A stretch of DNA of 64,000 nucleotides. Origin: Streptomyces wedmorensis. Lineage in GTDB: Bacteria > Actinomycetota > Actinomycetes > Streptomycetales > Streptomycetaceae. Under the pieces are notes generated by a model. It did not search any database and was not told where the DNA came from. It worked only from the letters and a program-made list of their open reading frames with translations. Of the stretch, positions 1-64,000 are shown one piece after another (within the stretch, counting starts at the first letter, position 1; each line of letters starts with the position of its first letter). The stretch is from contig NZ_JNWK01000035.1 in NCBI RefSeq assembly GCF_000716445.1, positions 62,001 through 126,000 of the forward strand, given 5' to 3'. Position numbers and translations under genes: made by a program.

Positions 1-389
1 CGCGCCGTGCGGTACGCCGTCGTGAACCCGGACCGGCGGTAGTTGTCCTGCTGCGCCGGCACCCCGTCGAGCCCGACGGACCGCCCGCCCGCGTGGGCGA
101 GCGCGGTCCGCCAGGTGGTCAGGCCGTGACCGAGGCCGCGGAACTCGGGGCGTACGAGATAGAAGCCGAGGAACGCGTACGCCTCGTCGTAGTTCACGAC
201 CGAGATGGCCGACACCGGCTCCCCGTCGACCCGCCCGAGGAAGAAGCCCCCGGGATCCTGCGCGAAGAACGCCGGCGCGTCCGCCAGGCCGGGGTTCCAC
301 CCCTCCTCGGCGGCCCAGGAACGCACGAGGTCCCAGTCCCGCAGCGTTGCGGGCGCGACGGAGAGCGAACCGGTGGAGGCGGAGGTCAT
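1..389 (-). CDS. GNAT-family N-acetyltransferase, cut by the window edge
   Basis: The protein starts with an ATG at 389 (MTSASTGSLSVAPATLRDWD) and runs off the left edge after about 129 residues. The motif RPEFRGLGHGLTTW, around residue 85, is the acetyl-CoA pyrophosphate-binding loop (Q/RxxGxG/A) of GNAT enzymes. The stretch before it (FFLGRVDGEPVSAISVVNYDEAYAFLGFY) matches the beta-2 to beta-4 strands of the fold. The acceptor substrate cannot be told from sequence. The gene is read away from the NAD-kinase-like gene and no operon partner is visible inside the window. The family call is firm; the function is unknown. Confidence 0.85.
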   Translation of the reverse strand, partial: MTSASTGSLSVAPATLRDWDLVRSWAAEEGWNPGLADAPAFFAQDPGGFFLGRVDGEPVSAISVVNYDEAYAFLGFYLVRPEFRGLGHGLTTWRTALAHAGGRSVGLDGVPAQQDNYRRSGFTTAYRTA

Positions 390-560
390 GCGGGTTCCTT
401 CGGCGGCCGGGAGCGGGCGGACGTGCGGAAACGGGGCAAAGCGCGCCGAGCATAGCGCCGTTCCGCGCGCCCGCCGCCGGACGCCGATCGATTTCGGCCG
501 GGCGCGCGGGGCGGCCGCGGCGCTCCCGCGGGGGCGCGCGGGGTGGGCGGGCGCGGTTCT

Positions 561-640
561 GCGCGGGGGCGGCCAGGGGCGGCGGGAGCGGTCCGGCGCG
601 GGGGCGGCCAGGGGCGGCGGGAGCGGTCCGGCGCGGGGCC
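561..640. repeat. 35-bp tandem repeat, 2.3 copies
   Basis: A 35-bp G-rich unit beginning GCGCGGGGGCGGCCAGGG occurs at 561-595 and is repeated exactly at 596-630, followed by a 10-bp partial third copy. It fills part of the 286-bp non-coding gap between the GNAT gene and the NAD-kinase-like gene. No gene or clear terminator is seen in the rest of that gap. Confidence 0.8.
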
Positions 641-675
641 GGGCCTCCTGGGTCCTGTCCGGCGGTGGCCGGGGG

Positions 676-1575
676 TCAGCAGACCAGGCGGAGGCGGGGG
701 GTGGCGACGGTGAGGTGGACGGTCTGGCCCCAGGTGAGTTCGAGGGCGTCGGACTCGACGCCGTCGCCGAAGGCGACGAGGCGGTCGGACTCGACGGTGA
801 GGCGCAGGCCCTGGCCCGCGGCGAGGAGGCCCTCGACGCGGGTGGTGCCGGTGGTGGGGGACGGCCAGGCCTCGCGGACGAACCAGGCGAGCCGGGCGTC
901 CGAGGGCGCGGGCAGGGCGAGCGCGCTGGAACGCTGCTCCCACAACGAGCGGAGCCAGCCGGTGGCCCCGGTTCCGGTGCCGACCAGGACGCCGGACGAG
1001 GCCTGCGGTTCCGGCGGCAGGTCCGTGCCGTCGAGCCCGAGCGTGTAGCGGGCGGTCTGGTGGCCGGGCGGGCCGACGTAGATCTCGTTGAGGGCGAGGA
1101 GCCGCTGCGCGTCGTCGGTGACGGCCTCGACCATCGTCAGCTCGTCGACGGCCGCGCGGGCCTCCGCCGCGTACGGCAGCAGCCGGCGTGCCTGCGTCGA
1201 ACGGTGCCGCACCAGGACGCCCGGATTGCGCCCCGGGTCGGCGTCGATGCCGACGACCGGCTGGCCGGTCAGGTACTTCGCCGCGTTGGCCACCAGTCCG
1301 TCCTGACCGACCACGACGACGACGTCCTCGGGGCCGAACAGGAACCGGTCCAGGTCGGCGCGCTCCACCCGGGTCTGGCGCCATGTCAGCGGGACCGCGC
1401 CCGCCACCTCGGCGAGCGCCCGCCGGGCGCGCTCGTGCCGTTCCCGGACGGCTTCGACCGAACGGCCGCGCGCGGTGAGGAAGAACGCGGCCTGGCCGTG
1501 CGTGCCGTGCCGGGCGAGCAGCTCCTCGTACTCCGTGGTGCGGTGCACGAGCACCGCGCGCGGCGCGAGGCTCAC
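676..1575 (-). CDS. NAD-kinase-like protein with altered GGDG motif
   Basis: A 299-aa protein with the fold signature of the NAD kinase/lipid kinase superfamily: an ALNEIYVG segment (residues 161-168) equivalent to the LNE motif of NAD kinases, and a glycine-rich loop GTGTGATGWL (199-208) in place of the usual TPTGSTAY loop. The phosphate-binding GGDGT motif is replaced by GQDGL (90-94), so ATP:NAD phosphotransfer is not assured. The GTG start at 1575 is chosen because its GTGA overlaps the stop of the upstream SPFH gene by 4 nt, implying translational coupling. An upstream reading would only extend into the SPFH coding sequence. It could be a nucleotide-binding partner of the SPFH protein rather than a true kinase. 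Confidence 0.75.
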   Translation of the reverse strand: MSLAPRAVLVHRTTEYEELLARHGTHGQAAFFLTARGRSVEAVRERHERARRALAEVAGAVPLTWRQTRVERADLDRFLFGPEDVVVVVGQDGLVANAAKYLTGQPVVGIDADPGRNPGVLVRHRSTQARRLLPYAAEARAAVDELTMVEAVTDDAQRLLALNEIYVGPPGHQTARYTLGLDGTDLPPEPQASSGVLVGTGTGATGWLRSLWEQRSSALALPAPSDARLAWFVREAWPSPTTGTTRVEGLLAAGQGLRLTVESDRLVAFGDGVESDALELTWGQTVHLTVATPRLRLVC

Positions 1576-2603
1576 GACCCGGCCCCGGCCCCGGTACCGG
1601 CTCCCGTTCCGCCCTCGCCGAGCCTGGCGAGCAGTCCGGTCAGCACGTCGGGGGAGAGCGTGAGGTGCTCGATCCGGGGGAGGTTCTCGGCGGCGCGGTG
1701 CACGGCGAGGGCGTGCAGCGTGGCCGGCGCCACCTCGGAGTGGGCCCGCAGCCACGCGGACTGCGCTCCGGCGCGCGCCTCGCCGACCTCGCGGGCCGCC
1801 TCCGCCTCGGCCCGGGCGAGCCGGACCTTCCGTACGGCCTCGGCCTCGGCCCGCACGGCGTCGGCGGCCGCGTTCTCCTCGGCCTCGCGGCGCGCGTTGG
1901 TGCCGCGCTGCTCGACGAGCCGCTCCTCCTGCCGGGCGAGCTCGATCTTGCTGGCGAGCTCGTTCTCGGCGATGGCGCGTTCGCGCTCGACGGCGACCGC
2001 GCGGCGCTCGTACGTGGCCCGGTCGGCCTCCTGCTGGATCTGCTCGCGGGCCGGGGTGCGCAGCGCGCGTTCGACCTCGGGCTCGGGGCGGATCGCGACC
2101 ACCCGGACCGCGACGACCTCGATGCCGGTGGCCGGCAGGCGCGGTTCGGCGCCCAGTCCGGCCGTGATGCGGTCCCGTACCGCCGCCACGCCGTCGACCA
2201 GGGCCGCCGCCAGCGCGGTGCGGGCGAGGACGTCGAGGGCGTGCTGCTGCGCGGTCTCGGTGAGCAGGGTGGCGATCTGCTCCAGCGGCGCGCCCCGCCA
2301 GGCGCCGGTGTCGGGGTCGATCGAGAAGTCGAGCCGCGCGGCCGCCGTTCCCGGGTCGCCGATCCGGTAGGTGACCGTGGCCTGCACGCTGACGTCCTGG
2401 AAGTCCGCGGTGCGGGCGTGGAACGCCATCGCGAGCTCCCGGTCGTTCACCGGCACCTCGGAGAGCGCGGCGGTCAGCGGCCGGAACCAGAAGCTCAGCC
2501 CCTCGCCGTCGTGGACGAGCCTGCCCCGGCGCTGGTGGCGGATGTGCGCGGTGGGCGCGGAGCGCAGATGGCGCCAGCCGGCCCGCCGGGTGATGTCAGC
2601 CAT
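1572..2603 (-). CDS. SPFH/band 7 domain protein (slipin/prohibitin-like)
   Basis: A 343-aa protein. Residues about 30-180 form an SPFH (band 7) domain (VSVQATVTYRIGDP, then GIEVVAVRVVAIRP). Residues about 185-285 are a long Ala/Glu/Arg-rich coiled coil typical of proteins that oligomerise at membranes. The C-terminus is a short Gly/Ala/Thr tail. There is no obvious N-terminal membrane helix, so membrane contact would be peripheral or through partners. It is first in an operon with the overlapping NAD-kinase-like gene. Two TCGTCA-N3-TGACGA palindromes lie immediately upstream, so the pair is probably controlled by a dedicated repressor. The family is clear; the cellular role is not. Confidence 0.85.
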   Translation of the reverse strand: MADITRRAGWRHLRSAPTAHIRHQRRGRLVHDGEGLSFWFRPLTAALSEVPVNDRELAMAFHARTADFQDVSVQATVTYRIGDPGTAAARLDFSIDPDTGAWRGAPLEQIATLLTETAQQHALDVLARTALAAALVDGVAAVRDRITAGLGAEPRLPATGIEVVAVRVVAIRPEPEVERALRTPAREQIQQEADRATYERRAVAVERERAIAENELASKIELARQEERLVEQRGTNARREAEENAAADAVRAEAEAVRKVRLARAEAEAAREVGEARAGAQSAWLRAHSEVAPATLHALAVHRAAENLPRIEHLTLSPDVLTGLLARLGEGGTGAGTGAGAGS

Positions 2604-2615
2604 GGATCCCCCTTG

Positions 2616-2664
2616 TCGTCATGCTGACGATAGGGGGTTCCGGTGATTGTCGTCAAGGTGACGA
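2616..2664. promoter_or_regulatory. Two identical-armed operators upstream of the SPFH operon
   Basis: Two perfect inverted repeats, TCGTCA-TGC-TGACGA at 2616-2630 and TCGTCA-AGG-TGACGA at 2650-2664, have centres 34 bp apart. Both are preceded by TTG. They occupy most of the 84-bp gap between the DMT gene stop and the SPFH ATG at 2603, the nearer one only 13 bp from the start codon. This is the layout of a repressor operator pair. The regulator is not encoded next to it; an NrtR-type (Nudix-related) regulator is one guess because of the NAD-related gene, but that is inference only. Confidence 0.7.
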
Positions 2665-2687
2665 AAGGGACTCCCGCCGGGTTCGGC

Positions 2688-3893
2688 TCAGTGACACGCC
2701 AGGTGCGACGGGCGGGGCGACGCGGCGGCGGGCGAGGGGACGACGGTGGGCTCGGCAGCCGGCCCGGGCCCGGATGCACCGGCCGGGTCGGCTGCTTGTA
2801 CGACCGTGGTCGCGAACCCGGGTGCGTGCGCCGGGGTGGGCGCCAGGGCGAGCGCCGCCAGGGGGTCGGCCGTCTGTGCGGCGAGGGGTGAGGGCGCGAG
2901 CGCCGTCATGACTCCGGCCGCGGTCACGGCTCCGGCCGCCAGGTCGGCCGCTGCTCCGGCCGTGGGTTCGGACGCGGCGGCCGGGGATGCCGGCCCCGTC
3001 TCCGCGCCGGCCTCCTTCGCACCGCCCTTCGTCAGGAGCACCACGCCCCGCGCCGCGACGAGGGAGGCGGCCGCCGCGACGAGCCAGCCCCAGGCGCCGG
3101 CCCGGAAGGTCTCGCCGAGCAGGGCGACCCCGATGACGGCGGCGGCGGCCGGGTTGGCGAGGTTGACGACGGCCAGGGGGGCCGCGAGGCCACCGCGGTA
3201 GGCGGCCTGGGAGAGGAGGAGGCCGCCCGTGGCGAAGGCGGATATGAGGACCGCGAGCAGCGCCGTCTGCCACCAGACGGGCTCGTCGCCGGGGAGTTCC
3301 CGCGCGAGCGCGGCCGTGAGGGTCTGGGTGAGCGCGGACGCGACGCCCGATGCGATCCCGGAGGCCGTGGCGTGCCCGAGCCCGCGTCCGGTCCGACCGT
3401 CGCCGGACGCGCCGCGCGCGGTCGGTCGGCCCGAGGCGAGCGTGGCGATCAGGAGCGCGGTCGCCGCCGCGACGGCCAGGGACTCGCGCAGGCTGAGCGC
3501 CTCGCCGGGCGCCGTCGGGCCGGTCACGGCGACCAGGCCGACGAGGCCCGCCAGGGTCAGCAGCGCGCCGCGCCACTCGGTCCTGGTGACCCGGCGGTGC
3601 GCGAGGTGCGCGCCCAGCGGCAGTGCCGCCACGAGGGTGAGCGCGCCGAGCGGCTGAACCAGGGTCAGCGGCCCGTAGTGCAGGGCCACGACGTGCGCCA
3701 GCGCGCCGGCGGCGTTGAGGCCGACGGCCCACCACCACTGCCCGCGGGCGAGCAGCGCGCGCAGGGCGCCGCGTCCGTCGGCGGCGGCGGAGGTGGCGGC
3801 GAGCCGGGACTGGGCGACGGCGGCGAGCGCGTACCCGGCGGCGGAGACGAGGGAGAGGAGCACCGCGACCACGGTGCCGGCGGCGGGGCTCAT
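2688..3893 (-). CDS. DMT-family integral membrane transporter
   Basis: A 401-aa protein with about nine or ten hydrophobic segments in residues 1-295, arranged as two EamA-like halves (an early VSAAGYALAAVAQ helix and a late NLANPAAAAVIGVALLGE helix with the family's conserved Pro and Glu). This suggests a drug/metabolite-superfamily permease or a NIPA-like cation transporter; the substrate is unknown. Residues about 300-401 are an Ala/Pro/Thr-rich tail with no fold, longer than usual for the family. The ATG at 3893 overlaps the TGA of the PAP2 gene (ATGA), so it is the second gene of a coupled two-gene operon. Confidence 0.8.
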   Translation of the reverse strand: MSPAAGTVVAVLLSLVSAAGYALAAVAQSRLAATSAAADGRGALRALLARGQWWWAVGLNAAGALAHVVALHYGPLTLVQPLGALTLVAALPLGAHLAHRRVTRTEWRGALLTLAGLVGLVAVTGPTAPGEALSLRESLAVAAATALLIATLASGRPTARGASGDGRTGRGLGHATASGIASGVASALTQTLTAALARELPGDEPVWWQTALLAVLISAFATGGLLLSQAAYRGGLAAPLAVVNLANPAAAAVIGVALLGETFRAGAWGWLVAAAASLVAARGVVLLTKGGAKEAGAETGPASPAAASEPTAGAAADLAAGAVTAAGVMTALAPSPLAAQTADPLAALALAPTPAHAPGFATTVVQAADPAGASGPGPAAEPTVVPSPAAASPRPSHLACH

Positions 3894-4720
3894 CGCAGGG
3901 CTCCCGCCGGCAGGGCGGTCGCGCCGAGCGTGCGGCCCACCGGCGGAGGAGGTGCCGTGCTCCGCCGGCCGGGGGCGCGGACGGCCAGGAGCGCGAGGCC
4001 GAGGAGTACCGCGGCGGCAAGCGCGTCGAACCAGTAGTGGTTGGCGGTGCCGACGATGACGAGCAGGGTGAGCAGCGGGTGCAGCAGCCACAGGACCCGC
4101 CGGCGGGAACGCGTGGCGGCGATCAGGCCGATCGCGACCATCAGCGCCCAGCCGAAGTGCAGCGACGGCATGGCCGCGAACTGGTTCGCCATCGAGTCCG
4201 TCTCCGGCGTCGCCCCGTACACCGAGGGGCCGTAGATCCGGGCGGTGTCGACGAGTCCGGACGCGGCGAGCATTCGCGGCGGGGCGAGCGGCATCAGCAG
4301 GTGGAGCGCGAGCGCCGCGCCCGTGAGGAGCGCCAGCACGCGGCGCGACCACAGGTAGTGGGCGGGGCGCCGCCAGTACAGCCAGACGAGGAAGGCGATG
4401 GTGGCCGGGAAGTGCACCGCCGCGTAGTAGGTGTTGGCGGCCTTGACCAGCGGCTCGCCGTGCAGCAGCAGCTGCTGGACCGTCTCCTCGCCCGGCAGGT
4501 GCAGCGCCCGCTCGGCGTCCCAGACGCGGTCGGCGTTCCGGAACGCGCGGGCCTCGTGGCCGTTGGCGAAGAACCGGCCGAACTTGTAGACGAGGAAGAG
4601 CGCGGTGACGAGCAGGAGCTCGCGCAGCAGCGGGGGCCTGGCCGACCCGGTGCCGTCGGCGCCGGCGTCCTCCCGGTCCTCGATCCGGTCGTGCCCGGCG
4701 GGGTCGGGGGTGGGTGTCAT
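3890..4720 (-). CDS. PAP2-superfamily membrane phosphatase/transferase
   Basis: A 276-aa membrane protein. After a polar N-terminus there are about six transmembrane helices with the PAP2 signature: SMANQFAAMPSLHFGWAL (PSLH motif) and, about 50 residues later, GTANHYWFDALAAA (the H-x3-D catalytic pair). The arrangement, including the early LAPPR motif, resembles the Aur1/inositol phosphotransferase-like branch seen in Streptomyces. The likely reaction is hydrolysis or transfer of a lipid phosphate at the membrane. The ATG at 4720 is preferred over a start 17 codons upstream because it begins the conserved sequence. It is first in an operon with the overlapping transporter and divergent from a TetR gene. 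Confidence 0.85.
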   Translation of the reverse strand: MTPTPDPAGHDRIEDREDAGADGTGSARPPLLRELLLVTALFLVYKFGRFFANGHEARAFRNADRVWDAERALHLPGEETVQQLLLHGEPLVKAANTYYAAVHFPATIAFLVWLYWRRPAHYLWSRRVLALLTGAALALHLLMPLAPPRMLAASGLVDTARIYGPSVYGATPETDSMANQFAAMPSLHFGWALMVAIGLIAATRSRRRVLWLLHPLLTLLVIVGTANHYWFDALAAAVLLGLALLAVRAPGRRSTAPPPPVGRTLGATALPAGALR

Positions 4721-4830
4721 CCCCCGTCCTGCAGGACGTGGTCCTCGTATCCCGCTCAACCCGGCAGCCATCGCGCGGCCCTCTAATCCGTCAAATCGCC
4801 AACAAACGGAGTGAGCCTAGATCCGATTTC

Positions 4831-4868
4831 ATCGAGACGCAAGCGTCTCGATACGTTTGCGTCTCGAT
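4831..4868. promoter_or_regulatory. TetR operator between the PAP2 and tetR genes
   Basis: A near-perfect palindrome at 4831-4852 has 10-bp arms ATCGAGACGC and GCGTCTCGAT separated by AA. The right arm recurs exactly at 4859-4868, making a second, overlapping imperfect palindrome with the segment TCGATACG. It lies in the 206-bp divergent gap, 58 bp before the tetR ATG, and is the expected site for autoregulation and for control of the PAP2-DMT operon. Confidence 0.75.
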
Positions 4869-4926
4869 TGTGCACCCCCTACTCTCGTATGTGCAGAGAC
4901 AGAGGTGTCCGGGAGGGATCGGATCG

Positions 4927-5529
4927 ATGTCCACACAGGCCGCCAGCGCCGCAGCCCGTCGCAGCAAGATCACACCGGAGCGCGAGACGGAGCTGTACGA
5001 CGCCGTGCTCTGCCTCCTCCGTGAGGGTGGCTACGACTCGGTGACCATGGAGGGCGTCGCCGCCCGCACCAAGTGCGGCAAGGCCACCCTCTACCGGCAG
5101 TGGGGCACGAAACCGCAGCTGGTCACCGCCGCGCTGGCCCAGCGGCGCTGCACCGTCTTCGCCGGCATCGACACCGGCACCCTCGCCGGCGACCTGCGCG
5201 AGGCCGCCCGCATCGCCGCCTCCCACCGCGAACGCGACGCCGAGCTGATGGAGGCCGTCGCCCAGGCCTTCATCCAGCACCCCGACCTGCGCGCCGCGCT
5301 CCGCGAGACCGTCATCGCCCCGGAGGTCGCGGCCATCGACGCCGTCGTGGCGCGCGCCGTCGAGCGCGGCGAGGTGGCCGCAGGCAACCCGGCCATCGGC
5401 TTCGTCGCGCCCTGCTTCATGGGCATGCTCCGCATCGAGCGGCTCTTCGAGGACCGCTTCGCCGACGCCTCCACCATGCGGACCTTCGTCGACGCCGTCC
5501 TCCTTCCGGCACTGCGCGTCGCCGAGTGA
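4927..5529 (+). CDS. TetR-family transcriptional regulator
   Basis: A 200-aa protein. Residues about 15-65 are a TetR_N helix-turn-helix (ITPERETELYDAVLCLLREGGYDSVTMEGVAARTKCGKATLYRQWGTKPQLV, with the GKATLYRQW recognition helix). The rest is an all-helical ligand-binding domain of the TetR_C_16-like type. The ATG at 4927 follows AGGGATCGGATCG and gives the usual family length; readings extending further upstream would run through the operator. It is divergent from the PAP2-DMT pair with a strong palindrome between them. The inducer is unknown. Confidence 0.88.
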   Translation: MSTQAASAAARRSKITPERETELYDAVLCLLREGGYDSVTMEGVAARTKCGKATLYRQWGTKPQLVTAALAQRRCTVFAGIDTGTLAGDLREAARIAASHRERDAELMEAVAQAFIQHPDLRAALRETVIAPEVAAIDAVVARAVERGEVAAGNPAIGFVAPCFMGMLRIERLFEDRFADASTMRTFVDAVLLPALRVAE

Positions 5530-5558
5530 GTCCGCGTGTCGTCCGGCACGCTGACACC

Positions 5559-5933
5559 ATGCCCGCAAGCGCCCCCGCCGTCCGCGTCCGCCGCGTCTAC
5601 GACACACCGTCGCCCGACGACGGCGTACGCGTCCTCGTCGACCGCCTCTGGCCGCGCGGGCTCCGCAAGACCGACGCCCACATCGACGAATGGCCCAAGG
5701 CGCTCACCCCCTCCACCGAGCTCCGCCACTGGTACCACGGCCCCGACGGCCGGTACGACGAGTTCTGCCGCCGCTACGAGGCCGAACTCGCCGCCCCCGA
5801 CGCCGCCCTCGCCCTCGACCGCCTGAAGGACCTCGCCACCCGCGAGACCATCACCCTCCTCACCGCCGCCAAGGACCCCACCCTCAGCCACACCTCCGTA
5901 CTCCAGCGCGAGCTCGAACACCCGCGAAAGTAG
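5559..5933 (+). CDS. DUF488 family protein (YeaO-like)
   Basis: A 124-aa cytosolic protein with the DUF488 hallmark VRVLVDRLWPRGL near residue 24, then WPKALTPSTELRHWY and the C-terminal ETITLLTAAKDPTLSHTSVL. The length is normal for the family. Biochemical function is not established; some members are linked to stress. It lies 29 bp after tetR on the same strand and could share its transcript. Confidence 0.88.
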   Translation: MPASAPAVRVRRVYDTPSPDDGVRVLVDRLWPRGLRKTDAHIDEWPKALTPSTELRHWYHGPDGRYDEFCRRYEAELAAPDAALALDRLKDLATRETITLLTAAKDPTLSHTSVLQRELEHPRK

Positions 5934-5945
5934 AAGGTGTTCGGT

Positions 5946-5981
5946 GGGGCTGGGGCTGGGGCTGGGGCTGGGGCTGGGGCC
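5946..5981. repeat. GGGGCT hexamer repeat, potential G-quadruplex
   Basis: Five exact GGGGCT hexamers (5946-5975) followed by GGGGCC, then further G4/G5 runs. It sits between the convergent DUF488 and DUF309 genes, 12 bp past the DUF488 stop. Six or more G4 runs spaced by two bases could form a quadruplex on the plus strand. The rest of this 224-bp gap shows no gene. Confidence 0.8.
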
Positions 5982-6157
5982 GGGGGCTGGGTCTGGGGTG
6001 GTCGGGCCGCTCCGGCGCGGCGGTGGGTTCGGACGGCCCATGAGTGGGAGGCGCGGATCTCCTCGCAGGCCGCCGCGGCCGCCGGGGCGGTCTTCTCGAC
6101 CGCGGCCGGGTCGGGGCGTAGAGCGCGACGGTCCGGGCGCGCCGAGCGTCCCTCCGC

Positions 6158-6925
6158 TCAGACGCCGTCCCGGCGTAGGCGGGGTGCCTCCGCGACGGGG
6201 TCGACGCCCGCGGCCGAGGCGCCGGGTGTAGCCGCGCCGCCCGTGGCCGAGGCGCCGGGTGTAGCCGCGCCGCCCGCGGCCGAGGCGTCGGGTGTAGCCG
6301 CGCCGCCCACGGCCGAGGCGCCGGTCGTAGCCTCGCCGCCCGTGGCAACGCCCGCCTTGCCGTCCGTGGCGCCGCCCGCCTCGCCGCCCTCCTCGTCGCC
6401 CGCGGAGGTGCCCGCTCCCGCCTCGCCGATCGCGGAGGCGTCCGCCTCCGTGTCCACGACATCCGCCGCACCGGGGCCGGCCTCCGTGCGGGCCGCCAAC
6501 TCCCTTGCCCACGCCGTGAGTCCATCGGCGTCGATCCCGTACGCGGCGGCCTCCGGAGCCGCGTCCGCGAGGCGGGCGGCGCCCCGGCGCAGCAGGCGGG
6601 CGCCGCCGGTCGTGTTGCCGCGGGCGGCGTGGGTCAGGCCCACGGCGAGCTGTGCGAGGCCCTGCCAGAGGTCGCGTTCCGACTCGGGGCCCGACTTCCA
6701 GGCGTCCTCGAAGACCTCGTGCGCGTGGAAGGGCATCCCGGCGTCCAGGAGCCGCTGCGCCTCGCGAAGGGTCTCCTCCGGTCCGCGCACGACCCCTTCG
6801 GGCTGGCGGGGCACACCCTCGGCGCCGTACGGCAGCGGCCGCCCGAGTCCGTCGCGGGGGCGGGCGCTCCGGGCCCGACCCGCCGTGTCGCGATCCCTGC
6901 CGTCGTCACTCGCTGTCCGGTTCAC
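6158..6925 (-). CDS. DUF309 protein with a repetitive Ala/Gly/Thr tail
   Basis: A 255-aa protein beginning at a GTG (6925). Residues about 45-140 are a DUF309 helical domain (AGMPFHAHEVFEDAWKSGPESERDLWQGLAQLAVGLTHAARGN), whose conserved HEVFED and WQGLAQ segments define the family. Residues about 150-255 are a low-complexity tail containing an 11-residue repeat (GGAATPGASAT type) encoded by 33-bp DNA repeats. DUF309 proteins usually end near residue 150, so the tail is an add-on. The function is unknown. Confidence 0.85.
   Translation of the reverse strand: MNRTASDDGRDRDTAGRARSARPRDGLGRPLPYGAEGVPRQPEGVVRGPEETLREAQRLLDAGMPFHAHEVFEDAWKSGPESERDLWQGLAQLAVGLTHAARGNTTGGARLLRRGAARLADAAPEAAAYGIDADGLTAWARELAARTEAGPGAADVVDTEADASAIGEAGAGTSAGDEEGGEAGGATDGKAGVATGGEATTGASAVGGAATPDASAAGGAATPGASATGGAATPGASAAGVDPVAEAPRLRRDGV
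6210..6341 (-). repeat. Four 33-bp repeats within the DUF309 gene
   Basis: Four consecutive 33-bp units (6210-6242, 6243-6275, 6276-6308, 6309-6341) differ from each other at one to six positions. Each adds 11 residues of the type GGAATPGASAA to the disordered tail, so copy number changes keep the reading frame. Confidence 0.85.
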
Positions 6926-7048
6926 CCGTCCATTGTGGCCCCCGCAACGATCGGGAACGCTAGGCTCGTCTGTCCAGTAACGGCCTGGTCCGCGTGGACC
7001 GCGCGGGTCGCGTCAGGCCGGATGTTCGTGTGGGGGAGTGAGTGCCCG

Positions 7049-9949
7049 GTGCCGTCGGAACCCGAACAGCCGCCGCCCGCAAAGACGTTCGCCGACTCCG
7101 CGGGGCCGGGCCCGGTGCGGCCCGCTCCCTGCCGGCCGCAGTCGGCCGGACTGCTCGAACGCGACCCGGAGCTCGCCGCGACGGCGCACGCCGTCGACGC
7201 GCTCGTCGCCGGCGCGGCGGCGGCCGGCTCGGGGCGCGGCGGGATACTCGTCTTCCGGGGCGAGCCGGGCATCGGCAAGACGGCCCTGCTCGCGGCGGTC
7301 CACCGCGCCGCGGGGGACCGCTGCACGGTGCTGACGGCCCGGGGCGGCGAGGCCCTCGCCTCGGTCCCCTTCCACCTCACCCGGCAACTGCTCCAGCCCG
7401 CTCTCGACCGGTTCGGGCCCGAGGACGTCCGAGGCCTCCTCGGCGACCACCACGACCTCCTGGCCCCCGCGCTCGGGATCGCACCGCCGCTCTCGCCCTC
7501 GGCGGCGCCCGCCGACCCGCAGGGTGTGCGGGACGGCCTGGCAGGGCTCCTCGGCCGCCTCGCGGACCGGTTGCGGGACAGGCCGCTGGTGCTGCTCGTG
7601 GACGACGCCCACTGGGCCGACGCCGAGTCCCTGGCCTGGCTGGACGCCTTCACCAGGGGCGGACGGGACCGGCGGCTCCCGGTCCTCGTCGTCCTCGCCC
7701 ACCGCCCGCCGACGCCGCGGCCGGACCGGCCGGAGGCGGCGGCGAGCCTCGCGGCGCTCGCCGAACGCGCCATCCTGACCTTCGGCCTGCACGCCCTCAC
7801 CCCCGGAGCCGCCGCCGCTCTCGCCCGCGAGACGCTCGGGGGCCACGCGGACGAGCCGTTCTGCCGCGAACTGTGGACGGTGACCTCGGGCAACCCGTAC
7901 GAGACGGTCGAACTCCTCGCCAAGGCCCGCGACCGGATGCTCGAACCCGTCGCCGGTTCCGCCGCGCTCCTCCGCGACCTCGGCGCCGGCGCCCGCGGCG
8001 GCGGCCTCGTCGCCCGCCTCGAAGCCCTCGGCCCCGGCCCCACCCGCCTCGCCTGGGCGATCGCCGTCCTCGGCGCCGACGGCACACCGCATCTCCTCGC
8101 GGCCCTCACCGGCATGAAGGCCGACGAGGTCACGGACCACACCGCACGACTCCGCCGCGCGAGGATCCTCACCCCGCCGCCCACGAGTCCCACGGCAGAC
8201 TCCAGCGACCAGCCCGACCAGCCCGACCAGCCCGACCAGCCCGACCAGCCCGACCAGCCCGACCAGCCCGACCAGCCCGACCAGCCCGACCAGCCCGACC
8301 CCCGCAGGCCGGAGCTTGCCGTCCCGATCGACTGGCCCGGCCCCGGCGACCCGCACGCTCCCCTGGAGTTCGCGCACCCCCTCATCGCGACGGCCGTCTA
8401 CGGTTCGGTGCCGCCGGCCGTGCGGACCGCGCTGCACGGGCGCGCCGCGTGGGCGCTCGACGGAGCGGGCCGCGGGCCCGCGGCCGTGTCGCGGCATCTC
8501 CTGGAGGTGCATCCGGACGAGGACGAGGACGTCGTGCGGGGGTTGCGGGCCGCCGCGGGCGAGTACCTCGCCGTGGGGGCGCCGGACGCGGCGCGGCGCT
8601 GCCTGGAGCGGGCGCTCGCGGAACCGCCGCTGCCGGAGACGTACGCCGAGGTCCTCTACGAGCTCGGGTGCGCGTCGCTGCTCACGTCACCGGCGGCGAC
8701 CGTGCGGCACCTGCGGTCGGCGCTCGACCTGCCGGGTCTCGACGACTCCCTGAGGATCGACGCCACGTATCGGCTGGCGCAGGCGCTCGCCCACAACAAC
8801 CAGCTCCAGGAGGCCGCGAGGACCGTGGCGGCCGAAGCGCGCCGCACGCCGCCCGGGACCGGGCGGCGGCGACTCCAGGCGGCCCACTTCATGTACGAGG
8901 GCTTCCAGGCGGCGGAGGAGGACGGCCCGGGCCGCTCCCGCCGCCTCGCCGAACTCACCCGGGGCCTCACCGGCGCCGACAACTCCGAGCGGGCGCTCGT
9001 CGCCGTGCGGGGTTTCGACGCGATGCTGCGGGGCGAGCCGGCGGCGGAGGTCGTACGGCTCTGCGATCGGGCCCTCGTCGACGGCCTACCCGCCCGGGGG
9101 CTCGGCTGGACCGACCCGACCTGGGGTTTCGAGATCCCGTCCCTCACCGGCATCGCGTACGTCTTCGCCGACCGGCCCGACCGGGGCGAGGCCCTGTTCG
9201 CGGAGGCCGTCCGCGCCTTCGAGATCTCCGGGTGGAGCGGCGCCCACCTGGCCTTCGCCCACGCCCTCCTGGGCCTGGTGCACCGGCGTCGCGGTCAACT
9301 GGTCAGCGCGCAGCGGTACCTGGAGGAGGGGCTGCGCCTCGCCGACCGCGTCGGCGGCGGGCTGCCCGTGCACTGGGACACCGCCTGCCTCCTCGTCGAC
9401 ACCCTCCTCGCGCGCGGCCGCACCGAGGAGGCGCGGGCCGTCGCCGACCACCACGCCTTCGGCCCGCCCTGGCCGGGCGCGATCGTGCTCCCGGACGGCC
9501 CGAGCGTCCTCGGGCGCCTGCTGCTCGCCGAAGGCCGCCGCGAGGAGGCGGTCGACACGCTCGAAGCCGCCGCCGAGGCCCTGACCGGACGGGGCCGGCA
9601 CCACGTCGTCTGGGCGCCGTGGCCCTTCGACCTGGCCCGCGCCCTCGCCTCCACCGACCCGGACCGCGCAGCCCGGATCGCCGCCGATGCGTACGCCCAC
9701 GCGCAACGGCTCGGCACCCCCACCGCCCTCGGCGAGTCCCTCCGCTGCCTCGCCCTCTTCTCCGACCCGCCCGAGTCCGCCCACCTCCTCACCCGGGCCG
9801 TCGCCCACCTCGCCACCTCCCCCTCCCGCTACGAGGAAGCCCGCGCCCGTCTCGACCTGGCCCACGCCACCGCCGACCCCGCCACCCTCGCCCGCGCCAC
9901 CGCGCTCGCCACCACCTGCGGCGCCGACCGGCTCCCCCACCCCCGGTGA
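7049..9949 (+). CDS. LAL-type AAA ATPase lacking the LuxR DNA-binding domain
   Basis: A protein of about 966 aa. Residues about 30-350 are an AAA ATPase with Walker A GEPGIGKTALLA (about 70-81) and Walker B VLLVDDAHWAD (about 182-192), the pattern of LuxR-family LAL regulators (MalT/CyaB-like). A (Asp-Gln-Pro)10 linker sits at residues 387-416. The C-terminal half is a TPR-like helical region. It ends at CGADRLPHPR, exactly where LAL proteins normally continue into a LuxR helix-turn-helix, and no HTH is encoded downstream in any frame. The GTG at 7049 has GGGGGAG 10 bp upstream; an in-frame ATG at 7022 is the alternative. It may act through protein contacts, or may be a regulator that lost its output domain. 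Confidence 0.8.
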   Translation: MPSEPEQPPPAKTFADSAGPGPVRPAPCRPQSAGLLERDPELAATAHAVDALVAGAAAAGSGRGGILVFRGEPGIGKTALLAAVHRAAGDRCTVLTARGGEALASVPFHLTRQLLQPALDRFGPEDVRGLLGDHHDLLAPALGIAPPLSPSAAPADPQGVRDGLAGLLGRLADRLRDRPLVLLVDDAHWADAESLAWLDAFTRGGRDRRLPVLVVLAHRPPTPRPDRPEAAASLAALAERAILTFGLHALTPGAAAALARETLGGHADEPFCRELWTVTSGNPYETVELLAKARDRMLEPVAGSAALLRDLGAGARGGGLVARLEALGPGPTRLAWAIAVLGADGTPHLLAALTGMKADEVTDHTARLRRARILTPPPTSPTADSSDQPDQPDQPDQPDQPDQPDQPDQPDQPDQPDPRRPELAVPIDWPGPGDPHAPLEFAHPLIATAVYGSVPPAVRTALHGRAAWALDGAGRGPAAVSRHLLEVHPDEDEDVVRGLRAAAGEYLAVGAPDAARRCLERALAEPPLPETYAEVLYELGCASLLTSPAATVRHLRSALDLPGLDDSLRIDATYRLAQALAHNNQLQEAARTVAAEARRTPPGTGRRRLQAAHFMYEGFQAAEEDGPGRSRRLAELTRGLTGADNSERALVAVRGFDAMLRGEPAAEVVRLCDRALVDGLPARGLGWTDPTWGFEIPSLTGIAYVFADRPDRGEALFAEAVRAFEISGWSGAHLAFAHALLGLVHRRRGQLVSAQRYLEEGLRLADRVGGGLPVHWDTACLLVDTLLARGRTEEARAVADHHAFGPPWPGAIVLPDGPSVLGRLLLAEGRREEAVDTLEAAAEALTGRGRHHVVWAPWPFDLARALASTDPDRAARIAADAYAHAQRLGTPTALGESLRCLALFSDPPESAHLLTRAVAHLATSPSRYEEARARLDLAHATADPATLARATALATTCGADRLPHPR
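8207..8296 (+). repeat. Ten exact 9-bp repeats encoding (DQP)10
   Basis: GACCAGCCC is repeated ten times without a mismatch inside the LAL ATPase gene. The unit is a multiple of three, so expansion or contraction changes linker length without breaking the frame. Confidence 0.95.
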
Positions 9950-10033
9950 CTACCCGTGCGTCATCCCACCCCTCGAGTGAGGTAATGTTTTCCCTGCACG
10001 ACGACGCGGGGGAAACCCCACGGAGACGCGCAT

Positions 10034-10107
<74 letters not shown>

Positions 10108-10126
10108 CTCGAAAGAGTCGTAGGTC

Positions 10127-10171
10127 AGAGGCCGTTTCAGAGCAATCTGAAACGGCCTCTTGATCGTTTTT
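10127..10171 (+). terminator. Rho-independent terminator after tRNA-Pro
   Basis: A perfect 15-bp stem, AGAGGCCGTTTCAGA against TCTGAAACGGCCTCT, with loop GCAA, followed by TGATCGTTTTT. It probably ends the tRNA transcript and may also insulate the RiPP-like operon, which ends at 10255 on the other strand. Confidence 0.9.
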
Positions 10172-10254
10172 GGGGACCTTTCGGGGACCAGCGCACTTGA
10201 GCGGGGCGAAGCGCATGGGGGGGGGGAGGGCCTCGCGGGTCCGGCGTCGGGCGG

Positions 10255-11007
10255 TCAGTACGGGAAGTCGCGGCGGGACTGGTACTGCTTGCCCCCGAGC
10301 AGCTCGACCACGAGGTCGGACGGGTCGGCGAGAGTGGCCAGTTGCGAGCGCATGTCCTCCTGCGGCACGCAGAAGGTGTGCGTGTAGGTGATGAGCAGGG
10401 CGGACCTCGACCCCGTGGAGCGGTTGGGACGGGACGTGTGCCACCAGGCGCCGTCGGCGAAGATCACGCTCCCGCGGGGACCGGCGAGGATCTCGCCCTC
10501 GTCGCACCACGACTCCCCCATGTCCGGCAGCCGGTTCGCCCGGTGCGAACCGGGAATGCCGGCGGTGGCGCCGTTCTCCACGGTGAAGTCGTCCAGGAAC
10601 CAGATGCACTGCCCGGCGAGCGGGACGGCGGGCCACGGCGGGGTCAGCGTCCAGTAGGGGTGGTCGGCGTGCCAGTACTGCTCGACGGCGCCGGGCCAGA
10701 GCGTGTTCGAGCTGAACGTCGAGCAGATCAGGTCCTCGCCGAGATAGCGCCGCCACACGGCGAGGACGAAGGGGTGGACCAGGGCGTCGAGGAACACGGG
10801 ATCCTTCGCCAGCAGATGCAGGACCCGTTGGTGTCCGCTGGGGTGCAGATTGCGCTGCTTCTCCGCGTACAGCAGCCGTTCGAGGGACTCCCGCATCCGG
10901 TCGACGGCCGGTTCGGGCAGCAGGTTCTCCACCAGCAGGTAACCGCGCTCGCCGATGGCGCGGACCACCGAGTCGGCCCGCGGCAGGTCGAGTTCTGTCG
11001 TCGTCAT
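10255..11007 (-). CDS. Phytanoyl-CoA dioxygenase (PhyH)-type Fe/2OG oxygenase
   Basis: A 250-aa cytosolic non-haem iron oxygenase. The iron facial triad is visible as H113-x-D115 (YWHADHPYW) and H190 (GAWWHTSRPN), with R201 placed to bind 2-oxoglutarate. Surrounding segments (CIWFLDDFTVENGATAGIPGSH) are typical of PhyH hydroxylases acting on small molecules or peptides. It is the last gene of the RiPP-like operon, 19 bp after the TfuA-YcaO gene, so a tailoring hydroxylation of the product is the natural inference. The ATG at 11007 follows a moderate GGAGA ribosome binding site. Confidence 0.85.
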   Translation of the reverse strand: MTTTELDLPRADSVVRAIGERGYLLVENLLPEPAVDRMRESLERLLYAEKQRNLHPSGHQRVLHLLAKDPVFLDALVHPFVLAVWRRYLGEDLICSTFSSNTLWPGAVEQYWHADHPYWTLTPPWPAVPLAGQCIWFLDDFTVENGATAGIPGSHRANRLPDMGESWCDEGEILAGPRGSVIFADGAWWHTSRPNRSTGSRSALLITYTHTFCVPQEDMRSQLATLADPSDLVVELLGGKQYQSRRDFPY

Positions 11008-11026
11008 GGCGTTCTCCGGTCGGGAT

Positions 11027-13627
11027 TCAGGACCAGCGGGGCAGCAGGTCGCGCAGGAGCGTCAGCCGGGCGCGCTCTCCGGTCGCAAACGGATTGTTGC
11101 TCTCCAGGCCAGGGACGATCACCCGCACGACATGGCCGGGCGCGGTCTCCGGGCGGGAAAGGTCGAGCACGGGAACGTGGGCGACACCGGCGTCGGCGAC
11201 CCGCCGCAGGGTCCACCGCAGGTCGTCGAGCACGTCGTCACAGGTATGCCCTCGTGGGAGCGGGGTCGTGACGATGTCCGGGTCGAGCCAGAACCAGGCG
11301 TCCTCGTGCGAGATGGGACGAGGCCGTTCGTGCCGGCCGAGGCTGCGGGCCCTGATCGTGAGGTCCTCGCGACCTCCCGCCACCGAGCAGGCGATCGACT
11401 GGGCGGCCTCCAGCAGGGCCATCTCGACCGCCGTCCCGGGATCAGGATGGGTGCCGTAGCCCTCGGCGCGGTCCAGGCCCCGCCACACCGTCACCATGAA
11501 CGTGGGGACCTTGACCTCCGACGTGATGTCGAGGACCCGGACCACGTGCCCGGCCCGGCGCAGCCGCTCCGCTGCCTCGCGCGCCCGGTCCGGAGCGGTG
11601 TCGGGGTCCACGAACCGGAACGGCGGCGCCCCCGTCCCGCCGGGGTTCACCAGGGCGACCTCCGCGAGGCGCTGGGCATGGCGCTCCACGTACTCGCACA
11701 GCCCGTGCAGCAACGCCTCCTCGAGGGAGAATCCCGACCCCAGACCGTTGGTCGCGATGACTTTCCGTGCCCCGCGCGGACTGAAGCAGATGTCGCCCCG
11801 GCCGCGTTCGAGCCGCAGCAGGTCGAGCGGGACGAGGACCGTCCGGGCGGTGAGGAGGTCCGGGCAGCGCACCCAGGTCAGCGGCAGCTCGGGGGTGTAA
11901 CCGCTGTCGTACGGCAAGGCCAGTCCCGCCGGGTCCACGGCGTCGCCGCCCAGCTCGCGGTAGCTGCCCTCGACGAGGTCGTCGGCGCGCGGCACCCAGC
12001 GCTCCTGCGCCCACTTCTCCAACTCCTCCATGACGCTGCCGACGTACGCACCGTCCTCGGTGAGCCCCTTGCCGCTTCCGTACGTGCTGGACCAGCGGCC
12101 GTCGGGTCGGGCGGCCTGCGCGATCTGGACGCCGCCGATGTCCCCGAGCTCGCCGACCATCCCGATCCGGGTGATCCCGATGGTCTTCGCCAGCCGCTCC
12201 GCGTGGTCGCGCGCCTGACGCAGAGAGGTGCAGAAGCGTCGCTCCCCGGGGGGCTTCGGCCGACTGCGCAGCCCTGGGGCAGGGTGCGGTGCGGTGCGGG
12301 CGGCGGCGGGCAGGGCCCCGCCGGCCATCGTCGCGGCCAGCGTCCGTACGTTACGCCGAGCCCGCGCGAGCCCTTCGGCGAAGGCGTCCTGCGCGGCGCG
12401 GTCGCCATGACCCCACTGTGCCCACCGCTGCCGCAGGGCCTCCCGGTCGACCGCCAGGTTCGCCTTGCAGAGCACCTGCCACGCCTCGGCGAGTTCCCCG
12501 GCTCCCGCCGGGCGGGGATCCTCCTCGGCGAACAGGCGCAGCGCACCCTGCCGCATCACCTCCCGCTTGAGCGAGGCGTCGTGCAGGAACAGCGCGGCGC
12601 GCACCGATCGACGGAACACCTCGCGATCGGCCCTGGCCCACGCCGTCAGCCCGGCATCGGCCACGGCCTCCGCCTCGGCACGGCGGTTGAGGGTCGACAG
12701 GTCGATGCCGAGGTCCGCGAGCGTGACCCGGGCCTCCTCCGTGCTCAGCCACCCCCAGCGGCGCACGGCGGACCGGAACCCGGCCCGGGCGGCCTCGGCG
12801 TCGACCGCCGGCAACAGCTCGGGCGGTACGGGATGGGCGGCACGGCCCAGCGGTTCGAGCCGCCCCGTGTACGCGAGGAAGGCGAACAGTTCGTCGTCGT
12901 CGACCCGGTCGCCGCTCTCCCAGATCAGAGCCGTACCGGTGGCGACGGGCTCGGCGACCGGCCGCTCCACGTTCACGCGGGGCTCCCCACCGGGCATGGG
13001 CGCCACCCGGGCCGCCCCCACCGCCTCCAGGACCGACTGGGCATCCCGGTGCTTGAGGTCGTGCCCCGCCAGCATGGCGACGAGGTCCTCGCCGTCGGCG
13101 CGATCGAGCAGCCCGGCGGAGCGGACGACGCGGCGGTGGGTGCGCGCCTTGTACGGCAGCTCCAGCGCGGCCGCGAGCAGACGGTCGGCGGTGGGTCGGT
13201 CGATGGTGCCGCCGCGGTGCAGGCGGTCGACCGCGTAGCGGACGTTCACCATGGGCACGGTCAGAGGAGCGGCGGTCTCCGCGTCGAACAGCAGCGCGAC
13301 CTCGTCGTCCCGGCTGATGGCACCGTCGCGGTACCAGGCGTGGACCAGCCCGATGCCGATGACACCGGGAACCTCGGCCGCGCGCAACGCGCCCATGCTG
13401 CCGCCGCCGTACACGACGACTCCCCGGTCGACGGCCGAGCGCACCTCTGCCGGGCTGACCGCGAGGGACTGCTCGAAGACGCCGTCGACGATCCCGACGA
13501 CCTGTCCGGCAGGGAACGCGTCGAGGTCGCCGCGCCGGACCGGCCGACGGTAGTCGGCGTCGAGGAGCAGACGGGCCTCGGCGAGGGGCATCGACGGGCC
13601 GAGGAACACGACCGGCCGTGTGTTCAC
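11027..13627 (-). CDS. TfuA-YcaO fusion protein
   Basis: An 866-aa protein. Residues about 5-210 are a TfuA-like domain (VFLGPSMPLAEAR, then IVDGVFEQSLAVSPAEV and VVYGGGSMGALRAAEV). Residues 230-460 are a helical linker of unknown fold. Residues about 465-866 are a YcaO cyclodehydratase domain with SGKGLTEDGAYVGSVMEELE (518-537), SLEEALLHGLCEYVER and YGTHPDPGTAVEMALLEAAQS, the ATP/Mg-binding blocks. No Pro-rich YcaO tail is present, as in thioamide-forming enzymes. In known systems separate TfuA and YcaO proteins install peptide-backbone thioamides (McrA of methanogens, thiovarsolins). Here they are one chain. The GTG at 13627 overlaps the upstream stop by 4 nt. Confidence 0.88.
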   Translation of the reverse strand: MNTRPVVFLGPSMPLAEARLLLDADYRRPVRRGDLDAFPAGQVVGIVDGVFEQSLAVSPAEVRSAVDRGVVVYGGGSMGALRAAEVPGVIGIGLVHAWYRDGAISRDDEVALLFDAETAAPLTVPMVNVRYAVDRLHRGGTIDRPTADRLLAAALELPYKARTHRRVVRSAGLLDRADGEDLVAMLAGHDLKHRDAQSVLEAVGAARVAPMPGGEPRVNVERPVAEPVATGTALIWESGDRVDDDELFAFLAYTGRLEPLGRAAHPVPPELLPAVDAEAARAGFRSAVRRWGWLSTEEARVTLADLGIDLSTLNRRAEAEAVADAGLTAWARADREVFRRSVRAALFLHDASLKREVMRQGALRLFAEEDPRPAGAGELAEAWQVLCKANLAVDREALRQRWAQWGHGDRAAQDAFAEGLARARRNVRTLAATMAGGALPAAARTAPHPAPGLRSRPKPPGERRFCTSLRQARDHAERLAKTIGITRIGMVGELGDIGGVQIAQAARPDGRWSSTYGSGKGLTEDGAYVGSVMEELEKWAQERWVPRADDLVEGSYRELGGDAVDPAGLALPYDSGYTPELPLTWVRCPDLLTARTVLVPLDLLRLERGRGDICFSPRGARKVIATNGLGSGFSLEEALLHGLCEYVERHAQRLAEVALVNPGGTGAPPFRFVDPDTAPDRAREAAERLRRAGHVVRVLDITSEVKVPTFMVTVWRGLDRAEGYGTHPDPGTAVEMALLEAAQSIACSVAGGREDLTIRARSLGRHERPRPISHEDAWFWLDPDIVTTPLPRGHTCDDVLDDLRWTLRRVADAGVAHVPVLDLSRPETAPGHVVRVIVPGLESNNPFATGERARLTLLRDLLPRWS

Positions 13628-14811
13628 CGTACGAGCCCATCGATCTCGCCCGGTCGCGCGCGGCGCAGCAGCCCCTCGGACACCAGCTTCCGGACGACGT
13701 CGACCGCGGCGCCCGGGGCGAGGACGCCGGGCAGGTCGACGGCACGCAGCACGCGTGCCCCGGCCACGTGCTCGAACGCGGCCAGCACACCGCTCGGTCC
13801 GCGGACCGCGCCACCCGGGAAATGGATCGTCGCGGAGACGTCGTCCGTGGTCACGCGGCAGTCCGTGCCCCGTGCGCGCACCAGCCACGTCTTCTCGTCG
13901 ATCCCCTCCAGGCCGCCGCGCTCGCCGAGCCCGCCGTCCGCCAGGACCACCCGGCGGGCGGTGCGCCGGGCGGACAGTCCGTCGAGGAGGCCCGGCAACG
14001 CCGTACGGATGCCCGGGGAGCCGAGCAGGTCGGCCAGCCCGGCGGCGAGCGCGTCGGCATCGGCCGTACGGGCATGCGGGACCGGCGCGTCCAGACCGGG
14101 CAGGCCCGCCACGACCTCGTCGAGGACGTCCCGCCAGCGCAGCGGGAAGAGCCTGATCGTCAGGTGCAGGGACGATGAGGTCCCGGTCCGGGCCACGTGC
14201 CCGCGGTACTCGGGCACGTACAACACGTCCCCCGGCTCCAGCGCGAACTCCCGCTGCGGGATCCGAGCCCAGTCCCGCGCCGGGACCCCGCACGGCTGCT
14301 GCGGGCCGTTGCCCTCCTCCACCCGCCAGGTCTTGTGCCCGTCGAGCTGCACGACCAGGCTCCCGTGGTCGTCGCGGTGCGGCGCGAACCCCTGCGCCGC
14401 GGCCGGTGTGGCGAACACGTGGGCACCGGCCGGCGCCCGGAGGGCGACGCCATGCTCCGCCAGGTCGAGTTCGATGCCGCGGCACAGGTCGGCCAGCGAC
14501 GGCGAGAGCCGGTGCGCCTTGGTCAGGTAGAGCGTCTCGCCGTCCTCGAACAACTGCCGGACCTGTCGCAGGTCGAGCATGCCGTCCGCGTCGACGACCG
14601 TCGGCGGCAAGGGGCGTCGGTCTCCGCCGCGGGCCAGGTGCAGCACGCCCTCGTGCGCGTGGTGCAGGGCACCGAGCATGGCCTCGAAGCCGTCCATGTC
14701 GAGCGGTGGGGCACTCGAGGCGGCGCCGGGGAACAGGCGCGCCTCCCGACTCCGTACCGAGTCGACGAAGGCCGCCGCGTCCGTCGGGCGGAGCAGCTCG
14801 GCGAGCGTCAC
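13624..14811 (-). CDS. JmjC/cupin-type Fe/2OG oxygenase (ROXA/NO66-like)
   Basis: A 395-aa protein. The cupin core holds H145-x-D147 in HRDDHGSLVVQLDGHKTW and the distal H205 in EPGDVLYVPEYRGH, the iron ligands of JmjC ribosomal-oxygenase-like hydroxylases. K160 of the same strand is placed to bind 2-oxoglutarate. The C-terminal ~100 residues resemble a winged-helix dimerisation region of that family (LRAVDLPGVLAPGAAVDVVRKLVSEGLLRR). Known relatives hydroxylate ribosomal proteins; beside a RiPP-like precursor the peptide is the more likely substrate. The GTG at 14811 overlaps the radical SAM stop by 4 nt. Confidence 0.85.
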   Translation of the reverse strand: MTLAELLRPTDAAAFVDSVRSREARLFPGAASSAPPLDMDGFEAMLGALHHAHEGVLHLARGGDRRPLPPTVVDADGMLDLRQVRQLFEDGETLYLTKAHRLSPSLADLCRGIELDLAEHGVALRAPAGAHVFATPAAAQGFAPHRDDHGSLVVQLDGHKTWRVEEGNGPQQPCGVPARDWARIPQREFALEPGDVLYVPEYRGHVARTGTSSSLHLTIRLFPLRWRDVLDEVVAGLPGLDAPVPHARTADADALAAGLADLLGSPGIRTALPGLLDGLSARRTARRVVLADGGLGERGGLEGIDEKTWLVRARGTDCRVTTDDVSATIHFPGGAVRGPSGVLAAFEHVAGARVLRAVDLPGVLAPGAAVDVVRKLVSEGLLRRARPGEIDGLVR

Positions 14812-16364
14812 GCGTCCTCCTGCCCCGGCTCGGAGCCGGCCGGCGGCGCGGGGTGGGGGATCGGTCGGTAGCGCTGGACGAGGAAGCGCCGCCTGCGCAG
14901 CTTCTCCTCGGGCGTGCAGGTGGTCACCAGTCTGCTGCCGGTGTGCTTCTCGTCCTCCACACGGCAGGTTCCGCCGCACAGGTTGCGCAGGTCGCAGGAG
15001 CGGCAGCCTTCCCGGTTGTCGACCCCGAAGGCCGCGGCCGTGCGCCCGAGGTAGGTCGTGATCTCGCCGAGCGGCAGCTGGTCGACGTGGCCGAGCGCAC
15101 CGGACATCAGGTGGCAGGGGTACACGAGCCCGTCGGGGGCGACCACGAGCTGCTCGGCGTATCCGCAACCGCTGATCTTCTGCACCATGTTGGACCCGTG
15201 GACCTTGTCGTCCTCCTCGCGCAGCTCGCCGAGCAGCGCGTCGACCCACGCCCGCACCTCGTCGGTGTCCAGGTCGTGGTCGAGGTCCGTGCCCCGGCCG
15301 TGCGCCATGGCGCCGTAACTGATCCGGAACCGCAGGTCGGTGTCGCGCCACTGCTCGGCGAAGCCCGGGAGTCCCGCCTTCACGGCTGCCCAGTTGGCGG
15401 CCATGACGGTCGTGCTGACCCGCGTCTGCACTCCGGCGTCGAGCAGGAGACGGATGGCGCGCACGGCCCGGCGGAAGGAGTGCGGGCCGCGGATCGCGTC
15501 ATGGGACTCGGCGGTGGGTCCGTCCACGCTGATCTGCACGATGTCGGCGTAGCGGACGATGTCGCCGAGGTGCTTGGGCACGGCCATGCCGTTGGAGAAC
15601 AGCGTGACCTCGAGCCCGAGTTCGTGGGCTCGCCGCATCACCGGGATGCAGCCCTCGTGCAGCAGCGCTTCGCCGCCGGTGAGGAGCAGCTTCTCCCCGC
15701 CGTTCGCCGCGAAGTCCTCCACCAGCCTGATCCAGCGTTCGGTGGTCAGTTCGCCGTCCTTGGGCAGCAACGGGCCGGAGCTGGTGTAGCAGTGCACGCA
15801 TTCGAGCTGGCAGCGGTTGGTCAGATGGAAGCGGGCGAACACGTGCGGCCGTACCTGCTTGACCGAGTGGTGGCCGCGGATCCCGCGCACCATCCCGGCG
15901 TGTGCGACCCGCGCGACGAGCTTGGCCATCGCCTGCGTCGCCGCGTCCGGGGCGAGCCCGTGGGACCGGTGCAGCTCGCGGGCGGCGTCGGCGGGCGTCG
16001 TGCCGGCGACGAGGAGAGTGAGCAGCGCGTGGTCGACGTCGTCGGCGACCAGCAGCTTGCCGTCCTCCACGGCGATCCAGAGGTGGGCGTCGTCGACCTC
16101 GTGGTGGGCGAGCGAGGAGACGAACGGGACCGGCTCCTTCGTGGACAGGTCGTAGACGGCGCGGGCGCCGTCGGCGGACCGGCGGGCGGGGTACCGGGCG
16201 GGGGCGGCGACGGTGGGCGACGGATCGTCCGCCGGGCCGACGGCGCCGTACGGAGCCCGGTCCGGCGCACCGAACCGCGGGAACGGCTGTGCGTCGTCGG
16301 GTCCCGAGAGCGCCGGTCCCCCCTGCCAGGCGCGAAGGGTCAGCAGGGTCTGCTTGCTGCTCAT
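14808..16364 (-). CDS. Radical SAM/SPASM peptide maturase with fused RRE
   Basis: A 518-aa protein. Residues about 75-165 look like a PqqD-type RiPP recognition element (HLWIAVEDGKLLVADDVDHALLTLLVAGTTPADAA...). The radical SAM cluster motif is C185-x3-C189-x2-C192 (CQLECVHC), followed by GGEALLHEG and ISVDGPTAESHDAIRG typical of the AdoMet barrel. A SPASM domain at the C-terminus has CGYAEQLVVAPDGLVYPC and C454RSCDLRNLCGGTC467, enough for two auxiliary Fe-S clusters. Such enzymes form thioether, C-C or C-N crosslinks, or epimerise, in RiPPs. The ATG at 16364 has AAAGGAG upstream. It is the third gene of the operon. Confidence 0.92.
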   Translation of the reverse strand: MSSKQTLLTLRAWQGGPALSGPDDAQPFPRFGAPDRAPYGAVGPADDPSPTVAAPARYPARRSADGARAVYDLSTKEPVPFVSSLAHHEVDDAHLWIAVEDGKLLVADDVDHALLTLLVAGTTPADAARELHRSHGLAPDAATQAMAKLVARVAHAGMVRGIRGHHSVKQVRPHVFARFHLTNRCQLECVHCYTSSGPLLPKDGELTTERWIRLVEDFAANGGEKLLLTGGEALLHEGCIPVMRRAHELGLEVTLFSNGMAVPKHLGDIVRYADIVQISVDGPTAESHDAIRGPHSFRRAVRAIRLLLDAGVQTRVSTTVMAANWAAVKAGLPGFAEQWRDTDLRFRISYGAMAHGRGTDLDHDLDTDEVRAWVDALLGELREEDDKVHGSNMVQKISGCGYAEQLVVAPDGLVYPCHLMSGALGHVDQLPLGEITTYLGRTAAAFGVDNREGCRSCDLRNLCGGTCRVEDEKHTGSRLVTTCTPEEKLRRRRFLVQRYRPIPHPAPPAGSEPGQEDA

Positions 16365-16434
16365 CGTGGCTCCTTTGGGGCCGGATGGGGGAGGGGACGG
16401 AGAACGGAGGGCGGCCGGGGCGGTGATCTCGGGA

Positions 16435-18231
16435 TCACCGCAGCCGCGGGCCGGCGACCCAGGCCACCAGAGCACGACGCAGCCCCTGGGTGACCGGCGT
16501 GACGCGGTGGTCGATCAGTGACGGGAAGACCAGCACCGAGCCGCGTTCGCGCGGCAGTTCCTCGGTATCGACGCCGAACATCTGCAATCCCCCGCCCTCG
16601 TACGAGGACGCATCGGACAGCTGGACGATGACGGTGATCTTCCGGGGGGAGTCGGTCTGGTCGTGGCTGTAGTCGTTGTGCCGGTGGAAGTGCCCGTTGC
16701 CGGGGAGGTACTCGACGTACTGCGGAGCGCGCGTGATGCCTGACAGGTCGAACCCGTAGGCGGTCCGCGCGGCCTCCCGCGCCACGGAATCGACCAGTCG
16801 GTAGATCCACTCGGTGCGTGGCCCCTTCGGTACGTACCGGGTCTCCGCTCGCCGATGGCCGGGATGCCCGGCCTCGTCCACGGTGGTCGGTGCCGTCAGC
16901 GGGAGACCGCGGCAGGCGGCGACGAGGTCGTCGCAGTCGGCAGCGGTGAGACGTTCCCGCAGGCGCATCCAGCCCAGGTGATGGCCGGCCGAAGGGCCGC
17001 TGTCACGGACCAGGGTCAGGTCGCGGGGCCGTGGGACAGGGTCTTCCGCTCGGGTGGGGGAGGCCGGAGCCGCGGCCGTGGCCGGGCCCCCCGCGGGAGC
17101 CGCGGTCAGCACGGGCGATGCCGGTCCCGCCGTGTCGTCGACCGGCCGAAAGAGGTTGTGCCGCACGAGGATCCGGGTCAGCTCGACGGCGTCGTAGTGC
17201 TGGCCGACCCCCGGCAGCTCCCTCGGGGTGAAGGACTCCGCCTTCGACACGTGGTCGACGACGGGCTGGAGCCGCCCGTCGAGGCGCAGGGTGCCGCCGG
17301 GGAAGGTCAGTCGCGCGAGCCCGTGGTCGCTGTCGGATTCACTGGGCATCAGCGGCACTCTGCGCACCGTGGTGTCCGGCGCGATCGCGGTGGCGGCGCT
17401 GCCCGCCGCCAGCTGCCCACCGGGCAGCGGGTCGAGTCCGACGATGCACCGTACGCGGCGCTCCCGCAGATAGGCGGGGACGTCGAGGTCCGGGAGGTCG
17501 GGCAGCGCGGGTCCGAGGGCCGCGGGTCCGGTGACCGAGCGGCGGAACGGCTCGTGGTCGCGCAGCATGTCCGCCATGGCGTCCGCCCAGGACAGCGTGT
17601 GCAGGCCGAGCGTGAGGTGCAGCGATGCCTCGTCAGCCGTGTGTGCGACGTGGGGGAAGTCCTGGGGGACGTACAGGACGTCACCCGGCTCCAGCGTCGC
17701 GGAGACGAGCGTTTCCGAGTCCTGCGACCCGGGTGCGAAGACCTCCCACCGCTTGGTGCCGTGCAGTTGGACGACGAGCACCGAATGGTCGTCGTGGTGG
17801 CGATCGAAGCCCTGCGCGCGCGGCGGAGTGAGGTACGCGTTGGCACTCACAGGCTCGGCGGGGAGCACGCCGAGCTCCAGCAGGTCGAACTCGATGCCGC
17901 GGCACAGCTCGCCGACCGGGGAGCAGCGGCGGGCCAGGAGGGAGAGCAGCAACGTGGCGCCGGAGCGGTAGGCGGTCAGGACGTCCCGCCCCGGAGACCG
18001 GTCGGAGTGGTGGGGGACGACCGGCCGTGCCCGGCCTTCCTGTACGACGCTGAGATCGGCGCCCCCGCCGCAGGCCAGCCGTTCGAAGTCGTCGATCGTG
18101 AACAGCCGCCCGACCAGCGGAGCGGCGGCCCCGCGGAGCAGCAGCGCTTCGCGCTCCCAGCTCATGCGGAGGAAGGACGTGACGTCCAGGCTGCCGAGGA
18201 CGGAGGCCAGCCCTCGCTTCTCCGTGTCCAT
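16435..18231 (-). CDS. Double oxygenase: JmjC-like domain fused to P4H-like 2OG domain
   Basis: A 598-aa protein. Residues 1-380 are a JmjC/cupin oxygenase related to the other one in the operon: H145-x-D147 (DRHHDDHSVLVVQLHGTKRW) and H194 (VPQDFPHVAH). A Pro/Ala-rich linker follows at about 385-415. Residues about 420-598 are a prolyl-4-hydroxylase-type Fe/2OG domain with H518-x-D520 (HRHNDY), an EGGGLQMF turn, H575 (LIDHRV) and R585/R586 for 2-oxoglutarate. Both iron sites look intact, so one polypeptide could carry out two oxidations. It starts 25 bp after the precursor stop, behind a small palindrome. Confidence 0.85.
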   Translation of the reverse strand: MDTEKRGLASVLGSLDVTSFLRMSWEREALLLRGAAAPLVGRLFTIDDFERLACGGGADLSVVQEGRARPVVPHHSDRSPGRDVLTAYRSGATLLLSLLARRCSPVGELCRGIEFDLLELGVLPAEPVSANAYLTPPRAQGFDRHHDDHSVLVVQLHGTKRWEVFAPGSQDSETLVSATLEPGDVLYVPQDFPHVAHTADEASLHLTLGLHTLSWADAMADMLRDHEPFRRSVTGPAALGPALPDLPDLDVPAYLRERRVRCIVGLDPLPGGQLAAGSAATAIAPDTTVRRVPLMPSESDSDHGLARLTFPGGTLRLDGRLQPVVDHVSKAESFTPRELPGVGQHYDAVELTRILVRHNLFRPVDDTAGPASPVLTAAPAGGPATAAAPASPTRAEDPVPRPRDLTLVRDSGPSAGHHLGWMRLRERLTAADCDDLVAACRGLPLTAPTTVDEAGHPGHRRAETRYVPKGPRTEWIYRLVDSVAREAARTAYGFDLSGITRAPQYVEYLPGNGHFHRHNDYSHDQTDSPRKITVIVQLSDASSYEGGGLQMFGVDTEELPRERGSVLVFPSLIDHRVTPVTQGLRRALVAWVAGPRLR

Positions 18232-18244
18232 GGGAATCAGTCCC

Positions 18245-18258
18245 GAGCGGCGCCGCTC
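18245..18258 (-). promoter_or_regulatory. Perfect palindrome at the precursor stop codon
   Basis: GAGCGGCGCCGCTC is self-complementary and overlaps the precursor stop codon, lying 14-27 bp upstream of the double-oxygenase ATG. A hairpin here could lower read-through or stabilise the precursor mRNA so that peptide exceeds enzyme, as in many RiPP operons. There is no T-run, so it is not a strong terminator. Confidence 0.45.
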
Positions 18259-18568
18259 AGCAACTCGGCCCGCCGACGTTGGACGCGCACCCTGTGCAGG
18301 CCGTGATCATGCCGAAGCTCTGGTTGTCCAGTTCGATGTCGACGGTCTGGAGGGAGATGGACATGACCTCCTCGGGCTCCGGCGCCGTCTCGTCGCCGGC
18401 GTCGCCCTTGACGGCGGCATCGGAGGCGTCGGTCTGCCCGGTGCGGCGGCGGAGCTCGATGGCGACCCGGTCGCCGTCGTTCAGCTCCACCCGCGGCGTG
18501 TCGGCGCCTTCGAACACCTCCACCACGATTTCTTTGCGTGGCTGAGTCATGTCAGTGTTCTCGCACAT
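18257..18568 (-). CDS. Putative RiPP precursor peptide
   Basis: A 103-aa acidic, soluble protein with a short Cys/Gly/Ser-rich end. Residues 1-82 look like a leader (VEVFEGADTPRVELNDGD; acidic stretch 46-67; SISLQTVDIELDN). The last ~20 residues carry three cysteines (C91, C94, C103) in ACTGCASNVGGPSC. It has no hydrophobic signal peptide. The ATG at 18568 is chosen for AGGAG 6 nt upstream; a second ATG is at 18550. It is the first gene of an operon encoding a radical SAM enzyme with a recognition domain, a TfuA-YcaO fusion and oxygenases, which is why it is called a precursor. I recognise no close family; core limits and cleavage site are not known. Confidence 0.72.
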   Translation of the reverse strand: MCENTDMTQPRKEIVVEVFEGADTPRVELNDGDRVAIELRRRTGQTDASDAAVKGDAGDETAPEPEEVMSISLQTVDIELDNQSFGMITACTGCASNVGGPSC

Positions 18569-18600
18569 GGTGCACTCCTGACTTGTTACATCAAGTGGGG

Positions 18601-19494
18601 ATGAAGGGGACTATGTTGCGGGAAAGCCTTCCTAGCAGTGACCTGGATCACAGTCAACGAAATGGAGGTCCAGGCGAGGGTGCGGCACCCGAACGGCACT
18701 TTCCGCTGGACCTCGCCATCGGGTGCACCTTCCGGAACGAAGCCAGGTTCCTGAGGGAATGGATCGAATTCCATCGGCTGATGGGCGTGCAGCGCTTCTT
18801 CCTCGTCGACGACCGCAGCGACGACGACTACCGGGACGTGGTGAAGCCGTACGTCGACGAAGGCGTCGTCCAGGTCATCGAGAAACCCTGCCCGCCCGCG
18901 TACGCGGGGCGCCGGTGGAACCAGTACCAGCACCTGGTCCTGGGCGGGCTGTGCAGGGAACTCCGGGGAGCCGTGCGCTGGCTGGCCCTCGTCGACGTCG
19001 ACGAGTTCCTCGTACCGACCGTCGCCTCCACCGTCATCGAGTTCCTCTCGGAGCACGAGGAGGCGGGAGCGGTGCACGTGGAATGGCGCATGTTCGGAAC
19101 ATCGGGCGTGCGGCGGCTGGGTACCGGGGAACTGCTCACCGAGCGCATGTGCCGACGCATGGCGGCACGCCCGAATCCGGGGAAGTCGATCGTCAAACCG
19201 CACCGAGTCGCCGAGGCGGGGATCCACCGCTGCGAGCTCCTGCCCGGCAGCGCCTACGTCACCGTTCCGGCCGACCCGGCCCCCGGGCGCGGCGGCATGC
19301 GCGTCCACCACTACTGGACCCGGGACGAGGAGTTCCTCCTCGGCACCAAACTTCCCCGTGCGGCGGAGACGAAGGGCTGGGAGCTGACACCGGAAGCCGT
19401 CGACTTCCATCGCACGGCGTACGACGACGTCGAGGACCGGCAGATCCGGCGGTTCCTGCCGGGCCTGCGGGAGCGGCTGGGGCGGGCTCGGTAG
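18601..19494 (+). CDS. Glycosyltransferase family 92-like protein
   Basis: A protein of about 297 aa with a GT-A fold of the GT92/DUF23 type: LAIGCTFRNEARFLREWIEFHRLMGVQRFFLVDDRSDDD at the nucleotide-sugar site, and LALVDVDEFLVPT containing the DxD metal motif. The C-terminal part has the RVHHYWTRDEEFL segment common in the family. The conserved region starts at about residue 35, so the ATG at 18601 or the one at 18613 is possible; neither has a good ribosome binding site. It is divergent from the putative precursor gene with only 32 bp between the start codons. It may glycosylate the RiPP product or a surface polymer. Confidence 0.8.
   Translation: MKGTMLRESLPSSDLDHSQRNGGPGEGAAPERHFPLDLAIGCTFRNEARFLREWIEFHRLMGVQRFFLVDDRSDDDYRDVVKPYVDEGVVQVIEKPCPPAYAGRRWNQYQHLVLGGLCRELRGAVRWLALVDVDEFLVPTVASTVIEFLSEHEEAGAVHVEWRMFGTSGVRRLGTGELLTERMCRRMAARPNPGKSIVKPHRVAEAGIHRCELLPGSAYVTVPADPAPGRGGMRVHHYWTRDEEFLLGTKLPRAAETKGWELTPEAVDFHRTAYDDVEDRQIRRFLPGLRERLGRAR
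18629..18657 (-). promoter_or_regulatory. Likely RiPP operon promoter with Crp-like palindrome
   Basis: On the minus strand a -35 box TTGACT (18657-18652) and a -10-like TAGGAA (18634-18629) are separated by 17 bp, about 60 bp upstream of the precursor ATG. The spacer contains TGTGA-TCCAGG-TCACT (18652-18637), matching the TGTGA-N6-TCACA form of CRP-family sites in 9 of 10 arm positions. A protein bound between -35 and -10 would repress. The element lies inside the first codons of the divergent glycosyltransferase gene. Confidence 0.5.
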
Positions 19495-19683
19495 GACTCG
19501 CCGCCTTCCGCGGCTGGACCACCCCGAGGTGGTGGACGCCGGTCGTGCCGCGCCCGGTTCGCCGGATCGGGCGCGGGGTCGGTTTCTGCCGCGCACCTGT
19601 GACGCGTGGCCAGGTGCCGCCGAGCCCCCTCGTGGCGTCCGGGGAGTCTGAGCGGGGGTCTCCTGGTGAGTACTCCGCGGCGC

Positions 19684-20769
19684 CTACTGGAAGCTGAGCC
19701 GGTGCGGGTGTTTCGGGTCGGTGGGGCAGGTGTGGATGCGCATCAGGCCGCGGCCGAGGTGGACGCCGACCGGGTCGATCACGTCCGGGTCGTCGGTCGA
19801 ATCACGGTCCTCGAGTGGGAGCCAGCTTCCCGAACCGCCGTCGCACTCCCACTTGTCGACCGTGAGGAGGGGAGGCATCGGGGTGGCGCAGACCGCACAG
19901 TCGACCGGGGAGGGATCGGTGAGGTGCCAGGACGCGAAGCCGCCGACTTTCCATCCCGGGGCGATGGACAGGTCGCCCATGTAGGTGACCTCGTACTCCT
20001 CCTCCGCCCGGGCCCGGGCCATCGCGGCCTCGTACTCCTCGTAGGTGTCGTAGCTCCGCGGCTCTGAGGAGTCGTCCGTGTCCTCGTCGTCCTCCTCCTC
20101 GTCGAGGAGGCCCTCCTCCCGGTCCGCGAGGGCGTCCTGGAGTTCTTCGCTCAACAGGCCCTGGTACTCGTGCTCGACGACCTGCTCGGGGTGCAGGACG
20201 CAGCGGGTGGGTACGCATGCCTCGCGGCCCGCGACCGGGGGCTCGGGCTGGTTCGGGAGGACGTCGCCGACTTCATGGGAGCGCCGCCACTTCAGCACGA
20301 CGTCGATGGTGCGGTCGGGGCCGTGGGCCTCGAAGGGGCACCAGAAGACCTGGAGCAGGTCGTGGCCTTCCGGGCCGACGAGGTCGGGGATGTCGCGCGC
20401 GTACAGCTGGGCGACGGCCAGCAGAGGGAGGGGATCCTCGTCCCGGAGGTCCGGGGCGTGCCGTCCCGGGGCGATGGCGTCGAGGGTCCGTCGCTCCTCG
20501 TCGGAGAAGTCGCGTCCCCTCGCCTCCGCGAGGATGCGCCGCTTGAGCCGTACGTCGTCCAGCCGATGGCCTGTGCCCTTGGGGTGCACCGCGGTGCACA
20601 CCGGCCACGGCTCGTCGGCCGGCCACAACAGCGGTCCCGCCAGTGAGTTCTCCTCGGCCTTCGCCACGCCGTGGCGGGGATGCAGGCGCGTGGCCGTACG
20701 CCGGTGGGCGGAGAGCGCGGGAAGAACGGCTTCGACATCGACGGGGCGCGGGGGTGTGGTGCGGGTCAT
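19684..20769 (-). CDS. Conserved hypothetical protein (possibly YwqG/DUF1963-like)
   Basis: A 361-aa soluble protein with an excellent ribosome binding site (GGAGG, 6 nt from the ATG at 20769). The N-terminal SLAGPLLWPADEPWPVC resembles the opening of DUF1963/YwqG proteins. Residues about 230-255 form a very acidic run, followed by EEYEAAMARARAEEEYEV. The C-terminal third has paired cysteines (CAVCATPMPP, WECDGG, HTCPTDPKH) that could hold a metal. The function is not recognised. It stands alone between GT92 and a TetR gene. Confidence 0.7.
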   Translation of the reverse strand: MTRTTPPRPVDVEAVLPALSAHRRTATRLHPRHGVAKAEENSLAGPLLWPADEPWPVCTAVHPKGTGHRLDDVRLKRRILAEARGRDFSDEERRTLDAIAPGRHAPDLRDEDPLPLLAVAQLYARDIPDLVGPEGHDLLQVFWCPFEAHGPDRTIDVVLKWRRSHEVGDVLPNQPEPPVAGREACVPTRCVLHPEQVVEHEYQGLLSEELQDALADREEGLLDEEEDDEDTDDSSEPRSYDTYEEYEAAMARARAEEEYEVTYMGDLSIAPGWKVGGFASWHLTDPSPVDCAVCATPMPPLLTVDKWECDGGSGSWLPLEDRDSTDDPDVIDPVGVHLGRGLMRIHTCPTDPKHPHRLSFQ

Positions 20770-20938
20770 GCGGGTCCTCCATGGCGCTTCGGCGACGATG
20801 CTATAGGGCGCGCCCGCGGTCTCCTGGGTGATGTCGTCGTCGACGGCGCGGAGACACAAGAAAGTCGATGTCGATTCGAATTCGAGTTCTATGGCGGGGT
20901 GATGCGCTGTCAACCCTTGACGTCGCGGCGACGTTGAT

Positions 20939-20953
20939 ACGATCTCGAATCGT
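20939..20953. promoter_or_regulatory. TetR operator overlapping the regulator start
   Basis: The inverted repeat ACGAT-CTCGA-ATCGT covers the GTG start of the TetR gene. Binding there would block initiation and suggests autorepression. The inner 16 bp, CGATCTCGAATCGTGT (20940-20955), recur exactly at 23428-23443. Confidence 0.6.
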
Positions 20954-21569
20954 GTTCGAGAAGAAGTCGACAGCCAAGGATCCCGCCCGCCCGGTCCAGC
21001 GCCGGGGCATGGAGCGCAGACGCGCGATCCTCGACGCGGCCGAGGCCCTGCTCGGCGAGCAGGGGTACGACGCCGCGACCCTGAAGGCGATCGGCGAGCG
21101 CGCGGGCATCCCGATCGCCTCCGTCTACCACTACTTCCCCGACCGCTATCAGGTCGACGCCGCACTTCTGCAGCGCCACGTGGAGGAGCTCGACCGGCTG
21201 ATCGGGACCCTCCTGGAGGACCGCGTCCCGCACACGCTGCGGGAGGCCACGGACGCCGTCATCGACCCCGTCCGCGACTACTTCCGCCGCCACCCGAGCT
21301 GCACGGAGCTGTGGTTCTCCGCGCAGCAACCGACGGTGACCGACCTGGTGCGGGCCTTCGACGACGCGCAGGCGGAGCGGTTCCGGCACCTGCTGGTGGA
21401 GCGCCGGCTCATCGCCGCCGACACCCCGCCGCTCGTCCTCCGGGTGGCGTACGAGGCGGGCAACCGGCTCCTCGACATCGCGTTCCGCGAGACGAGGGAA
21501 GGCGACGACGCCACCCTCGACGAGGCCCGCCGGCTGGTGACCGCCTACCTGGAGACGTACGCGCCGTAA
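20952..21569 (+). CDS. TetR-family transcriptional regulator
   Basis: A 205-aa protein. Residues about 15-65 are the TetR_N domain (MERRRAILDAAEALLGEQGYDAATLKAIGERAGIPIASVYHYFPDRYQV, recognition helix PIASVYHYF). The C-terminal domain is helical with RRHPSCTELWFSAQQPTVTDLV. The GTG at 20952 gives the normal length and lies in the putative operator; it has no ribosome binding site and may be leaderless, so the ATG at 21009 is an alternative. Remnants of fatty-acid degradation genes downstream suggest a FadR-like role, but that is inference. Confidence 0.85.
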   Translation: MFEKKSTAKDPARPVQRRGMERRRAILDAAEALLGEQGYDAATLKAIGERAGIPIASVYHYFPDRYQVDAALLQRHVEELDRLIGTLLEDRVPHTLREATDAVIDPVRDYFRRHPSCTELWFSAQQPTVTDLVRAFDDAQAERFRHLLVERRLIAADTPPLVLRVAYEAGNRLLDIAFRETREGDDATLDEARRLVTAYLETYAP

Positions 21570-21586
21570 CGGTCACCGCGGCCCGG

Positions 21587-21805
21587 CTACCGCGGCGGGG
21601 CGCCCCACCGGACCTCCTCCCGTATCCGGTTCTCGAGGAGCTTGCCGCCGGCGTTCCGGGGCGGCGCCCCGGAGACGACCGCCGCGTTCTGCGGGACCTT
21701 GGAGTCGGCCGGCCGGTCCCGGCAGTGCGCGAGGACGACGGCGAGGTCCAGCCCGTCCCCGGCGGCGTGCAGGACGGCTCGTTCGGCCCGTACTACGGCG
21801 ACGTC
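21587..21805 (-). pseudogene. C-terminal remnant of an acyl-CoA synthetase
   Basis: About 72 residues in one frame match only the end of AMP-forming acyl-CoA ligases: LAVVLAHCRDRPADSKVPQ then GAPPRNAGGKLLENRIREEV, where GK is the catalytic lysine region (normally PRNaaGKvlk). No adenylation domain precedes it on the minus strand; the sequence upstream has no matching frame. It is a truncated relic tail to tail with the TetR gene, 17 bp after its stop. Confidence 0.7.
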
Positions 21806-22111
21806 GGCAGCAGCCCGGGGACTTCGAGGGCGTCCCCGCACCGCTGCCGTGAGATCGACGCACGGTGGTACGGCACGTTCCACCAGAAGGGCGTCGTCGA
21901 AGGGGCGGCGGAGTTCCGGCGCCGGCTCGACGCCTACGCGGGGGTGGTGGAGCGTGGGACCGCGACACGGCACCTGGAGCGGCCGGCGGTCTCGTCGCCG
22001 AGGTGGAGCCGGGCCGGTACCGCGCGACGTCAGGGATCCGGCGGGGATGCCGACGGGCCGGAGAGGGCGCAGTGTGGTGTACCGGAGCGGGTGGATGACG
22101 GGAGGCCACGG
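21806..22111. other. Non-coding stretch before the lipid kinase
   Basis: About 300 bp between the ligase remnant and the lipid kinase start. Open frames exist on both strands, but none shows a recognisable family or a ribosome binding site. It probably contains the kinase promoter and decayed sequence. Confidence 0.5.
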
Positions 22112-23425
22112 ATGACGAGCCCCGGTGGCGGTGCGGGGGCACGACTGCTGGCGCGGCTGGCCGTACTCGCGGCCGTCGGGTCCCTGGTCGTCCTGGCCCT
22201 GACCGTGGGGGACGGCGGCCTGGAGGTCGTCGTGGCCGGTCTGCTCGGGCTGGTCCTCGGCGCGGCGGGCCTGTGGTGGTTCCTGGCCCACCATGGCCTG
22301 GTGCGCCTGCTCGGGGCGTTCGTCGCGGTCGCCGCGCCGGTCGGGGTCCTGGTGCTGTACGCGTTCGACGGACTGTGGCGGACGGCGCTGGTGCTGATCC
22401 TCTGCTGGGCCGCGTCGCTCGCCTGCGCCCGGGCCGCGCTGCGCAAGGCGCGCCCCGAGCGGTCCAGGAGGGCAGTCACCGCGCCCCGGCCGAAGCGGCC
22501 GTTCCTCATCATGAACCCGAAGTCGGGCGGCGGGAAGGTCGGCCGCTTCCGTCTGGTCGACCGGGCGGAGGCCCTGGGCGCCCGGGTGACGGTGCTCGAC
22601 CCCGACGCCCCGGCCGACGTGGCCGCGCTGGCGCGCGAGGCGGCGGCCGGGGGCGCGGACCTGCTCGGTGTGGCCGGCGGCGACGGCACCCAGGCGCTGG
22701 TGGCGGCGGTCGCCGCCGAGTACGACCTGCCGTTCCTCGTCATCTCGGCGGGCACCCGCAACCACTTCGCCATGGACCTCGGTCTCGACCGCTCCGACCC
22801 GGCGCGGTGTCTGGGCGCCCTGACCGACGGCGAGGAGCTGCGGATCGACCTCGGTGACGTCGCCGGCCGGCCGTTCGTCAACACCGTGTCCTTCGGGGTG
22901 TACGCCGACGTCGTGCAGCGCCCCGAGTACCGCGACGACAAGGCGGGCACGGCCCTGGCCCTCATGCCGGACCTGCTGGTCGGCGACGGTGTGCAGCGGG
23001 TCGACGCGCGGGTCGACGGCACGGAGCTGTCCGCCCAGCAGGCCCTGCTGATCAGCAACAACGTCTACGAGTCGTCGGACGAGTTCGGCAGTGGCGCCCG
23101 CCGGCCCAGCCTCGACGGCGGCGAGCTGGGCGTGCTGGCGATCCGGGTGGAGGGGGCGGCGGGGGCCGCCGACCTGGCCGTGCGCGGTTCCGGCTCCTCG
23201 GCGCTGACGGTCCTGACGGCGCGGCGGGTCGAGGTGACCTCCGCCGCGAAGGAGATCCCGGTCGCGGTGGACGGCGAGGCGTTGCGGATGACGACGCCCG
23301 TCGTGTGCACCGTGCGACCCGGTGCTCTGCGCGTCCTCGTACCCCGCGACCGCCCGGGCGTCCCCGCGCCCGCACCGCGCGTGGACTGGCGGAAGGTGAT
23401 CGACCTCGCGTTCGGCCGCCCCTGA
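22112..23425 (+). CDS. YegS/DgkB-like lipid (diacylglycerol) kinase with membrane N-terminus
   Basis: A 437-aa protein. Residues about 8-110 hold three or four transmembrane helices (LLARLAVLAAVGSLVVLAL, LEVVVAGLLGLVLGAAGLWW and onward). Residues about 125-420 are a DAGKc catalytic domain: FLIMNPKSGGGKVGRF, the ATP-binding GVAGGDGTQ, and ISAGTRNHFAMDLGLD, followed by the second beta-domain with VNTVSFGVYADVV and PVAVDGEAL. It likely phosphorylates a membrane lipid using ATP. The ATG at 22112 has GGGAGG 6 nt upstream. It is probably monocistronic. Confidence 0.88.
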   Translation: MTSPGGGAGARLLARLAVLAAVGSLVVLALTVGDGGLEVVVAGLLGLVLGAAGLWWFLAHHGLVRLLGAFVAVAAPVGVLVLYAFDGLWRTALVLILCWAASLACARAALRKARPERSRRAVTAPRPKRPFLIMNPKSGGGKVGRFRLVDRAEALGARVTVLDPDAPADVAALAREAAAGGADLLGVAGGDGTQALVAAVAAEYDLPFLVISAGTRNHFAMDLGLDRSDPARCLGALTDGEELRIDLGDVAGRPFVNTVSFGVYADVVQRPEYRDDKAGTALALMPDLLVGDGVQRVDARVDGTELSAQQALLISNNVYESSDEFGSGARRPSLDGGELGVLAIRVEGAAGAADLAVRGSGSSALTVLTARRVEVTSAAKEIPVAVDGEALRMTTPVVCTVRPGALRVLVPRDRPGVPAPAPRVDWRKVIDLAFGRP

Positions 23426-23427
23426 GG

Positions 23428-23443
23428 CGATCTCGAATCGTGT
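23428..23443. repeat. Second exact copy of the 16-bp TetR-gene operator sequence
   Basis: CGATCTCGAATCGTGT is identical to 20940-20955 in the same orientation. It starts 3 bp after the lipid kinase stop codon and coincides with the point where the kelch pseudogene loses homology. It could be a second TetR site or one of a pair of direct repeats from a recombination event. Confidence 0.7.
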
Positions 23444-24594
23444 CCGCGCGGAAGATCCCGCCGGCCGCGAGCACCCGCCCGTCGCCGAGCACCGTCGCCC
23501 CGAAGGCCCAGCGGCCGGTGAGCACGGGGCCCGTGGGCTGCCAGTGCCGGCCGCCGTCCCGCAGGAGCAGCGTGCTCGCGAACCCCGTGTGCCGGCAGGC
23601 GGCTTCGGTGCCGCCGAAGACCGGCACCCCGTCCGCGGTCGGCACCGCCCGGTGGCAGGAGCGCCCCCACGGCAGAGGTGGCCCCGGGCGCCACACGCCG
23701 GTCGTGCCGTCGTGGATCTCCGTGCTCGCCCGGCTGTACGGCCGGCAGCGGGCGTCGTCGGCGGCGCGTCCCGCTTCCCCGCCGATCGCCAGGACGGACC
23801 CGTCGGGGAGGGGCACGGCCTGGTGTACGGCGCGGGCCGCGTGCAGCGAGCCGGTCGGTTCCCAGGCCCCGCTGCCCGGGTCGTACACCTCGCACAGGCC
23901 GAGCGCCTGGTTCGCGTCGTGCCGAGCGGTGCTGACGAGGCCGCCGACGGCGAGGACGCGGCCGCCGGGCGGCGGCACCGTCACGTGGTCCCAGCGGGCG
24001 ACCGTCATGGCTCCCGCCGGCTCCCAGGCCTCGTGCACCGTCGTGGACCTCGGCGGTCGCGAGGGTGAGCATGCCGCCGCGCGAACGGGGACGCCGGCCG
24101 CCCGCCACCAGGACGCGGCCGTCGCGGAGCGCGGTGACGGTGTGCATGTGCCGCTCCTGGACCAGGTCGCCGGTCACGGTCCACGCGCCGGGCCCGGGTC
24201 GTACGCGACGGAGTCGTCCAGGGACGTGTGCAGGCGGCGGGCCTGCCGCAGCGGTGGCGTGGAGGTCCACACCCCGGTGGCGGGGGTTGAGGAGCGCGCT
24301 GAGGTGCGTCGGCAGCCGACGTCCGTCCTCGCCGCCCGCGATCAGCACGCCGTCGGCGCCGAGCAGGGCCGCCGCCGCGTCCGGCTGCGCCCAGCCCCCC
24401 CCCCCCCCCCCCCCCCCCCCCGCGTACGGCATGTCGGGCGCCGGCCGGCACGCGCCGGGAGCGACCCCCGTGGCGACTCCACGCGCCGTCCTCTCCCGGA
24501 AGCCGCGGGTCCGCGGCGGGCGCATCGCTTCCCACATGGTGCGGCACCTCATCTCGTCCGGGCCTTGCTCCCCGGGGGAGTTGGGCGCGGACAC
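23440..24594 (-). pseudogene. Kelch/galactose-oxidase-like gene, frameshifted and truncated
   Basis: Kelch repeats are spread over all three minus-strand frames: LLGADGVLIAGGEDG, then HTVTALRDGRVLVAGG, then after a shift near 24037 WEPAGAMTVARWDHVTV, PPPGGRVLAVGGLV, VPLPDGSVLAIGGEAG, PTADGVPVFGGTEAA and TVLGDGRVLAAGGIFRADT. At least three frame changes (about 24260, 24200 and 24037) are needed to join them. The 3' end stops abruptly at the 16-bp repeat by the lipid kinase gene. A C27 run lies in the 5' part. The intact ancestor was probably a secreted or cell-surface beta-propeller. Base-calling errors are an alternative to true decay. Confidence 0.7.
24395..24421. repeat. 27-nt homopolymer of C (poly-G in the kelch reading direction)
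   Basis: Twenty-seven consecutive C residues. On the minus strand they would encode nine glycines in the kelch gene (MPYA-G9-WAQPD). Such a run is exceptional even at this GC content and is a hot spot for slippage, either in the cell or during sequencing. Confidence 0.95.
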
Positions 24595-24834
24595 ACGGCG
24601 TCATCCGTCCGGGGTGGGAAGAAACGATCACTCCTGGTCGGCGGGCGTCTTCCGCATGCTCGGCGGATCCTGCCGGGGGTCGCGACGCCGGGTGGACCCT
24701 GATCCGCCGGAGGGGCGATAGCACGAGATCGGGCCGTTCCGGCGGCTGCGCGCCATGACATAAGTCATCCGATGCCGCACCAAGTCGATGTTGACGGGGG
24801 TGCGTTGCGGGATGCACAGTGGGCGCCCTGAGGT

Positions 24835-24848
24835 TAAGCAACCGCTTA
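24835..24848. promoter_or_regulatory. Palindromic operator upstream of the thiolase relic
   Basis: TAAGC-AACC-GCTTA lies 21 bp before the thiolase ATG and just upstream of AGGGGAGG. Its form resembles operators of TetR-type regulators of acyl-CoA metabolism, but the regulator is not identified. Confidence 0.55.
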
Positions 24849-24868
24849 GTATGTCAGGGGAGGTCCAT

Positions 24869-25360
24869 ATGCCGAAGCAGTGATCGTCTCGACCGCCCGG
24901 TCCCCGATCGGCCGGGCCGGAAAAGGGTCCCCGAAGGACGTGCGCGCCGACGAGCTGTCCGTGCAGACGGTCCGGGCGGCGCCGGCGAAGGTGCCCGAGC
25001 TCGACCCGCGCGAGATCACCGACCTGATGCGCGATCCCCGCCGCGCTGAAGAGCGCCGGCATCGGCATCGACGACATCGACCTCTACGACATCGACCTCT
25101 ACGACATCGACCTCTACGAGATCGACGAGGCCTTCGCCGTCCAGTCGCTCGGCTCCGCGCGGCAGCTCGGCGTCCCGCTGGAGAAGCTCAACGCCAACGG
25201 CGGCGCCATCGCCGTGGGCCACCCCTCCGGCATGACCGGTGCCCGCATCACCGCCATCCTCGTCAACTCGCTCCAGTGGCGCGACAAGCAGTTCGGCGTC
25301 GAGTCCATGTGCGTCGGTGGCGGCATGGGGACGGCCATGGGCGTCGAGCGCCTGAGCTGA
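24869..25360 (+). pseudogene. Acetyl-CoA acetyltransferase (thiolase), internally deleted
   Basis: The start has a good ribosome binding site (GGGGAGG) and ATGCCGAAGCAG, but one base appears to be missing: the frame of AVIVSTARSPIGRAGKG (thiolase N-terminus) begins only after codon 3. That frame continues to about residue 50 and jumps to the C-terminal part in another frame: ALKSAGIGIDDIDLY, EIDEAFAVQSL, NANGGAIAVGHPSGMTGARI (catalytic His) and CVGGGMGTAMGVERL (catalytic Cys). About 240 central residues, including the active-site nucleophile Cys, are gone. A 15-bp triplication adds two DIDLY copies. The relic precedes an intact SDR gene. Confidence 0.85.
25073..25117 (+). repeat. Three exact 15-bp tandem repeats in the thiolase relic
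   Basis: GACATCGACCTCTAC occurs three times head to tail (25073-25087, 25088-25102, 25103-25117), encoding DIDLY each time where normal thiolases have one DIDLYE-type segment. Confidence 0.95.
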
Positions 25361-25394
25361 CCACCACAGAAAAGAATCAAGGAGTACGGAAACC

Positions 25395-26150
25395 ATGAGG
25401 CGTTTCGAGGGAAAGACCGCGATCGTCACCGGGGCCAGCCGCGGCATCGGCCTGGCCGTCGCCGAACGGCTCGTCTCCGAGGGGGCCCGGGTCGTCCTCA
25501 CCGGCCGCACCAAGGAGACGCTCGACGAGGCCGTGGCCGGTCTGGGAGGTCCCGCGCACGCGCTGGGGGTCCCGGGCAAGGCCGACGACCCCGCGCACCA
25601 GGCCGACACCGTCCGCCAGGCGATCGAGGCGTACGGCAGCGTGGACCTGCTCGTGAACAACACCGGCATCAACCCGGTCTACGGCCCGATGATCGAACTC
25701 GACCTGGCGGCCGCCCGCAAGATCGTGGAGACCAACTGCCTCGCCGCGCTCGCCTGGGCCCAGCAGGTCCACCGGGCGTGGATGAAGGAGCACGGCGGCT
25801 CGATCGTCAACGTCGCCTCGGTCTCCGGCGTACAGCCCGCGCCCATGATCGGCATGTACGGCGCCAGCAAGGCCATGCTCCTCTCCATGACCCAGCTCCT
25901 GGCCGTCGAGCTGGGGCCGGACATCCGGGTCAACGCGATCGCGCCCGCCGTCGTCAGGACGAAGTTCGCCACCGCCCTGTACGAGGGCCGCGAGCGGGAA
26001 GTCGCGGCCGCCTACCCGCTCAAGCGGCTCGGCGAACCCGAGGACATCGGCGGCGTCGTCGCCTTCCTGCTGTCCGAGGACGCCGCCTGGCTCACCGGCC
26101 AGACCGTCGTCATCGACGGGGGCGTCACGCTCGCCGGAGCGGCGACCTGA
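25395..26150 (+). CDS. Short-chain dehydrogenase/reductase (FabG-like)
   Basis: A 251-aa classical SDR. It shows TGASRGIG (residues 13-20, NAD(P) binding), LLVNNTGI (NNAG variant), the catalytic serine in VNVASVSGVQ, and Y-x3-K as MYGASKAM, ending with WLTGQTVVIDGGVTL. It probably oxidises or reduces a hydroxyacyl- or ketoacyl-thioester. AAGGAG precedes the ATG by 10 nt. It lies 34 bp after the thiolase relic and was probably in one beta-oxidation operon with it. Unlike its neighbour it appears intact. Confidence 0.9.
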   Translation: MRRFEGKTAIVTGASRGIGLAVAERLVSEGARVVLTGRTKETLDEAVAGLGGPAHALGVPGKADDPAHQADTVRQAIEAYGSVDLLVNNTGINPVYGPMIELDLAAARKIVETNCLAALAWAQQVHRAWMKEHGGSIVNVASVSGVQPAPMIGMYGASKAMLLSMTQLLAVELGPDIRVNAIAPAVVRTKFATALYEGREREVAAAYPLKRLGEPEDIGGVVAFLLSEDAAWLTGQTVVIDGGVTLAGAAT

Positions 26151-26477
26151 CCCCTGGCGGGCCCACGTCATGACCGGCGCGGCGCCGACCGCGCCCGCCG
26201 GGGCCGTCGCCTTCGACGCCGGCGGGGTGCTCGCCCCGTCGGCGAAGGAGCCGACCGCGGCACCGATCGACGCCGTCGGCGTCGAACCGCCGTCGTTTTT
26301 CCCGGCCGGGACGCCGCGGGACGTGAATCGTGCGCCGATCGGGGCGGTGTGGCATTGATCACGGCTGAGGCGCTTCCGGTGGAGGCGAGCGGGCCCGATT
26401 CTGATCGGGCTGAACCCGAACCGGAGTCGAGGTCGTGACCGGCCGTCGACGGCCGCAGCAGCGAACGGAGAACACTC
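26151..26477. other. Intergenic region before pntA
   Basis: 327 bp. The first part could encode MTGAAPTAPAGAVAFDAGGVL (from 26170), reminiscent of a HAD-hydrolase start (FDxGGVL), and may be another relic of the lipid locus, but this is weak. At 26393-26410 the inverted repeat GCCCGAT-TCTG-ATCGGGC could be an operator or weak terminator before pntA. No complete gene is seen. Confidence 0.45.
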
Positions 26478-28004
26478 GTGATCGTCGGAGTCCTCAAAGA
26501 AGCGCGGGCGGGTGAGAACCGCGTATCGGCCACGCCGGCCACGATCGAACCGATGCGCAAACTGGGGTACGACGTGGTCGTCGACTCCGGCGCCGGCGTC
26601 GCGGCGGGCTTCACCGACAGCGCCTACGAAGCGGCGGGCGCGACCATCGGCGCCGCGGCGGCCGCGGACGTGGTGCTGGCGGTCAACGCCCCGAGCCCCG
26701 CACAACTCGACGACGTGCGGCCCGAAGCGACGGTGATCGCCCTCTTCGCGCCGGCGTTCGACCCCGCGATGGTCGAGGAGCTCGGCCGCCGTCCGTTCAC
26801 CGCGCTGTCGATGGACGCCGTGCCGCGCATCAGCCGCGCCCAGTCGATGGACGTGCTGTCGTCGATGGCGAACATCGCCGGCTACCGGGCCGTGGTCGAA
26901 GCGGCCCACGCGTTCGGGCGCTTCTTCACCGGTCAGGTGACCGCGGCCGGCAAGGTGCCGCCCGCGAAGGTGCTCGTCGCGGGCGCCGGTGTCGCGGGCC
27001 TCGCGGCGATCGGCGCGGCCGGGTCGCTCGGCGCGATCGTGCGGGCCACCGACCCGCGGCCCGAGGTGGCCGACCAGGTCCGCTCGCTGGGCGGCGAGTA
27101 CCTGTCGATCGCGTCCCCCGAGGTCGAGGTCTCCAAGACGGGCTACGCCAAGGAGATGGGCGACGACTACAAGGCGCGCGAGGTCGAGCTGTACGGCGCG
27201 CAGTGCCGTGACGTCGACATCGTCATCACCACCGCGTTGATCCCCGGGCGCCCCGCGCCCACCCTGATCACCGCGGAGATGGTGGCCGGCATGAAGCCGG
27301 GCTCGGTGATCGTGGACATGGCGGCCGCCAACGGCGGCAACGTGGTGGGCACGGTGGCGGGGGAGCGGGTCGTCACGGAGAACGGCGTCACGATCATCGG
27401 CTACACCGATCTGGCGGGCCGACTCCCGGCGCAGGCCTCGCAGTTGTACGGCACGAACCTGGTGAACCTGCTGAAGCTGATGACGCCCGACAAGGACGGG
27501 TCGCTCGTCCTCGACTGGGACGACCCGGTGCAGCGCTCGATCACCGTCGTACGCGCGGGCGAGTCGGCCTGGCCGCCCCCGCCGGTCCAGGTCTCGGCCG
27601 CCCCGGCCGCCGCTCCCGCGGCCGCGCCGGAGCCGGCGAAGCCGAAGAAGGCGCCGATGACTCCGGCGCAGCGGTTCGGCGGGGTGGCGATCGCCGCGCT
27701 GGCGCTGTTCCTCGCCGCCGGGTTCGCGCCGGCCGCCCTGCTGCCCCACGTGACGGTCTTCGTACTGGCGATCGTGATCGGCTACTACGTCATCGGCCAC
27801 GTGCACCACGCCCTGCACACGCCGCTGATGTCGGTGACCAACGCGATCTCCGGGATCATCGTGGTCGGCGCGCTGCTGCAGATCGGCCACTCGAGCACCG
27901 CGGTCACGGTGCTGTCGTTCGTGGCGATCCTTCTGGCCAGTATCAACGTCTTCGGCGGCTTCGCGGTGACGCGTCGCATGCTCGCCATGTTCAACAGGAG
28001 CTGA
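26478..28004 (+). CDS. pntA: NAD(P) transhydrogenase subunit alpha (PntA)
   Basis: A 508-aa proton-translocating transhydrogenase alpha subunit. Residues 1-370 are the soluble NAD(H)-binding domain I related to alanine dehydrogenase ([24 protein letters not shown], then [22 protein letters not shown], the Rossmann loop). An Ala/Pro linker (about 372-392) leads to four membrane helices ([31 protein letters not shown]...), so it is the E. coli-like single-chain alpha, not split. It moves hydride between NADH and NADP+ coupled to protons, together with PntB, whose ATG follows after 1 bp. GTG start at 26478. Confidence 0.95.
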
Positions 28005-28005
28005 C

Positions 28006-29424
28006 ATGTCCGCGACCCTCGCCGCGCAAGCGGCCTACCTCGTTGCCGCGCTGCTGTTCATCCTGGCGCTGGCAGGGCTCTCCAAGCACGAGTCGGCACG
28101 ACTCGGCAACGCCTTCGGCATGCTCGGCATGGGCGTCGCCCTGGTCGCGTCCGTCGTGCTCGCCGTGGACGGCGACGTCAGCACCGCGGGCCTGGGCCTG
28201 ATGGGCCTGGCGATGGTGGTCGGCGCGCTGATCGGCGTACAGCGTGCCCGCGGCGTCGAGATGACGGGCATGCCCGAACTCATCGCGCTGCTGCACTCCT
28301 TCGTCGGCCTCGCGGCCGTCCTGGTCAGCTGGAACGGCTACCTGAACGTCGAGCACCACCCCCACGGCCCCGAGGCCGCCGCGCTGGACGCGCTCGGCAC
28401 GCTGGGCATCCACCACGCCGAGGTGTTCATCGGCGTCTTCATCGGCGCGGTGACCTTCACCGGCTCGATCGTCGCGAACCTGAAGCTCTCGGCGCGCATC
28501 GACTCCAAGCCGCTGGTCCTGCCGGGGAAGAACGCCCTGAACCTCGGCGCGCTCGCCCTCTTCGTCGCCCTCACGGTCTGGTTCGTCATCGCGCCCGAGC
28601 TGTGGCTGCTGATCGCCGTGACCGTCGTCGCGCTGGCGCTCGGCTGGCACCTGGTGGCCTCGATCGGCGGCGGCGACATGCCGGTCGTGGTGTCGATGCT
28701 CAACAGCTACTCCGGCTGGGCCGCCGCGGCCTCCGGCTTCCTCCTCGGCAACGACCTGCTGATCATCACCGGCGCGCTCGTCGGCTCCTCCGGTGCCTAC
28801 CTCTCCTACATCATGTGCAAGGCGATGAACCGCTCGTTCGTCTCCGTGATCGCCGGCGGCTTCGGCATCGAGGCGCCCTCGGACTCGGACGTCGACTACG
28901 GCGAGCACACGGAGATCACCGCCCAGGGAGCCGCCGAACTGCTCGGCTCCGCCCGGTCCGTGGTGATCACCCCCGGCTACGGCATGGCCGTCGCACAGGC
29001 CCAGTACCCGGTCGCGGAACTCACCTCGAAGCTCCGCGCCAAGGGCGTCGACGTACGGTTCGGCATCCACCCCGTCGCCGGCCGCCTGCCCGGCCACATG
29101 AACGTGCTCCTCGCCGAGGCCAAGGTGCCGTACGACATCGTGCTCGAAATGGACGAGATCAACGACGACTTCGCGAAGACCGACGTCGTCCTCGTCATCG
29201 GCGCCAACGACACCGTCAACCCGGCCGGAGCGGACGACCCCAGCAGCCCCATCGCCGGCATGCCCGTCCTCACCGTATGGGAGGCCGCCAAGGTCATCGT
29301 CTTCAAGCGGTCGATGGCCTCGGGCTACGCGGGCGTCCAGAACCCGCTCTTCTTCCGGGAGAACACCTCCATGCTCTTCGGCGACGCGAAGGACCGCGTC
29401 GAGGACATCGTCGGCGCGCTCTGA
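28006..29424 (+). CDS. pntB: NAD(P) transhydrogenase subunit beta (PntB)
   Basis: A 472-aa protein. Residues 1-270 contain eight or nine membrane helices of the proton channel domain (including [21 protein letters not shown]). Residues about 295-472 are the NADP(H)-binding domain III ([57 protein letters not shown]). The length is that of E. coli PntB. ACAGGAG lies at the end of pntA and the two genes are 1 bp apart, so they are translated together to form the enzyme complex. Confidence 0.96.
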
Positions 29425-29491
29425 CCCGCCGGGACCTGTACGGCAACGCGCCGCGGACCGGGCCGAGTACGCGCCGGTCGACCGGCGCCCC

Positions 29492-29524
29492 CTCCCGGCC
29501 GCCGCCTTCGGGCGCGGCCGGGAG
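29492..29524 (+). terminator. Stem-loop after pntB
   Basis: The 11-bp arms CTCCCGGCCGC and GCGGCCGGGAG flank an 11-nt loop, 68 bp after the pntB stop. There is no T-run, as is common in Streptomyces. It separates pntAB from the FAD monooxygenase gene. Confidence 0.6.
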
Positions 29525-29572
29525 TACCGTCTCGGTGGGCGGGGTGCCCGAACCCGGGGGAGGGGCGGTTCC

Positions 29573-30751
29573 ATGGCGAGACGTCGTGCGGTCGTGGTCG
29601 GAGCGGGAATCGGCGGCCTCACCGCGGCGGTGGCACTGCACCGCCGCGGGTGGAGCGTCACCGTCTGCGAACGCGCCGCCGAACCCCCCGTCACCGGCGC
29701 CGGAATCGGCCTCGCCCCCAACGCGCTGCGCGCCCTCCGCACCATCGGCGTCGACGTCACCCGGACCACCGGCAGCGCCGTCCCCGCCACCATGGGGGTG
29801 CGCCGCTCCGACGGCCGATGGCTCACCCGGACCGCGACCGCCGACCTGGCGGCCCGCTACGGGACGCCACCGATCGCCGTCCCGCGCCCGGCCCTCACCG
29901 TCGCCCTGGCCACCGCGCTGCCCGCGGAGGCCCTCCGCTACGGCACCGCCGTGACGGCCGTCGAGGACGCCGAAGGCCGCCCCGTCGTGCGCACGGAAGC
30001 GGGGCCGGACCTGCCCGCCGACCTGGTCGTCGCCGCCGACGGGATCCACAGCCCGCTGCGCCACGCGTACTTCCCCGCCCACCCGGGCCCGCGCTACCTC
30101 GGCGAGACCGCCTGGCGGGCCCTCGTCGAAGCCCCGGACCTGAGCGTCCCGGCCATGAGCGAGTCCTGGGGCCGGGGCGAGCGATTCGGCGTCACCCCGC
30201 TCTCCGACGGCCGGTTCTACCTCTACGCCACCGCCGTCCTCCCGGCCGGCGCCCCGTCCGCCGACCACCGCGCCGAACTGCGCCGCCGCTTCGGCTCCTG
30301 GCACGACCCGATCCCGGCCCTCCTCGACCGCCTCGCCCCCGACGACGTGCTGCGGCACGACCTCCACGAGCTGGCCGCCCCGCTCCCGCGCCTCCACCAC
30401 GGCCGCGTCGCCTGGCTCGGCGACGCCGCCCACGCCATGGCCCCCAACCTCGGCCAGGGCGGCTGCCAGGCCGTCGAGGACGCGGTGGTCCTCGCCCACC
30501 TCCTGCCCTCCGGTGACGGCGACGACGCCCCGGACGGGGTCCCGCCCGCCCTCGCCGCCTACACCGCCGCCCGGCGCGACCGCGCCGACGCCGTCCGCCG
30601 CCGCGCCCGCCGCGTCGGCCGCCTGGGTGCCCTGCGCCACCCGCTCGCCGTCGCCGTCCGCGACCTCGCCGTCCGCGCCACCCCCGACCGGCTGGCCCTG
30701 CGAGGCCTGGACGATCTGTTCGACGGCTTCCATCTGCCGGACCGGCCCTGA
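29573..30751 (+). CDS. FAD-dependent monooxygenase (UbiH/PHBH-like)
   Basis: A 392-aa flavoprotein hydroxylase. It has the dinucleotide-binding GAGIGGLTAAVALHRRGW (GxGxxG, residues 11-28), the DG motif LVVAADGIHSPLR, and the GD motif GRVAWLGDAAHAMAPNLGQGGCQAVEDA. The likely reaction is NAD(P)H-dependent hydroxylation of an aromatic or polyene-like substrate; the substrate is unknown. The ATG at 29573 has GGGGAGGGG upstream. It appears to be monocistronic between pntAB and the GH6 gene. Confidence 0.9.
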   Translation: MARRRAVVVGAGIGGLTAAVALHRRGWSVTVCERAAEPPVTGAGIGLAPNALRALRTIGVDVTRTTGSAVPATMGVRRSDGRWLTRTATADLAARYGTPPIAVPRPALTVALATALPAEALRYGTAVTAVEDAEGRPVVRTEAGPDLPADLVVAADGIHSPLRHAYFPAHPGPRYLGETAWRALVEAPDLSVPAMSESWGRGERFGVTPLSDGRFYLYATAVLPAGAPSADHRAELRRRFGSWHDPIPALLDRLAPDDVLRHDLHELAAPLPRLHHGRVAWLGDAAHAMAPNLGQGGCQAVEDAVVLAHLLPSGDGDDAPDGVPPALAAYTAARRDRADAVRRRARRVGRLGALRHPLAVAVRDLAVRATPDRLALRGLDDLFDGFHLPDRP

Positions 30752-30818
30752 ATCCAGTCGGGAAGGTCCCGCCCGTGCAAGGCTCTTGACGGGGTGCCGT
30801 CGATTCCGGAAGGCTCGA

Positions 30819-30832
30819 TGGGAGCGCTCCCA
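30819..30832. promoter_or_regulatory. CebR box upstream of the GH6 cellulase
   Basis: TGGGAGCGCTCCCA is the perfect 14-bp palindrome recognised by the cellobiose-responsive LacI-type repressor CebR in streptomycetes. It is 70 bp before the cellulase ATG and downstream of a TTGACG box (30786-30791), a position suited to repression. Confidence 0.92.
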
Positions 30833-30902
30833 CCAGCATTCGTCGTGACCGTGACGGATCCGGAGCCGTCCCGACCGTGCCGTCGACGGAGGTCCCCCAC
30901 CC

Positions 30903-32114
30903 ATGCGCCGCAGAACCGCAGTCCGCGCGCTCGTGCTGCCCCTGGCTCTCGCCGCCGCCCTGCTGACGGGGCCGCCACCCGCCGGCGCGCAAGCGCCGGT
31001 GAGCTCCCGCGGCTCGCACGAGAGCCGCCTCTACACCCCGAAGGGCAACCCCGACGCGTACCGGCAGGCCGCCGGACTCCTGCGGGACGGCCGGTACGCG
31101 GACGCCGCCGGGATCCTCGCCATGGTCCGTACGCCGCAGGCGGTCTGGTTCGGCGACCAGCCGCCGGCCGAGGTCGAGCGGCAGGCCCGGACGGTCGTGC
31201 GGGACGCGGCAGGCAAGGGCGCCGTGCCCGTGCTCGCCCTGTACAACGTGCCCGGCCGGGACTGCTCGAACTACTCGGGCGGGGGAGCCTCGACGACGGC
31301 CGAGTACCAGGAGTGGGTGGACGCGGTGGCGCGCGGCATCGGCGGCCACGAGACCATGGTGGTCCTCGAACCCGACTCGCTCGCGCTGCTGCCCGCCGAC
31401 TGCGGCCAGGACGACGCGCAGGGCACCAAAACCGCCGCCCGCTACACCGAGGTCCGCTACGCCGTCGACACCCTGGGACGGCTCGCCCGTACCAGGGTCT
31501 ACCTCGACACCGGGCACCCCGGCTGGCACACCGTCGGCGCCCTCGTGCCGCGCCTCGTCCGGGCCGGCGTCGGCGGCGCCACCGGGTTCTTCACCAACGC
31601 GTCCAACTACCGTACCGAGGCGGACAGCCACTGGTACGGCACGCTGGTCTCCGCCTGCGTCGGATACGTGGAGGACGGCGGCGCCGCCGCCGACTGCCCC
31701 GACCAGTACTGGCCCCGCGCCGACGCCGAGGGATGGATCGCCGAGCACGTGACGACCCCCGCGTCCCGCCGGAAGCACTTCGTCACGGACACCAGCCGCA
31801 ACGGCCTCGGCCCGTGGACCGCGCCACCCGGCAAGTACACCGACGCGCAGGACTGGTGCAACCCGCCCGGCCGCGGCCTCGGCGACCGGCCGACGACCGC
31901 CACCGGCGACCCGCTGTACGACGCCAAGCTGTGGATCAAGATCCCCGGCGAGTCGGACGGCCTGTGCCTGCGCGGCACCGCCGGCCCCCGGGACCCCGAG
32001 CGCGGCACGGTCGACCCCGCCGCCGGCGACTGGTTCCCGGAGCAGGCGCTGGAGCTCGTACGCCTCGCACAGCCGCCGCTCCCGACGACGGGGCTGCCCG
32101 CGACCGTCCGGTAG
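30903..32114 (+). CDS. Secreted GH6 endoglucanase/cellobiohydrolase
   Basis: A 403-aa protein. Residues 1-30 are a signal peptide (RRR, hydrophobic LVLPLALAAALLTG, AGAQA cleavage region). The GH6 domain covers about 40-390: YNVPGRDCSNYSGGG (D120), the general-acid segment VVLEPDSLALL (D158), VYLDTGHPGWH, FFTNASNY and FVTDTSRNG. There is no carbohydrate-binding module, so it is a single-domain enzyme. It cuts beta-1,4-glucan outside the cell. A CebR box upstream ties it to cellobiose induction, together with the beta-glucosidase operon at the right end of the window. Confidence 0.93.
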   Translation: MRRRTAVRALVLPLALAAALLTGPPPAGAQAPVSSRGSHESRLYTPKGNPDAYRQAAGLLRDGRYADAAGILAMVRTPQAVWFGDQPPAEVERQARTVVRDAAGKGAVPVLALYNVPGRDCSNYSGGGASTTAEYQEWVDAVARGIGGHETMVVLEPDSLALLPADCGQDDAQGTKTAARYTEVRYAVDTLGRLARTRVYLDTGHPGWHTVGALVPRLVRAGVGGATGFFTNASNYRTEADSHWYGTLVSACVGYVEDGGAAADCPDQYWPRADAEGWIAEHVTTPASRRKHFVTDTSRNGLGPWTAPPGKYTDAQDWCNPPGRGLGDRPTTATGDPLYDAKLWIKIPGESDGLCLRGTAGPRDPERGTVDPAAGDWFPEQALELVRLAQPPLPTTGLPATVR

Positions 32115-32153
32115 GCACGCGTCGGCGATTCGCACGCGGGCGCGTCCGACGAG

Positions 32154-32191
32154 GACGGGGCCGTTCCGGAGTCGTCCGGAGCGGCCCCGTC
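32154..32191. terminator. Bidirectional stem-loop between GH6 and esterase genes
   Basis: The 10-bp arms GACGGGGCCG and CGGCCCCGTC are separated by 18 nt, with further pairing inside (TTCCGGA/TCCGGAG). It lies between two genes that converge at 32114 and 32200. Confidence 0.75.
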
Positions 32192-32199
32192 GTGTCAGG

Positions 32200-35016
32200 T
32201 CACGGCGTCTCCCGTACCGTCCCCGTGAACCGGGGGCCGGGTACGGGCTCCCATGAGCCGTCGTACGTGGTCAGGGCGGCGAGCAGGGACTCCGTCGGCT
32301 CGGCGGCGTCGTCCCGGACGGTCGGGACGCCGACCTCCGCGGCGGTCTGCCCCGCGGGGACGGTGACGCCGAGTCCCAGGCCGCCCTTGCCGGCTTCGGA
32401 GAGGGGCACGGCGGGGTCGGGCACGTGGCCGAGCTGCTCCTCCAGCCAGGCCGGGTCGACGTCGGCGGTGGAGAGCTCCGCGCCACCGGCGACGGGCAGG
32501 AAGGAGACGCCGCCGAAGACGTCGATGTCGGCGGCGGCGGAGAGGGAGACGCGCCAGCTCAGCCGGGCGCCCTCGGTCACGTCGTCGGAGACGGGGGTGA
32601 GGGTCACGGTCGGCATGGCGTCGTCGTCCAGGGCGGTGACGCCGCCGCGGTGGGAACCGATCACGGTGCCGCGCACGGCCTTGACGTAGGCGTCGTGCCG
32701 CAGTTCGTAGCCGTGGCGGGTGTTGCCCCGGACCTCGACCGGGATGTCGATGTCATGGCGCCCCGGGCGTACGGTCACCAGGCGGGAGGTGACGTCCCCC
32801 GTGTCCGGATGGGGCACGAAGAGGCGCACCTGGCCGCTGCCGTGTCCGGAGACCCGGACCGGCACCCGGTAGGTGCGGACCCCCGAGTCGCCCTCCTTCA
32901 CCGTCAGGCGGCCGATGTCGACCCGGGCGAGGGCGGCGGGCCGGACCGCGGGGGTGCCGGGACGCCAGCCCCAGGCGTCCATCAGCCAGGCGTGGCCGGT
33001 GCCGCCACCGGGGGTCAGTTCGAGGGCGGTGATCCGCTTCAGGTCCAGGCCGGCCCGGGCCGCCGCCGACAGGGGCACGCGGACCTCGCGCGCCCAGTAG
33101 GAGGCGGTCCGTTCGGTGCCGGGCAACCCGTCGACGCGGGCGCGGCCGAGGGTCGCTCGGCGGCCCGAGGAGTCGGTGACGGCGACGTCCAGTGTGGTGC
33201 CGGTGCTGCCGGGCGGCACGATCAGCCGCAGGGCCAGAGCGTTCGAACCGGCCAGGGAGACGGGCCGCGCGGCGCGGACCGTGGCCGGGGATCCCGGGGC
33301 GGTCCACTCCAGGGCGACGGCGTCGCGTCCCGGTTCGGTGGAGGACTCCCACGAGGCGAAGTGGGGCGACCTGCCGCCGACTTCGGGGGAGAGGCAGGAA
33401 CGGGTGGCGTCGGCGTCGACCTGCGCGCAGAGCCTGCCGGAACCGGAGACGGCGACCGAGGAGTCCGGCAGGAAGGCCGGTGTGCGGTGACCGCCGACGG
33501 CGTGGGTGAGGACCCGGGCCGGTCCGGCCGAGGGCGCGCGGCGGCCGGTGCCGTCGAGCAGCGGACGGACCCGGTCGTCCCCGCCGACGAACAGCCGGGC
33601 GGCGGCCGCGATGTACGTGGCTCCGGCGGCCTGCTGCTGCGCCGCGGTGAGCCGGGTCGCGGTGCCGGGGGAGCAGACCGGGTCGGTGCCGTCGTCGGAC
33701 GAGAAGTCGTCGAAGGCGGCGGCCTTCGCCTGCCCCGGCGTCCACTCGCTGTTGAAGTAGTTGTGGTTGGCGCCGACCACGTACACCGCGCTGTGCAGGG
33801 CGGCGCCCCGGCTGACGCCCCGCGTGCCGTCGACGAGGTTCTGGCCCTGGAGGTCGTGCACGTCGCCGTCGCAGCCCGGCAGGATGGTCATGGAGGGCAC
33901 GTCGGGGGCCGGGTTGCGGCCGAAGATCGTGGGGCCGATCGGGACGGTGCCGCGGATCCTCCACCGGACGGGTCCCCGGTAGCCGTCCTGGTCGGCGGGC
34001 GGCGGGGTGAGGCTGTCGACCGCGGCCCGGTTGACGCCCTCGCCGCCCCGCGAGTGGCCGACGAGCAGCACGCGCGAGAGATCGGCGGGCGAGGTGGCGC
34101 GCACGGCTGCCGGTGCGGTGGCGCGGTGCGCGGACCAGTCCGCCCAGCGGGCCAGGTGCAGGCGCACCAGGGACGAACGGGCCTGCGCGCCGGCGTCCTC
34201 GACGCGGTGGTCCTGTCCGTTGACGCCGTTGGCGGATATGGAGAACGTGACGTACCCCTGCGAGGCCAGGAGTCGCTGCGCGCGCAGGTACCCCTCGTGG
34301 CTCGGCAGCGGCCGTGTTCCCTCGGCGCAGGGCCACGCGCCGTTCATCTCGTCGGTGCCGGGGACGTAGCAGGTCGCGTGGCGGCCGTGCAGGAAGAGCG
34401 CCACGGGCCGCTTCCCCGGCGCGTCGGCGGGTCCCACCACGACGGCGCGCATCTCGATCGGCTCCGGGTACCCCGGCAGGCGTACGGAGTCGAGGTCGTA
34501 CGAGCCGCTGACCGTCCGGTAGCGTCCGGGCGTCCCGGGGTCGACCGCGTTGGCCGGAAGCGGCGTCTCCGGCAGGGCGGCGGGGGCGGGGGGAAGGGCG
34601 CGTGCCGCGCTGCCCGGCGCGGCCGCGTCCAGTCGCCGCCCGCCGGCCGTCACCGACAGCCGTGTCCCCTCGTCGAGGCGGGTGGCTCCGAGGGCCAACC
34701 GGAAGGTGCGACCGTCGGGTTGGGGGACCGGGCGGCCGATGAGCCGGTCGTCCGCGTGGAACTCCACCCGGGCGTCGCCCATCGGTACGGGCTCGGGTGA
34801 CGTCCACACCAGCTGCCTGCCCGCACCGGCTCCGGTGACCGTCCAGCCCTCGGGGAGCGCGACGCCTCCGTAGCGGCTCCCGGGCGACGTCGTCGGCGGC
34901 TCGCCGGGGGCCGGCTGCGCCGCGTACGCCGGGCCGGGCGACACCGCCGCCAGTGCGAGTAACGCCGCGGCGGTGGCCGCGGCGCGTGTGACACGTATCA
35001 AAGCGGTCTTCCTCAC
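32200..35016 (-). CDS. Large secreted alpha/beta-hydrolase (esterase/lipase-like)
   Basis: A 938-aa protein starting at a GTG. Residues 1-31 are a signal peptide (VRKTALIRVTRAAATAAALLALAAV...AYAAQ). The alpha/beta-hydrolase core spans about 190-530, with an oxyanion-hole HGRHATCY, nucleophile elbow LLVGHSRGGEGVNRAA (GxSxG) and probable catalytic His in AVGGHRTPAF or GANHNYFNSEW. The following ~400 residues are beta-rich: a jelly-roll-like segment ending GHAWLMDAWGWRPG, then repeats resembling Calx-beta (KEGDSGVRTYRVPVRVSG, DVTEGARLSWRVSLS). It may act on polymers or lipids outside the cell. The substrate is unknown. Confidence 0.8.
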   Translation of the reverse strand: MRKTALIRVTRAAATAAALLALAAVSPGPAYAAQPAPGEPPTTSPGSRYGGVALPEGWTVTGAGAGRQLVWTSPEPVPMGDARVEFHADDRLIGRPVPQPDGRTFRLALGATRLDEGTRLSVTAGGRRLDAAAPGSAARALPPAPAALPETPLPANAVDPGTPGRYRTVSGSYDLDSVRLPGYPEPIEMRAVVVGPADAPGKRPVALFLHGRHATCYVPGTDEMNGAWPCAEGTRPLPSHEGYLRAQRLLASQGYVTFSISANGVNGQDHRVEDAGAQARSSLVRLHLARWADWSAHRATAPAAVRATSPADLSRVLLVGHSRGGEGVNRAAVDSLTPPPADQDGYRGPVRWRIRGTVPIGPTIFGRNPAPDVPSMTILPGCDGDVHDLQGQNLVDGTRGVSRGAALHSAVYVVGANHNYFNSEWTPGQAKAAAFDDFSSDDGTDPVCSPGTATRLTAAQQQAAGATYIAAAARLFVGGDDRVRPLLDGTGRRAPSAGPARVLTHAVGGHRTPAFLPDSSVAVSGSGRLCAQVDADATRSCLSPEVGGRSPHFASWESSTEPGRDAVALEWTAPGSPATVRAARPVSLAGSNALALRLIVPPGSTGTTLDVAVTDSSGRRATLGRARVDGLPGTERTASYWAREVRVPLSAAARAGLDLKRITALELTPGGGTGHAWLMDAWGWRPGTPAVRPAALARVDIGRLTVKEGDSGVRTYRVPVRVSGHGSGQVRLFVPHPDTGDVTSRLVTVRPGRHDIDIPVEVRGNTRHGYELRHDAYVKAVRGTVIGSHRGGVTALDDDAMPTVTLTPVSDDVTEGARLSWRVSLSAAADIDVFGGVSFLPVAGGAELSTADVDPAWLEEQLGHVPDPAVPLSEAGKGGLGLGVTVPAGQTAAEVGVPTVRDDAAEPTESLLAALTTYDGSWEPVPGPRFTGTVRETP

Positions 35017-35174
35017 GATCGGTCGTGTCCGGGCACCGGGGAGCGGCTTCGACGTGCCGTCGGGGGCCCGGTTCCTGGCGCCCCCCGCTTCCCTGCTGCC
35101 CCTCTCGTCACCGGAGGACGGCAAAGGGGGCGCAGCGGTTGCCTTCTGACATATGAACAGATCATCGGAGGAGC

Positions 35175-35222
35175 ATGGTCCGCGCGGATGTACGGCGGAG
35201 GCGGGACGGGCCTGACGGGTGA
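35175..35222 (+). CDS. Possible 15-codon leader peptide
   Basis: ATG at 35175 directly after CGGAGGAGC, a strong ribosome binding site, opens a 15-codon frame (MVRADVRRRRDGPDG) ending at 35222, 62 bp before the beta-lactamase-fold gene. It is Arg-rich (six of 15) and could be a regulatory upstream frame. It may equally be chance; there is no homology to support it. Confidence 0.22.
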   Translation: MVRADVRRRRDGPDG

Positions 35223-35284
35223 TGTTCGCGCGGGTCGGCGGCCACCCTCCCGCCGTCGGGAGGCGTCCGGCCAATACTCCGGTC

Positions 35285-36517
35285 ATGAGCCCAGCCCGCA
35301 CCTCGCCCCGGACGCGCCTCGCAGCACTCACCGCGCTGCTCACCCTCGGCGCCCTCATCGCCCCCGTGGAGGCAGCCGGCACGCCGCCGGCCGGGGCCGG
35401 CCACCGACGGCCCTGCGTCGCCTCCCGGGTGCCCGACCACGGCCCGGCCCGTGACGTGTTGAGGATCGCCCAGCGGGCCAAGACCGAGATGGACCTGAAG
35501 TCGGTCATCGTGCGGGTCACGGTCGACGGCCGCGAAGTCGTCACCACCGCGCTCGGCGAGTCGATGACCGGGGTGCCCGCCACTCCCGCCATGCACTTCC
35601 GCAACGGCAACGTGGCGATCAGCTACATGGGCACCGCGCTCCTGCGCCTCGTCGACCGGGGCGTGGTCGGTCTCGACGACCCCGTCGCCCGCTGGCTGCC
35701 CGACCTGCCGGACGGCGAGCGGATCACGCTGCGCATGCTGGCCGCCTCCACCACCGGTCTCGTCGACTACGTCCGCCTCCCCGAGTTCCAGCAGGCCGTC
35801 GTCGCCGACCCGTACCGCCAGTGGACCGCCAAGGAACTGGTGGCCCTCGCCACCCGGAAGGAGCGGTGGTACGAGCCGGGCACCAACTGGAGCTACTCCC
35901 ACGCGAACTTCGTCCTGCTCGGCGCCGCCCTGGAGAAGATCACCGGTACCCGTCTCGACGTCCTGCTGGAGGAGGAGGTCCTGCGTCCGCTCGGACTGCG
36001 CGAGACCCGCAACGGCTTCACCCCCGACATCCCCGAACCCGTCCTGCACGCCTTCACCGCCGACCGGGGCACGTACGAGGAGTCCACCTTCTGGAACCCC
36101 TCGTGGACCACCGCCCCCGGGGCGGTCGAGACCACGGACATCTGCGACCTGGCCCGCTCTGCAGGCGGCATCGGCTCCGGCCGGCTGCTCTCCCCGGAGG
36201 CCTACCAGGAGCTGCTGAACCCGGGAACGGTCGGACTCGGCCACCCGACCCGCACGTGCCCGGCGACGGTCTGCATCGCCCAGACCGAGGCCACCCACTA
36301 CGGGATGGGCCTGCTCGTCCTCGGTGACTGGGTCTCCCAACACCCCTTGTTCTTCGGCTACTCCGCCTCCCAGGCCTACCTGCCGTCCGAGCGCCTGTCC
36401 ATCGCGGTGTCCACCACGAACGGCCCCACCGCCGCCGCCGGACACAGCGCCCACACGATCGCCCAGCGCATCGCCGCCGACCTCGCCCCCGACCACCCGA
36501 TCCCCGACTTCGGCTGA
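35285..36517 (+). CDS. Secreted beta-lactamase-fold protein without the SxxK site
   Basis: A 410-aa protein. Residues 1-32 are a signal peptide (TSPRTRLAALTALLTLGALIAPVEAAG). The fold is that of serine beta-lactamase/DD-peptidase (class C-like) proteins: LLRLVDRGVVGLDDPVARWLP, ITLRMLAASTTGLVDY, FVLLGAALEKITG. The nucleophile motif, normally GSVTK after F-R-I/N, is GNVAI (108-112), so both Ser and Lys are missing. The second motif Y-x-N reads Y204-S-H206, and the C-terminal HxG/KTG is FFGYSASQ. It is probably catalytically inactive as a hydrolase and may be a binding protein. It is divergent from the esterase gene. Confidence 0.82.
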   Translation: MSPARTSPRTRLAALTALLTLGALIAPVEAAGTPPAGAGHRRPCVASRVPDHGPARDVLRIAQRAKTEMDLKSVIVRVTVDGREVVTTALGESMTGVPATPAMHFRNGNVAISYMGTALLRLVDRGVVGLDDPVARWLPDLPDGERITLRMLAASTTGLVDYVRLPEFQQAVVADPYRQWTAKELVALATRKERWYEPGTNWSYSHANFVLLGAALEKITGTRLDVLLEEEVLRPLGLRETRNGFTPDIPEPVLHAFTADRGTYEESTFWNPSWTTAPGAVETTDICDLARSAGGIGSGRLLSPEAYQELLNPGTVGLGHPTRTCPATVCIAQTEATHYGMGLLVLGDWVSQHPLFFGYSASQAYLPSERLSIAVSTTNGPTAAAGHSAHTIAQRIAADLAPDHPIPDFG

Positions 36518-36540
36518 CCGGCCCGGGTGCGGGGGCCTCC

Positions 36541-36696
36541 TCAGCCGATCCCCGCCGGGCTCCCCACCCCCTGGACGACGACCTTCCCGAAGGGCGTGCC
36601 GCCGGCGTAGTACGCGTACGCCCCCGGCGCCTCCTCGAAGGGGAAGACACGGTCGATGACGGGCCGCAGGCCGTGCTCCGTGATCACCTCGTTCAT
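36541..36696 (-). pseudogene. C-terminal remnant of a zinc-type alcohol dehydrogenase/quinone reductase
   Basis: About 51 residues, MNEVITEHGLRPVIDRVFPFEEAPGA then YAGGTPFGKVVVQ, match only the last segment of MDR-family NADPH oxidoreductases (LRPVIDrvfpfeeapeAy...GkvVv). The catalytic and coenzyme domains are absent, so this is a relic, tail to tail with the beta-lactamase-fold gene. Confidence 0.75.
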
Positions 36697-36992
36697 GGCG
36701 GTGGACCTCGCCGCCGACCTCGCCCTCACGGACCCGGACCACCCAGCGCACGACGTCACCCGCGCCCCGGCGCACCGTGCACGGCCTCCTCGCCGCCGGA
36801 GCGACCCGCCCCGACATCCGGCCCGCCCCCGCCGCCAGCGCACTGGCCGAGCACACCATCGACTCCGGCCTCAGCCAGGGGGCGTCGTCGATCAGGCCGG
36901 GCTCCCGCTAGGGCCGGGTCCTGAACGGCCGGGCCGCGCCCCGGCCCGAAATCCGCATGCACGGCTCCGTGCGCGGCTGGCAGCATGCCGGG
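36697..36992. other. Non-coding stretch before the TerD-related gene
   Basis: About 300 bp with no supported gene. A plus-strand frame reads TVHGLLAAGATRPDIRP then ALAEHTIDSGLSQG before a stop at 36909, possibly a second gene fragment of unknown family. The start region of the next gene follows. Confidence 0.4.
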
Positions 36993-39188
36993 ATGGTCCA
37001 CGCTCTCGAACGTCTGGTCGTCCGGCACACCCTCCGCGTTCCCGTACCGGCCGGCGCCGCCGGAGAGGGAGCCGTCGCGGCGCGCCGCTTCGACGCGGCG
37101 CTGATGTCCGTGGGGTTCAAGCTCTCGGCCGGGCTCCTCGCGGAACTCTCCGGGCGCGCGCCGGAGACGGTCGTGGCGATCGCCGCCCGGACACTGGACA
37201 CCGTCCGCGAGATCGTCGGCGACCACGTGCGGCACAACGTCTACTTCGTGGACTTCCCCGCCAACGTGCCCGACACCTTCGAATTCTGGATGTCCTGCGT
37301 CGCCGAGGCGCTCGCCGACGACAAGTCCCGTGCCACCACCGCGGAGCAGCTGAGCAGCGGCGTCCTCGACCTGCTCACCCTCCCCGCCTACGGGAACTAC
37401 CGCCACACCTACGCCGAGATGCTCGCCGCACACGACGAGCTGATCGCCGCCGCCGGCGACCGCGTGACCGTCCTGCACCTCGGCCGCACCCCCGCCGACG
37501 AGACCACCGCCCTCTACACGGCCCTGGCCGGCAGCGTGGCACCGCTCGGCGAGGACGACCTGAAGGACCTCGCGGTGCTCGCCGAGCACTGCGCGGACGG
37601 GCCCCAGCCCGAGACGATCCCGGTCCGCGAGAGCCGCGCCGTCGTCAACCGGGTCCGGCTCGCGGCGGGCGCCGACCTCCTCCTCGACACCGTCACCGAC
37701 GTCCTGCGCCTCGCCTGCGCGCTCTCCGGCGGAGACGTCACCCTGCGGGAACCGACCCGGTTCCGCGTCCTGTCCCGTCCGGTCCGCCGCGCCCTGCTCG
37801 CGGGCCTCGACGCCGTCGTCGCCGCCGCTCCCGACAAGCTCGCCGACGTCGCGGCGCACCGCGAGCGGTGGAAGCGCCTCGGCGAGCGACTGCACCCGCA
37901 CGAGTACCCGCGGTGGCCGCACGCCGCCGAGGTCTTCGCCGTCGCCAGGGGCGAGCGGCGGGCGCGGTCCTTCGACAGCCTCGTCGAGGAACACCTCGGC
38001 CGCGACGACGTCACCGGCGCGGCGGAGCTCCTGACCGCCGCCCCGGGCCGGCTGTTCCGCGCCCTCGACCGCCTGCTGCGCGCCGCGGACACGCCCGCGG
38101 CGCGGGACGCCGTCCTGGCCGCCGCCGAACGGGTCGCACCCCGGGTCGCCGGCCGCGTCGTCCTGTCCCTCCGCGAGCACGTCCAGAACCGCACGGACGC
38201 GGACGGCGGGCAGCGGGTGTTCGTCAACCGGACCGGCGGCGCCTGGGTCTGCGCCGACACCCGGCCGCCGCTGCCGGAGGACGTACGCGAGCGCCTCACC
38301 GCCCTCCTGGACGAGGAGACCCGCCGCCGACTGCCGGCCCCCGGCCACCTCGTCGTCGACCCGGCCGTCCTCGACGTCGCCCTCCCGCTCAGCGGCCGGG
38401 CGACCGCCGCGGGCCTCGGCGTCCTGCCGCGCGGCTCCGTCTCGCCCGTGGAGGGCGACCTGCTGCGCTTCTTCACGTACTGGAAGCAGACCCGCCGCAG
38501 CACCGACTACGACCTGTCGGCGCTCGTCCTGGACGCCGACCACGCGACCGTCACCTGGCTGTCGTACACCGAACTCACCACGCTCGAAGGCGCGCACTCC
38601 GGCGACGTCACCGACGCGGCGGACGGCGCCTCCGAGTTCATCGACCTGCGGCTCGGGGCCGTGCGCGGCACGTTCGTCGTCCCCCAGGTGAACATCTACT
38701 CCGGGGAGGACTTCGAGGAGGTGGAGGAGTCCTTCTTCGGCTACATGCTGCGCGAGGCCGAACAGCGGGGCCGCCCGTTCGAACCCCGTACCGTCCGCAT
38801 GAAGTCGGACCTGCGCGGCCCCGGCCGGGTCGCGCTGCCGCTCGCCTTCCAGCGCGACGACGACGGCCGCTGGAAGGCGCGCTGGCTGCACCTCTACCTC
38901 CGGGGCGAGCCGTCGGCGAACCGGGTCGAGGAGAACCGCGTGTCGGTCTCCGTCCTGCTCCGGGGCCTGCTCGCCCGCACCCCGCTGACGGTCCGCCACC
39001 TCACCGCGCTGATGGCGGACGCCGCCACGACGACACGGCTGTGGGACGGCGGGACGGCGACCCCCTGGGACGCCGGCACCGCGCCGGAGGGCCCCGTCAC
39101 GTACATCGGCCTGGAACGCCCCGTGGGCCTCCCGGCGGGCTCGCGCGTCCTCACGCCGGAAAATCTGCGCGACCTGATCCCGTCCTGA
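36993..39188 (+). CDS. MXAN_6230/SCO0854-type protein with C-terminal TerD-like domain
   Basis: A protein of about 731 aa. Residues about 510-600 match a TerD fold (DLSALVLDADHATVTWLSYTEL, EGAHSGDVTDAADGASEFIDLRLGAV, FVVPQVNIYSGEDFEEV), the Ca-binding domain of tellurite/stress systems. The long N-terminal part (about 1-500) is helical, with early VYFVDFPANVPDTFEFW and YPRWPHAAEVFAVARGER segments typical of the MXAN_6230/SCO0854 family. Such proteins occur with ter genes in phage, metal and envelope stress modules, but no ter genes adjoin it here. The ATG at 36993 is chosen as the first conserved residue; one at 36957 is possible. Confidence 0.75.
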   Translation: MVHALERLVVRHTLRVPVPAGAAGEGAVAARRFDAALMSVGFKLSAGLLAELSGRAPETVVAIAARTLDTVREIVGDHVRHNVYFVDFPANVPDTFEFWMSCVAEALADDKSRATTAEQLSSGVLDLLTLPAYGNYRHTYAEMLAAHDELIAAAGDRVTVLHLGRTPADETTALYTALAGSVAPLGEDDLKDLAVLAEHCADGPQPETIPVRESRAVVNRVRLAAGADLLLDTVTDVLRLACALSGGDVTLREPTRFRVLSRPVRRALLAGLDAVVAAAPDKLADVAAHRERWKRLGERLHPHEYPRWPHAAEVFAVARGERRARSFDSLVEEHLGRDDVTGAAELLTAAPGRLFRALDRLLRAADTPAARDAVLAAAERVAPRVAGRVVLSLREHVQNRTDADGGQRVFVNRTGGAWVCADTRPPLPEDVRERLTALLDEETRRRLPAPGHLVVDPAVLDVALPLSGRATAAGLGVLPRGSVSPVEGDLLRFFTYWKQTRRSTDYDLSALVLDADHATVTWLSYTELTTLEGAHSGDVTDAADGASEFIDLRLGAVRGTFVVPQVNIYSGEDFEEVEESFFGYMLREAEQRGRPFEPRTVRMKSDLRGPGRVALPLAFQRDDDGRWKARWLHLYLRGEPSANRVEENRVSVSVLLRGLLARTPLTVRHLTALMADAATTTRLWDGGTATPWDAGTAPEGPVTYIGLERPVGLPAGSRVLTPENLRDLIPS

Positions 39189-39279
39189 CTGTTACCGTCG
39201 TCCCGGGCGAGGCCATGAAGGGGCTTCCTTCTCACACTCCACCAGATAGCCCCTTCGCCTTCCTCGCCCCCACACGGCA

Positions 39280-39304
39280 CCCCGGTCCACGCGGCCGGGG
39301 TTTT
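39280..39304 (+). terminator. Rho-independent terminator
   Basis: CCCCGG and CCGGGG flank TCCACGCGG and are followed by TTTT. It lies 92 bp after the TerD-related gene. A weaker long-range pair, GAAGGGGC and GCCCCTTC, lies just upstream (about 39216-39259). Confidence 0.75.
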
Positions 39305-39378
39305 CCGTGCGATCCCCGTTCGGAGGGTCCGGGAGCGGCCGGACCGTGTCCACGCGCGCGCCGGTCCGTTGTGTGGGT

Positions 39379-39675
39379 GTGATCTCAACCCGACGCATTT
39401 CCTCCGTCCTGGCCGTCGCCGCCGCCTTCTCGTGCCTCGGCGGGGCCGCGACCACCGCCGTCGCCGCCACCGGCCCGCTCGGCCCGCCGGTCAACCCGGT
39501 CGCCGAGCTCGACGCCCTCACCACGACCGGCATCCCCGAGGAGTCCCGCGACCGGTTCCCCGGCATCTCAGGACAGCTGGGCGGCCTCGACCGGCTCAAC
39601 GACCTGAACCAGATCCACCAGCTCACCGACCTGGCCGCGCCGGCCACCGGGCTGCTCCCCGAGATCTCCGCCTGA
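39379..39675 (+). CDS. Small secreted protein
   Basis: A 98-aa protein. Residues 1-30 are a signal peptide (VISTRRISSVLAVAAAFSCLGGAATTAVAAT). The mature part is short and has the segment LGGLDRLNDLNQIHQLTDLAAPATGLLPEI, a pattern I associate with small secreted Streptomyces proteins of unknown function, possibly amphipathic helices at the cell surface. The GTG at 39379 is preferred because it begins the signal peptide; a GTG at 39373 is two codons earlier. Confidence 0.7.
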   Translation: MISTRRISSVLAVAAAFSCLGGAATTAVAATGPLGPPVNPVAELDALTTTGIPEESRDRFPGISGQLGGLDRLNDLNQIHQLTDLAAPATGLLPEISA

Positions 39676-39703
39676 CCGACCGTCCCGAGGGACGACACCC
39701 ACC

Positions 39704-39739
39704 GGACCGGCACCGCGCCCCTGGGCACGGTGCCGGTCC
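39704..39739. terminator. Bidirectional terminator
   Basis: A perfect 12-bp stem, GGACCGGCACCG against CGGTGCCGGTCC, with a 12-nt loop. It separates the small secreted protein gene from the convergent ferredoxin gene. Confidence 0.85.
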
Positions 39740-39744
39740 GCCGT

Positions 39745-39957
39745 TCAGGCCCGGGGCCCGTCGGCGGTGTCCCGGACCGAGACGGCCCGCACCGGGCAGG
39801 CGCGTGCCGCCACCCGGACCAGCGCCCCGCCGCCCCCGTCCTCCCGGCCCGGCAGCACCGTGCCGAACCCGTCGTCGTCCTGCGTGAAGACGTCCGGGGC
39901 GGTCAGGGCGCACTGTCCGGCGCCGATGCAGACGCCGTGGTCGATCGAGACACGCAT
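39745..39957 (-). CDS. 3Fe-4S-type ferredoxin
   Basis: A 70-aa protein with DHGVCIGAGQCALTAPDVF and a distal ARACPVRAV: three cysteines (C9-x5-C15...C54-P) and no fourth ligand, the pattern of [3Fe-4S] ferredoxins that pass electrons to actinobacterial cytochromes P450. It starts 13 bp after the P450 stop, so the two are one operon and probably redox partners. Confidence 0.92.
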   Translation of the reverse strand: MRVSIDHGVCIGAGQCALTAPDVFTQDDDGFGTVLPGREDGGGGALVRVAARACPVRAVSVRDTADGPRA

Positions 39958-39970
39958 CGCGGTGCTCCTC

Positions 39971-41161
39971 TCACCAGGTGACGGGGAGTTCGAGCATCCC
40001 CTGGATCGTGTCGCCCGGCTTGAACGGGACCTCGTCGGCGGGCACCGCGAGCCGCAGCCCCGGCAGCCGCCGCAGCAGCGTCCCGAGGGCGATCTCCAGT
40101 TCGGCGCGGGCGAGGTTCTGCCCGAGGCACTGGTGGATGCCGAAACCGAAGGCGACGTGGTGGCGGGCCGGGCGGGCCCAGTCGAGGGTGTCCGGATCGG
40201 GATAGGCGACGGTGTCCCGGTTGATGACGGAGGTAGGGAAGACGACGCCCTCGCCCGCGCGGATGACCGTCCCGGCGACCTCGACGTCCTCCCGCGCGAC
40301 CCGGATGAGTCCGTCGGCGATCGACAGGAACCTGAGGAGCTCCTCGACCGCGGCGGGCACGAGCCCCGGATCCGCCCGGAGTTCGGCGAGCCGTTCCGGG
40401 TGGCGCAGCAGCGTGTACGTGCCGAGGGAGATCATGTTGGCCGTGGTCTCGTGTCCCGCGACCAGCAGGATCGTGGCCAGTTCCACCAGCTCCTGCCGTC
40501 CGGGGCCGCCCTTCGCCGCCCCGCGGGCGACCAGTTCGTCGAGGACGCCGTCGCCCGGATCGCGCCTCTTGCGGTCGATCAGGTCGCCGAGGTAGTCCTC
40601 GAGCCGGGTGAGCGCGTCCTCGGTGTCCTCGCCGGTCGGGCCGCGCAGCAGGCGCCGCGACTGCTCCTCGAAGAAGTCGTGGTCGGCGTACGGCACGCCC
40701 AGCAGGTCGCAGATGACGATCGACGGTACGGGCAGCGCGAACGCGGCGACCAGCTCGGCCGGTGGTCCCTGCGCCTCCACCGCGTCCAGGAGCCGGTCCA
40801 CGGTCTCCTGGATGCGGGGCCGCAGGCCCTCGGCGCGTTTGAGGGTGAAGCTGGGGATCAGCATCCTGCGCTGGGCGTTGTGCTCGGGGTCGTCCCAGCC
40901 GAGCAGCGCGGGGCGGCGGCGCCGGCGCAGGCCCGCGGCCCGCTCGGTGGGCAGCGGGAAGTCGTCGCGGGTGGAGTCGGTGGACAGCCGCTGGTCGGCG
41001 AGGAGCGTCCGGGCGGCGGTGTGCCCGGTGACGAACCACACCGCGCGTCCGTCCCAGAGGGTCGCCCGCGACAGTGGTCGTTCGTCGTGGTCGCGGGGGT
41101 AGGCGGCGGGCGGGTGGTAGGGGCAGGTCCGGTCCTGAGGGAACGTCACGGCTTTCGGCAT
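39971..41161 (-). CDS. Cytochrome P450 (CYP105-like)
   Basis: A 396-aa soluble P450. It opens with FPQDRTCPYHPP, typical of the CYP105 family. The I-helix is LLVAGHETTANMISLG, the K-helix ExxR is EELLR, and the haem loop is FGFGIHQCLGQNLARAELE with the Cys ligand. It monooxygenates an unknown small molecule using the adjacent ferredoxin. The ATG at 41161 is preferred; another lies at 41182. It is divergent from the 2-MIB operon, 494 bp away, and any link to 2-MIB is speculative. Confidence 0.93.
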   Translation of the reverse strand: MPKAVTFPQDRTCPYHPPAAYPRDHDERPLSRATLWDGRAVWFVTGHTAARTLLADQRLSTDSTRDDFPLPTERAAGLRRRRRPALLGWDDPEHNAQRRMLIPSFTLKRAEGLRPRIQETVDRLLDAVEAQGPPAELVAAFALPVPSIVICDLLGVPYADHDFFEEQSRRLLRGPTGEDTEDALTRLEDYLGDLIDRKRRDPGDGVLDELVARGAAKGGPGRQELVELATILLVAGHETTANMISLGTYTLLRHPERLAELRADPGLVPAAVEELLRFLSIADGLIRVAREDVEVAGTVIRAGEGVVFPTSVINRDTVAYPDPDTLDWARPARHHVAFGFGIHQCLGQNLARAELEIALGTLLRRLPGLRLAVPADEVPFKPGDTIQGMLELPVTW

Positions 41162-41655
41162 GGGGGCCTCGCAGGCGCGCATCGGTGGCTCTGACGTGGT
41201 TGCCGTCCTCCACTACATGCCTCAGGCACCTATCAGGTCTACGCGGAGTTCGGCCAATCCACCGGAACGGGCTCGTCCATTCGAAGGGGTCTTCGGTGCA
41301 CGCGCACGCGTCGCCCACCGGACGGGGTCACGCACGTCCGTTACCGGGACTCGCGCGTCCGAGGCCGCCGATCGGTCCGGCGCCGTGGGGTCGCGAGGGC
41401 GGGTCGGAGAGTGCGCCGGGGGTGCGCTCGGCCAGGTGGCTCGAATGCCGCTGGTCGCCTGGATAAACCACGCGCGAAGCAAGATCACTGCATCGAGGTA
41501 ATGCCTTCGGGCTCTTGGCGCGAGGCGGGCTTACCGGCCGTTACTGTTCCCCGGGATCTGGACGAATTCCCAGAGATTGACCCGCTTTCATTCCTCTTCC
41601 GCCGGTTGGCGCCCCGGTGCCGACCCACCCGCACGCGTAAGGAGAGCTCGCCCCC
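41162..41655. other. Divergent intergenic region between the P450 and 2-MIB operons
   Basis: 494 bp with no supported gene. The half near the encapsulin gene is lower in GC (for example ATAAACCACG and AGCAAGATCACTGCATCGAGG) and probably holds the 2-MIB operon promoter. A ribosome binding site AAGGAGAG lies 9 nt before the ATG at 41656. I see no clear operator palindrome. Confidence 0.5.
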
Positions 41656-43068
41656 ATGACCGTTGAGACCGGTCCGGAGGTCCAGGTGGAGCCGCCCCGG
41701 CAGTCCAGCCTGAGCACCGCGGCCGCCCGCAACCTCGCCACCACCACCAAGTCCGCCCCGCAGATGCAGGAGATCAGCTCCCGCTGGCTGCTGCGGATGC
41801 TCCCCTGGGTGGAGACCAAGGGCGGCGCCTACCGCGTGAACCGCCGACTGAGCTACACCGTCGGCGACGGGCGCATCGAGTTCGTCCAGGACGGCAGCCA
41901 GGTCCGGGTGATCCCCCGTGAGCTCGGTGAACTCGCCCTGCTGCGCGGCTTCGAGGACGACGCGGTGCTCGCCGCGATCGCCGACCGGTGCGTCCAGCGC
42001 GACTTCCGCGCCGGCGAGGTGCTGGTCGAGCGCGGCACCCCCGCCGAGCGGATCCACATGATCGCCCACGGCCGGATCGGCCAGACCTCCGTCGGCAAGT
42101 ACGGCGACGAGGTGGCCGTCTCCGTGCTCGCCGACGGCGACAGGTTCGGCGAGAACGCCCTCCTGGACGCCGACGCCAGGTGGGACTACACCGCCACCGC
42201 CGAGACCTCCGGCACCCTGCTCACCCTGTCCCGCGCCGACTTCGCCTCCGTCGTCGGCCAGGCGCCCGGACTCCACGCGCACATCGAGGAGTTCGGGTCG
42301 CTGCCCCGACAGCGGCAGAACAAGCACGGCGAGGCCGAGATCGCGATGTCGGCCGGCCACACCGGCGAAGTCGCCCTGCCCGGCGCCTTCGTCGACTACG
42401 AGCTCAAGCCGCGCGAGTACGAACTCTCCGTCGCCCAGACCGTCCTCAAGGTCCACACCCGGGTCGCCGACCTCTACAACGGGCCGATGAACCAGACGGA
42501 GGAGCAGCTCCGGCTGACCATCGAGGCGCTGCGCGAGCGCCAGGAGCACGAGCTCATCAACAACCCGGAGTTCGGCCTCCTCGCCAACGCCGACTTCAAG
42601 CAGCGGATCCAGCCCCACTCGGGACCGCCCACCCCGGACGACCTCGACGAGCTGCTCTGCCGCCGCCGCAGCACCAAGCTCTTCCTGGCCCACCCGCGGA
42701 CGATCGCGGCGATCGGCCGCGAGTGGAACGCCGCCGGGCTCTACCCGGACACCGTCGAACTCCACGGTCAGCGGGTCCCGGCCTGGCGCGGAGTCCCCAT
42801 CCTCCCCTGCAACAAGATCCCCATCAGCAAGGAGAACACCAGCTCCATCCTCGCCATGCGTCTCGGCGAGGACAACCAGGGCGTCATCGGCCTGCGCCAG
42901 ACCGGCCTGCCCGAGGAGTACGAGCCGGGCCTCTCGGTGCGCTTCATGGGCATCAGCGAGCAGGCGATCATGTCGTACCTCGTCACCACGTACTACTCCG
43001 CCGCGATCCTGGTGCCCAACGCACTCGGCGTGCTGGAGAACGTGCAGATCGCGCGCCGGCGCGACTAG
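41656..43068 (+). CDS. Family 2B encapsulin shell protein with cyclic-nucleotide-binding domain
   Basis: A 470-aa protein. The N-terminal and C-terminal parts form the HK97-like encapsulin shell fold ([36 protein letters not shown] at the start; [20 protein letters not shown] and [31 protein letters not shown] at the end). Residues about 95-210 are an inserted Crp-type cyclic-nucleotide-binding domain ([49 protein letters not shown]). It was formerly called Crp-like or EshA-like, but it has no DNA-binding HTH. It lies upstream of the 2-MIB synthase, whose disordered N-terminus is the known cargo signal in such systems. Confidence 0.92.
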
Positions 43069-43340
43069 GCCCCGTCCGGCGACTCCGCCGGGTCCGGCCC
43101 GCCCGGCACGCACGTTCGGCGCACGGCCGGAACGCCCCGGCCGTTCCGCTGCGAGGGCGCCCCGGCCGCACGCCGATCGCACGCGCAGAACGCCCCGGCC
43201 CGATCCGACGCGCATCGTCCGACCGGCTTCAGGGCCCGCCCCAGGCGCCCTCCCCAGGCCATCACCTCCCGGACCCGTCCGGGCCGGGCCGGCATGCCCG
43301 GAACGCGGGACGGCCCACCCACCTCTCCAAGGAGCCACGG

Positions 43341-44654
43341 ATGCCCGACCCCGGGCTTTCCCCTCTGCAGTCCAGCCTGCCCTCCGGCGTGGCCGGGTTC
43401 GCCGCCCGCGTCCTCGCCGACGCGGCGGCGCACGGCCTCGCCGGAGCGCCCGCCGTCCCCACCGCGGCGCCCACCGAGGTCCCGGCGGCCGCCCCCGTGG
43501 CGGAACCCGTCGCCGAAGCGGCGGCCGAACCCGTCGCCGGATCCGCGGCCGTGGCCACCCCGCCCCGGCCCGACCTGGGCCGGATCCTGGGCGGTCCCAC
43601 CGGCCTCGGCACGACGGCGCTGTCGCTGGTCCCGCGTGCGGAACCGCCGGCCGCGCCCCTCGGGCCGCCCGCCGACGCACTGATCATCCCGGGCCTCTAC
43701 TACCACCCGGTGCCGGAGCCCGACCCCGTCCGCGTGGACGAGGTCAGCCTCCGTATCAAGTCCTGGGCGGTGGACGAGGTCCGGCTGTTCCCCGACGACT
43801 GGGAGGGCGAGTTCGACGGCTTCTCCGTCGGGCGCTACATGGTCGCCTGCCACCCGGACGCCCCGACCGTCGAGCACCTCATGGTCGCCACCCGCCTGAT
43901 GGTCGCCGAGAACGCCGTGGACGACTGCTACTGCGAGGACCACGGAGGCTCGCCCATCGGTCTGGGCGGCCGGCTGCTCCTCGCGCACACGGCGCTCGAC
44001 CCGCTGCACTCGACGGGGGAGTACCAGCCGCACTGGGCGGAGTCGCTGCACGCGGACGCGCCCCGGCGCGCCTACCGGTCCGCCATGGACTACTTCGTCC
44101 GCCAGGCGACGCCCTCCCAGGCCGACCGGTTCCGGCACGACATGGCCCGGCTGCACATGGGCTACCTCGCCGAGGCCGCCTGGGCGCAGACGGACCACGT
44201 GCCGGAGGTGTGGGAGTACCTGGTGATGCGGCAGTTCAACAACTTCCGCCCCTGCCCCACCATCACCGACACCGTCGGCGGCTACGAACTGCCCGCGGAC
44301 CTGCACGCCCAGCCCGGCATGCAGCGGGTCCTGGCGCTGGCCGGCAACGCCAGCACCATCGTCAACGACCTGTACTCGTACACCAAGGAACTCGCCGGCC
44401 CCGGCCGGCACATGAATCTGCCCGTGGTGCTCGCCGACCGGGAGTCCCTCTCGGAGAAGGACGCCTATCTGAAGGCGGTCGAGGTCCACAACGACCTCAT
44501 GCGCGACTTCGAGGCGGCCTCGGCCGAGCTGGCCGCCGCCTGTCCCGTCCCCAGCGTGCTCCGCTTCCTGCGGGGCGTGGCCGTGTGGGTCGACGGCAAC
44601 CACTACTGGCACCAGACCAACACCTACCGATACAGCCTGCCCGATTTCTTGTAA
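43341..44654 (+). CDS. 2-methylisoborneol synthase (terpene cyclase)
   Basis: A 437-aa class I terpene cyclase. Residues 1-115 are disordered and Ala/Pro-rich (APVAEPVAEAAAEPVAG; LGRILGGPTGLGTTALSLVP), typical of encapsulin-loaded 2-MIB synthases. The Mg-binding motif is D194DCYCED, the variant found in 2-MIB synthases, and the NSE motif is N342DLYSYTKE. It cyclises 2-methylgeranyl diphosphate to 2-MIB, an earthy odorant. AAGGAG lies 6 nt before the ATG. The 272-bp gap after the encapsulin gene holds only GC-rich imperfect repeats (CGCCCCGGCC). Confidence 0.95.
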   Translation: MPDPGLSPLQSSLPSGVAGFAARVLADAAAHGLAGAPAVPTAAPTEVPAAAPVAEPVAEAAAEPVAGSAAVATPPRPDLGRILGGPTGLGTTALSLVPRAEPPAAPLGPPADALIIPGLYYHPVPEPDPVRVDEVSLRIKSWAVDEVRLFPDDWEGEFDGFSVGRYMVACHPDAPTVEHLMVATRLMVAENAVDDCYCEDHGGSPIGLGGRLLLAHTALDPLHSTGEYQPHWAESLHADAPRRAYRSAMDYFVRQATPSQADRFRHDMARLHMGYLAEAAWAQTDHVPEVWEYLVMRQFNNFRPCPTITDTVGGYELPADLHAQPGMQRVLALAGNASTIVNDLYSYTKELAGPGRHMNLPVVLADRESLSEKDAYLKAVEVHNDLMRDFEAASAELAAACPVPSVLRFLRGVAVWVDGNHYWHQTNTYRYSLPDFL

Positions 44655-44668
44655 GAACGGATTCTTCT

Positions 44669-45553
44669 GTGACCAACACCGAGCTCCCCACCCTCAACGG
44701 CACCTCCGCGTTCGTCCCCGCCCCGTCGACGCCGTACCAGGGAGACATCGCCCGTTACTGGAACGCCGAGGCCAGGCCCGTGAACCTGCGCCTGGGCGAC
44801 GTGGACGGGCTGTACCACCACCACTACGGCATCGGTGCCGTGGACCACGCCGCCCTCGGGGACGTCGAGGACAGCGAGTACGAGAAGAAGCTGATCGCGG
44901 AGCTGCACCGGCTCGAGTCGGCGCAGGCCGAGGTCCTCCTGGACCAGCTCGGTCCGATCGGCGGCGAGGACACCCTGGTCGACGCCGGCTGCGGCCGCGG
45001 CGGTTCGAGCGTCATGGCCCACCAGCGCTTCGGCTGCAAGGTCGAGGGCGTCACCCTCTCCTCCACGCAGGCCGAGTTCGGCAACCGGCGGGCGAGGGAG
45101 CTGGGCATCGACAGCCACGTCCGCGCCCAGGTCTGCAACATGCTCGACACGCCGTTCGAGAAGGGCAGCATCGCCGCCTCGTGGAACAACGAGTCGAGCA
45201 TGTACGTCGACCTGGACGACCTCTTCGCCGAGCACTCCCGGTTCCTCAAGGTCGGCGGCCGCTACGTGACCATCACCGGCTGCTGGAACCCCAAGTACGG
45301 CCAGCCGTCGAAGTGGGTCTCGCAGATCAACGCGCACTTCGAGTGCAACATCCACTCCCGCCGCGAGTACCTGCGGGCCATGGCCGACAACCGCCTCGTC
45401 CCGCAGGCCGTCATCGACCTGACTCCCGACACCCTCCCGTACTGGGAGCTGCGTGCCACGTCGTCGCTGGTCACCGGCATCGAGGAGGCGTTCATCGAGT
45501 CGTACAAGGACGGCTCGTTCCAGTACGTCCTGATCGCGGCCGACCGCGTCTGA
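44669..45553 (+). CDS. Geranyl diphosphate 2-C-methyltransferase
   Basis: A 294-aa SAM-dependent methyltransferase. Motif I is LVDAGCGRGGSSVMAHQRFG, followed by VEGVTLSSTQAEFGNRRA and SWNNESSMYVDLDDLFAEHSRFLKVGGRYVTITG, close to the cyclopropane-synthase-like group. The YRYWNAEARPVNLRLGDVDGLYHHHYG-like opening is characteristic of GPP methyltransferases. It makes 2-methyl-GPP, the substrate of the synthase encoded 14 bp upstream. The GTG at 44669 is the only start that fits. It is the last gene of the 2-MIB operon. Confidence 0.95.
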   Translation: MTNTELPTLNGTSAFVPAPSTPYQGDIARYWNAEARPVNLRLGDVDGLYHHHYGIGAVDHAALGDVEDSEYEKKLIAELHRLESAQAEVLLDQLGPIGGEDTLVDAGCGRGGSSVMAHQRFGCKVEGVTLSSTQAEFGNRRARELGIDSHVRAQVCNMLDTPFEKGSIAASWNNESSMYVDLDDLFAEHSRFLKVGGRYVTITGCWNPKYGQPSKWVSQINAHFECNIHSRREYLRAMADNRLVPQAVIDLTPDTLPYWELRATSSLVTGIEEAFIESYKDGSFQYVLIAADRV

Positions 45554-45567
45554 CTGTCACCTGCCGC

Positions 45568-45603
45568 AAGGGCCGGGTCCGTCGTGCGACGGACCCGGCC
45601 CTT
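45568..45603. terminator. Strong bidirectional terminator
   Basis: A perfect 17-bp inverted repeat (arms 45568-45584 and 45587-45603, AAGGGCCGGGTCCGTCG and its complement) with TG between. It separates the 2-MIB operon from the convergent MFS gene. Confidence 0.9.
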
Positions 45604-45614
45604 CCGACATGGAT

Positions 45615-47108
45615 TCAGACCGCCGCCGCGTCGGCCTTCTCCGGCGCGGGGACGGGCGCGCTCACCGGGGCCGTACGGGGGGCGTGGCCGCCCCGCAGGC
45701 CGACCCGGGCGATCACCGCGACCAGCGCGAAGGCGGCCGCCCCGATCCAGAAGGTGAGGGTGAACCCGGACTCGGCGGGCAGCGCCGGGGCGCCGGCGGG
45801 CAGGTGCTCCAGCGTCTGCGAGGCCAGGATCGTGGTGACGACGGCGCTGCCGATCGCGCTGCCGGTCGAGCGGGAGATGGAGTTGATGCCGTTGGCGATG
45901 CCGCTCTGGTGGTGCGGGACGCTCGCCATGATGACGGCGGGCATGGCCGCGTAACCGAAGCTGACGGCCGCGCCGACGACCACGCCGGCGCCGATCACCG
46001 AGGCGATGTGGCCGTGGTCGAGGGCGAGCCAGGCGAAGCCCAGGGCTCCGAGGCCGGCGGCCAGGCCCAGCGCCGTGCGCGGACCGCGGTGGCGGACCAG
46101 CTGGCCGCCGATCGGGGAGGCGAGCAGCGAGACGATGGCGCCCGGCAGCAGGAACTCGACGGAGGCGCGCAGGATGGAGGCGTCGAAGCCGTAGCCGGTG
46201 AGGGCCTCGGGCATCTGGACGAGGTAGGAGACGCCGAGGAAGTTCGCGAACATCCCGAAGCCGACGATGACGCCGGCCAGGTTGGCCATGAGGACCGGCC
46301 GGTGGACGAACATCTTCATGTCGACGAGGGGTTCGCGGACCTTGAGCTCGGTGAGGACCCAGACGACGGTCATGACGGCGGCGCCGGCGAAGCTGCCGAG
46401 CGTGCGGCCGGAGGTCCAGCCCCACTCGTGGCCCTGGGAGATGGGCAGCAGAAGCAGCAGCAGGGTGGCGCCGAGGGTCAGCGCGCCGAGGAAGTCGGTG
46501 CGGCCGCCGGTCTTGTGGCGGGTCGCCGGGACGAGGACGACGACCGCGAGCAGGGCGAGCACGGCGAAGGCCGTCGCCATCCAGAAGGCGCTGCGGTAGT
46601 CGGCGTCGGAGCCCGACGTCAGCAGGCCGGTCGCGACGAGCGCGAGGCCGCTGCCGAAGGCGAGGGTGCCGCTGACCAGCGACATCGCGCCGGGCAGCTT
46701 CTGCGGGCGGACCTCCTCGCGCAGCACGGAGAGGGCGAGCGGGAAGATCGCGGTGGCGGCGCCCTGGAGGACGCGTCCCAGGATCAGCAGGGGGAGCGAG
46801 GTCGCCAGGGCCGCGACGACGGAGCCGACGACCATGACGCCGAGGACGGCCACCAGGGTGGGCTTCTTGCCGTGCTGGTCGCCGAAGCGGCCGAGCAGCG
46901 GGGTGAAGACGGCGGCGGAGAGCAGGGTGGCGGTGGTCACCCAGCTCACGCCGGCGGTCGTGGTGCCGAGGTCGTTGCGGATGAGGCCGAGGATCGGGAC
47001 CGGCAGGGTCTGCATCATCGACACGACCATGGCGGCGAGGCTGAGGGCGAAGACGACGAGCGTCTCGCGCCGCTGCTCTCCGGCGGGCGGGGGAGTCACG
47101 TTGCTCAT
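45615..47108 (-). CDS. MFS drug exporter (DHA2-like, 14 TM)
   Basis: A 497-aa membrane protein of the EmrB/QacA branch: GVSWVTTATLLSAAVFTPLLGRFGDQHGKKPTL (motif A between TM2 and TM3), LGRVLQGAATAIFPLALSVLREE (motif B) and VSGTLAFGSGLALVATGLL (motif C, antiporter). About 14 hydrophobic segments can be counted, ending in an Ala/Pro-rich cytosolic tail. It probably exports a lipophilic compound using the proton gradient. It is divergent from a MarR gene, with three matching operator-like sites between them. Confidence 0.92.
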   Translation of the reverse strand: MSNVTPPPAGEQRRETLVVFALSLAAMVVSMMQTLPVPILGLIRNDLGTTTAGVSWVTTATLLSAAVFTPLLGRFGDQHGKKPTLVAVLGVMVVGSVVAALATSLPLLILGRVLQGAATAIFPLALSVLREEVRPQKLPGAMSLVSGTLAFGSGLALVATGLLTSGSDADYRSAFWMATAFAVLALLAVVVLVPATRHKTGGRTDFLGALTLGATLLLLLLPISQGHEWGWTSGRTLGSFAGAAVMTVVWVLTELKVREPLVDMKMFVHRPVLMANLAGVIVGFGMFANFLGVSYLVQMPEALTGYGFDASILRASVEFLLPGAIVSLLASPIGGQLVRHRGPRTALGLAAGLGALGFAWLALDHGHIASVIGAGVVVGAAVSFGYAAMPAVIMASVPHHQSGIANGINSISRSTGSAIGSAVVTTILASQTLEHLPAGAPALPAESGFTLTFWIGAAAFALVAVIARVGLRGGHAPRTAPVSAPVPAPEKADAAAV

Positions 47109-47145
47109 GGGTGGGGGCCTTCTCAGTGCTTCAGGACATAGACCG

Positions 47146-47219
47146 TTGATGTCATCAAGTATTCGTCGAAGGTAGACCTCGATAGTTGAGGAGGTCAAGT
47201 AAACAATTGATAATGTCAA
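47146..47219. promoter_or_regulatory. Three TTGA-N5-TCAA operators between mfs and marR
   Basis: TTGATGTCATCAA (47146-47158), TTGAGGAGGTCAA (47186-47198) and TTGATAATGTCAA (47207-47219) share TTGA-N5-TCAA. Their centres are 40 and 21 bp apart, close to whole helical turns. They fill the 133-bp gap between the divergent starts and are the natural MarR-binding sites controlling both genes. Confidence 0.75.
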
Positions 47220-47241
47220 GCATCGCCAGTACGCTCGAACC

Positions 47242-47682
47242 ATGAGCGCGACCACCCCCGAGACGCCCACCAAGCTCCAGCTCCTCGAGCTCCTCGCCGC
47301 CATCGGCACGGCCCAGTGGCGCGACTTCGCCGCGGCCGCGTCCCACCACGGCCTCACGTCCACGCAGGCCAAGGTCCTCGCGCAGCTGGGCGGCCCGCTG
47401 CCGATGCGCGCCCTCGCCACCCTGCTGGTGTGCGACGCGTCCAACGTGACCGGGATCGTGGACCGCCTGGAGGCCCGCGGCCTGGTGCGCCGCGAGCCCG
47501 ACCCCACCGACCGGCGGGTCAAGAACGTCGTGGCGACCGACCAGGGCCGGGACGTCATCCGGCGCGTCCGCGAGGAGATGCAGGCCACCCACGGCGCCCT
47601 CGACACGCTCGGCGCGGACGACAGCGCCACCCTGTACGCCCTGCTGGCACGCCTGCGCCCGGGCATGGAGAAGGACGCCTGA
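47242..47682 (+). CDS. MarR-family transcriptional regulator
   Basis: A 146-aa winged-helix protein: HHGLTSTQAKVLAQLGGPLPMRALATLLVCDASNVTGIVDRLEARGLVRREPDPTDRRVKNVVATDQG, with the DxRxK beta-wing. The length is normal. It probably represses the divergent MFS exporter and itself through the TTGA-N5-TCAA sites; the ligand is unknown. Its 3' end is partly duplicated downstream. Confidence 0.92.
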   Translation: MSATTPETPTKLQLLELLAAIGTAQWRDFAAAASHHGLTSTQAKVLAQLGGPLPMRALATLLVCDASNVTGIVDRLEARGLVRREPDPTDRRVKNVVATDQGRDVIRRVREEMQATHGALDTLGADDSATLYALLARLRPGMEKDA

Positions 47683-47799
47683 CGGCGAGCCCGTACCGTG
47701 GCACGGAGAGAGGTGTCCGACGGCGAGCCCGTACCGCGGCACGGAGAGAGGTGCCCGACGGGCGACCCGCACCCGGGCATGGAGAAGGACGCCTGACGG
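47658..47799 (+). repeat. 38-bp-period tandem duplication at the marR 3' end
   Basis: A 38-bp unit (47681-47718) is repeated at 47719-47756 with two differences. The last 28 bp around the marR stop (CCCGGGCATGGAGAAGGACG...) recur exactly at 47772-47799, offset by 114 bp, that is three periods. The copy recreates the codons GMEKDA and stop outside the gene. Confidence 0.85.
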
Positions 47800-47833
47800 G
47801 GGATCCCGTGCAGGCGTCCTCGGTGCCGCTTGT

Positions 47834-47852
47834 CGGCCGGGGTCTCCGGCCG
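47834..47852. terminator. Stem-loop between marR and meaB
   Basis: CGGCCGG and CCGGCCG flank GGTCT, 4 bp from the convergent meaB stop. It is short but GC-rich, and probably serves both transcripts. Confidence 0.5.
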
Positions 47853-47856
47853 GGGC

Positions 47857-48840
47857 TCAGTCCCGGCGCTCCCCGAAGGCGGCCAGGATCCGTTGGGCGG
47901 CCAGCGTCGCCGTCAGCTCGCCGTCCCTGACCCGGCGCTCCAGGACAGGGGCCAGCTCGCGGACCGCGGCATCGCCGTGGAGGCGGCGGAGGAGCTCGTC
48001 GCGGACCATGCTCCACGTCCAGTCGACCTGCTGGTCGTGGCGCTTCGCCGTGAGGCGGCCGGTGGAGTCGAGCAGGGCCCGGTGCTGCTTCAGACGGTCC
48101 CAGACCTCGTCGAGACCGGCGGACTCGCGTGCGCTGCAGCTGAGGACCGGCGGCGCCCAGAACGCCTCGGCGCCGTGCATCAGCCGGAGCGCCCCCGCGA
48201 GCTCGCGCGCGGCGGCGCGCGCGTCGCGCTCGTGCGGGCCGTCCGCCTTGTTGACCGCGACCACGTCGGCCAGTTCCAGGACGCCCTTCTTGATGCCCTG
48301 GAGCTGGTCGCCGGTGCGGGCCAGGGTGAGCAGCAGGAAGGAGTCGACCATGTTCGCGACGGCGGTCTCCGACTGGCCGACGCCCACCGTCTCCACGAGC
48401 ACCACGTCGTAGCCCGCGGCCTCCATCACGACCATCGACTCGCGGGTCGCCTGCGCGACCCCGCCCAGCGTTCCGGCGCTGGGCGAGGGGCGCACGAAGG
48501 CGGCCGGGTCGACGGCGAGCCGCTCCATCCGGGTCTTGTCGCCCAGGATGGAGCCGCCCGTACGGGTCGACGAGGGGTCGACGGCGAGGACCGCCACCCG
48601 GTGGCCGAGCCCGGTCAGCATCGTGCCGAACGCGTCGATGAACGTCGACTTGCCGACCCCCGGCACCCCGCTGATACCGATCCGCACGGCCTTGCCGGAG
48701 TGCGGCAGCAGCGTGGTCAGCAACTCCTGCGCGAGGGCCCGGTGCTGCGGGCGGGTGGACTCGACGAGGGTGATCGCGCGGGCGACGAGCGCCCGCTTCC
48801 CGCCGAGTACACCCTCCACGTAGGCGTCGAGACCGATCAC
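47857..48840 (-). CDS. meaB: Methylmalonyl-CoA mutase-associated GTPase MeaB
   Basis: A 327-aa G3E-family GTPase. The P-loop is [18 protein letters not shown], with [20 protein letters not shown] (switch I), [10 protein letters not shown] (Walker B, DTVG-like) and VVAVNKADG (NKxD). The C-terminus is the helical dimerisation arm. It protects and helps reload methylmalonyl-CoA mutase with adenosylcobalamin. The GTG at 48840 overlaps the mutB stop by 4 nt, so it is third in mutA-mutB-meaB. Confidence 0.95.
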
Positions 48841-51011
48841 CGAGCGTGCCCGAGGTCGGCCGCGAGCCGGGTGACCAGGTCGTGGGCCGCGTCCGGGATC
48901 ACCGTCCCCGGCGGGAACACCGCGGCCGCGCCCATCTCCAGGAGCGTCGGCACGTCCTGCGGCGGGATGACGCCGCCGACGACGATCATGATGTCCTCGC
49001 GTCCCTCCGCCGCCAGCTCCTCGCGGAGCGCCGGCACCAGGGTGAGGTGTCCCGCGGCCAGCGACGAGACCCCGACGATGTGCACGTCCGCCTCGACGGC
49101 CTGGCGGGCCACCTCGGCAGGGGTCTGGAACAGCGGGCCGACGTCCACGTCGAAGCCCAGGTCGGCGAAGGCGGTGGCGATGACCTTCTGACCCCGGTCG
49201 TGGCCGTCCTGGCCCATCTTGGCGACGAGGATGCGCGGTCGGCGCCCCTCCTCCTCGCCGAACGCGTCCACGAGGGCACGGGTGCGGTCCACGGACGGCG
49301 ACTCGCCGGCTTCGTTGCGGTACACACCGGAGATCGTACGGATCTGGCCCGCGTGGCGGCCGTACACCTTCTCCAGGGCGTCCGAGATCTCGCCGACCGT
49401 CGCCATCGCGCGGGCGGCGTTCACCGCCAGCTCCAGGAGGTTGCCCTCGCCGCCGGCGGCCCGGGTGAGCGCGGCGAGCGCGTCCTGGCAGGCCTGCTCG
49501 TCGCGCTCCTCGCGCAGCCGGCGCAGCTTGGCGATCTGCTGGGCGCGCACGGAGGAGTTGTCGACCTTGAGCACCTCGATCTGCTCGTCGGTCTCCACCC
49601 GGTACTTGTTGACGCCGATCACCGGCTGCCGGCCGGAGTCGATGCGGGCCTGGGTACGGGCCGCCGCCTCCTCCACGCGGAGCTTGGGGATGCCGGCGTC
49701 GATGGCCTTGGCCATGCCGCCGGCCTGCTCGACCTCCTGGATGTGCTTCCAGGCGCGGCGGGCGAGGTCGTACGTGAGCTTCTCGACGTACGCGCTGCCG
49801 CCCCACGGGTCGATGGTCCGGCAGGTGCCCGACTCCTGCTGGATGAGGAGCTGGGTGTTGCGGGCGATGCGCGCCGAGAAGTCGGTCGGCAGCGCGAGCG
49901 CCTCGTCGAGCGCGTTGGTGTGCAGCGACTGGGTGTGGCCCTGGGTCGCCGCCATCGCCTCCACACAGGTCCGGGTGACGTTGTTGAACACGTCCTGGGC
50001 GGTGAGGGACCAGCCGGAGGTCTGCGAGTGGGTGCGGAGCGACAGCGACTTGGCGTTCTTCGGGTCGAACTGCTTGACCAGCTTGGCCCACAGCAGCCGC
50101 GCCGCGCGGAGCTTGGCGACCTCCATGAAGAAGTTCATGCCGATCGCCCAGAAGAACGACAGGCGCGGTGCGAACGCGTCCACGTCGAGGCCGGCCTCGC
50201 GGCCCGCGCGGATGTACTCGACGCCGTCCGCGAGCGTGTACGCGAGCTCCAGGTCGGCCGTCGCGCCCGCCTCCTGGATGTGGTACCCGGAGATGGAGAT
50301 GGAGTTGTAGCGCGGCATCCGCTGCGAGGTGTAGGCGAAGATGTCGGAGATGATCCGCATCGAGGGCCCGGGCGGATAGATGTACGTGTTGCGGACCATG
50401 AACTCCTTGAGGATGTCGTTCTGGATGGTCCCGGCCAGCTTCTCGGGCGGTACGCCCTGCTCCTCGGCGGCCACGATGTACAGCGCGAGGACGGGCAGCA
50501 CGGCGCCGTTCATCGTCATCGACACGGTCATCCGGTCCAGCGGGATGCCGTCGAACAGCTGCCGCATGTCGTAGATGGAGTCGATGGCGACGCCCGCCAT
50601 GCCGACGTCGCCGGTGACGCGCGGGTGGTCGCTGTCGTAACCGCGGTGGGTCGGCAGGTCGAAGGCGACCGACAGGCCCTTCTGCCCGGCGGCGAGGTTG
50701 CGCCGGTAGAAGGCGTTCGACTCCTCGGCCGTGGAGAAACCGGCGTACTGGCGGATCGTCCAGGGCTGGTTGACGTACATCGTCGGGTACGGGCCGCGCA
50801 GGTACGGGGCGACGCCCGGGTAGGTGCCCAGGAAGTCCAGGCCTTCCAGGTCCTGCCCGGTGTAGAGCGGCTTGACGGAGATGCCCTCCGGGGTCTCCCA
50901 GAGCCGGCCGTCACCGCCCGCCGCCTTCTCGAAGGCGGAGCGCCACGCGTCGGGACCTCCGTCGGCGGCCGGTGCCCCGAGCTCGATCCCGGAGAAATCG
51001 GGGATGGTCAT
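48837..51011 (-). CDS. mutB: Methylmalonyl-CoA mutase large subunit
   Basis: A 724-aa catalytic alpha subunit. Residues about 40-560 are the TIM-barrel mutase domain ([58 protein letters not shown]). Residues about 590-720 bind cobalamin through D-x-H-x-x-G ([15 protein letters not shown]) followed by GVSSLAAGH and [10 protein letters not shown]. It interconverts methylmalonyl-CoA and succinyl-CoA, supplying or consuming propionyl units. Its ATG shares one base with the mutA stop. Confidence 0.97.
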
Positions 51012-52822
51012 CAGGACACTCCCATGCGGTCAAGGGTGGTGGAGAGCAGCGCGACGGCGTCACAGCCGGCGAAGGCGTACGCGTCGACACCGGCGTACTG
51101 CGCGGGGCGGCCGGCGAGGAGGACGCGGCCGGCACCGGCCGCCCGCAGCTCCGCCGCCGTGGCCTCGGCCATCTCTTCATACAGCGCGTCGCTGGAGCAG
51201 AGGCAGGCCTCGACGGCGCCGCTCTCCTCGAACGAGCCCTCGGTGACGGGCTCGATGCCGCCGGTCCTGAAGAGGTTGGCGGCGAAGGCGAGGCGGGCCG
51301 AGTGGGCGGCCGCAGGGCCGAGCGCGGCCAGGTAGACGCGGGGTCGGGCGCCGGTCGCCGCGAGGTGGGCGTCGGAGCGGGCCCGCAGCGCCTCGAAGGC
51401 CTCGTCGCGGCGCACCCGGGGGAGACCGCCGGTCGGCTGCTCGGGCGCGGGGGCGCGGTCCACGGGCTTCTCGTCGAGGTGCGGGAACTCGCTGACACCG
51501 GTGATGGGTTCGCGGCGGGTGGCGAGCTTCGCGCTGCGGGCGGCCCAGGTCTCGGCGAGGCGCTCGCCGATCGCCCCGGAGCGCAGCGCGGCCTCCTGGC
51601 CGCCGGCCTGCTCGATGCCCTGGAAGAACTCCCAGGCGGCGTGGGCGAGTTCGTCGGTGAGCCGCTCGACGTACCAGGAGCCGCCGGCCGGGTCGATCAC
51701 CCGGGCGAGGTGGGACTCCTCGATGAGGATGGTGGAGGTGTTGCGGGCGATGCGGCGGGCGAACGCGTCCGGCAGGCCGAGCGCGTCGTCGAAGGGGAGC
51801 ACGGTCACGGAGGCGGCGCCGCCCACTCCGGCGGCGAGGGTCGCCACCGTGGTGCGGAGCATGTTCACCCACGGGTCGCGGCGGGTCATCATCACCGGCG
51901 AGGTGACGGCGTGCTGGAGCTGCGCCCCGGCCTCCGGCGCGCCGCAGGCCTCGGCCACCCGGGCCCAGAGGCGGCGGGCGGCGCGGAGCTTGGCGATGGT
52001 GAGGAACTGGTCGGCGGTGGCCGCGTAGCGGAACTCCAGCTGGGCGCAGGCCTCCGTGACGCTCAGTCCGGCCTCGGTGAGACCGCGCAGGTAGGCGACG
52101 CCGGTCGCGAGCGAGCAGCCGAGTTCCTGCGCCGCCGAGCCGCCGGCCTCGTGGTACGGCAGCGCGTCCACGGTCAGGGCCCGCAGGCCGGGGTACGCGT
52201 CGGCGCAGCGGCGGGCGAGTCCGGCGACGGACGCCAGGTCGTACGCCGGGCTGCCGGTCCTGGCCTCGAAGCCGAGCGGGTCCGCGCCGAGGTTGCCGCG
52301 TGCGGCCGCGGGGGCGACGCCCCGCTCCTCGTACAGCCGCAGGAGCCGGTCGGCGGCCGCGGCCGTCTCGTCGCCCGCGTCGAGGACGACGGGCGCCAGG
52401 TCGAGGTACACGTCCTTGAGGACGGTGGCGAGGGAGGAGACCGGGATGCCGGTCCCGCCGACGCGCAGCCAGAGGGAGGTGACGCCGTTCTCCAGGTCGG
52501 AGAGGACCGCGTCGCCGTCGGCGGCCGCGTGGCGCTGGCGTACGTCCCAGCCGCCGGCGGTGTTCCCCTCGGCGCGGTCGCCGCGTACGAAGGGGGCGAA
52601 GCCGGGCAGGCCGGCGTCGGGTGTGGTGTCGTGCGCGGTGTACAGCGGCCGGGTGCCGATCCCGTCCTCGAGGACGGTGGACAGGGCGTCCTCGGCCGCG
52701 GGGCCGGAGACGTCCTTGCCGGACTTGCGCAGGACACCCGCCACCAGGTTTTGCCACTGCTCGTGTGGCGCGTCAGGGAATTCGGACGCCAAAGAGAGGC
52801 CGTCGTCAGGCAGGACCGTCAT
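51011..52822 (-). CDS. mutA: Methylmalonyl-CoA mutase small subunit
   Basis: A 603-aa beta subunit homologous to MutB but catalytically inactive. The barrel-like region runs to about 480 ([42 protein letters not shown]). The C-terminal cobalamin-like domain lacks DxHxxG ([20 protein letters not shown] at the equivalent place). It forms the heterodimer with MutB. It is first in the operon. The 5' region (52823-52962) is shared with the divergent DUF2470 gene; I see no cobalamin riboswitch there. Confidence 0.95.
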
Positions 52823-52898
52823 GCTCGGATGCTAGGGGAGATCGACAAAGGAGCAGGAGGGCGTACGACTGTGACCTTCTTCTCTTCCCGATCATGGG

Positions 52899-52917
52899 TT
52901 AGGTTAGGCTTACCTAA
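52899..52917. promoter_or_regulatory. Iron box (DmdR/DtxR type)
   Basis: TTAGGTTAGGCTTACCTAA matches the actinobacterial DmdR1 iron-box consensus TTAGGTTAGGCTAACCTAA at 18 of 19 positions. It is 45 bp before the DUF2470 ATG, so that gene should be induced when iron is scarce. Confidence 0.93.
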
Positions 52918-52962
52918 GTGGCGAGCCAAGGTGTCTCCGTCACCCGTCCCGGGAGAACGTGC

Positions 52963-53667
52963 ATGCGTCCCTTCAGTACCCGCGCCGGCCGGCCGACCCC
53001 CGCCGAGCGCGTCCGGTCCGTCCTGTCCGCCGCCCACTCGATGAACGTCGTCACCGACGGACTCCACCAGGAGGTCCACCGCCTGGACGGCACGGGACCG
53101 ATGGGCCACATCCACCTGCACGACCCCTCCGAGGACTGCCCCGCCGGACGGACCGCCCGCATCCCCGTCCGCCTGGAGTTCACCGACATCGCCCCCACCC
53201 CCGTCCGCCACCGCCTGCGAGCCCGCGTCACCCTGACGGGAGTGCTCTCCGCGCCGTACACGTCCGACGCGACCACGAGCACCTGCATGGAGTTCGGCCA
53301 GGCCCTCCTCGAGGACTCCGACGGGCGCACCTTCATCGGACTCGACGAACTCCAGGAGACCGAACCCGACCCGATGGCCGGCTGCGAGGCCGCCATGCTG
53401 ACCCACCTCGTCGACGGCCACGCCGCCCTCGTCCCCCTGCTGCTGCGCCTCGTCCGGCCCCGCCCCGACCGCGACCTCGTCCGCGCCCTGCCCCTCGCCC
53501 TCGACCGGTACGGCCTCACCCTGCGCCTCGAACACCGCACCGGCCACCAGGACGTCCGGCTGCCGTTCCCCAGCCCCGTCACCGACATCGACCAGGCCGG
53601 CCCCCGCATGCACGCCCTCCTCGCCGCGGCACGCCGCTCCTCCCACACCCACCACCTGCTGACCTGA
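52963..53667 (+). CDS. Iron-regulated DUF2470 protein
   Basis: A protein of about 234 aa. The C-terminal region (DIDQAGPRMHALLAAARRS) and VRLEFTDIAPTPVRHRLRARVTLTGVL resemble the DUF2470/pyridoxamine-oxidase-like split-barrel found next to haem-degrading enzymes. The centre has ELQETEPDPMAGCEAAMLTHLVDGHAALVPLLL, with the conserved HLxDGH. With the iron box upstream, a role in haem or iron handling is likely. The ATG at 52963 is chosen because GGGAGA precedes it; a GTG at 52918 would abut the iron box. Confidence 0.82.
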   Translation: MRPFSTRAGRPTPAERVRSVLSAAHSMNVVTDGLHQEVHRLDGTGPMGHIHLHDPSEDCPAGRTARIPVRLEFTDIAPTPVRHRLRARVTLTGVLSAPYTSDATTSTCMEFGQALLEDSDGRTFIGLDELQETEPDPMAGCEAAMLTHLVDGHAALVPLLLRLVRPRPDRDLVRALPLALDRYGLTLRLEHRTGHQDVRLPFPSPVTDIDQAGPRMHALLAAARRSSHTHHLLT

Positions 53668-53669
53668 GC

Positions 53670-53727
53670 CGCCTGCCGCGGCGCCAGGCCCCGCTCCGGC
53701 CGAGATGCCGGAGCGTGGCGGCAGGCG
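53670..53727 (+). terminator. Long stem-loop after the DUF2470 gene
   Basis: Outer arms CGCCTGCCGC and GCGGCAGGCG and inner arms GCTCCGGC and GCCGGAGC form a two-step hairpin starting 3 bp after the stop codon. Confidence 0.8.
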
Positions 53728-53803
53728 AACAATGGACGGAGTAGCGCGCACGACGTAGGTACCGGATCGGCTCGGGGATCTCCTCTACGAACACGGCCAC
53801 GCC

Positions 53804-56074
53804 ATGAACGCAGGAAGTCCGGCCACGAGCCGGCCCGCACCGTCCAAAGGTGTCCTCTACCGCCTCGGACACTGGTGCGCCCGTCATTTCCTCGTCGTCA
53901 TCGCCCTGTGGCTGGCGGCCGTCGCAGGACTCCAGATCACCGACCGGGCCGTCGGCGGCCAGTTCTCCGACAACTTCGCGCTCCCCGGAGTGCAGTCGGC
54001 CGAAGGGCTCGACGTCCTCCAGGCACACGACCCGGCCGCCGGCGGATACGGCGCCCAGGTCGTCCTGAACCGGCCGGCGGGCCCGCTCACCGACGAGGCG
54101 TCGACCGTCAACTCCGCCGTCGCCGCCCTGGCGAAGCTCCCCGACGTCCTCAGCGCCCAGAACCCGCTGCCGCCGCCGGGCACCACGCCGCCCGCACCCC
54201 CGAGCGGGACCCCCAACACCGGCCCGCTCTCCACCGACGGCAAGACCGCCTACATCACCATGCGCTTCAGCGTGACGCCCTCCACCCTCGGGACCGAGTA
54301 CCTGAACGGCGTCGACGCCGCCGTGCAGCCGCTCAGGGACGCCGGAATCACCGTCGAGTACGGCGGCCCGCTCGGCGAACTCGCCCGCCCCACGGCCGAC
54401 GACCGCACCAGCGAGGCGATCGGCTTCGCCGTCGCGATCGTCGTCCTCCTCATCGGCTTCGGCAGCGTCATCGGCGCGGTCATGCCCCTGGTCACCGCGC
54501 TCCTCGGCGCGATCTGCGGGCTCGCCCTGCTCGGCCTCGCCGCCGCCGCCTTCACCTTCGGCACCGTCTCACCCACCCTGGCCACCATGATCGGCCTGGG
54601 CGTCGGCATCGACTACGCGCTGTTCCTCATCACCCGCCACCGCCAGAACCTCATGAACGGCCACGATCCCGCCGACTCCGCCGGCCTCGCCGCCACCACC
54701 AGCGGCCGCGCCGTCCTCGTCTCCGGGTGCACCGTCGTCATCGCCCTGTCCGGCCTGTGGGTCTCCGGCGTCACCTTCATCGGCAAACTCGGCCTGGCGG
54801 CCGCCTTCACGGTCGTCACCGCGGTCATCGCCGCCCTCACCCTCGTCCCCGCCATGCTCGGACTCGTCGGCAAGCGCATCGACCGCTACCACGTGCGCAA
54901 GCCCGTCGCGGAGACCGACGCCGAGCCCGGCACTCCCGCGCACGGCACCTGGCACCGGTACGCGCAGCGCGTGCAGAAGCGCCCCTGGTGGTTCCTCACC
55001 GGCGGCGTCATCACCCTCCTGATCCTGGCCTTCCCCCTGCTGTTCATCCAGCTCGGCCACATCGGCGACGGCGCCGACCCCAAGTCGTTCACCGACCGCA
55101 GGGCGTACGACCTCATCTCCACGGCCTTCGGACCGGGCGCGAACGGGCCACTGACCGTCGTCGTCGACCAGACGGCCGTGCCGTCCGCCGACCGGGCGGC
55201 CCTCGCCTCCAAACTCCAGACGGCGCTGACGGGCGTCCCGGACGCCGCCTCCATCACCCCGCTGCAGACCACCCCGGACGGCGACGTGCTCATCGGCACC
55301 GCCTACTCCGTCGCCTCCCCGCAGGACGAGAAGACCACCCAGCTGACCGACCACCTCGTCGACGACGTCCTGCCCCAGGCCGTCGCCGGCACCGACGCGA
55401 AGACCTACGTCACCGGCACCACGGCCGCCCAGGTCGACTTCCTCGACATCGTCTCCAGCCGCCTGCCGCTGATCATCGCCGTCGTCGTGGCCCTCGCCTT
55501 CCTCGTCATCCTCATCGTCTTCCGCGGCCTTCTGGTCGCGGTCAAGGCGGCCGTGCTCAACGTGCTCTCCATCGCCGCCTCGTACGGCGTGGTCGTCGCC
55601 GTCTTCCAATGGGGCTGGGGAGGACCCGCGCTCGGCGTCTCCGGCAAGGTGCCCATCGAGAGCTACGTCCCCATGATGATGTTCGCCATCGTCTTCGGAC
55701 TCAGCATGGACTACGAGATCTTCCTGCTCTCCCGCGTCCGCGAGGCCTGGCTGCGCACCGGGGACCCCGAGGCCTCGGTGGCCCACGCCCTGGAGATCAC
55801 CGCCAGGGTCATCACCTGCGCCGCGCTCATCATGGTCAGCGTCTTCGCGGCCTTCATCGTCTCCGACAACATCGTCGTCAAGATGCTCGGCCTCGGCCTC
55901 GCGGCCAGCGTCCTCATCGACGCCACCGTGGTCCGCCTCCTCCTCGTCCCCGCCGTCATGACCCTCCTCGGCAAACACGCCTGGTGGATCCCGGGCTGGC
56001 TGGACCGGATCCTCCCGCACCTCGACACCGAGGGCGAAGGCGAACCGGAACCGGTCGCGGCCGCGAAGCGCTGA
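53804..56074 (+). CDS. MMPL/RND-family membrane transporter
   Basis: A 756-aa protein with about 12 membrane helices in two halves. Each half has a large extracytoplasmic loop followed by the MMPL motif with buried acidic residues: [22 protein letters not shown] and [27 protein letters not shown]. The first extracytoplasmic loop carries a Pro-rich insert ([16 protein letters not shown]). It probably exports lipids or hydrophobic secondary metabolites using the proton gradient. It appears monocistronic. Confidence 0.93.
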
Positions 56075-56076
56075 AC

Positions 56077-56798
56077 TCAGCCCCGCGCCAGCTCGCCCAG
56101 CAGCTTCCAGGTGCGGCGCCGGTCCTCCTCGCCGTTCAGCTCCGTCGCGGTGAACACCACCTCCGTCGCCCCCGCCTCGCGGTAGCGCCGCACCTCCTCG
56201 GCGACGGTCTCCTCGTCACCGATCACGGCGAGTCCGGCGGCCCGCGAGGCACCGGAGAGCTCGATCGCCCGGCGGTACGACGGAATCCCCTCGTACAGCG
56301 CGAGCGCCTCGTGCGCCTTCTCCCGTACGGCTTCGGCGTCGGCCGTGACCACGCCCGGGACGAGGGCCACGATCCGGGGCGCGGGCCGGCCGGCCGCGGT
56401 GGCCGCGGCGGTCACGGCCGGCACGACGTGCTCGGCGAGCGCACGCGGCCCCGCCAGGAACGGCAGGACGCCGTCGGCCAGTTCACCACTGACCCGCAGT
56501 GCCTGCGGCCCCATGGCCGCGCCGTCTGCGCCTGACTGGAGACGAGCAGCGGATGGCGGCCGAAGACCGGGATGGCGGAGGTGCCCACCTGGAGCCCCGG
56601 CACCTCGCGCCCCACGATCGCGGCCGGCGAGGGAGAGCCGCAGCCGAAGGTCTGGCCGAACCACCCCGAACGCAGTCCGGCGTCGCGCGCCTCCCGTGCG
56701 AGCCGCACCGTGTCGTCGATCGTGCGCTGGACGGTGGTCGAACCGAGCGTTACTCCGAGAGTCGTGCACCCGGCAACCCGCGCACCGCCGAAGGCCAT
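56077..56798 (-). pseudogene. F420-dependent LLM-class oxidoreductase with internal deletion
   Basis: The N-terminal ~85 residues (GVTLGSTTVQRTIDDTV, GLRSGWFGQTF, VPGLQVGTSAIPVFGRHPLLVSSQAQT) and the C-terminal ~150 residues (MGPQALRVSGELADGVLPFL, then EEVRRYREAGATEVVF) match one LLM family (TIGR03564-like) but lie in different frames. The join near 56530 skips the ~80-100 residues that should connect them, so this is a deletion plus frameshift. Its stop lies 3 bp from the MMPL stop on the other strand. Confidence 0.82.
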
Positions 56799-56929
56799 TC
56801 CCGCTCCCGTGTGAAAAGTGTGCTGCACGCCCGCCGAGGCAAGGCGCGGCGTCGGGCACGGGTCCGGGCACGGGATCGGGCAAGGGGGGAGGCGCAGGGC
56901 CGCCGCCGCACGCCCGCGATGATGGGGGG

Positions 56930-57430
56930 ATGAAGACTCTCGCCGAGGTGGACGCGCTCGCCGACCGGGCGCACGCCGGACAGACCGACAAGATCGGCGT
57001 CCCGTACGTCGCGCACGTGAGGGCGGTCGCCGCCGGCCTGGAGGCGTTCGGCCCGCAGCTGGTCATGGCGGGGCTGCTGCACGACGTCGTCGAGGACACC
57101 GAGTGGTCGACGGAGCAGCTCCGTGCCGCGGGAATCCCCGACCGGGTCGTCGCCATCGTCGACGCCGTCACCAACCGGCCGGGCACGCCGTACGAGGAGA
57201 AGATCCGCCGCATCACGGAGGACCCCGACGCCACGCTCGTGAAGATCGCCGACAACGCCCACAACAGCCGTGCGGACCGGGCGGCATCGCTTCCGCCCGG
57301 ACAGCGGGATCGGCTCGCCGCCAAGTACCGTGAGGCGCGGCGGGTGTTGTGGGCGGCGGCCGACCCCGAGGACATCGCGACGATCCTCCGCGTCGTCAAC
57401 CCCGAGCTCCTGGAAGAGATCGCCCCCTGA
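56930..57430 (+). CDS. HD-domain phosphohydrolase (RelA/SpoT hydrolase-like)
   Basis: A 166-aa protein with the HD signature MAGLLHDVVEDTEWS (H51-D52 region), an upstream His in AHAGQTDKIGVPYVAHV, and a distal KIADNAHNS that completes the metal site. This matches small SpoT/MESH1-like hydrolases, which could cleave (p)ppGpp or another nucleotide. No synthetase domain is present. ATG at 56930 after a run of G. Confidence 0.85.
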   Translation: MKTLAEVDALADRAHAGQTDKIGVPYVAHVRAVAAGLEAFGPQLVMAGLLHDVVEDTEWSTEQLRAAGIPDRVVAIVDAVTNRPGTPYEEKIRRITEDPDATLVKIADNAHNSRADRAASLPPGQRDRLAAKYREARRVLWAAADPEDIATILRVVNPELLEEIAP

Positions 57431-57480
57431 TGTGACCGGCGTCACGGGAACCCGCTCCCGGGGCCGGACAGTCGAGAGAC

Positions 57481-58125
57481 GTGAACACAGACCTGCGCGC
57501 ACGCATCAGGGACGGAGACCCCTCGGCCTTCGCCGAACTCTTCGACTCCTACTCCCGAAGCGTCTACAACCACGCCTTCCGGCTCACCGGCGACTGGTCG
57601 GTCGCCGAGGACGTCATGGCGGCGACCTTCCTGGAGGCCTGGCGGCTCCGGGGGAAGGTGGACCCCGAAGGGGGGTCCGTCCGGCCCTGGCTGCTCGGCG
57701 TCGCCACCAACGTCGCCCGCAACCACTGCCGGGGCAACCGCCGCTACCGGGCCGCCGCCGCCGCGTACGCCGCGGCCGGACCGCCCGAGGCCTCGGTGCC
57801 CGACCACGCCTCCGAGGTCGCGGGCCGGCTCGACGACCGCCGCCGCATCGCGGCCACCCTGCGCGCGCTCGGGACGCTGCGCCGCACCGAGCGCGAGGTC
57901 CTCGTGCTCTGCCTCTGGGAGGGCCTCGCCTACACCGAGGTCGCCGAGGCCCTCGGCGTACCCGTCGGCACCGTCCGCTCCCGGCTCTCCCGCGCCCGCA
58001 CCAAGCTCCGTACCGGGGCCGAGAAAGAACTCGCCCGCGAAAAACGGGAACCCGCACCCCGCCCCCGACAGACAACAGGTGATCGCGTGAACGCGGTCCG
58101 GCCCGCGCAGGAAGGAATCCGATGA
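57481..58125 (+). CDS. ECF-type RNA polymerase sigma factor
   Basis: A 214-aa protein. Region 2 (AELFDSYSRSVYNHAFRLTGDWSVAEDVMAATFLEAWR) and region 4 (LRTEREVLVLCLWEGLAYTEVAEALGVPVGTVRSRLSRARTKLR) are typical of group 4 sigma factors, with the helix-turn-helix at about 150-172. The GTG at 57481 gives a normal length. Its stop overlaps the next ATG (ATGA), so the downstream membrane protein is co-translated and is the likely anti-sigma factor. Confidence 0.92.
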   Translation: MNTDLRARIRDGDPSAFAELFDSYSRSVYNHAFRLTGDWSVAEDVMAATFLEAWRLRGKVDPEGGSVRPWLLGVATNVARNHCRGNRRYRAAAAAYAAAGPPEASVPDHASEVAGRLDDRRRIAATLRALGTLRRTEREVLVLCLWEGLAYTEVAEALGVPVGTVRSRLSRARTKLRTGAEKELAREKREPAPRPRQTTGDRVNAVRPAQEGIR

Positions 58126-59186
58126 ACCCCGAACCGAACCAGCCCCGAACGGCGAACCGGCAGGAGAGCGGAGACCTTCCGGCGATCGAGGAGCACGACC
58201 TTCCTCCGGGCCGCCACCAGTTCCACAAGGAGCGCCTGATGAACCGGATCCACGAAGACCGCATCGCCACCGCCGCCCGCCCCGCGCGCAACCCGTTCCT
58301 GCGGAAGGCGATCCTCCTCCCGGCCGCCACCGCCCTCGCCGGCGCGCTCGCCGTCGGCGCCCTCGTCGTCCTGCCCGGCGGCGCCAACGGCACCGACGAC
58401 CGCGCCACCGGCCCCGTCCTCACCACCACGATCGGCACCGTGAACGAGCACGGCGCGCCCGGGCTCCTCGACCGGATCTCGCTCGCCGCCGCCGAGGTGG
58501 ACGCCCCCAAGGGCCGCGCCGGCCAGTACATCTACATCGAGACCCGGGCCGCGGGCACGCACGTGAAGACCGTCGGCGACAAGAGCACCCTGGTCAGTCA
58601 GCCGCTGCACACCCGGCAGACCTGGCGGTCCCCGGACGGCCTCAAGGGCTGGCTGATCGAGCCCGGCAACACCGGACCCGAGGGCATCACCCTCGAAGGC
58701 CTCGACGAGCAGGGCAACATCCCGGAGCCGCACCTCGGCGCGCCCTCGCACGACTACCTCGCCGCACTCCCCACCGACCCCGACGCACTGCTGCGGAAGA
58801 TCTACAAGGAGACCGAGGGGCAGGGCAACGGCAAGGACCAGCAGGCCTTCACCACCATCGGCGACCTGCTCGTCGAGAGCTGGCCCTCCCCGGAGCTGAC
58901 GGCCGCGCTCTACAAGGCCGCCGCGAAGATCCCCGGCGTCGTGACGGTCGACAGCGCCACCGACGCGGCCGGCCGCAAGGGCGTCGCGGTCGCGCGGCTC
59001 AGCGAGGTCGGCGGACAGCGCACCGAATGGATCTTCGACAGCAAGACGTACGCCTTCCTCGGAGAGCGCACGGTCCAGGTGAAGGGCGACGCCGGCGAGG
59101 GTGGCCTCATCAAGCCCGGGACCGTCGTCCACACCGCCGCCGTCATGACCCGGGCCTTCGTCGACGACGTCAAGGTCACCCCGTAA
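58122..59186 (+). CDS. CU044_5270-family membrane protein, probable anti-sigma partner
   Basis: A 354-aa protein. Residues 1-60 are cytosolic (DLPPGRHQFHKERLMNRI, a segment seen in sigma-linked proteins of this type), about 65-88 is one transmembrane helix (AILLPAATALAGALAVGALVVLPGG), and the rest is exported, with NGKDQQAFTTIGDLLVES and IFDSKTYAFLGER near the end as in the CU044_5270 family. There is no zinc-type anti-sigma motif. Overlap with the sigma gene suggests an envelope-sensing pair. Confidence 0.8.
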   Translation: MNPEPNQPRTANRQESGDLPAIEEHDLPPGRHQFHKERLMNRIHEDRIATAARPARNPFLRKAILLPAATALAGALAVGALVVLPGGANGTDDRATGPVLTTTIGTVNEHGAPGLLDRISLAAAEVDAPKGRAGQYIYIETRAAGTHVKTVGDKSTLVSQPLHTRQTWRSPDGLKGWLIEPGNTGPEGITLEGLDEQGNIPEPHLGAPSHDYLAALPTDPDALLRKIYKETEGQGNGKDQQAFTTIGDLLVESWPSPELTAALYKAAAKIPGVVTVDSATDAAGRKGVAVARLSEVGGQRTEWIFDSKTYAFLGERTVQVKGDAGEGGLIKPGTVVHTAAVMTRAFVDDVKVTP

Positions 59187-59190
59187 CGGC

Positions 59191-60120
59191 TCAGTTCGAC
59201 CGGCCCGAGATCCAACCGCCCAGCTCGGTCGGGCGGTTGGTGATGATCCCGTCCACCCCGAGCGCGTCGAGCTCCTTCCAGCGGGCCGCGCGGTCGACCG
59301 TCCAGACGTTCACCGCCACGCCGGCCGAGTGCAGTTCGGAGACGACCTGCGGGCGGGTGGCGAGCGCCGCGTCCGAGACGTTGTACGCGGAGAGGTCCAG
59401 CTGCTCGGCCAGCGCGACCGGGTCCGCGTCCAGGGTGACCCGCAGCAGGCCGAGCGGCAGGTCGGGCGCGAGCTCGTGCGCGTGCTCGAGCGACGGGATG
59501 TCGAAGCTCTGCACGAAGACCCGGTCGCTCATGTCCTGCTCCCGGATGTCCCGCACGATACGGGCGACCTCGGCACGGGTGTGCGCGCCCTTGATCTCCA
59601 GGAGCAGGTTCCCGCCGCGCTCGCGCAGGTCCGCCAGCTGGGCGGCGAGCGTCGGGACGCGGACACCCGCGTACGCGGGCGCGAACCAGGACCCGGCGTC
59701 GAGGGCGTCCAGCTGGGCGGCGGTCAGGGCGCGGACCCGGCCCGTGCCGTCGGTCGTCCGGTCGACGGTCGTGTCGTGGAGGATGTACGGCACTCCGTCC
59801 TTGCTCGGCTGGACGTCGTTCTCGATCCACTTCGCCCCGCCCCGGCGGGCCACCTCGTCCGAGACCAGGGTGTTCTCGGGAGCGGCGGACGGCGCGCCCC
59901 GGTGGGCGATCACGGTCGGCGGCGCCCCCGCCGCGCGGAGCCAGGGGGTCGAGCCGTTCGCGTGGTCCGCCGCCGCCACTGCCGGGCGGGGTGCGGACCG
60001 CGAGGGCGGCGCGGCGACCACGAACGCGGTGCCGACGGCGGCCACGCCGAGCACCGCCGTGGCGAGGGCGGCGTTCCTGCGGCGCCGCGACCGGGGGGCG
60101 GACGGATGAGCGTCTCTCAT
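59191..60120 (-). CDS. Exported glycerophosphodiester phosphodiesterase
   Basis: A 309-aa protein. Residues 1-40 are a signal or anchor (SRRRRNAALATAVLGVAAVGTAFVVAAPP). The GDPD barrel shows VIAHRGAPSAAPENT (catalytic HR), WIENDVQPSKDGVPYILHDTTVDRTTDG (metal ligands E/D and general base H), LLLEIKG and VNVWTVDR. It hydrolyses glycerophosphodiesters to glycerol-3-phosphate outside the membrane. The ATG at 60120 was chosen to begin the signal sequence. It is convergent with the anti-sigma candidate (4 bp apart). Confidence 0.93.
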   Translation of the reverse strand: MRDAHPSAPRSRRRRNAALATAVLGVAAVGTAFVVAAPPSRSAPRPAVAAADHANGSTPWLRAAGAPPTVIAHRGAPSAAPENTLVSDEVARRGGAKWIENDVQPSKDGVPYILHDTTVDRTTDGTGRVRALTAAQLDALDAGSWFAPAYAGVRVPTLAAQLADLRERGGNLLLEIKGAHTRAEVARIVRDIREQDMSDRVFVQSFDIPSLEHAHELAPDLPLGLLRVTLDADPVALAEQLDLSAYNVSDAALATRPQVVSELHSAGVAVNVWTVDRAARWKELDALGVDGIITNRPTELGGWISGRSN

Positions 60121-60344
60121 GAGCGGACACCCTACGCGGCCGGACATCCCCTCCCGGCGCAGGCCCGCGGGACTCCGCGCGGTGGCGCGCGGCAGGCCCG
60201 CCGGAGTCCCGCCGCAGCGCCCGCGACACGACGCGCCGCACGAGCCCTTCGTCGATTCGTCCGGGTCTGCGGCATGGTGGGAGGCGGGCCCGGAGCCGTG
60301 CCATCGGGGGACCACGGCTGGGGCGTGAGAGTCGGGGGAGACTC

Positions 60345-61094
60345 ATGGACACCGGTACGGGACGTGGGCCGGAAGGCGGCGCGGTGACCATCGGGACCGG
60401 CCGGGAGGCCGGGCGCGGGCAGGCGCCGGAGCGCGGCCGTGGCGTCCTCGAAGGGGCGTTCGCGCTGCTCGACGCGTTGCGCCGGAGCGGCGACGAGGCC
60501 GGAGTGACCGAGCTGGCGCTCGCCTGCGGCGTACCGAAGGGCAGCGTGCACCGACTGCTCGACCAGCTCGTCGGGGTCGGCGCCGTCGAGCGCAGGGGCA
60601 ACCGCTACCGCGTCGGCCCGCAGCTCTACCGCCTCGGCCAGGCCTGGGAGCCGCACCCCGGCCTGGTGCCCGCCGCCCGACTGCCGCTCCAGCGGCTCCG
60701 GGGCGTCACGGGCGCCAGCGTGGTCCTCGCCGTGATGCGCGAGGAGATGGCCATCACGGTGAGCTCGGTGCCGGGGGACCTGGAGCCGCTGCTGCCGGTA
60801 CGGGACGGCATCGCCTTCCGCCTCGACACCGCCGCCGGGAAGGCCCTGCGCGGCCCCCTCCGGGGCGGGGCGGTCCTGGACCGGGAGGACGTGATGGACG
60901 GGGTGTGCTGCGCCTCGCTGCCGGTCCGCGCCCCCGACGGGCGCACCGTCGCCGCCCTCGCCGGCATGGTCCCGGCCGGCCGGCGGCTCGACGCGCTCGC
61001 CCAGGCCGTCGCCGAGGCCGGCGCCGCCATCACCCGCGCGCTCGCCCGCGGCGGCCAGCGAAGACCGGTTCCGACGACCGCCCTCGTGCTCTGA
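60345..61094 (+). CDS. IclR-family transcriptional regulator
   Basis: A 249-aa protein. The N-terminal winged helix is VLEGAFALLDALRRSGDEAGVTELALACGVPKGSVHRLLDQLVGVGAVERRGNRYRVGP. The C-terminal ligand domain is compact (DGIAFRLDTAAGKALRGPL, then CCASLPVRAPDG), about 20 residues shorter than usual in the middle. GGGGGAG precedes the ATG by 5 nt. It is divergent from the GDPD gene. The target is unknown. Confidence 0.88.
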   Translation: MDTGTGRGPEGGAVTIGTGREAGRGQAPERGRGVLEGAFALLDALRRSGDEAGVTELALACGVPKGSVHRLLDQLVGVGAVERRGNRYRVGPQLYRLGQAWEPHPGLVPAARLPLQRLRGVTGASVVLAVMREEMAITVSSVPGDLEPLLPVRDGIAFRLDTAAGKALRGPLRGGAVLDREDVMDGVCCASLPVRAPDGRTVAALAGMVPAGRRLDALAQAVAEAGAAITRALARGGQRRPVPTTALVL

Positions 61095-61272
61095 GCACCC
61101 CTCGGGAAGACGGATTCGCGTCCCCGTTCCGTCCAGCGGAACGCGCGTAGAACCGGACCGGGCCGAACGGGCACAGTAAGTGTCGTGCCGGGGGGAAACG
61201 GCACACCGGCCCCGCCGAGGACGGCGGACCGGAGCCACGTCACATGAGTGACCCGATGTGTGGGGGGACCAC

Positions 61273-61743
61273 ATGCGCAAGAACCGAATCGTCCGACTGG
61301 CCGCCACCGCCCTGCTCGGACTCGGCACCGTCGGCGCCTTCGCCGGCACCGCGCACGCCGAGCCGATCGACTACGTGAAGATCGAGCTCTTCGAGCTGCA
61401 CTGCCAGCAGAACAGCGAGGGCGACCACGACGAGGCCTACCTCAAGATCACCGACGCCAACGGCAACGCCGTCAAGGTCTGGCCCGGCAGCGGCATCAGC
61501 TACCAGACGATGGGCTCCGGCTACGTCCGCTCCATGGCCGACGGCAACGGCAACGCGGCCCTCATCCTCGGCAAGGAGCAGGCCCGGACCCTGACCCTCT
61601 GGGACAAGGACACCTTCGGCGGCGACGACAAGCTGGGCTCCACGCTCGTCACCGGCAGCGAGGTCGGCGCCGAGACCCAGTGGCGCACCGTCGAGGGCTC
61701 CGGCGGCGTCTACGTCATCGGCTACCGGGTCATCGACATCTGA
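61273..61743 (+). CDS. Secreted hypothetical protein
   Basis: A 156-aa protein. Residues 1-30 are a classical signal peptide (MRKNRIVRLAATALLGLGTV...GTAHAEP). The mature domain is beta-rich (YVKIELFELHCQQNSEGDHDEAYLKITDANGNAVKVWP, LTLWDKDTFGGDDKLGS), resembling a small C2-like fold of secreted streptomycete proteins. The function is unknown. The ATG at 61273 follows GGGGGGACCAC; another ATG five codons earlier (61258) has no better site. Confidence 0.75.
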   Translation: MRKNRIVRLAATALLGLGTVGAFAGTAHAEPIDYVKIELFELHCQQNSEGDHDEAYLKITDANGNAVKVWPGSGISYQTMGSGYVRSMADGNGNAALILGKEQARTLTLWDKDTFGGDDKLGSTLVTGSEVGAETQWRTVEGSGGVYVIGYRVIDI

Positions 61744-61761
61744 TCAGCCGTCACTCCATGA

Positions 61762-61797
61762 GGAAGGGCCGTACCGGGCGACCGGTACGGCCCTTCC
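61762..61797. terminator. Strong bidirectional terminator
   Basis: Perfect 16-bp arms (GGAAGGGCCGTACCGG and its complement) with loop GCGA, between the secreted protein gene and the convergent beta-glucosidase gene. Confidence 0.9.
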
Positions 61798-61809
61798 CCC
61801 GCAGGGGGA

Positions 61810-63252
61810 TCAGCCGCCGTCGGGCGCGAGCAGCTCACCCGACCGCGCGACCCGCGCGTACCACCGCGCGCTCGACTTCGGCGTGCGCTCCAGCGTGTCG
61901 TAGTCGACCCGCACCGCACCGAACCGCTTCGCGTAGCCGTAGGCCCACTCGAAGTTGTCGAGCAGCGACCACAGGAAGTAGCCGCGCACGTCCACCCCGT
62001 CGGTCATCGCCCGGTGCACGGCCTCCAGGTGCGCGTGCACGTAGGCGGCCCGCTCCGGGTCGTGGACCGTGCCGTCCTCGCCGACGACGTCCTCGTACGC
62101 CGCCCCGTTCTCGCTGATCACCAGCGGGAGTTCGGGGTACGCGGCGGAGACCCGGGTCAGCAGGTCGTACAGGGCGCCGGGGTCGACCGCCCAGCCCATC
62201 GCCGTCGGCTCGCCCGGCGCCCGGTGGAAGGCCACCGAGTCCGCGCCCGGCCACGGTGAGTACGCGCTGTTGCCGTGACCGTCGTCCTGTGGCTTCTCCG
62301 CGCCCTCCGGGACGTGCGAGACGACCGTCGGCGTGTAGTAGTTGATCGCGAGCAGGTCCAGCGGCTGCTTCGCCGTGGCGGCGTCGCCGTCCCGGACGAA
62401 GGACCAGTCCGTCAGCTGCGCGGTGTCGGCGAGCAGGTCCTCCGGGTAGGCGCCCTCCAGCATCGGGCCCAGCCACACGCGGTTGCCGACGGCGTCGATG
62501 CGGCGGGCCGCGTCGAGGTCCTTGGCGGAGCCGGTCAGCGGCCGCACCTCGTGCAGGTTGAGCGAGACCGCGATCTGCCGGTCCGCCGGCAGCGAGGCCC
62601 GCAGCGCCTGGACCGCGAGGCCGTGACCGAGGTTGAGGTGGTGGGCGGCGCGCAGCGAGGCCACCGCGTCGGTGCGGCCCGGGGCGTGGACCCCGGAGCC
62701 GTACCCCAGGAAGGCGCTGCACCAGGGCTCGTTGAGCGTGGTCCACCGCCGGACCCGGTCGCCGAGGGCGTCGGCGACGATCCCGGCGTACTCGGCGAAC
62801 CGCTCTGCGGTCGCGCGCTCGGGCCAGCCGCCCGCGTCCTCCAACTCCTGCGGCAGGTCCCAGTGGTAGAGCGTCAGGGCCGGCTCGATCCCGGCGCCGA
62901 GCAGCTCGTCGACGAGCGCCCGGTAGAAGTCCAGGCCCTTCTGGACGGCCGGCCCCCGCCCGGTCGGCTGTACCCGGGACCAGGAGACGGAGAACCGGTA
63001 GGCGTTCAGGCCGAGTTCGGACATGATGCCGACGTCTTCGCGGAACCGGTGGTAGTGGTCCACGGCCACGTCACCGGTGTGGCCCTCGAAGACCTTGCCC
63101 GGGGTGTGCGAGAAGGTGTCCCAGATGGACGGGGTACGGCCGTCCGCCGCCGCCGCTCCCTCGATCTGGTACGCGGCGGTGGCCGCGCCCCAGAGGAAGT
63201 CGGGCGGGAACGAACGGGTGGCGGTGAGCGGCCGGGTTTCGGACGCGGTCAT
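61810..63252 (-). CDS. bglC: GH1 beta-glucosidase (BglC-like)
   Basis: A 480-aa cytosolic enzyme without a signal peptide. The GH1 hallmarks are [15 protein letters not shown] (N-terminal signature), [10 protein letters not shown] (acid/base E175) and [10 protein letters not shown] (nucleophile E381), then [16 protein letters not shown]. It hydrolyses imported cellobiose and short cello-oligosaccharides to glucose. It lies 70 bp after a CebG-like permease gene, the cebEFG-bglC order of streptomycetes, and a CebR-type box overlaps its ribosome binding site region. Together with the GH6 gene it covers extracellular and intracellular steps of cellulose use. Confidence 0.95.
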
Positions 63253-63253
63253 A

Positions 63254-63267
63254 GGAGAGCGCTCCCA
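63254..63267. promoter_or_regulatory. CebR-like box at the bglC start
   Basis: In the gene's direction it reads TGGGAGCGCTCTCC, agreeing with the CebR palindrome TGGGAGCGCTCCCA at 12 of 14 positions. It sits 1 bp from the bglC ATG and covers the ribosome binding site, so bound repressor would act as a roadblock to transcripts from the ceb promoter or a local one. Confidence 0.75.
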
Positions 63268-63322
63268 ACGCGGGTACGGGGTGGTTACGTGCGGAAATCG
63301 GGTTACGGGCCCGGCGGGGCGG

Positions 63323-64000
63323 TCAGCTCTTGACGGCGCCCGCCGTGATGCCGCCCACGATGTGCTTGCCCAGGAAGGCGAAGACGAGCAGCAGCGGCAC
63401 GGTGGATATCAGCGCGCCGGTCAGCACGACGGCGTGGTCCACGGTGTGGTTGCCCGCGCCGAGCCCGGCGAGCGCCACCTGAAGGGTGGGGCTGCCGTCC
63501 GGGGTGAGGGCGATGAACGGCCAGAAGAAGTCGTTCCAGGACTGGACGAAGACCAGCATGCCGAGCACCGCCATCGCCGGCCGGGCGATCGGGAACACCA
63601 CGTGCCAGATGACCCGCAGGCTGTGCGCCCCGTCCATCCGGGCCGCCTCCACCAGCTCCATCGGCAGCGCCTCCACGAGGAACTGGCGCATGAAGAAGAC
63701 GCCGAAGGCCGCCACCAGCGAGGGCAGGACGACCGACTGGAGCTGGTCGAACCAGCCGAGGTCCGTGATGATCTGGTACAGCGGGATGACGCTGAGCTGC
63801 GGCGGGATCGTCATGGTGGCGACCACGAGGGAGAGCAGCATCCCTCGGCCCCGGAACGGCAGCTTGGCGAACGCGAAGCCGGCGAGCGTGGAGAACAGCA
63901 CGGTGGACAGGGCCACCAGGCTCGCCACGATCGTGGTGTTGATCAGCGCCTCGCCCATGTCGACCTGGTTCCAGGCGAAGCTCAGGTTGTCCAGGAGACG
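63323..64000 (-). CDS. cebG: Carbohydrate ABC transporter permease (CebG-like), partial
   Basis: The C-terminal ~225 residues are present; the start lies beyond the right edge (the frame stays open through [14 protein letters not shown]). It has five or six membrane helices and the EAA loop [24 protein letters not shown] that docks on the ATPase. This is the MalG/CebG side of a CUT1 importer. The position directly before bglC and the CebR box argue for cellobiose/cellotriose uptake. The symbol is given from context and is less certain than the family. Confidence 0.85.

What the first reader, a model, noticed from the sequence alone, without database searches (positions are those of the whole stretch)
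10255..18568. A RiPP-like operon with an unfamiliar enzyme set
Six co-directional genes with 4-nt overlaps or small gaps (the largest is 70 bp): small precursor, JmjC-P4H double oxygenase, RRE-radical SAM-SPASM, JmjC oxygenase, TfuA-YcaO fusion, PhyH oxygenase. Seen directly: intact iron triads in four oxygenase domains, CxxxCxxC, SPASM cysteines and YcaO ATP motifs. From known families: TfuA/YcaO make backbone thioamides and SPASM enzymes make crosslinks. Inference: the product is a thioamidated, crosslinked and multiply hydroxylated peptide of a class I cannot name. No peptidase or exporter lies in the cluster, so these must come from elsewhere.
Basis: partly seen in the sequence, partly recalled or inferred. 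Interest (0 to 1): 0.93.

Follow-up and report, generated by a model that had tools for sequence, protein, structure and literature searches.

The report
Unnamed thioamide-type peptide gene cluster
A six-gene bacterial cluster appears to turn the nearly unchanging tail of a small peptide into a heavily modified molecule of a type that has not been described, and relatives of the same peptide occur in several bacterial groups.

Summary
On the minus strand, six intact genes run from 18568 to 10255: a 103-aa peptide, a JmjC-P4H double oxygenase, a radical SAM-SPASM enzyme, a JmjC oxygenase, a TfuA-YcaO fusion and a PhyH oxygenase. The same six stand in the same order in Actinomadura terrae and on the Streptantibioticus cattleyicolor megaplasmid, the only two other complete clusters I saw. 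S. nymphaeiformis keeps a decayed remnant.

New here: the peptide belongs to a family of 120 listed proteins, including Rhizobium, Labrenzia and Dormibacteraceae. In 49 of these, leaders vary (mean pairwise identity 33%) while the last 22 residues hardly do (81%): NQS(F/Y)GM..A.TGC.SN.GGP(S/G)C, ending on cysteine in 119 of 120. No NCBIfam model fits the 49 convincingly.

Best reading: a ribosomal peptide (RiPP) pathway making a thioamidated, probably Cys-crosslinked, multiply hydroxylated C-terminal peptide. RiPP is well supported. The chemistry is inferred from enzyme families, and the RRE on the radical SAM enzyme was not confirmed. The product's role is unknown; the near-fixed core, partly a search effect, argues against a diversifying toxin.

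The parts
18257..18568 (-). Precursor peptide, 103 aa; variable leader, near-invariant C-terminal NQSFGMITACTGCASNVGGPSC
16435..18231 (-). Double oxygenase: N-terminal JmjC_2 (H145-x-D147...H194) and C-terminal P4H-like 2OG-Fe(II) domain (H518-x-D520...H575)
14808..16364 (-). Radical SAM-SPASM enzyme, CxxxCxxC at C185/C189/C192, seven SPASM-type cysteines; N-terminal region PqqD-like by eye only
   Evidence: RRE not confirmed (71, 78, 80)
13624..14811 (-). JmjC_2 oxygenase, H145-x-D147...H205; GTG start overlapping the previous stop
   Evidence: no NCBIfam match
11027..13627 (-). TfuA-YcaO fusion (TfuA 48-163, YcaO 518-842); predicted backbone thioamidation
10255..11007 (-). PhyH-type 2OG-Fe(II) oxygenase, H113-x-D115...H190, R201
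10127..10160 (+). Hairpin with a T-rich tail between the tRNA-Pro gene and the operon end; terminator-like, but shuffles give a mean of 1.7 such sites in the region, so weak
10034..10108 (+). tRNA-Pro(GGG); just past it three fetched relatives stop aligning with the window, so perhaps the insertion site of an island carrying the cluster

Best explanation
This is a RiPP biosynthetic operon of an undescribed class. The ribosome makes a 103-aa precursor. The conserved leader motif (KEI..E..EG...P.VEL) and the SISL...NQS segment are probably what the enzymes bind. The TfuA domain probably releases sulfide from thiocarboxylated ThiS, encoded elsewhere in the genome, and the fused YcaO domain uses it to turn one or more backbone amides of the TGC.SN.GGP.C tail into thioamides. 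The SPASM radical SAM enzyme probably ties an invariant Cys (C-10 or the C-terminal Cys) to a backbone or side-chain carbon. Two ribosomal-oxygenase-type JmjC enzymes, the fused P4H domain and PhyH probably hydroxylate core residues, with Asn-7 and Pro-3 as my best guesses for sites. Leader removal and export rely on genes outside the operon. Shown: the genes, motifs, synteny, precursor family and conserved core. Inferred: every reaction and its order.
For: Six-gene synteny in A. terrae (L003) and S. cattleyicolor pSCAT (L053), enzymes 71-84% and precursor 40-51% identical to the window. Precursor family: 120 listed members; in the 119 that end in Cys, Gln-21, Gly-11, Cys-10, Gly-4 and Pro-3 never vary. 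Mean pairwise identity 0.33 before the tail against 0.81 in it (49 of the 120 members). For 7 of the 16 listed homologs of the double oxygenase the longest-contig length equals that of a precursor family member, so they probably share contigs. TfuA aligns with solved TfuA 6xp8 and YcaO with MJ1094; the TfuA- and YcaO-related McrA-glycine thioamidation models are the best NCBIfam matches, below cut-off, while the general YcaO model TIGR00702 is above it. A ThiS homolog is in the genome. The JmjC domains match NO66/MINA/YcfD by profile and by fold. A JmjC enzyme hydroxylates a RiPP precursor in biphenomycin (PMC12707348, passages).
Against: No RRE profile match. No peptidase or exporter among the six genes. 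No mass or expression data. The rSAM is far below the cut-off of all 25 listed NCBIfam models (of 64 matching), and the second JmjC matches none. The near-fixed core is partly a search effect, because candidates must share 5-residue words with the query. Contexts of the Rhizobium, Labrenzia and Dormibacteraceae members were not seen.
Confidence: 0.72

Rival explanations
1. The product is a conserved-function molecule, such as a metallophore or peptide-derived cofactor, rather than an antibiotic; the modified TGC.SN.GGP.C tail binds a metal through thioamide and thiol groups.
For: Core almost fixed in family members from Actinomycetota, Rhizobium, Labrenzia, Dormibacteraceae and unnamed contigs while leaders diverge; two invariant Cys plus a predicted thioamide.
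Against: Very patchy: in a sample of 392 genomes of the genus only the window's own has an ortholog of the second JmjC gene; no partner dehydrogenase or uptake gene is shared by the gene lists around the complete clusters; decay in S. nymphaeiformis.
Confidence: 0.25
2. The product is an antibiotic-like specialised metabolite with a conserved target, spread by island transfer.
For: Island-like position next to tRNA-Pro, cluster absent beyond the shared left flank in 3 of 3 relatives fetched (other relatives with weaker flank matches were not fetched); megaplasmid copy; a GNAT gene next to the 2 other complete clusters could be self-protection.
Against: No transporter or resistance gene among the six genes; the core motif was in no paper of the library.
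Confidence: 0.5
3. The 103-aa protein is not a precursor but a small modified protein that stays whole, comparable to uL16, which E. coli YcaO thioamidates and RoxA hydroxylates.
For: The pairing of a thioamidating YcaO with a RoxA-type oxygenase is known on one protein (PMC13063428, passages); no peptidase among the six genes.
Against: A variable leader with a near-fixed C-terminal tail is the RiPP pattern; a SPASM-type radical SAM enzyme stands with it.
Confidence: 0.12
4. Chance neighbours: the peptide ORF is not a gene and the enzymes serve different pathways.
For: High G+C gives many spurious ORFs.
Against: Same order in three genera and 120 listed precursor family members.
Confidence: 0.01

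Closest known systems
Thioamidated RiPPs with TfuA-YcaO, including fused tfuA-ycaO clusters (PMC8120280, section 13 read and passages; PMC6511847, passages)
   Same: TfuA and YcaO domains beside a short precursor; fused tfuA-ycaO genes with two radical SAM proteins are reported in Burkholderia thailandensis, and a phytanoyl-CoA dioxygenase is named in the Figure 5 legend.
   Different: The main texts of both papers hold no 'JmjC' and no 'cattley'. I saw no cluster there with two JmjC proteins, a P4H domain and this precursor; figures and supplements could not be read.
Biphenomycin-type RiPPs (PMC12707348 and PMC12257519, passages)
   Same: A JmjC enzyme (BipG/BpmG) and a radical SAM enzyme act on a short precursor.
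   Different: Those use an MNIO, a B12 radical SAM enzyme, an arginase-type step and an FRF-type core; Pfam shows no such enzymes among these six genes and the core has no FRF.
E. coli uL16 modification by YcaO and RoxA (PMC13063428, passages)
   Same: A thioamidating YcaO plus a RoxA-type oxygenase acting on one substrate.
   Different: The substrate is a ribosomal protein; the paper says E. coli has no TfuA homolog. No radical SAM partner is mentioned in the passages I saw.
Sactipeptide/ranthipeptide maturases (StsB, SkfB, AlbA)
   Same: SPASM radical SAM architecture; best NCBIfam match StsB, 144.4 bits; best solved relative by sequence SkfB 6efn.
   Different: Far below the StsB cut-off of 625 bits; core and partner enzymes differ.
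Ribosomal oxygenases NO66, MINA53, YcfD (PF08007)
   Same: JmjC_2 profile match, fold and Fe ligands.
   Different: Fused to a P4H domain in one gene and placed in a RiPP-like operon; substrate unknown.

Membership tests
RiPP biosynthetic cluster | Short precursor gene conserved together with the modifying enzymes | tested here: met
   2 of 2 other complete clusters keep it
RiPP biosynthetic cluster | Leader/core split with a processed, modified core | tested here: inconclusive
   Leader 0.33 vs core 0.81 identity fits; processing not shown
RiPP biosynthetic cluster | Recognisable RRE (common, not obligatory) | tested here: inconclusive
   PF05402 no match; Pfam none for residues 80-175; AF2 too poor to judge
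TfuA-YcaO thioamidated RiPP | TfuA and YcaO both present | tested here: met
   PF07812 117.3 bits (cut-off 30), PF02624 224.4 bits (cut-off 25.7)
TfuA-YcaO thioamidated RiPP | Backbone thioamide in the product | not testable with these tools
   needs mass spectrometry
McrA-glycine thioamidation proteins | NCBIfam NF033432 and TIGR03266 cut-offs | tested here: not met
   174.3 of 235.2 and 134.6 of 365 bits
Sactipeptide (StsB type) | NF045574 cut-off | tested here: not met
   144.4 of 625 bits
Sactipeptide/ranthipeptide in general | SPASM rSAM and core Cys | tested here: met
   Cys pattern; core Cys; Pfam SPASM 19.7 bits, just under its cut-off of 21.5,
Sactipeptide/ranthipeptide in general | Thioether bond | not testable with these tools
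   needs MS/NMR
Biphenomycin family | MNIO, B12-rSAM and FRF-type core | tested here: not met
   Pfam of the six genes and core sequence
PF08007 JmjC_2 family | Pfam cut-off and Fe triad | tested here: met
   76.3 and 65.3 bits against 22; triads

The most novel reading that the evidence does not exclude
The TGC.SN.GGP.C family is a new, cross-phylum RiPP class whose near-fixed core becomes one nearly invariant small molecule, a thioamide- and cysteine-bearing metallophore or cofactor-like compound, made by an enzyme combination (YcaO-TfuA, SPASM, JmjC, P4H, PhyH) that I found reported for no product.
Probability: 0.25. Interest if true: 0.9.

Novelty: new variant of a known kind. Interest (0 to 1): 0.72.

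Why it matters
It predicts a peptide modified by a YcaO-TfuA protein, a radical SAM enzyme and three kinds of iron oxygenase at once, and gives a searchable signature (a leader motif plus a near-fixed 22-residue tail) for a family of 120 listed precursors, many of them unnamed. If the chemistry is right it would put ribosomal-oxygenase-type JmjC enzymes beside a thioamide synthetase in a RiPP pathway, echoing the YcaO/RoxA pair on E. coli uL16. The S. cattleyicolor copy sits in a named, sequenced strain, so the claim can be tested directly.

Tried and rejected
Lanthipeptide reading: weak NCBIfam matches only (plantaricin C, 4 of 49 members, best E 0.021; mersacidin, 2 of 49, best E 0.15), and Pfam shows no lanthionine synthetase among the six genes. 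Biphenomycin membership: no MNIO, no matching core. The upstream glycosyltransferase (18538-19494 +) as part of the cluster: opposite strand and not among the shared genes of L003 and L053. RRE on the rSAM: three tests, none positive. Viral contigs for the precursor: 5 stretches matched a pattern, 0 confirmed. Precursor family in 398 Pseudomonadota genomes: 0 of 398, with no positive control in that set, so it shows little. Plasmid collection: precursor in 2 records, both pSCAT. Genomic context of the non-actinobacterial precursors could not be fetched. One Herbaspirillum and three Legionella loci came up through TfuA and YcaO only; they hold no precursor family member in the loci or in the searched genomes of L005, L006 and L008; the genome behind L007 was not searched. 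In some searches the second JmjC gene was given in a wrong frame (13624-14809); Pfam was repeated correctly and NCBIfam (no match).

Paper searches made. Statements that something is not in print rest on these only; preprints and most subscription papers are not held, and supplements were not readable.
Full report
WHAT IS THERE. The window is part of contig C35 of a 9.38-Mb genome; its closest named protein relatives are from Streptomyces. Six genes lie head to tail on the minus strand: A precursor 18568-18257 (103 aa); B JmjC-P4H 18231-16435 (598 aa); C radical SAM-SPASM 16364-14808 (518 aa); D JmjC 14811-13624 (395 aa, GTG); E TfuA-YcaO 13627-11027 (866 aa, GTG); F PhyH 11007-10255 (250 aa). 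Spacing is 25 bp, 70 bp, 4-nt overlap, 4-nt overlap, 19 bp. Pfam supports B, E and F above cut-off, C for radical SAM (SPASM 19.7 of 21.5 bits), and D. NCBIfam gives no match for A or D. Fe ligands are present in all four oxygenase domains. C carries CxxxCxxC and seven cysteines that fit the SPASM pattern. E aligns with residues 2-210 of the 217-residue TfuA structure 6xp8 and with YcaO MJ1094. No sigma-70-type promoter was found in 10000-18800, which says little for this kind of bacterium.

IT IS A UNIT. tblastn of the six proteins finds all six in the same order in Actinomadura terrae L003 (5140-13354) and on pSCAT of Streptantibioticus cattleyicolor, L053 (13965-22191). Identities to the window in L003 and L053: A 40 and 51%, B 72 and 77%, C 81 and 84%, D 71 and 72%, E 79 and 80%, F 84 and 84%. 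Outside the six genes, no predicted protein of the compared stretches is shared by the window with either at E <= 1e-10. L003 and L053 share one more gene upstream of the precursor, a GNAT acetyltransferase, 71% identical; tblastn of it against the window gave nothing better than E 0.17. In A. terrae two ABC transporter genes stand before that. Streptomyces nymphaeiformis (L004) keeps a wreck: 3.0 kb at 94.6% covering F and much of E, a 45-bp scrap of B, and part of the neighbouring glycosyltransferase gene; the rest is missing and E is spread over several frames. I only describe this remnant.

RARE AND ISLAND-LIKE. Of 392 genomes sampled in the same genus, 85 (own included) have some match to D at E <= 1e-10; apart from D itself no listed match exceeds 42% identity. 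Of 396 genomes sampled in the phylum, 55 (own included) match and, D itself apart, none listed exceeds 39%. In both searches at most 4 candidates a genome were scored. Relatives G004, G005 and G006 align with the window's left flank up to 10214, 10191 and 10191, just past tRNA-Pro(GGG) at 10034-10108, and then leave it; the cluster does not appear in the 12-15 kb fetched beyond, though G004 has a 71%-identical piece of the gene at 19684-20279 about 2.3 kb further on. Other relatives match the left flank more weakly and were not fetched. A second, 63-nt copy of the 3' part of that tRNA lies about 6.6 kb downstream in G004 and a 42-nt copy in S. nymphaeiformis; none was found elsewhere in the window. 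Insertion at the tRNA is therefore an inference.

THE PRECURSOR FAMILY. A single-sequence search gave 7 proteins, the window's own among them. A profile from these plus L003 and L053 gave 121 proteins at E <= 0.01, 120 listed, from Streptomyces, Yinghuangia, Streptantibioticus, Actinomadura, a Dormibacteraceae MAG, Labrenzia, Rhizobium ruizarguesonis and many unnamed contigs. In 119 of 120 the protein ends in Cys; the exception, P0052, stops at GGP on a 512-bp contig and is probably cut. In those 119 tails Gln-21, Gly-11, Cys-10, Gly-4 and Pro-3 never vary; Thr-12 and Ser-8 are kept in 118, Asn-7, Gly-5 and Gly-18 in 117, Asn-22 in 114, Ser-20 in 111 (Cys-1 is fixed by the way the tails were chosen). 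Among the 49 of 120 members that I picked for alignment A6, mean pairwise identity is 0.33 before the tail and 0.81 in the last 22 residues (1176 pairs). The search finds only proteins sharing exact 5-residue words, so members with other cores would be missed; the near-fixed core is therefore in part a selection effect. It is still the same tail under very different leaders. No NCBIfam model covers the family: 49 members scanned, only scattered weak matches, best E 0.0048. Cys91 of the window is Cys in only 5 of 119, so crosslink chemistry should involve Cys-10 or Cys-1.

LINK TO THE ENZYMES. The double oxygenase B has 16 listed homologs at E <= 1e-20 (its own gene's close relatives included), 7 with both Pfam domains (only the 7993 candidates sharing most words were scored). 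For 7 of the 16 the longest contig has exactly the length of the longest contig of a precursor family member. Equal length is taken as the same contig; this is inference. Two of these seven, P0015 and P0019, carry no P4H domain; P0015 leaves the alignable sequence halfway and may come from a damaged gene, P0019 suggests that the P4H domain may be dispensable.

HOW IT PROBABLY WORKS. TfuA is described as a hydrolase that, with thiocarboxylated ThiS-type carriers, supplies sulfide equivalents to thioamide-forming YcaO enzymes (PMC13063428, discussion passage). A ThiS homolog is in the genome, 75.2 bits against a cut-off of 37.45. Thioamidation of the core is the best-supported reaction, by homology. 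The rSAM is nearest to StsB by NCBIfam and to SkfB by solved sequence, both thioether-forming (recalled), but far from any listed cut-off. The JmjC domains match NO66, MINA53 and YcfD by profile; a 13-row AF2 model of B (mean pLDDT 73.1, pTM 0.48) matches NO66 best, and a Pseudomonas putida P4H for the second domain (TM-scores normalised by the whole two-domain query are low, 0.38 or less). In biphenomycin a JmjC protein, BipG, hydroxylates ornithine in a RiPP precursor (PMC12707348, passages), so JmjC in RiPPs has a precedent. The window's last 22 residues hold no Arg or His, so the sites must differ from those of YcfD, NO66 or BipG (their Arg, His and Orn sites); Asn-7 and Pro-3 are my guesses. 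The mSystems paper on RREs also notes bacterial JmjC homologs in RiPP-like contexts (PMC12710340, passages).

RESULTS AGAINST. RRE: PF05402 found six places in the genome at E <= 10, none in C; Pfam on residues 80-175 none; AF2 of C from two rows is unreliable (mean pLDDT 39.5), though it places three helices at 109-155 after short strands. By eye, residues 102-162 look PqqD-like. No exporter or peptidase is among the six genes. Pseudomonadota sample: 0 of 398. Incidence in Actinomycetota not measured. The Rhizobium, Labrenzia and Dormibacteraceae members rest on source names; their neighbours were not seen.

KNOWN OR NEW. PMC8120280 (section 13 read) reports fused tfuA-ycaO with rSAM genes in Burkholderia thailandensis and names a phytanoyl-CoA dioxygenase in its Figure 5 legend; PMC6511847 (passages) set three fused proteins aside. 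So parts of the theme are published. The main texts of these two papers hold no 'JmjC' and no 'cattley', and three spellings of the core motif were in no paper of the library. Figures and supplements were not readable here, so the cluster may be listed there without study. I therefore call it a new variant of a known kind: an uncharacterised RiPP class on the thioamide theme.

Noticed in passing
L082 8374-8613, L083 8787-9095, L084 8809-9021, L085 10797-11030: Asp/Thr/Ala/Gly repeat peptides (DGDATD, TDAD units) directly before a JmjC gene, with a following gene that is a sucrase/ferredoxin-like protein in the one case tested (L084); looks like another JmjC-linked peptide system.
   Followed up: partly
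L039 8833-8979, L040 10608-10754, L042 11054-11200: 48-aa peptide with DPTDPV/DNDPSDPV repeats right before a JmjC gene in three genomes of the window's genus.
   Followed up: no
L041, L043, L044, L046, L049-L051: Pairs of JmjC genes; in L041 and L043 with 39-59-aa peptides ending FDDIEFIETAEELLATSYYKNIQ; in L041 (the only one tested) also M13 and S9 peptidases and an MFS transporter.
   Followed up: partly
L047 261-10351, L048 752-11064: Separate YcaO and TfuA genes, a 61-aa peptide ending NSNKEWQE, a carbamoyltransferase (tested in L047 only) and a JmjC gene nearby.
   Followed up: partly
G000:C2:5816-6796 (L001): The genome holds a second YcaO domain (E 9.2e-100) outside the window, open frame 808 aa.
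   Followed up: no
window 10034-10131: Several near-copies of the tRNA-Pro 3' region in this genome and relatives, suggesting a busy integration site.
   Followed up: partly
P0057: A 144-aa precursor family member in which the leader module appears twice before one core.
   Followed up: no
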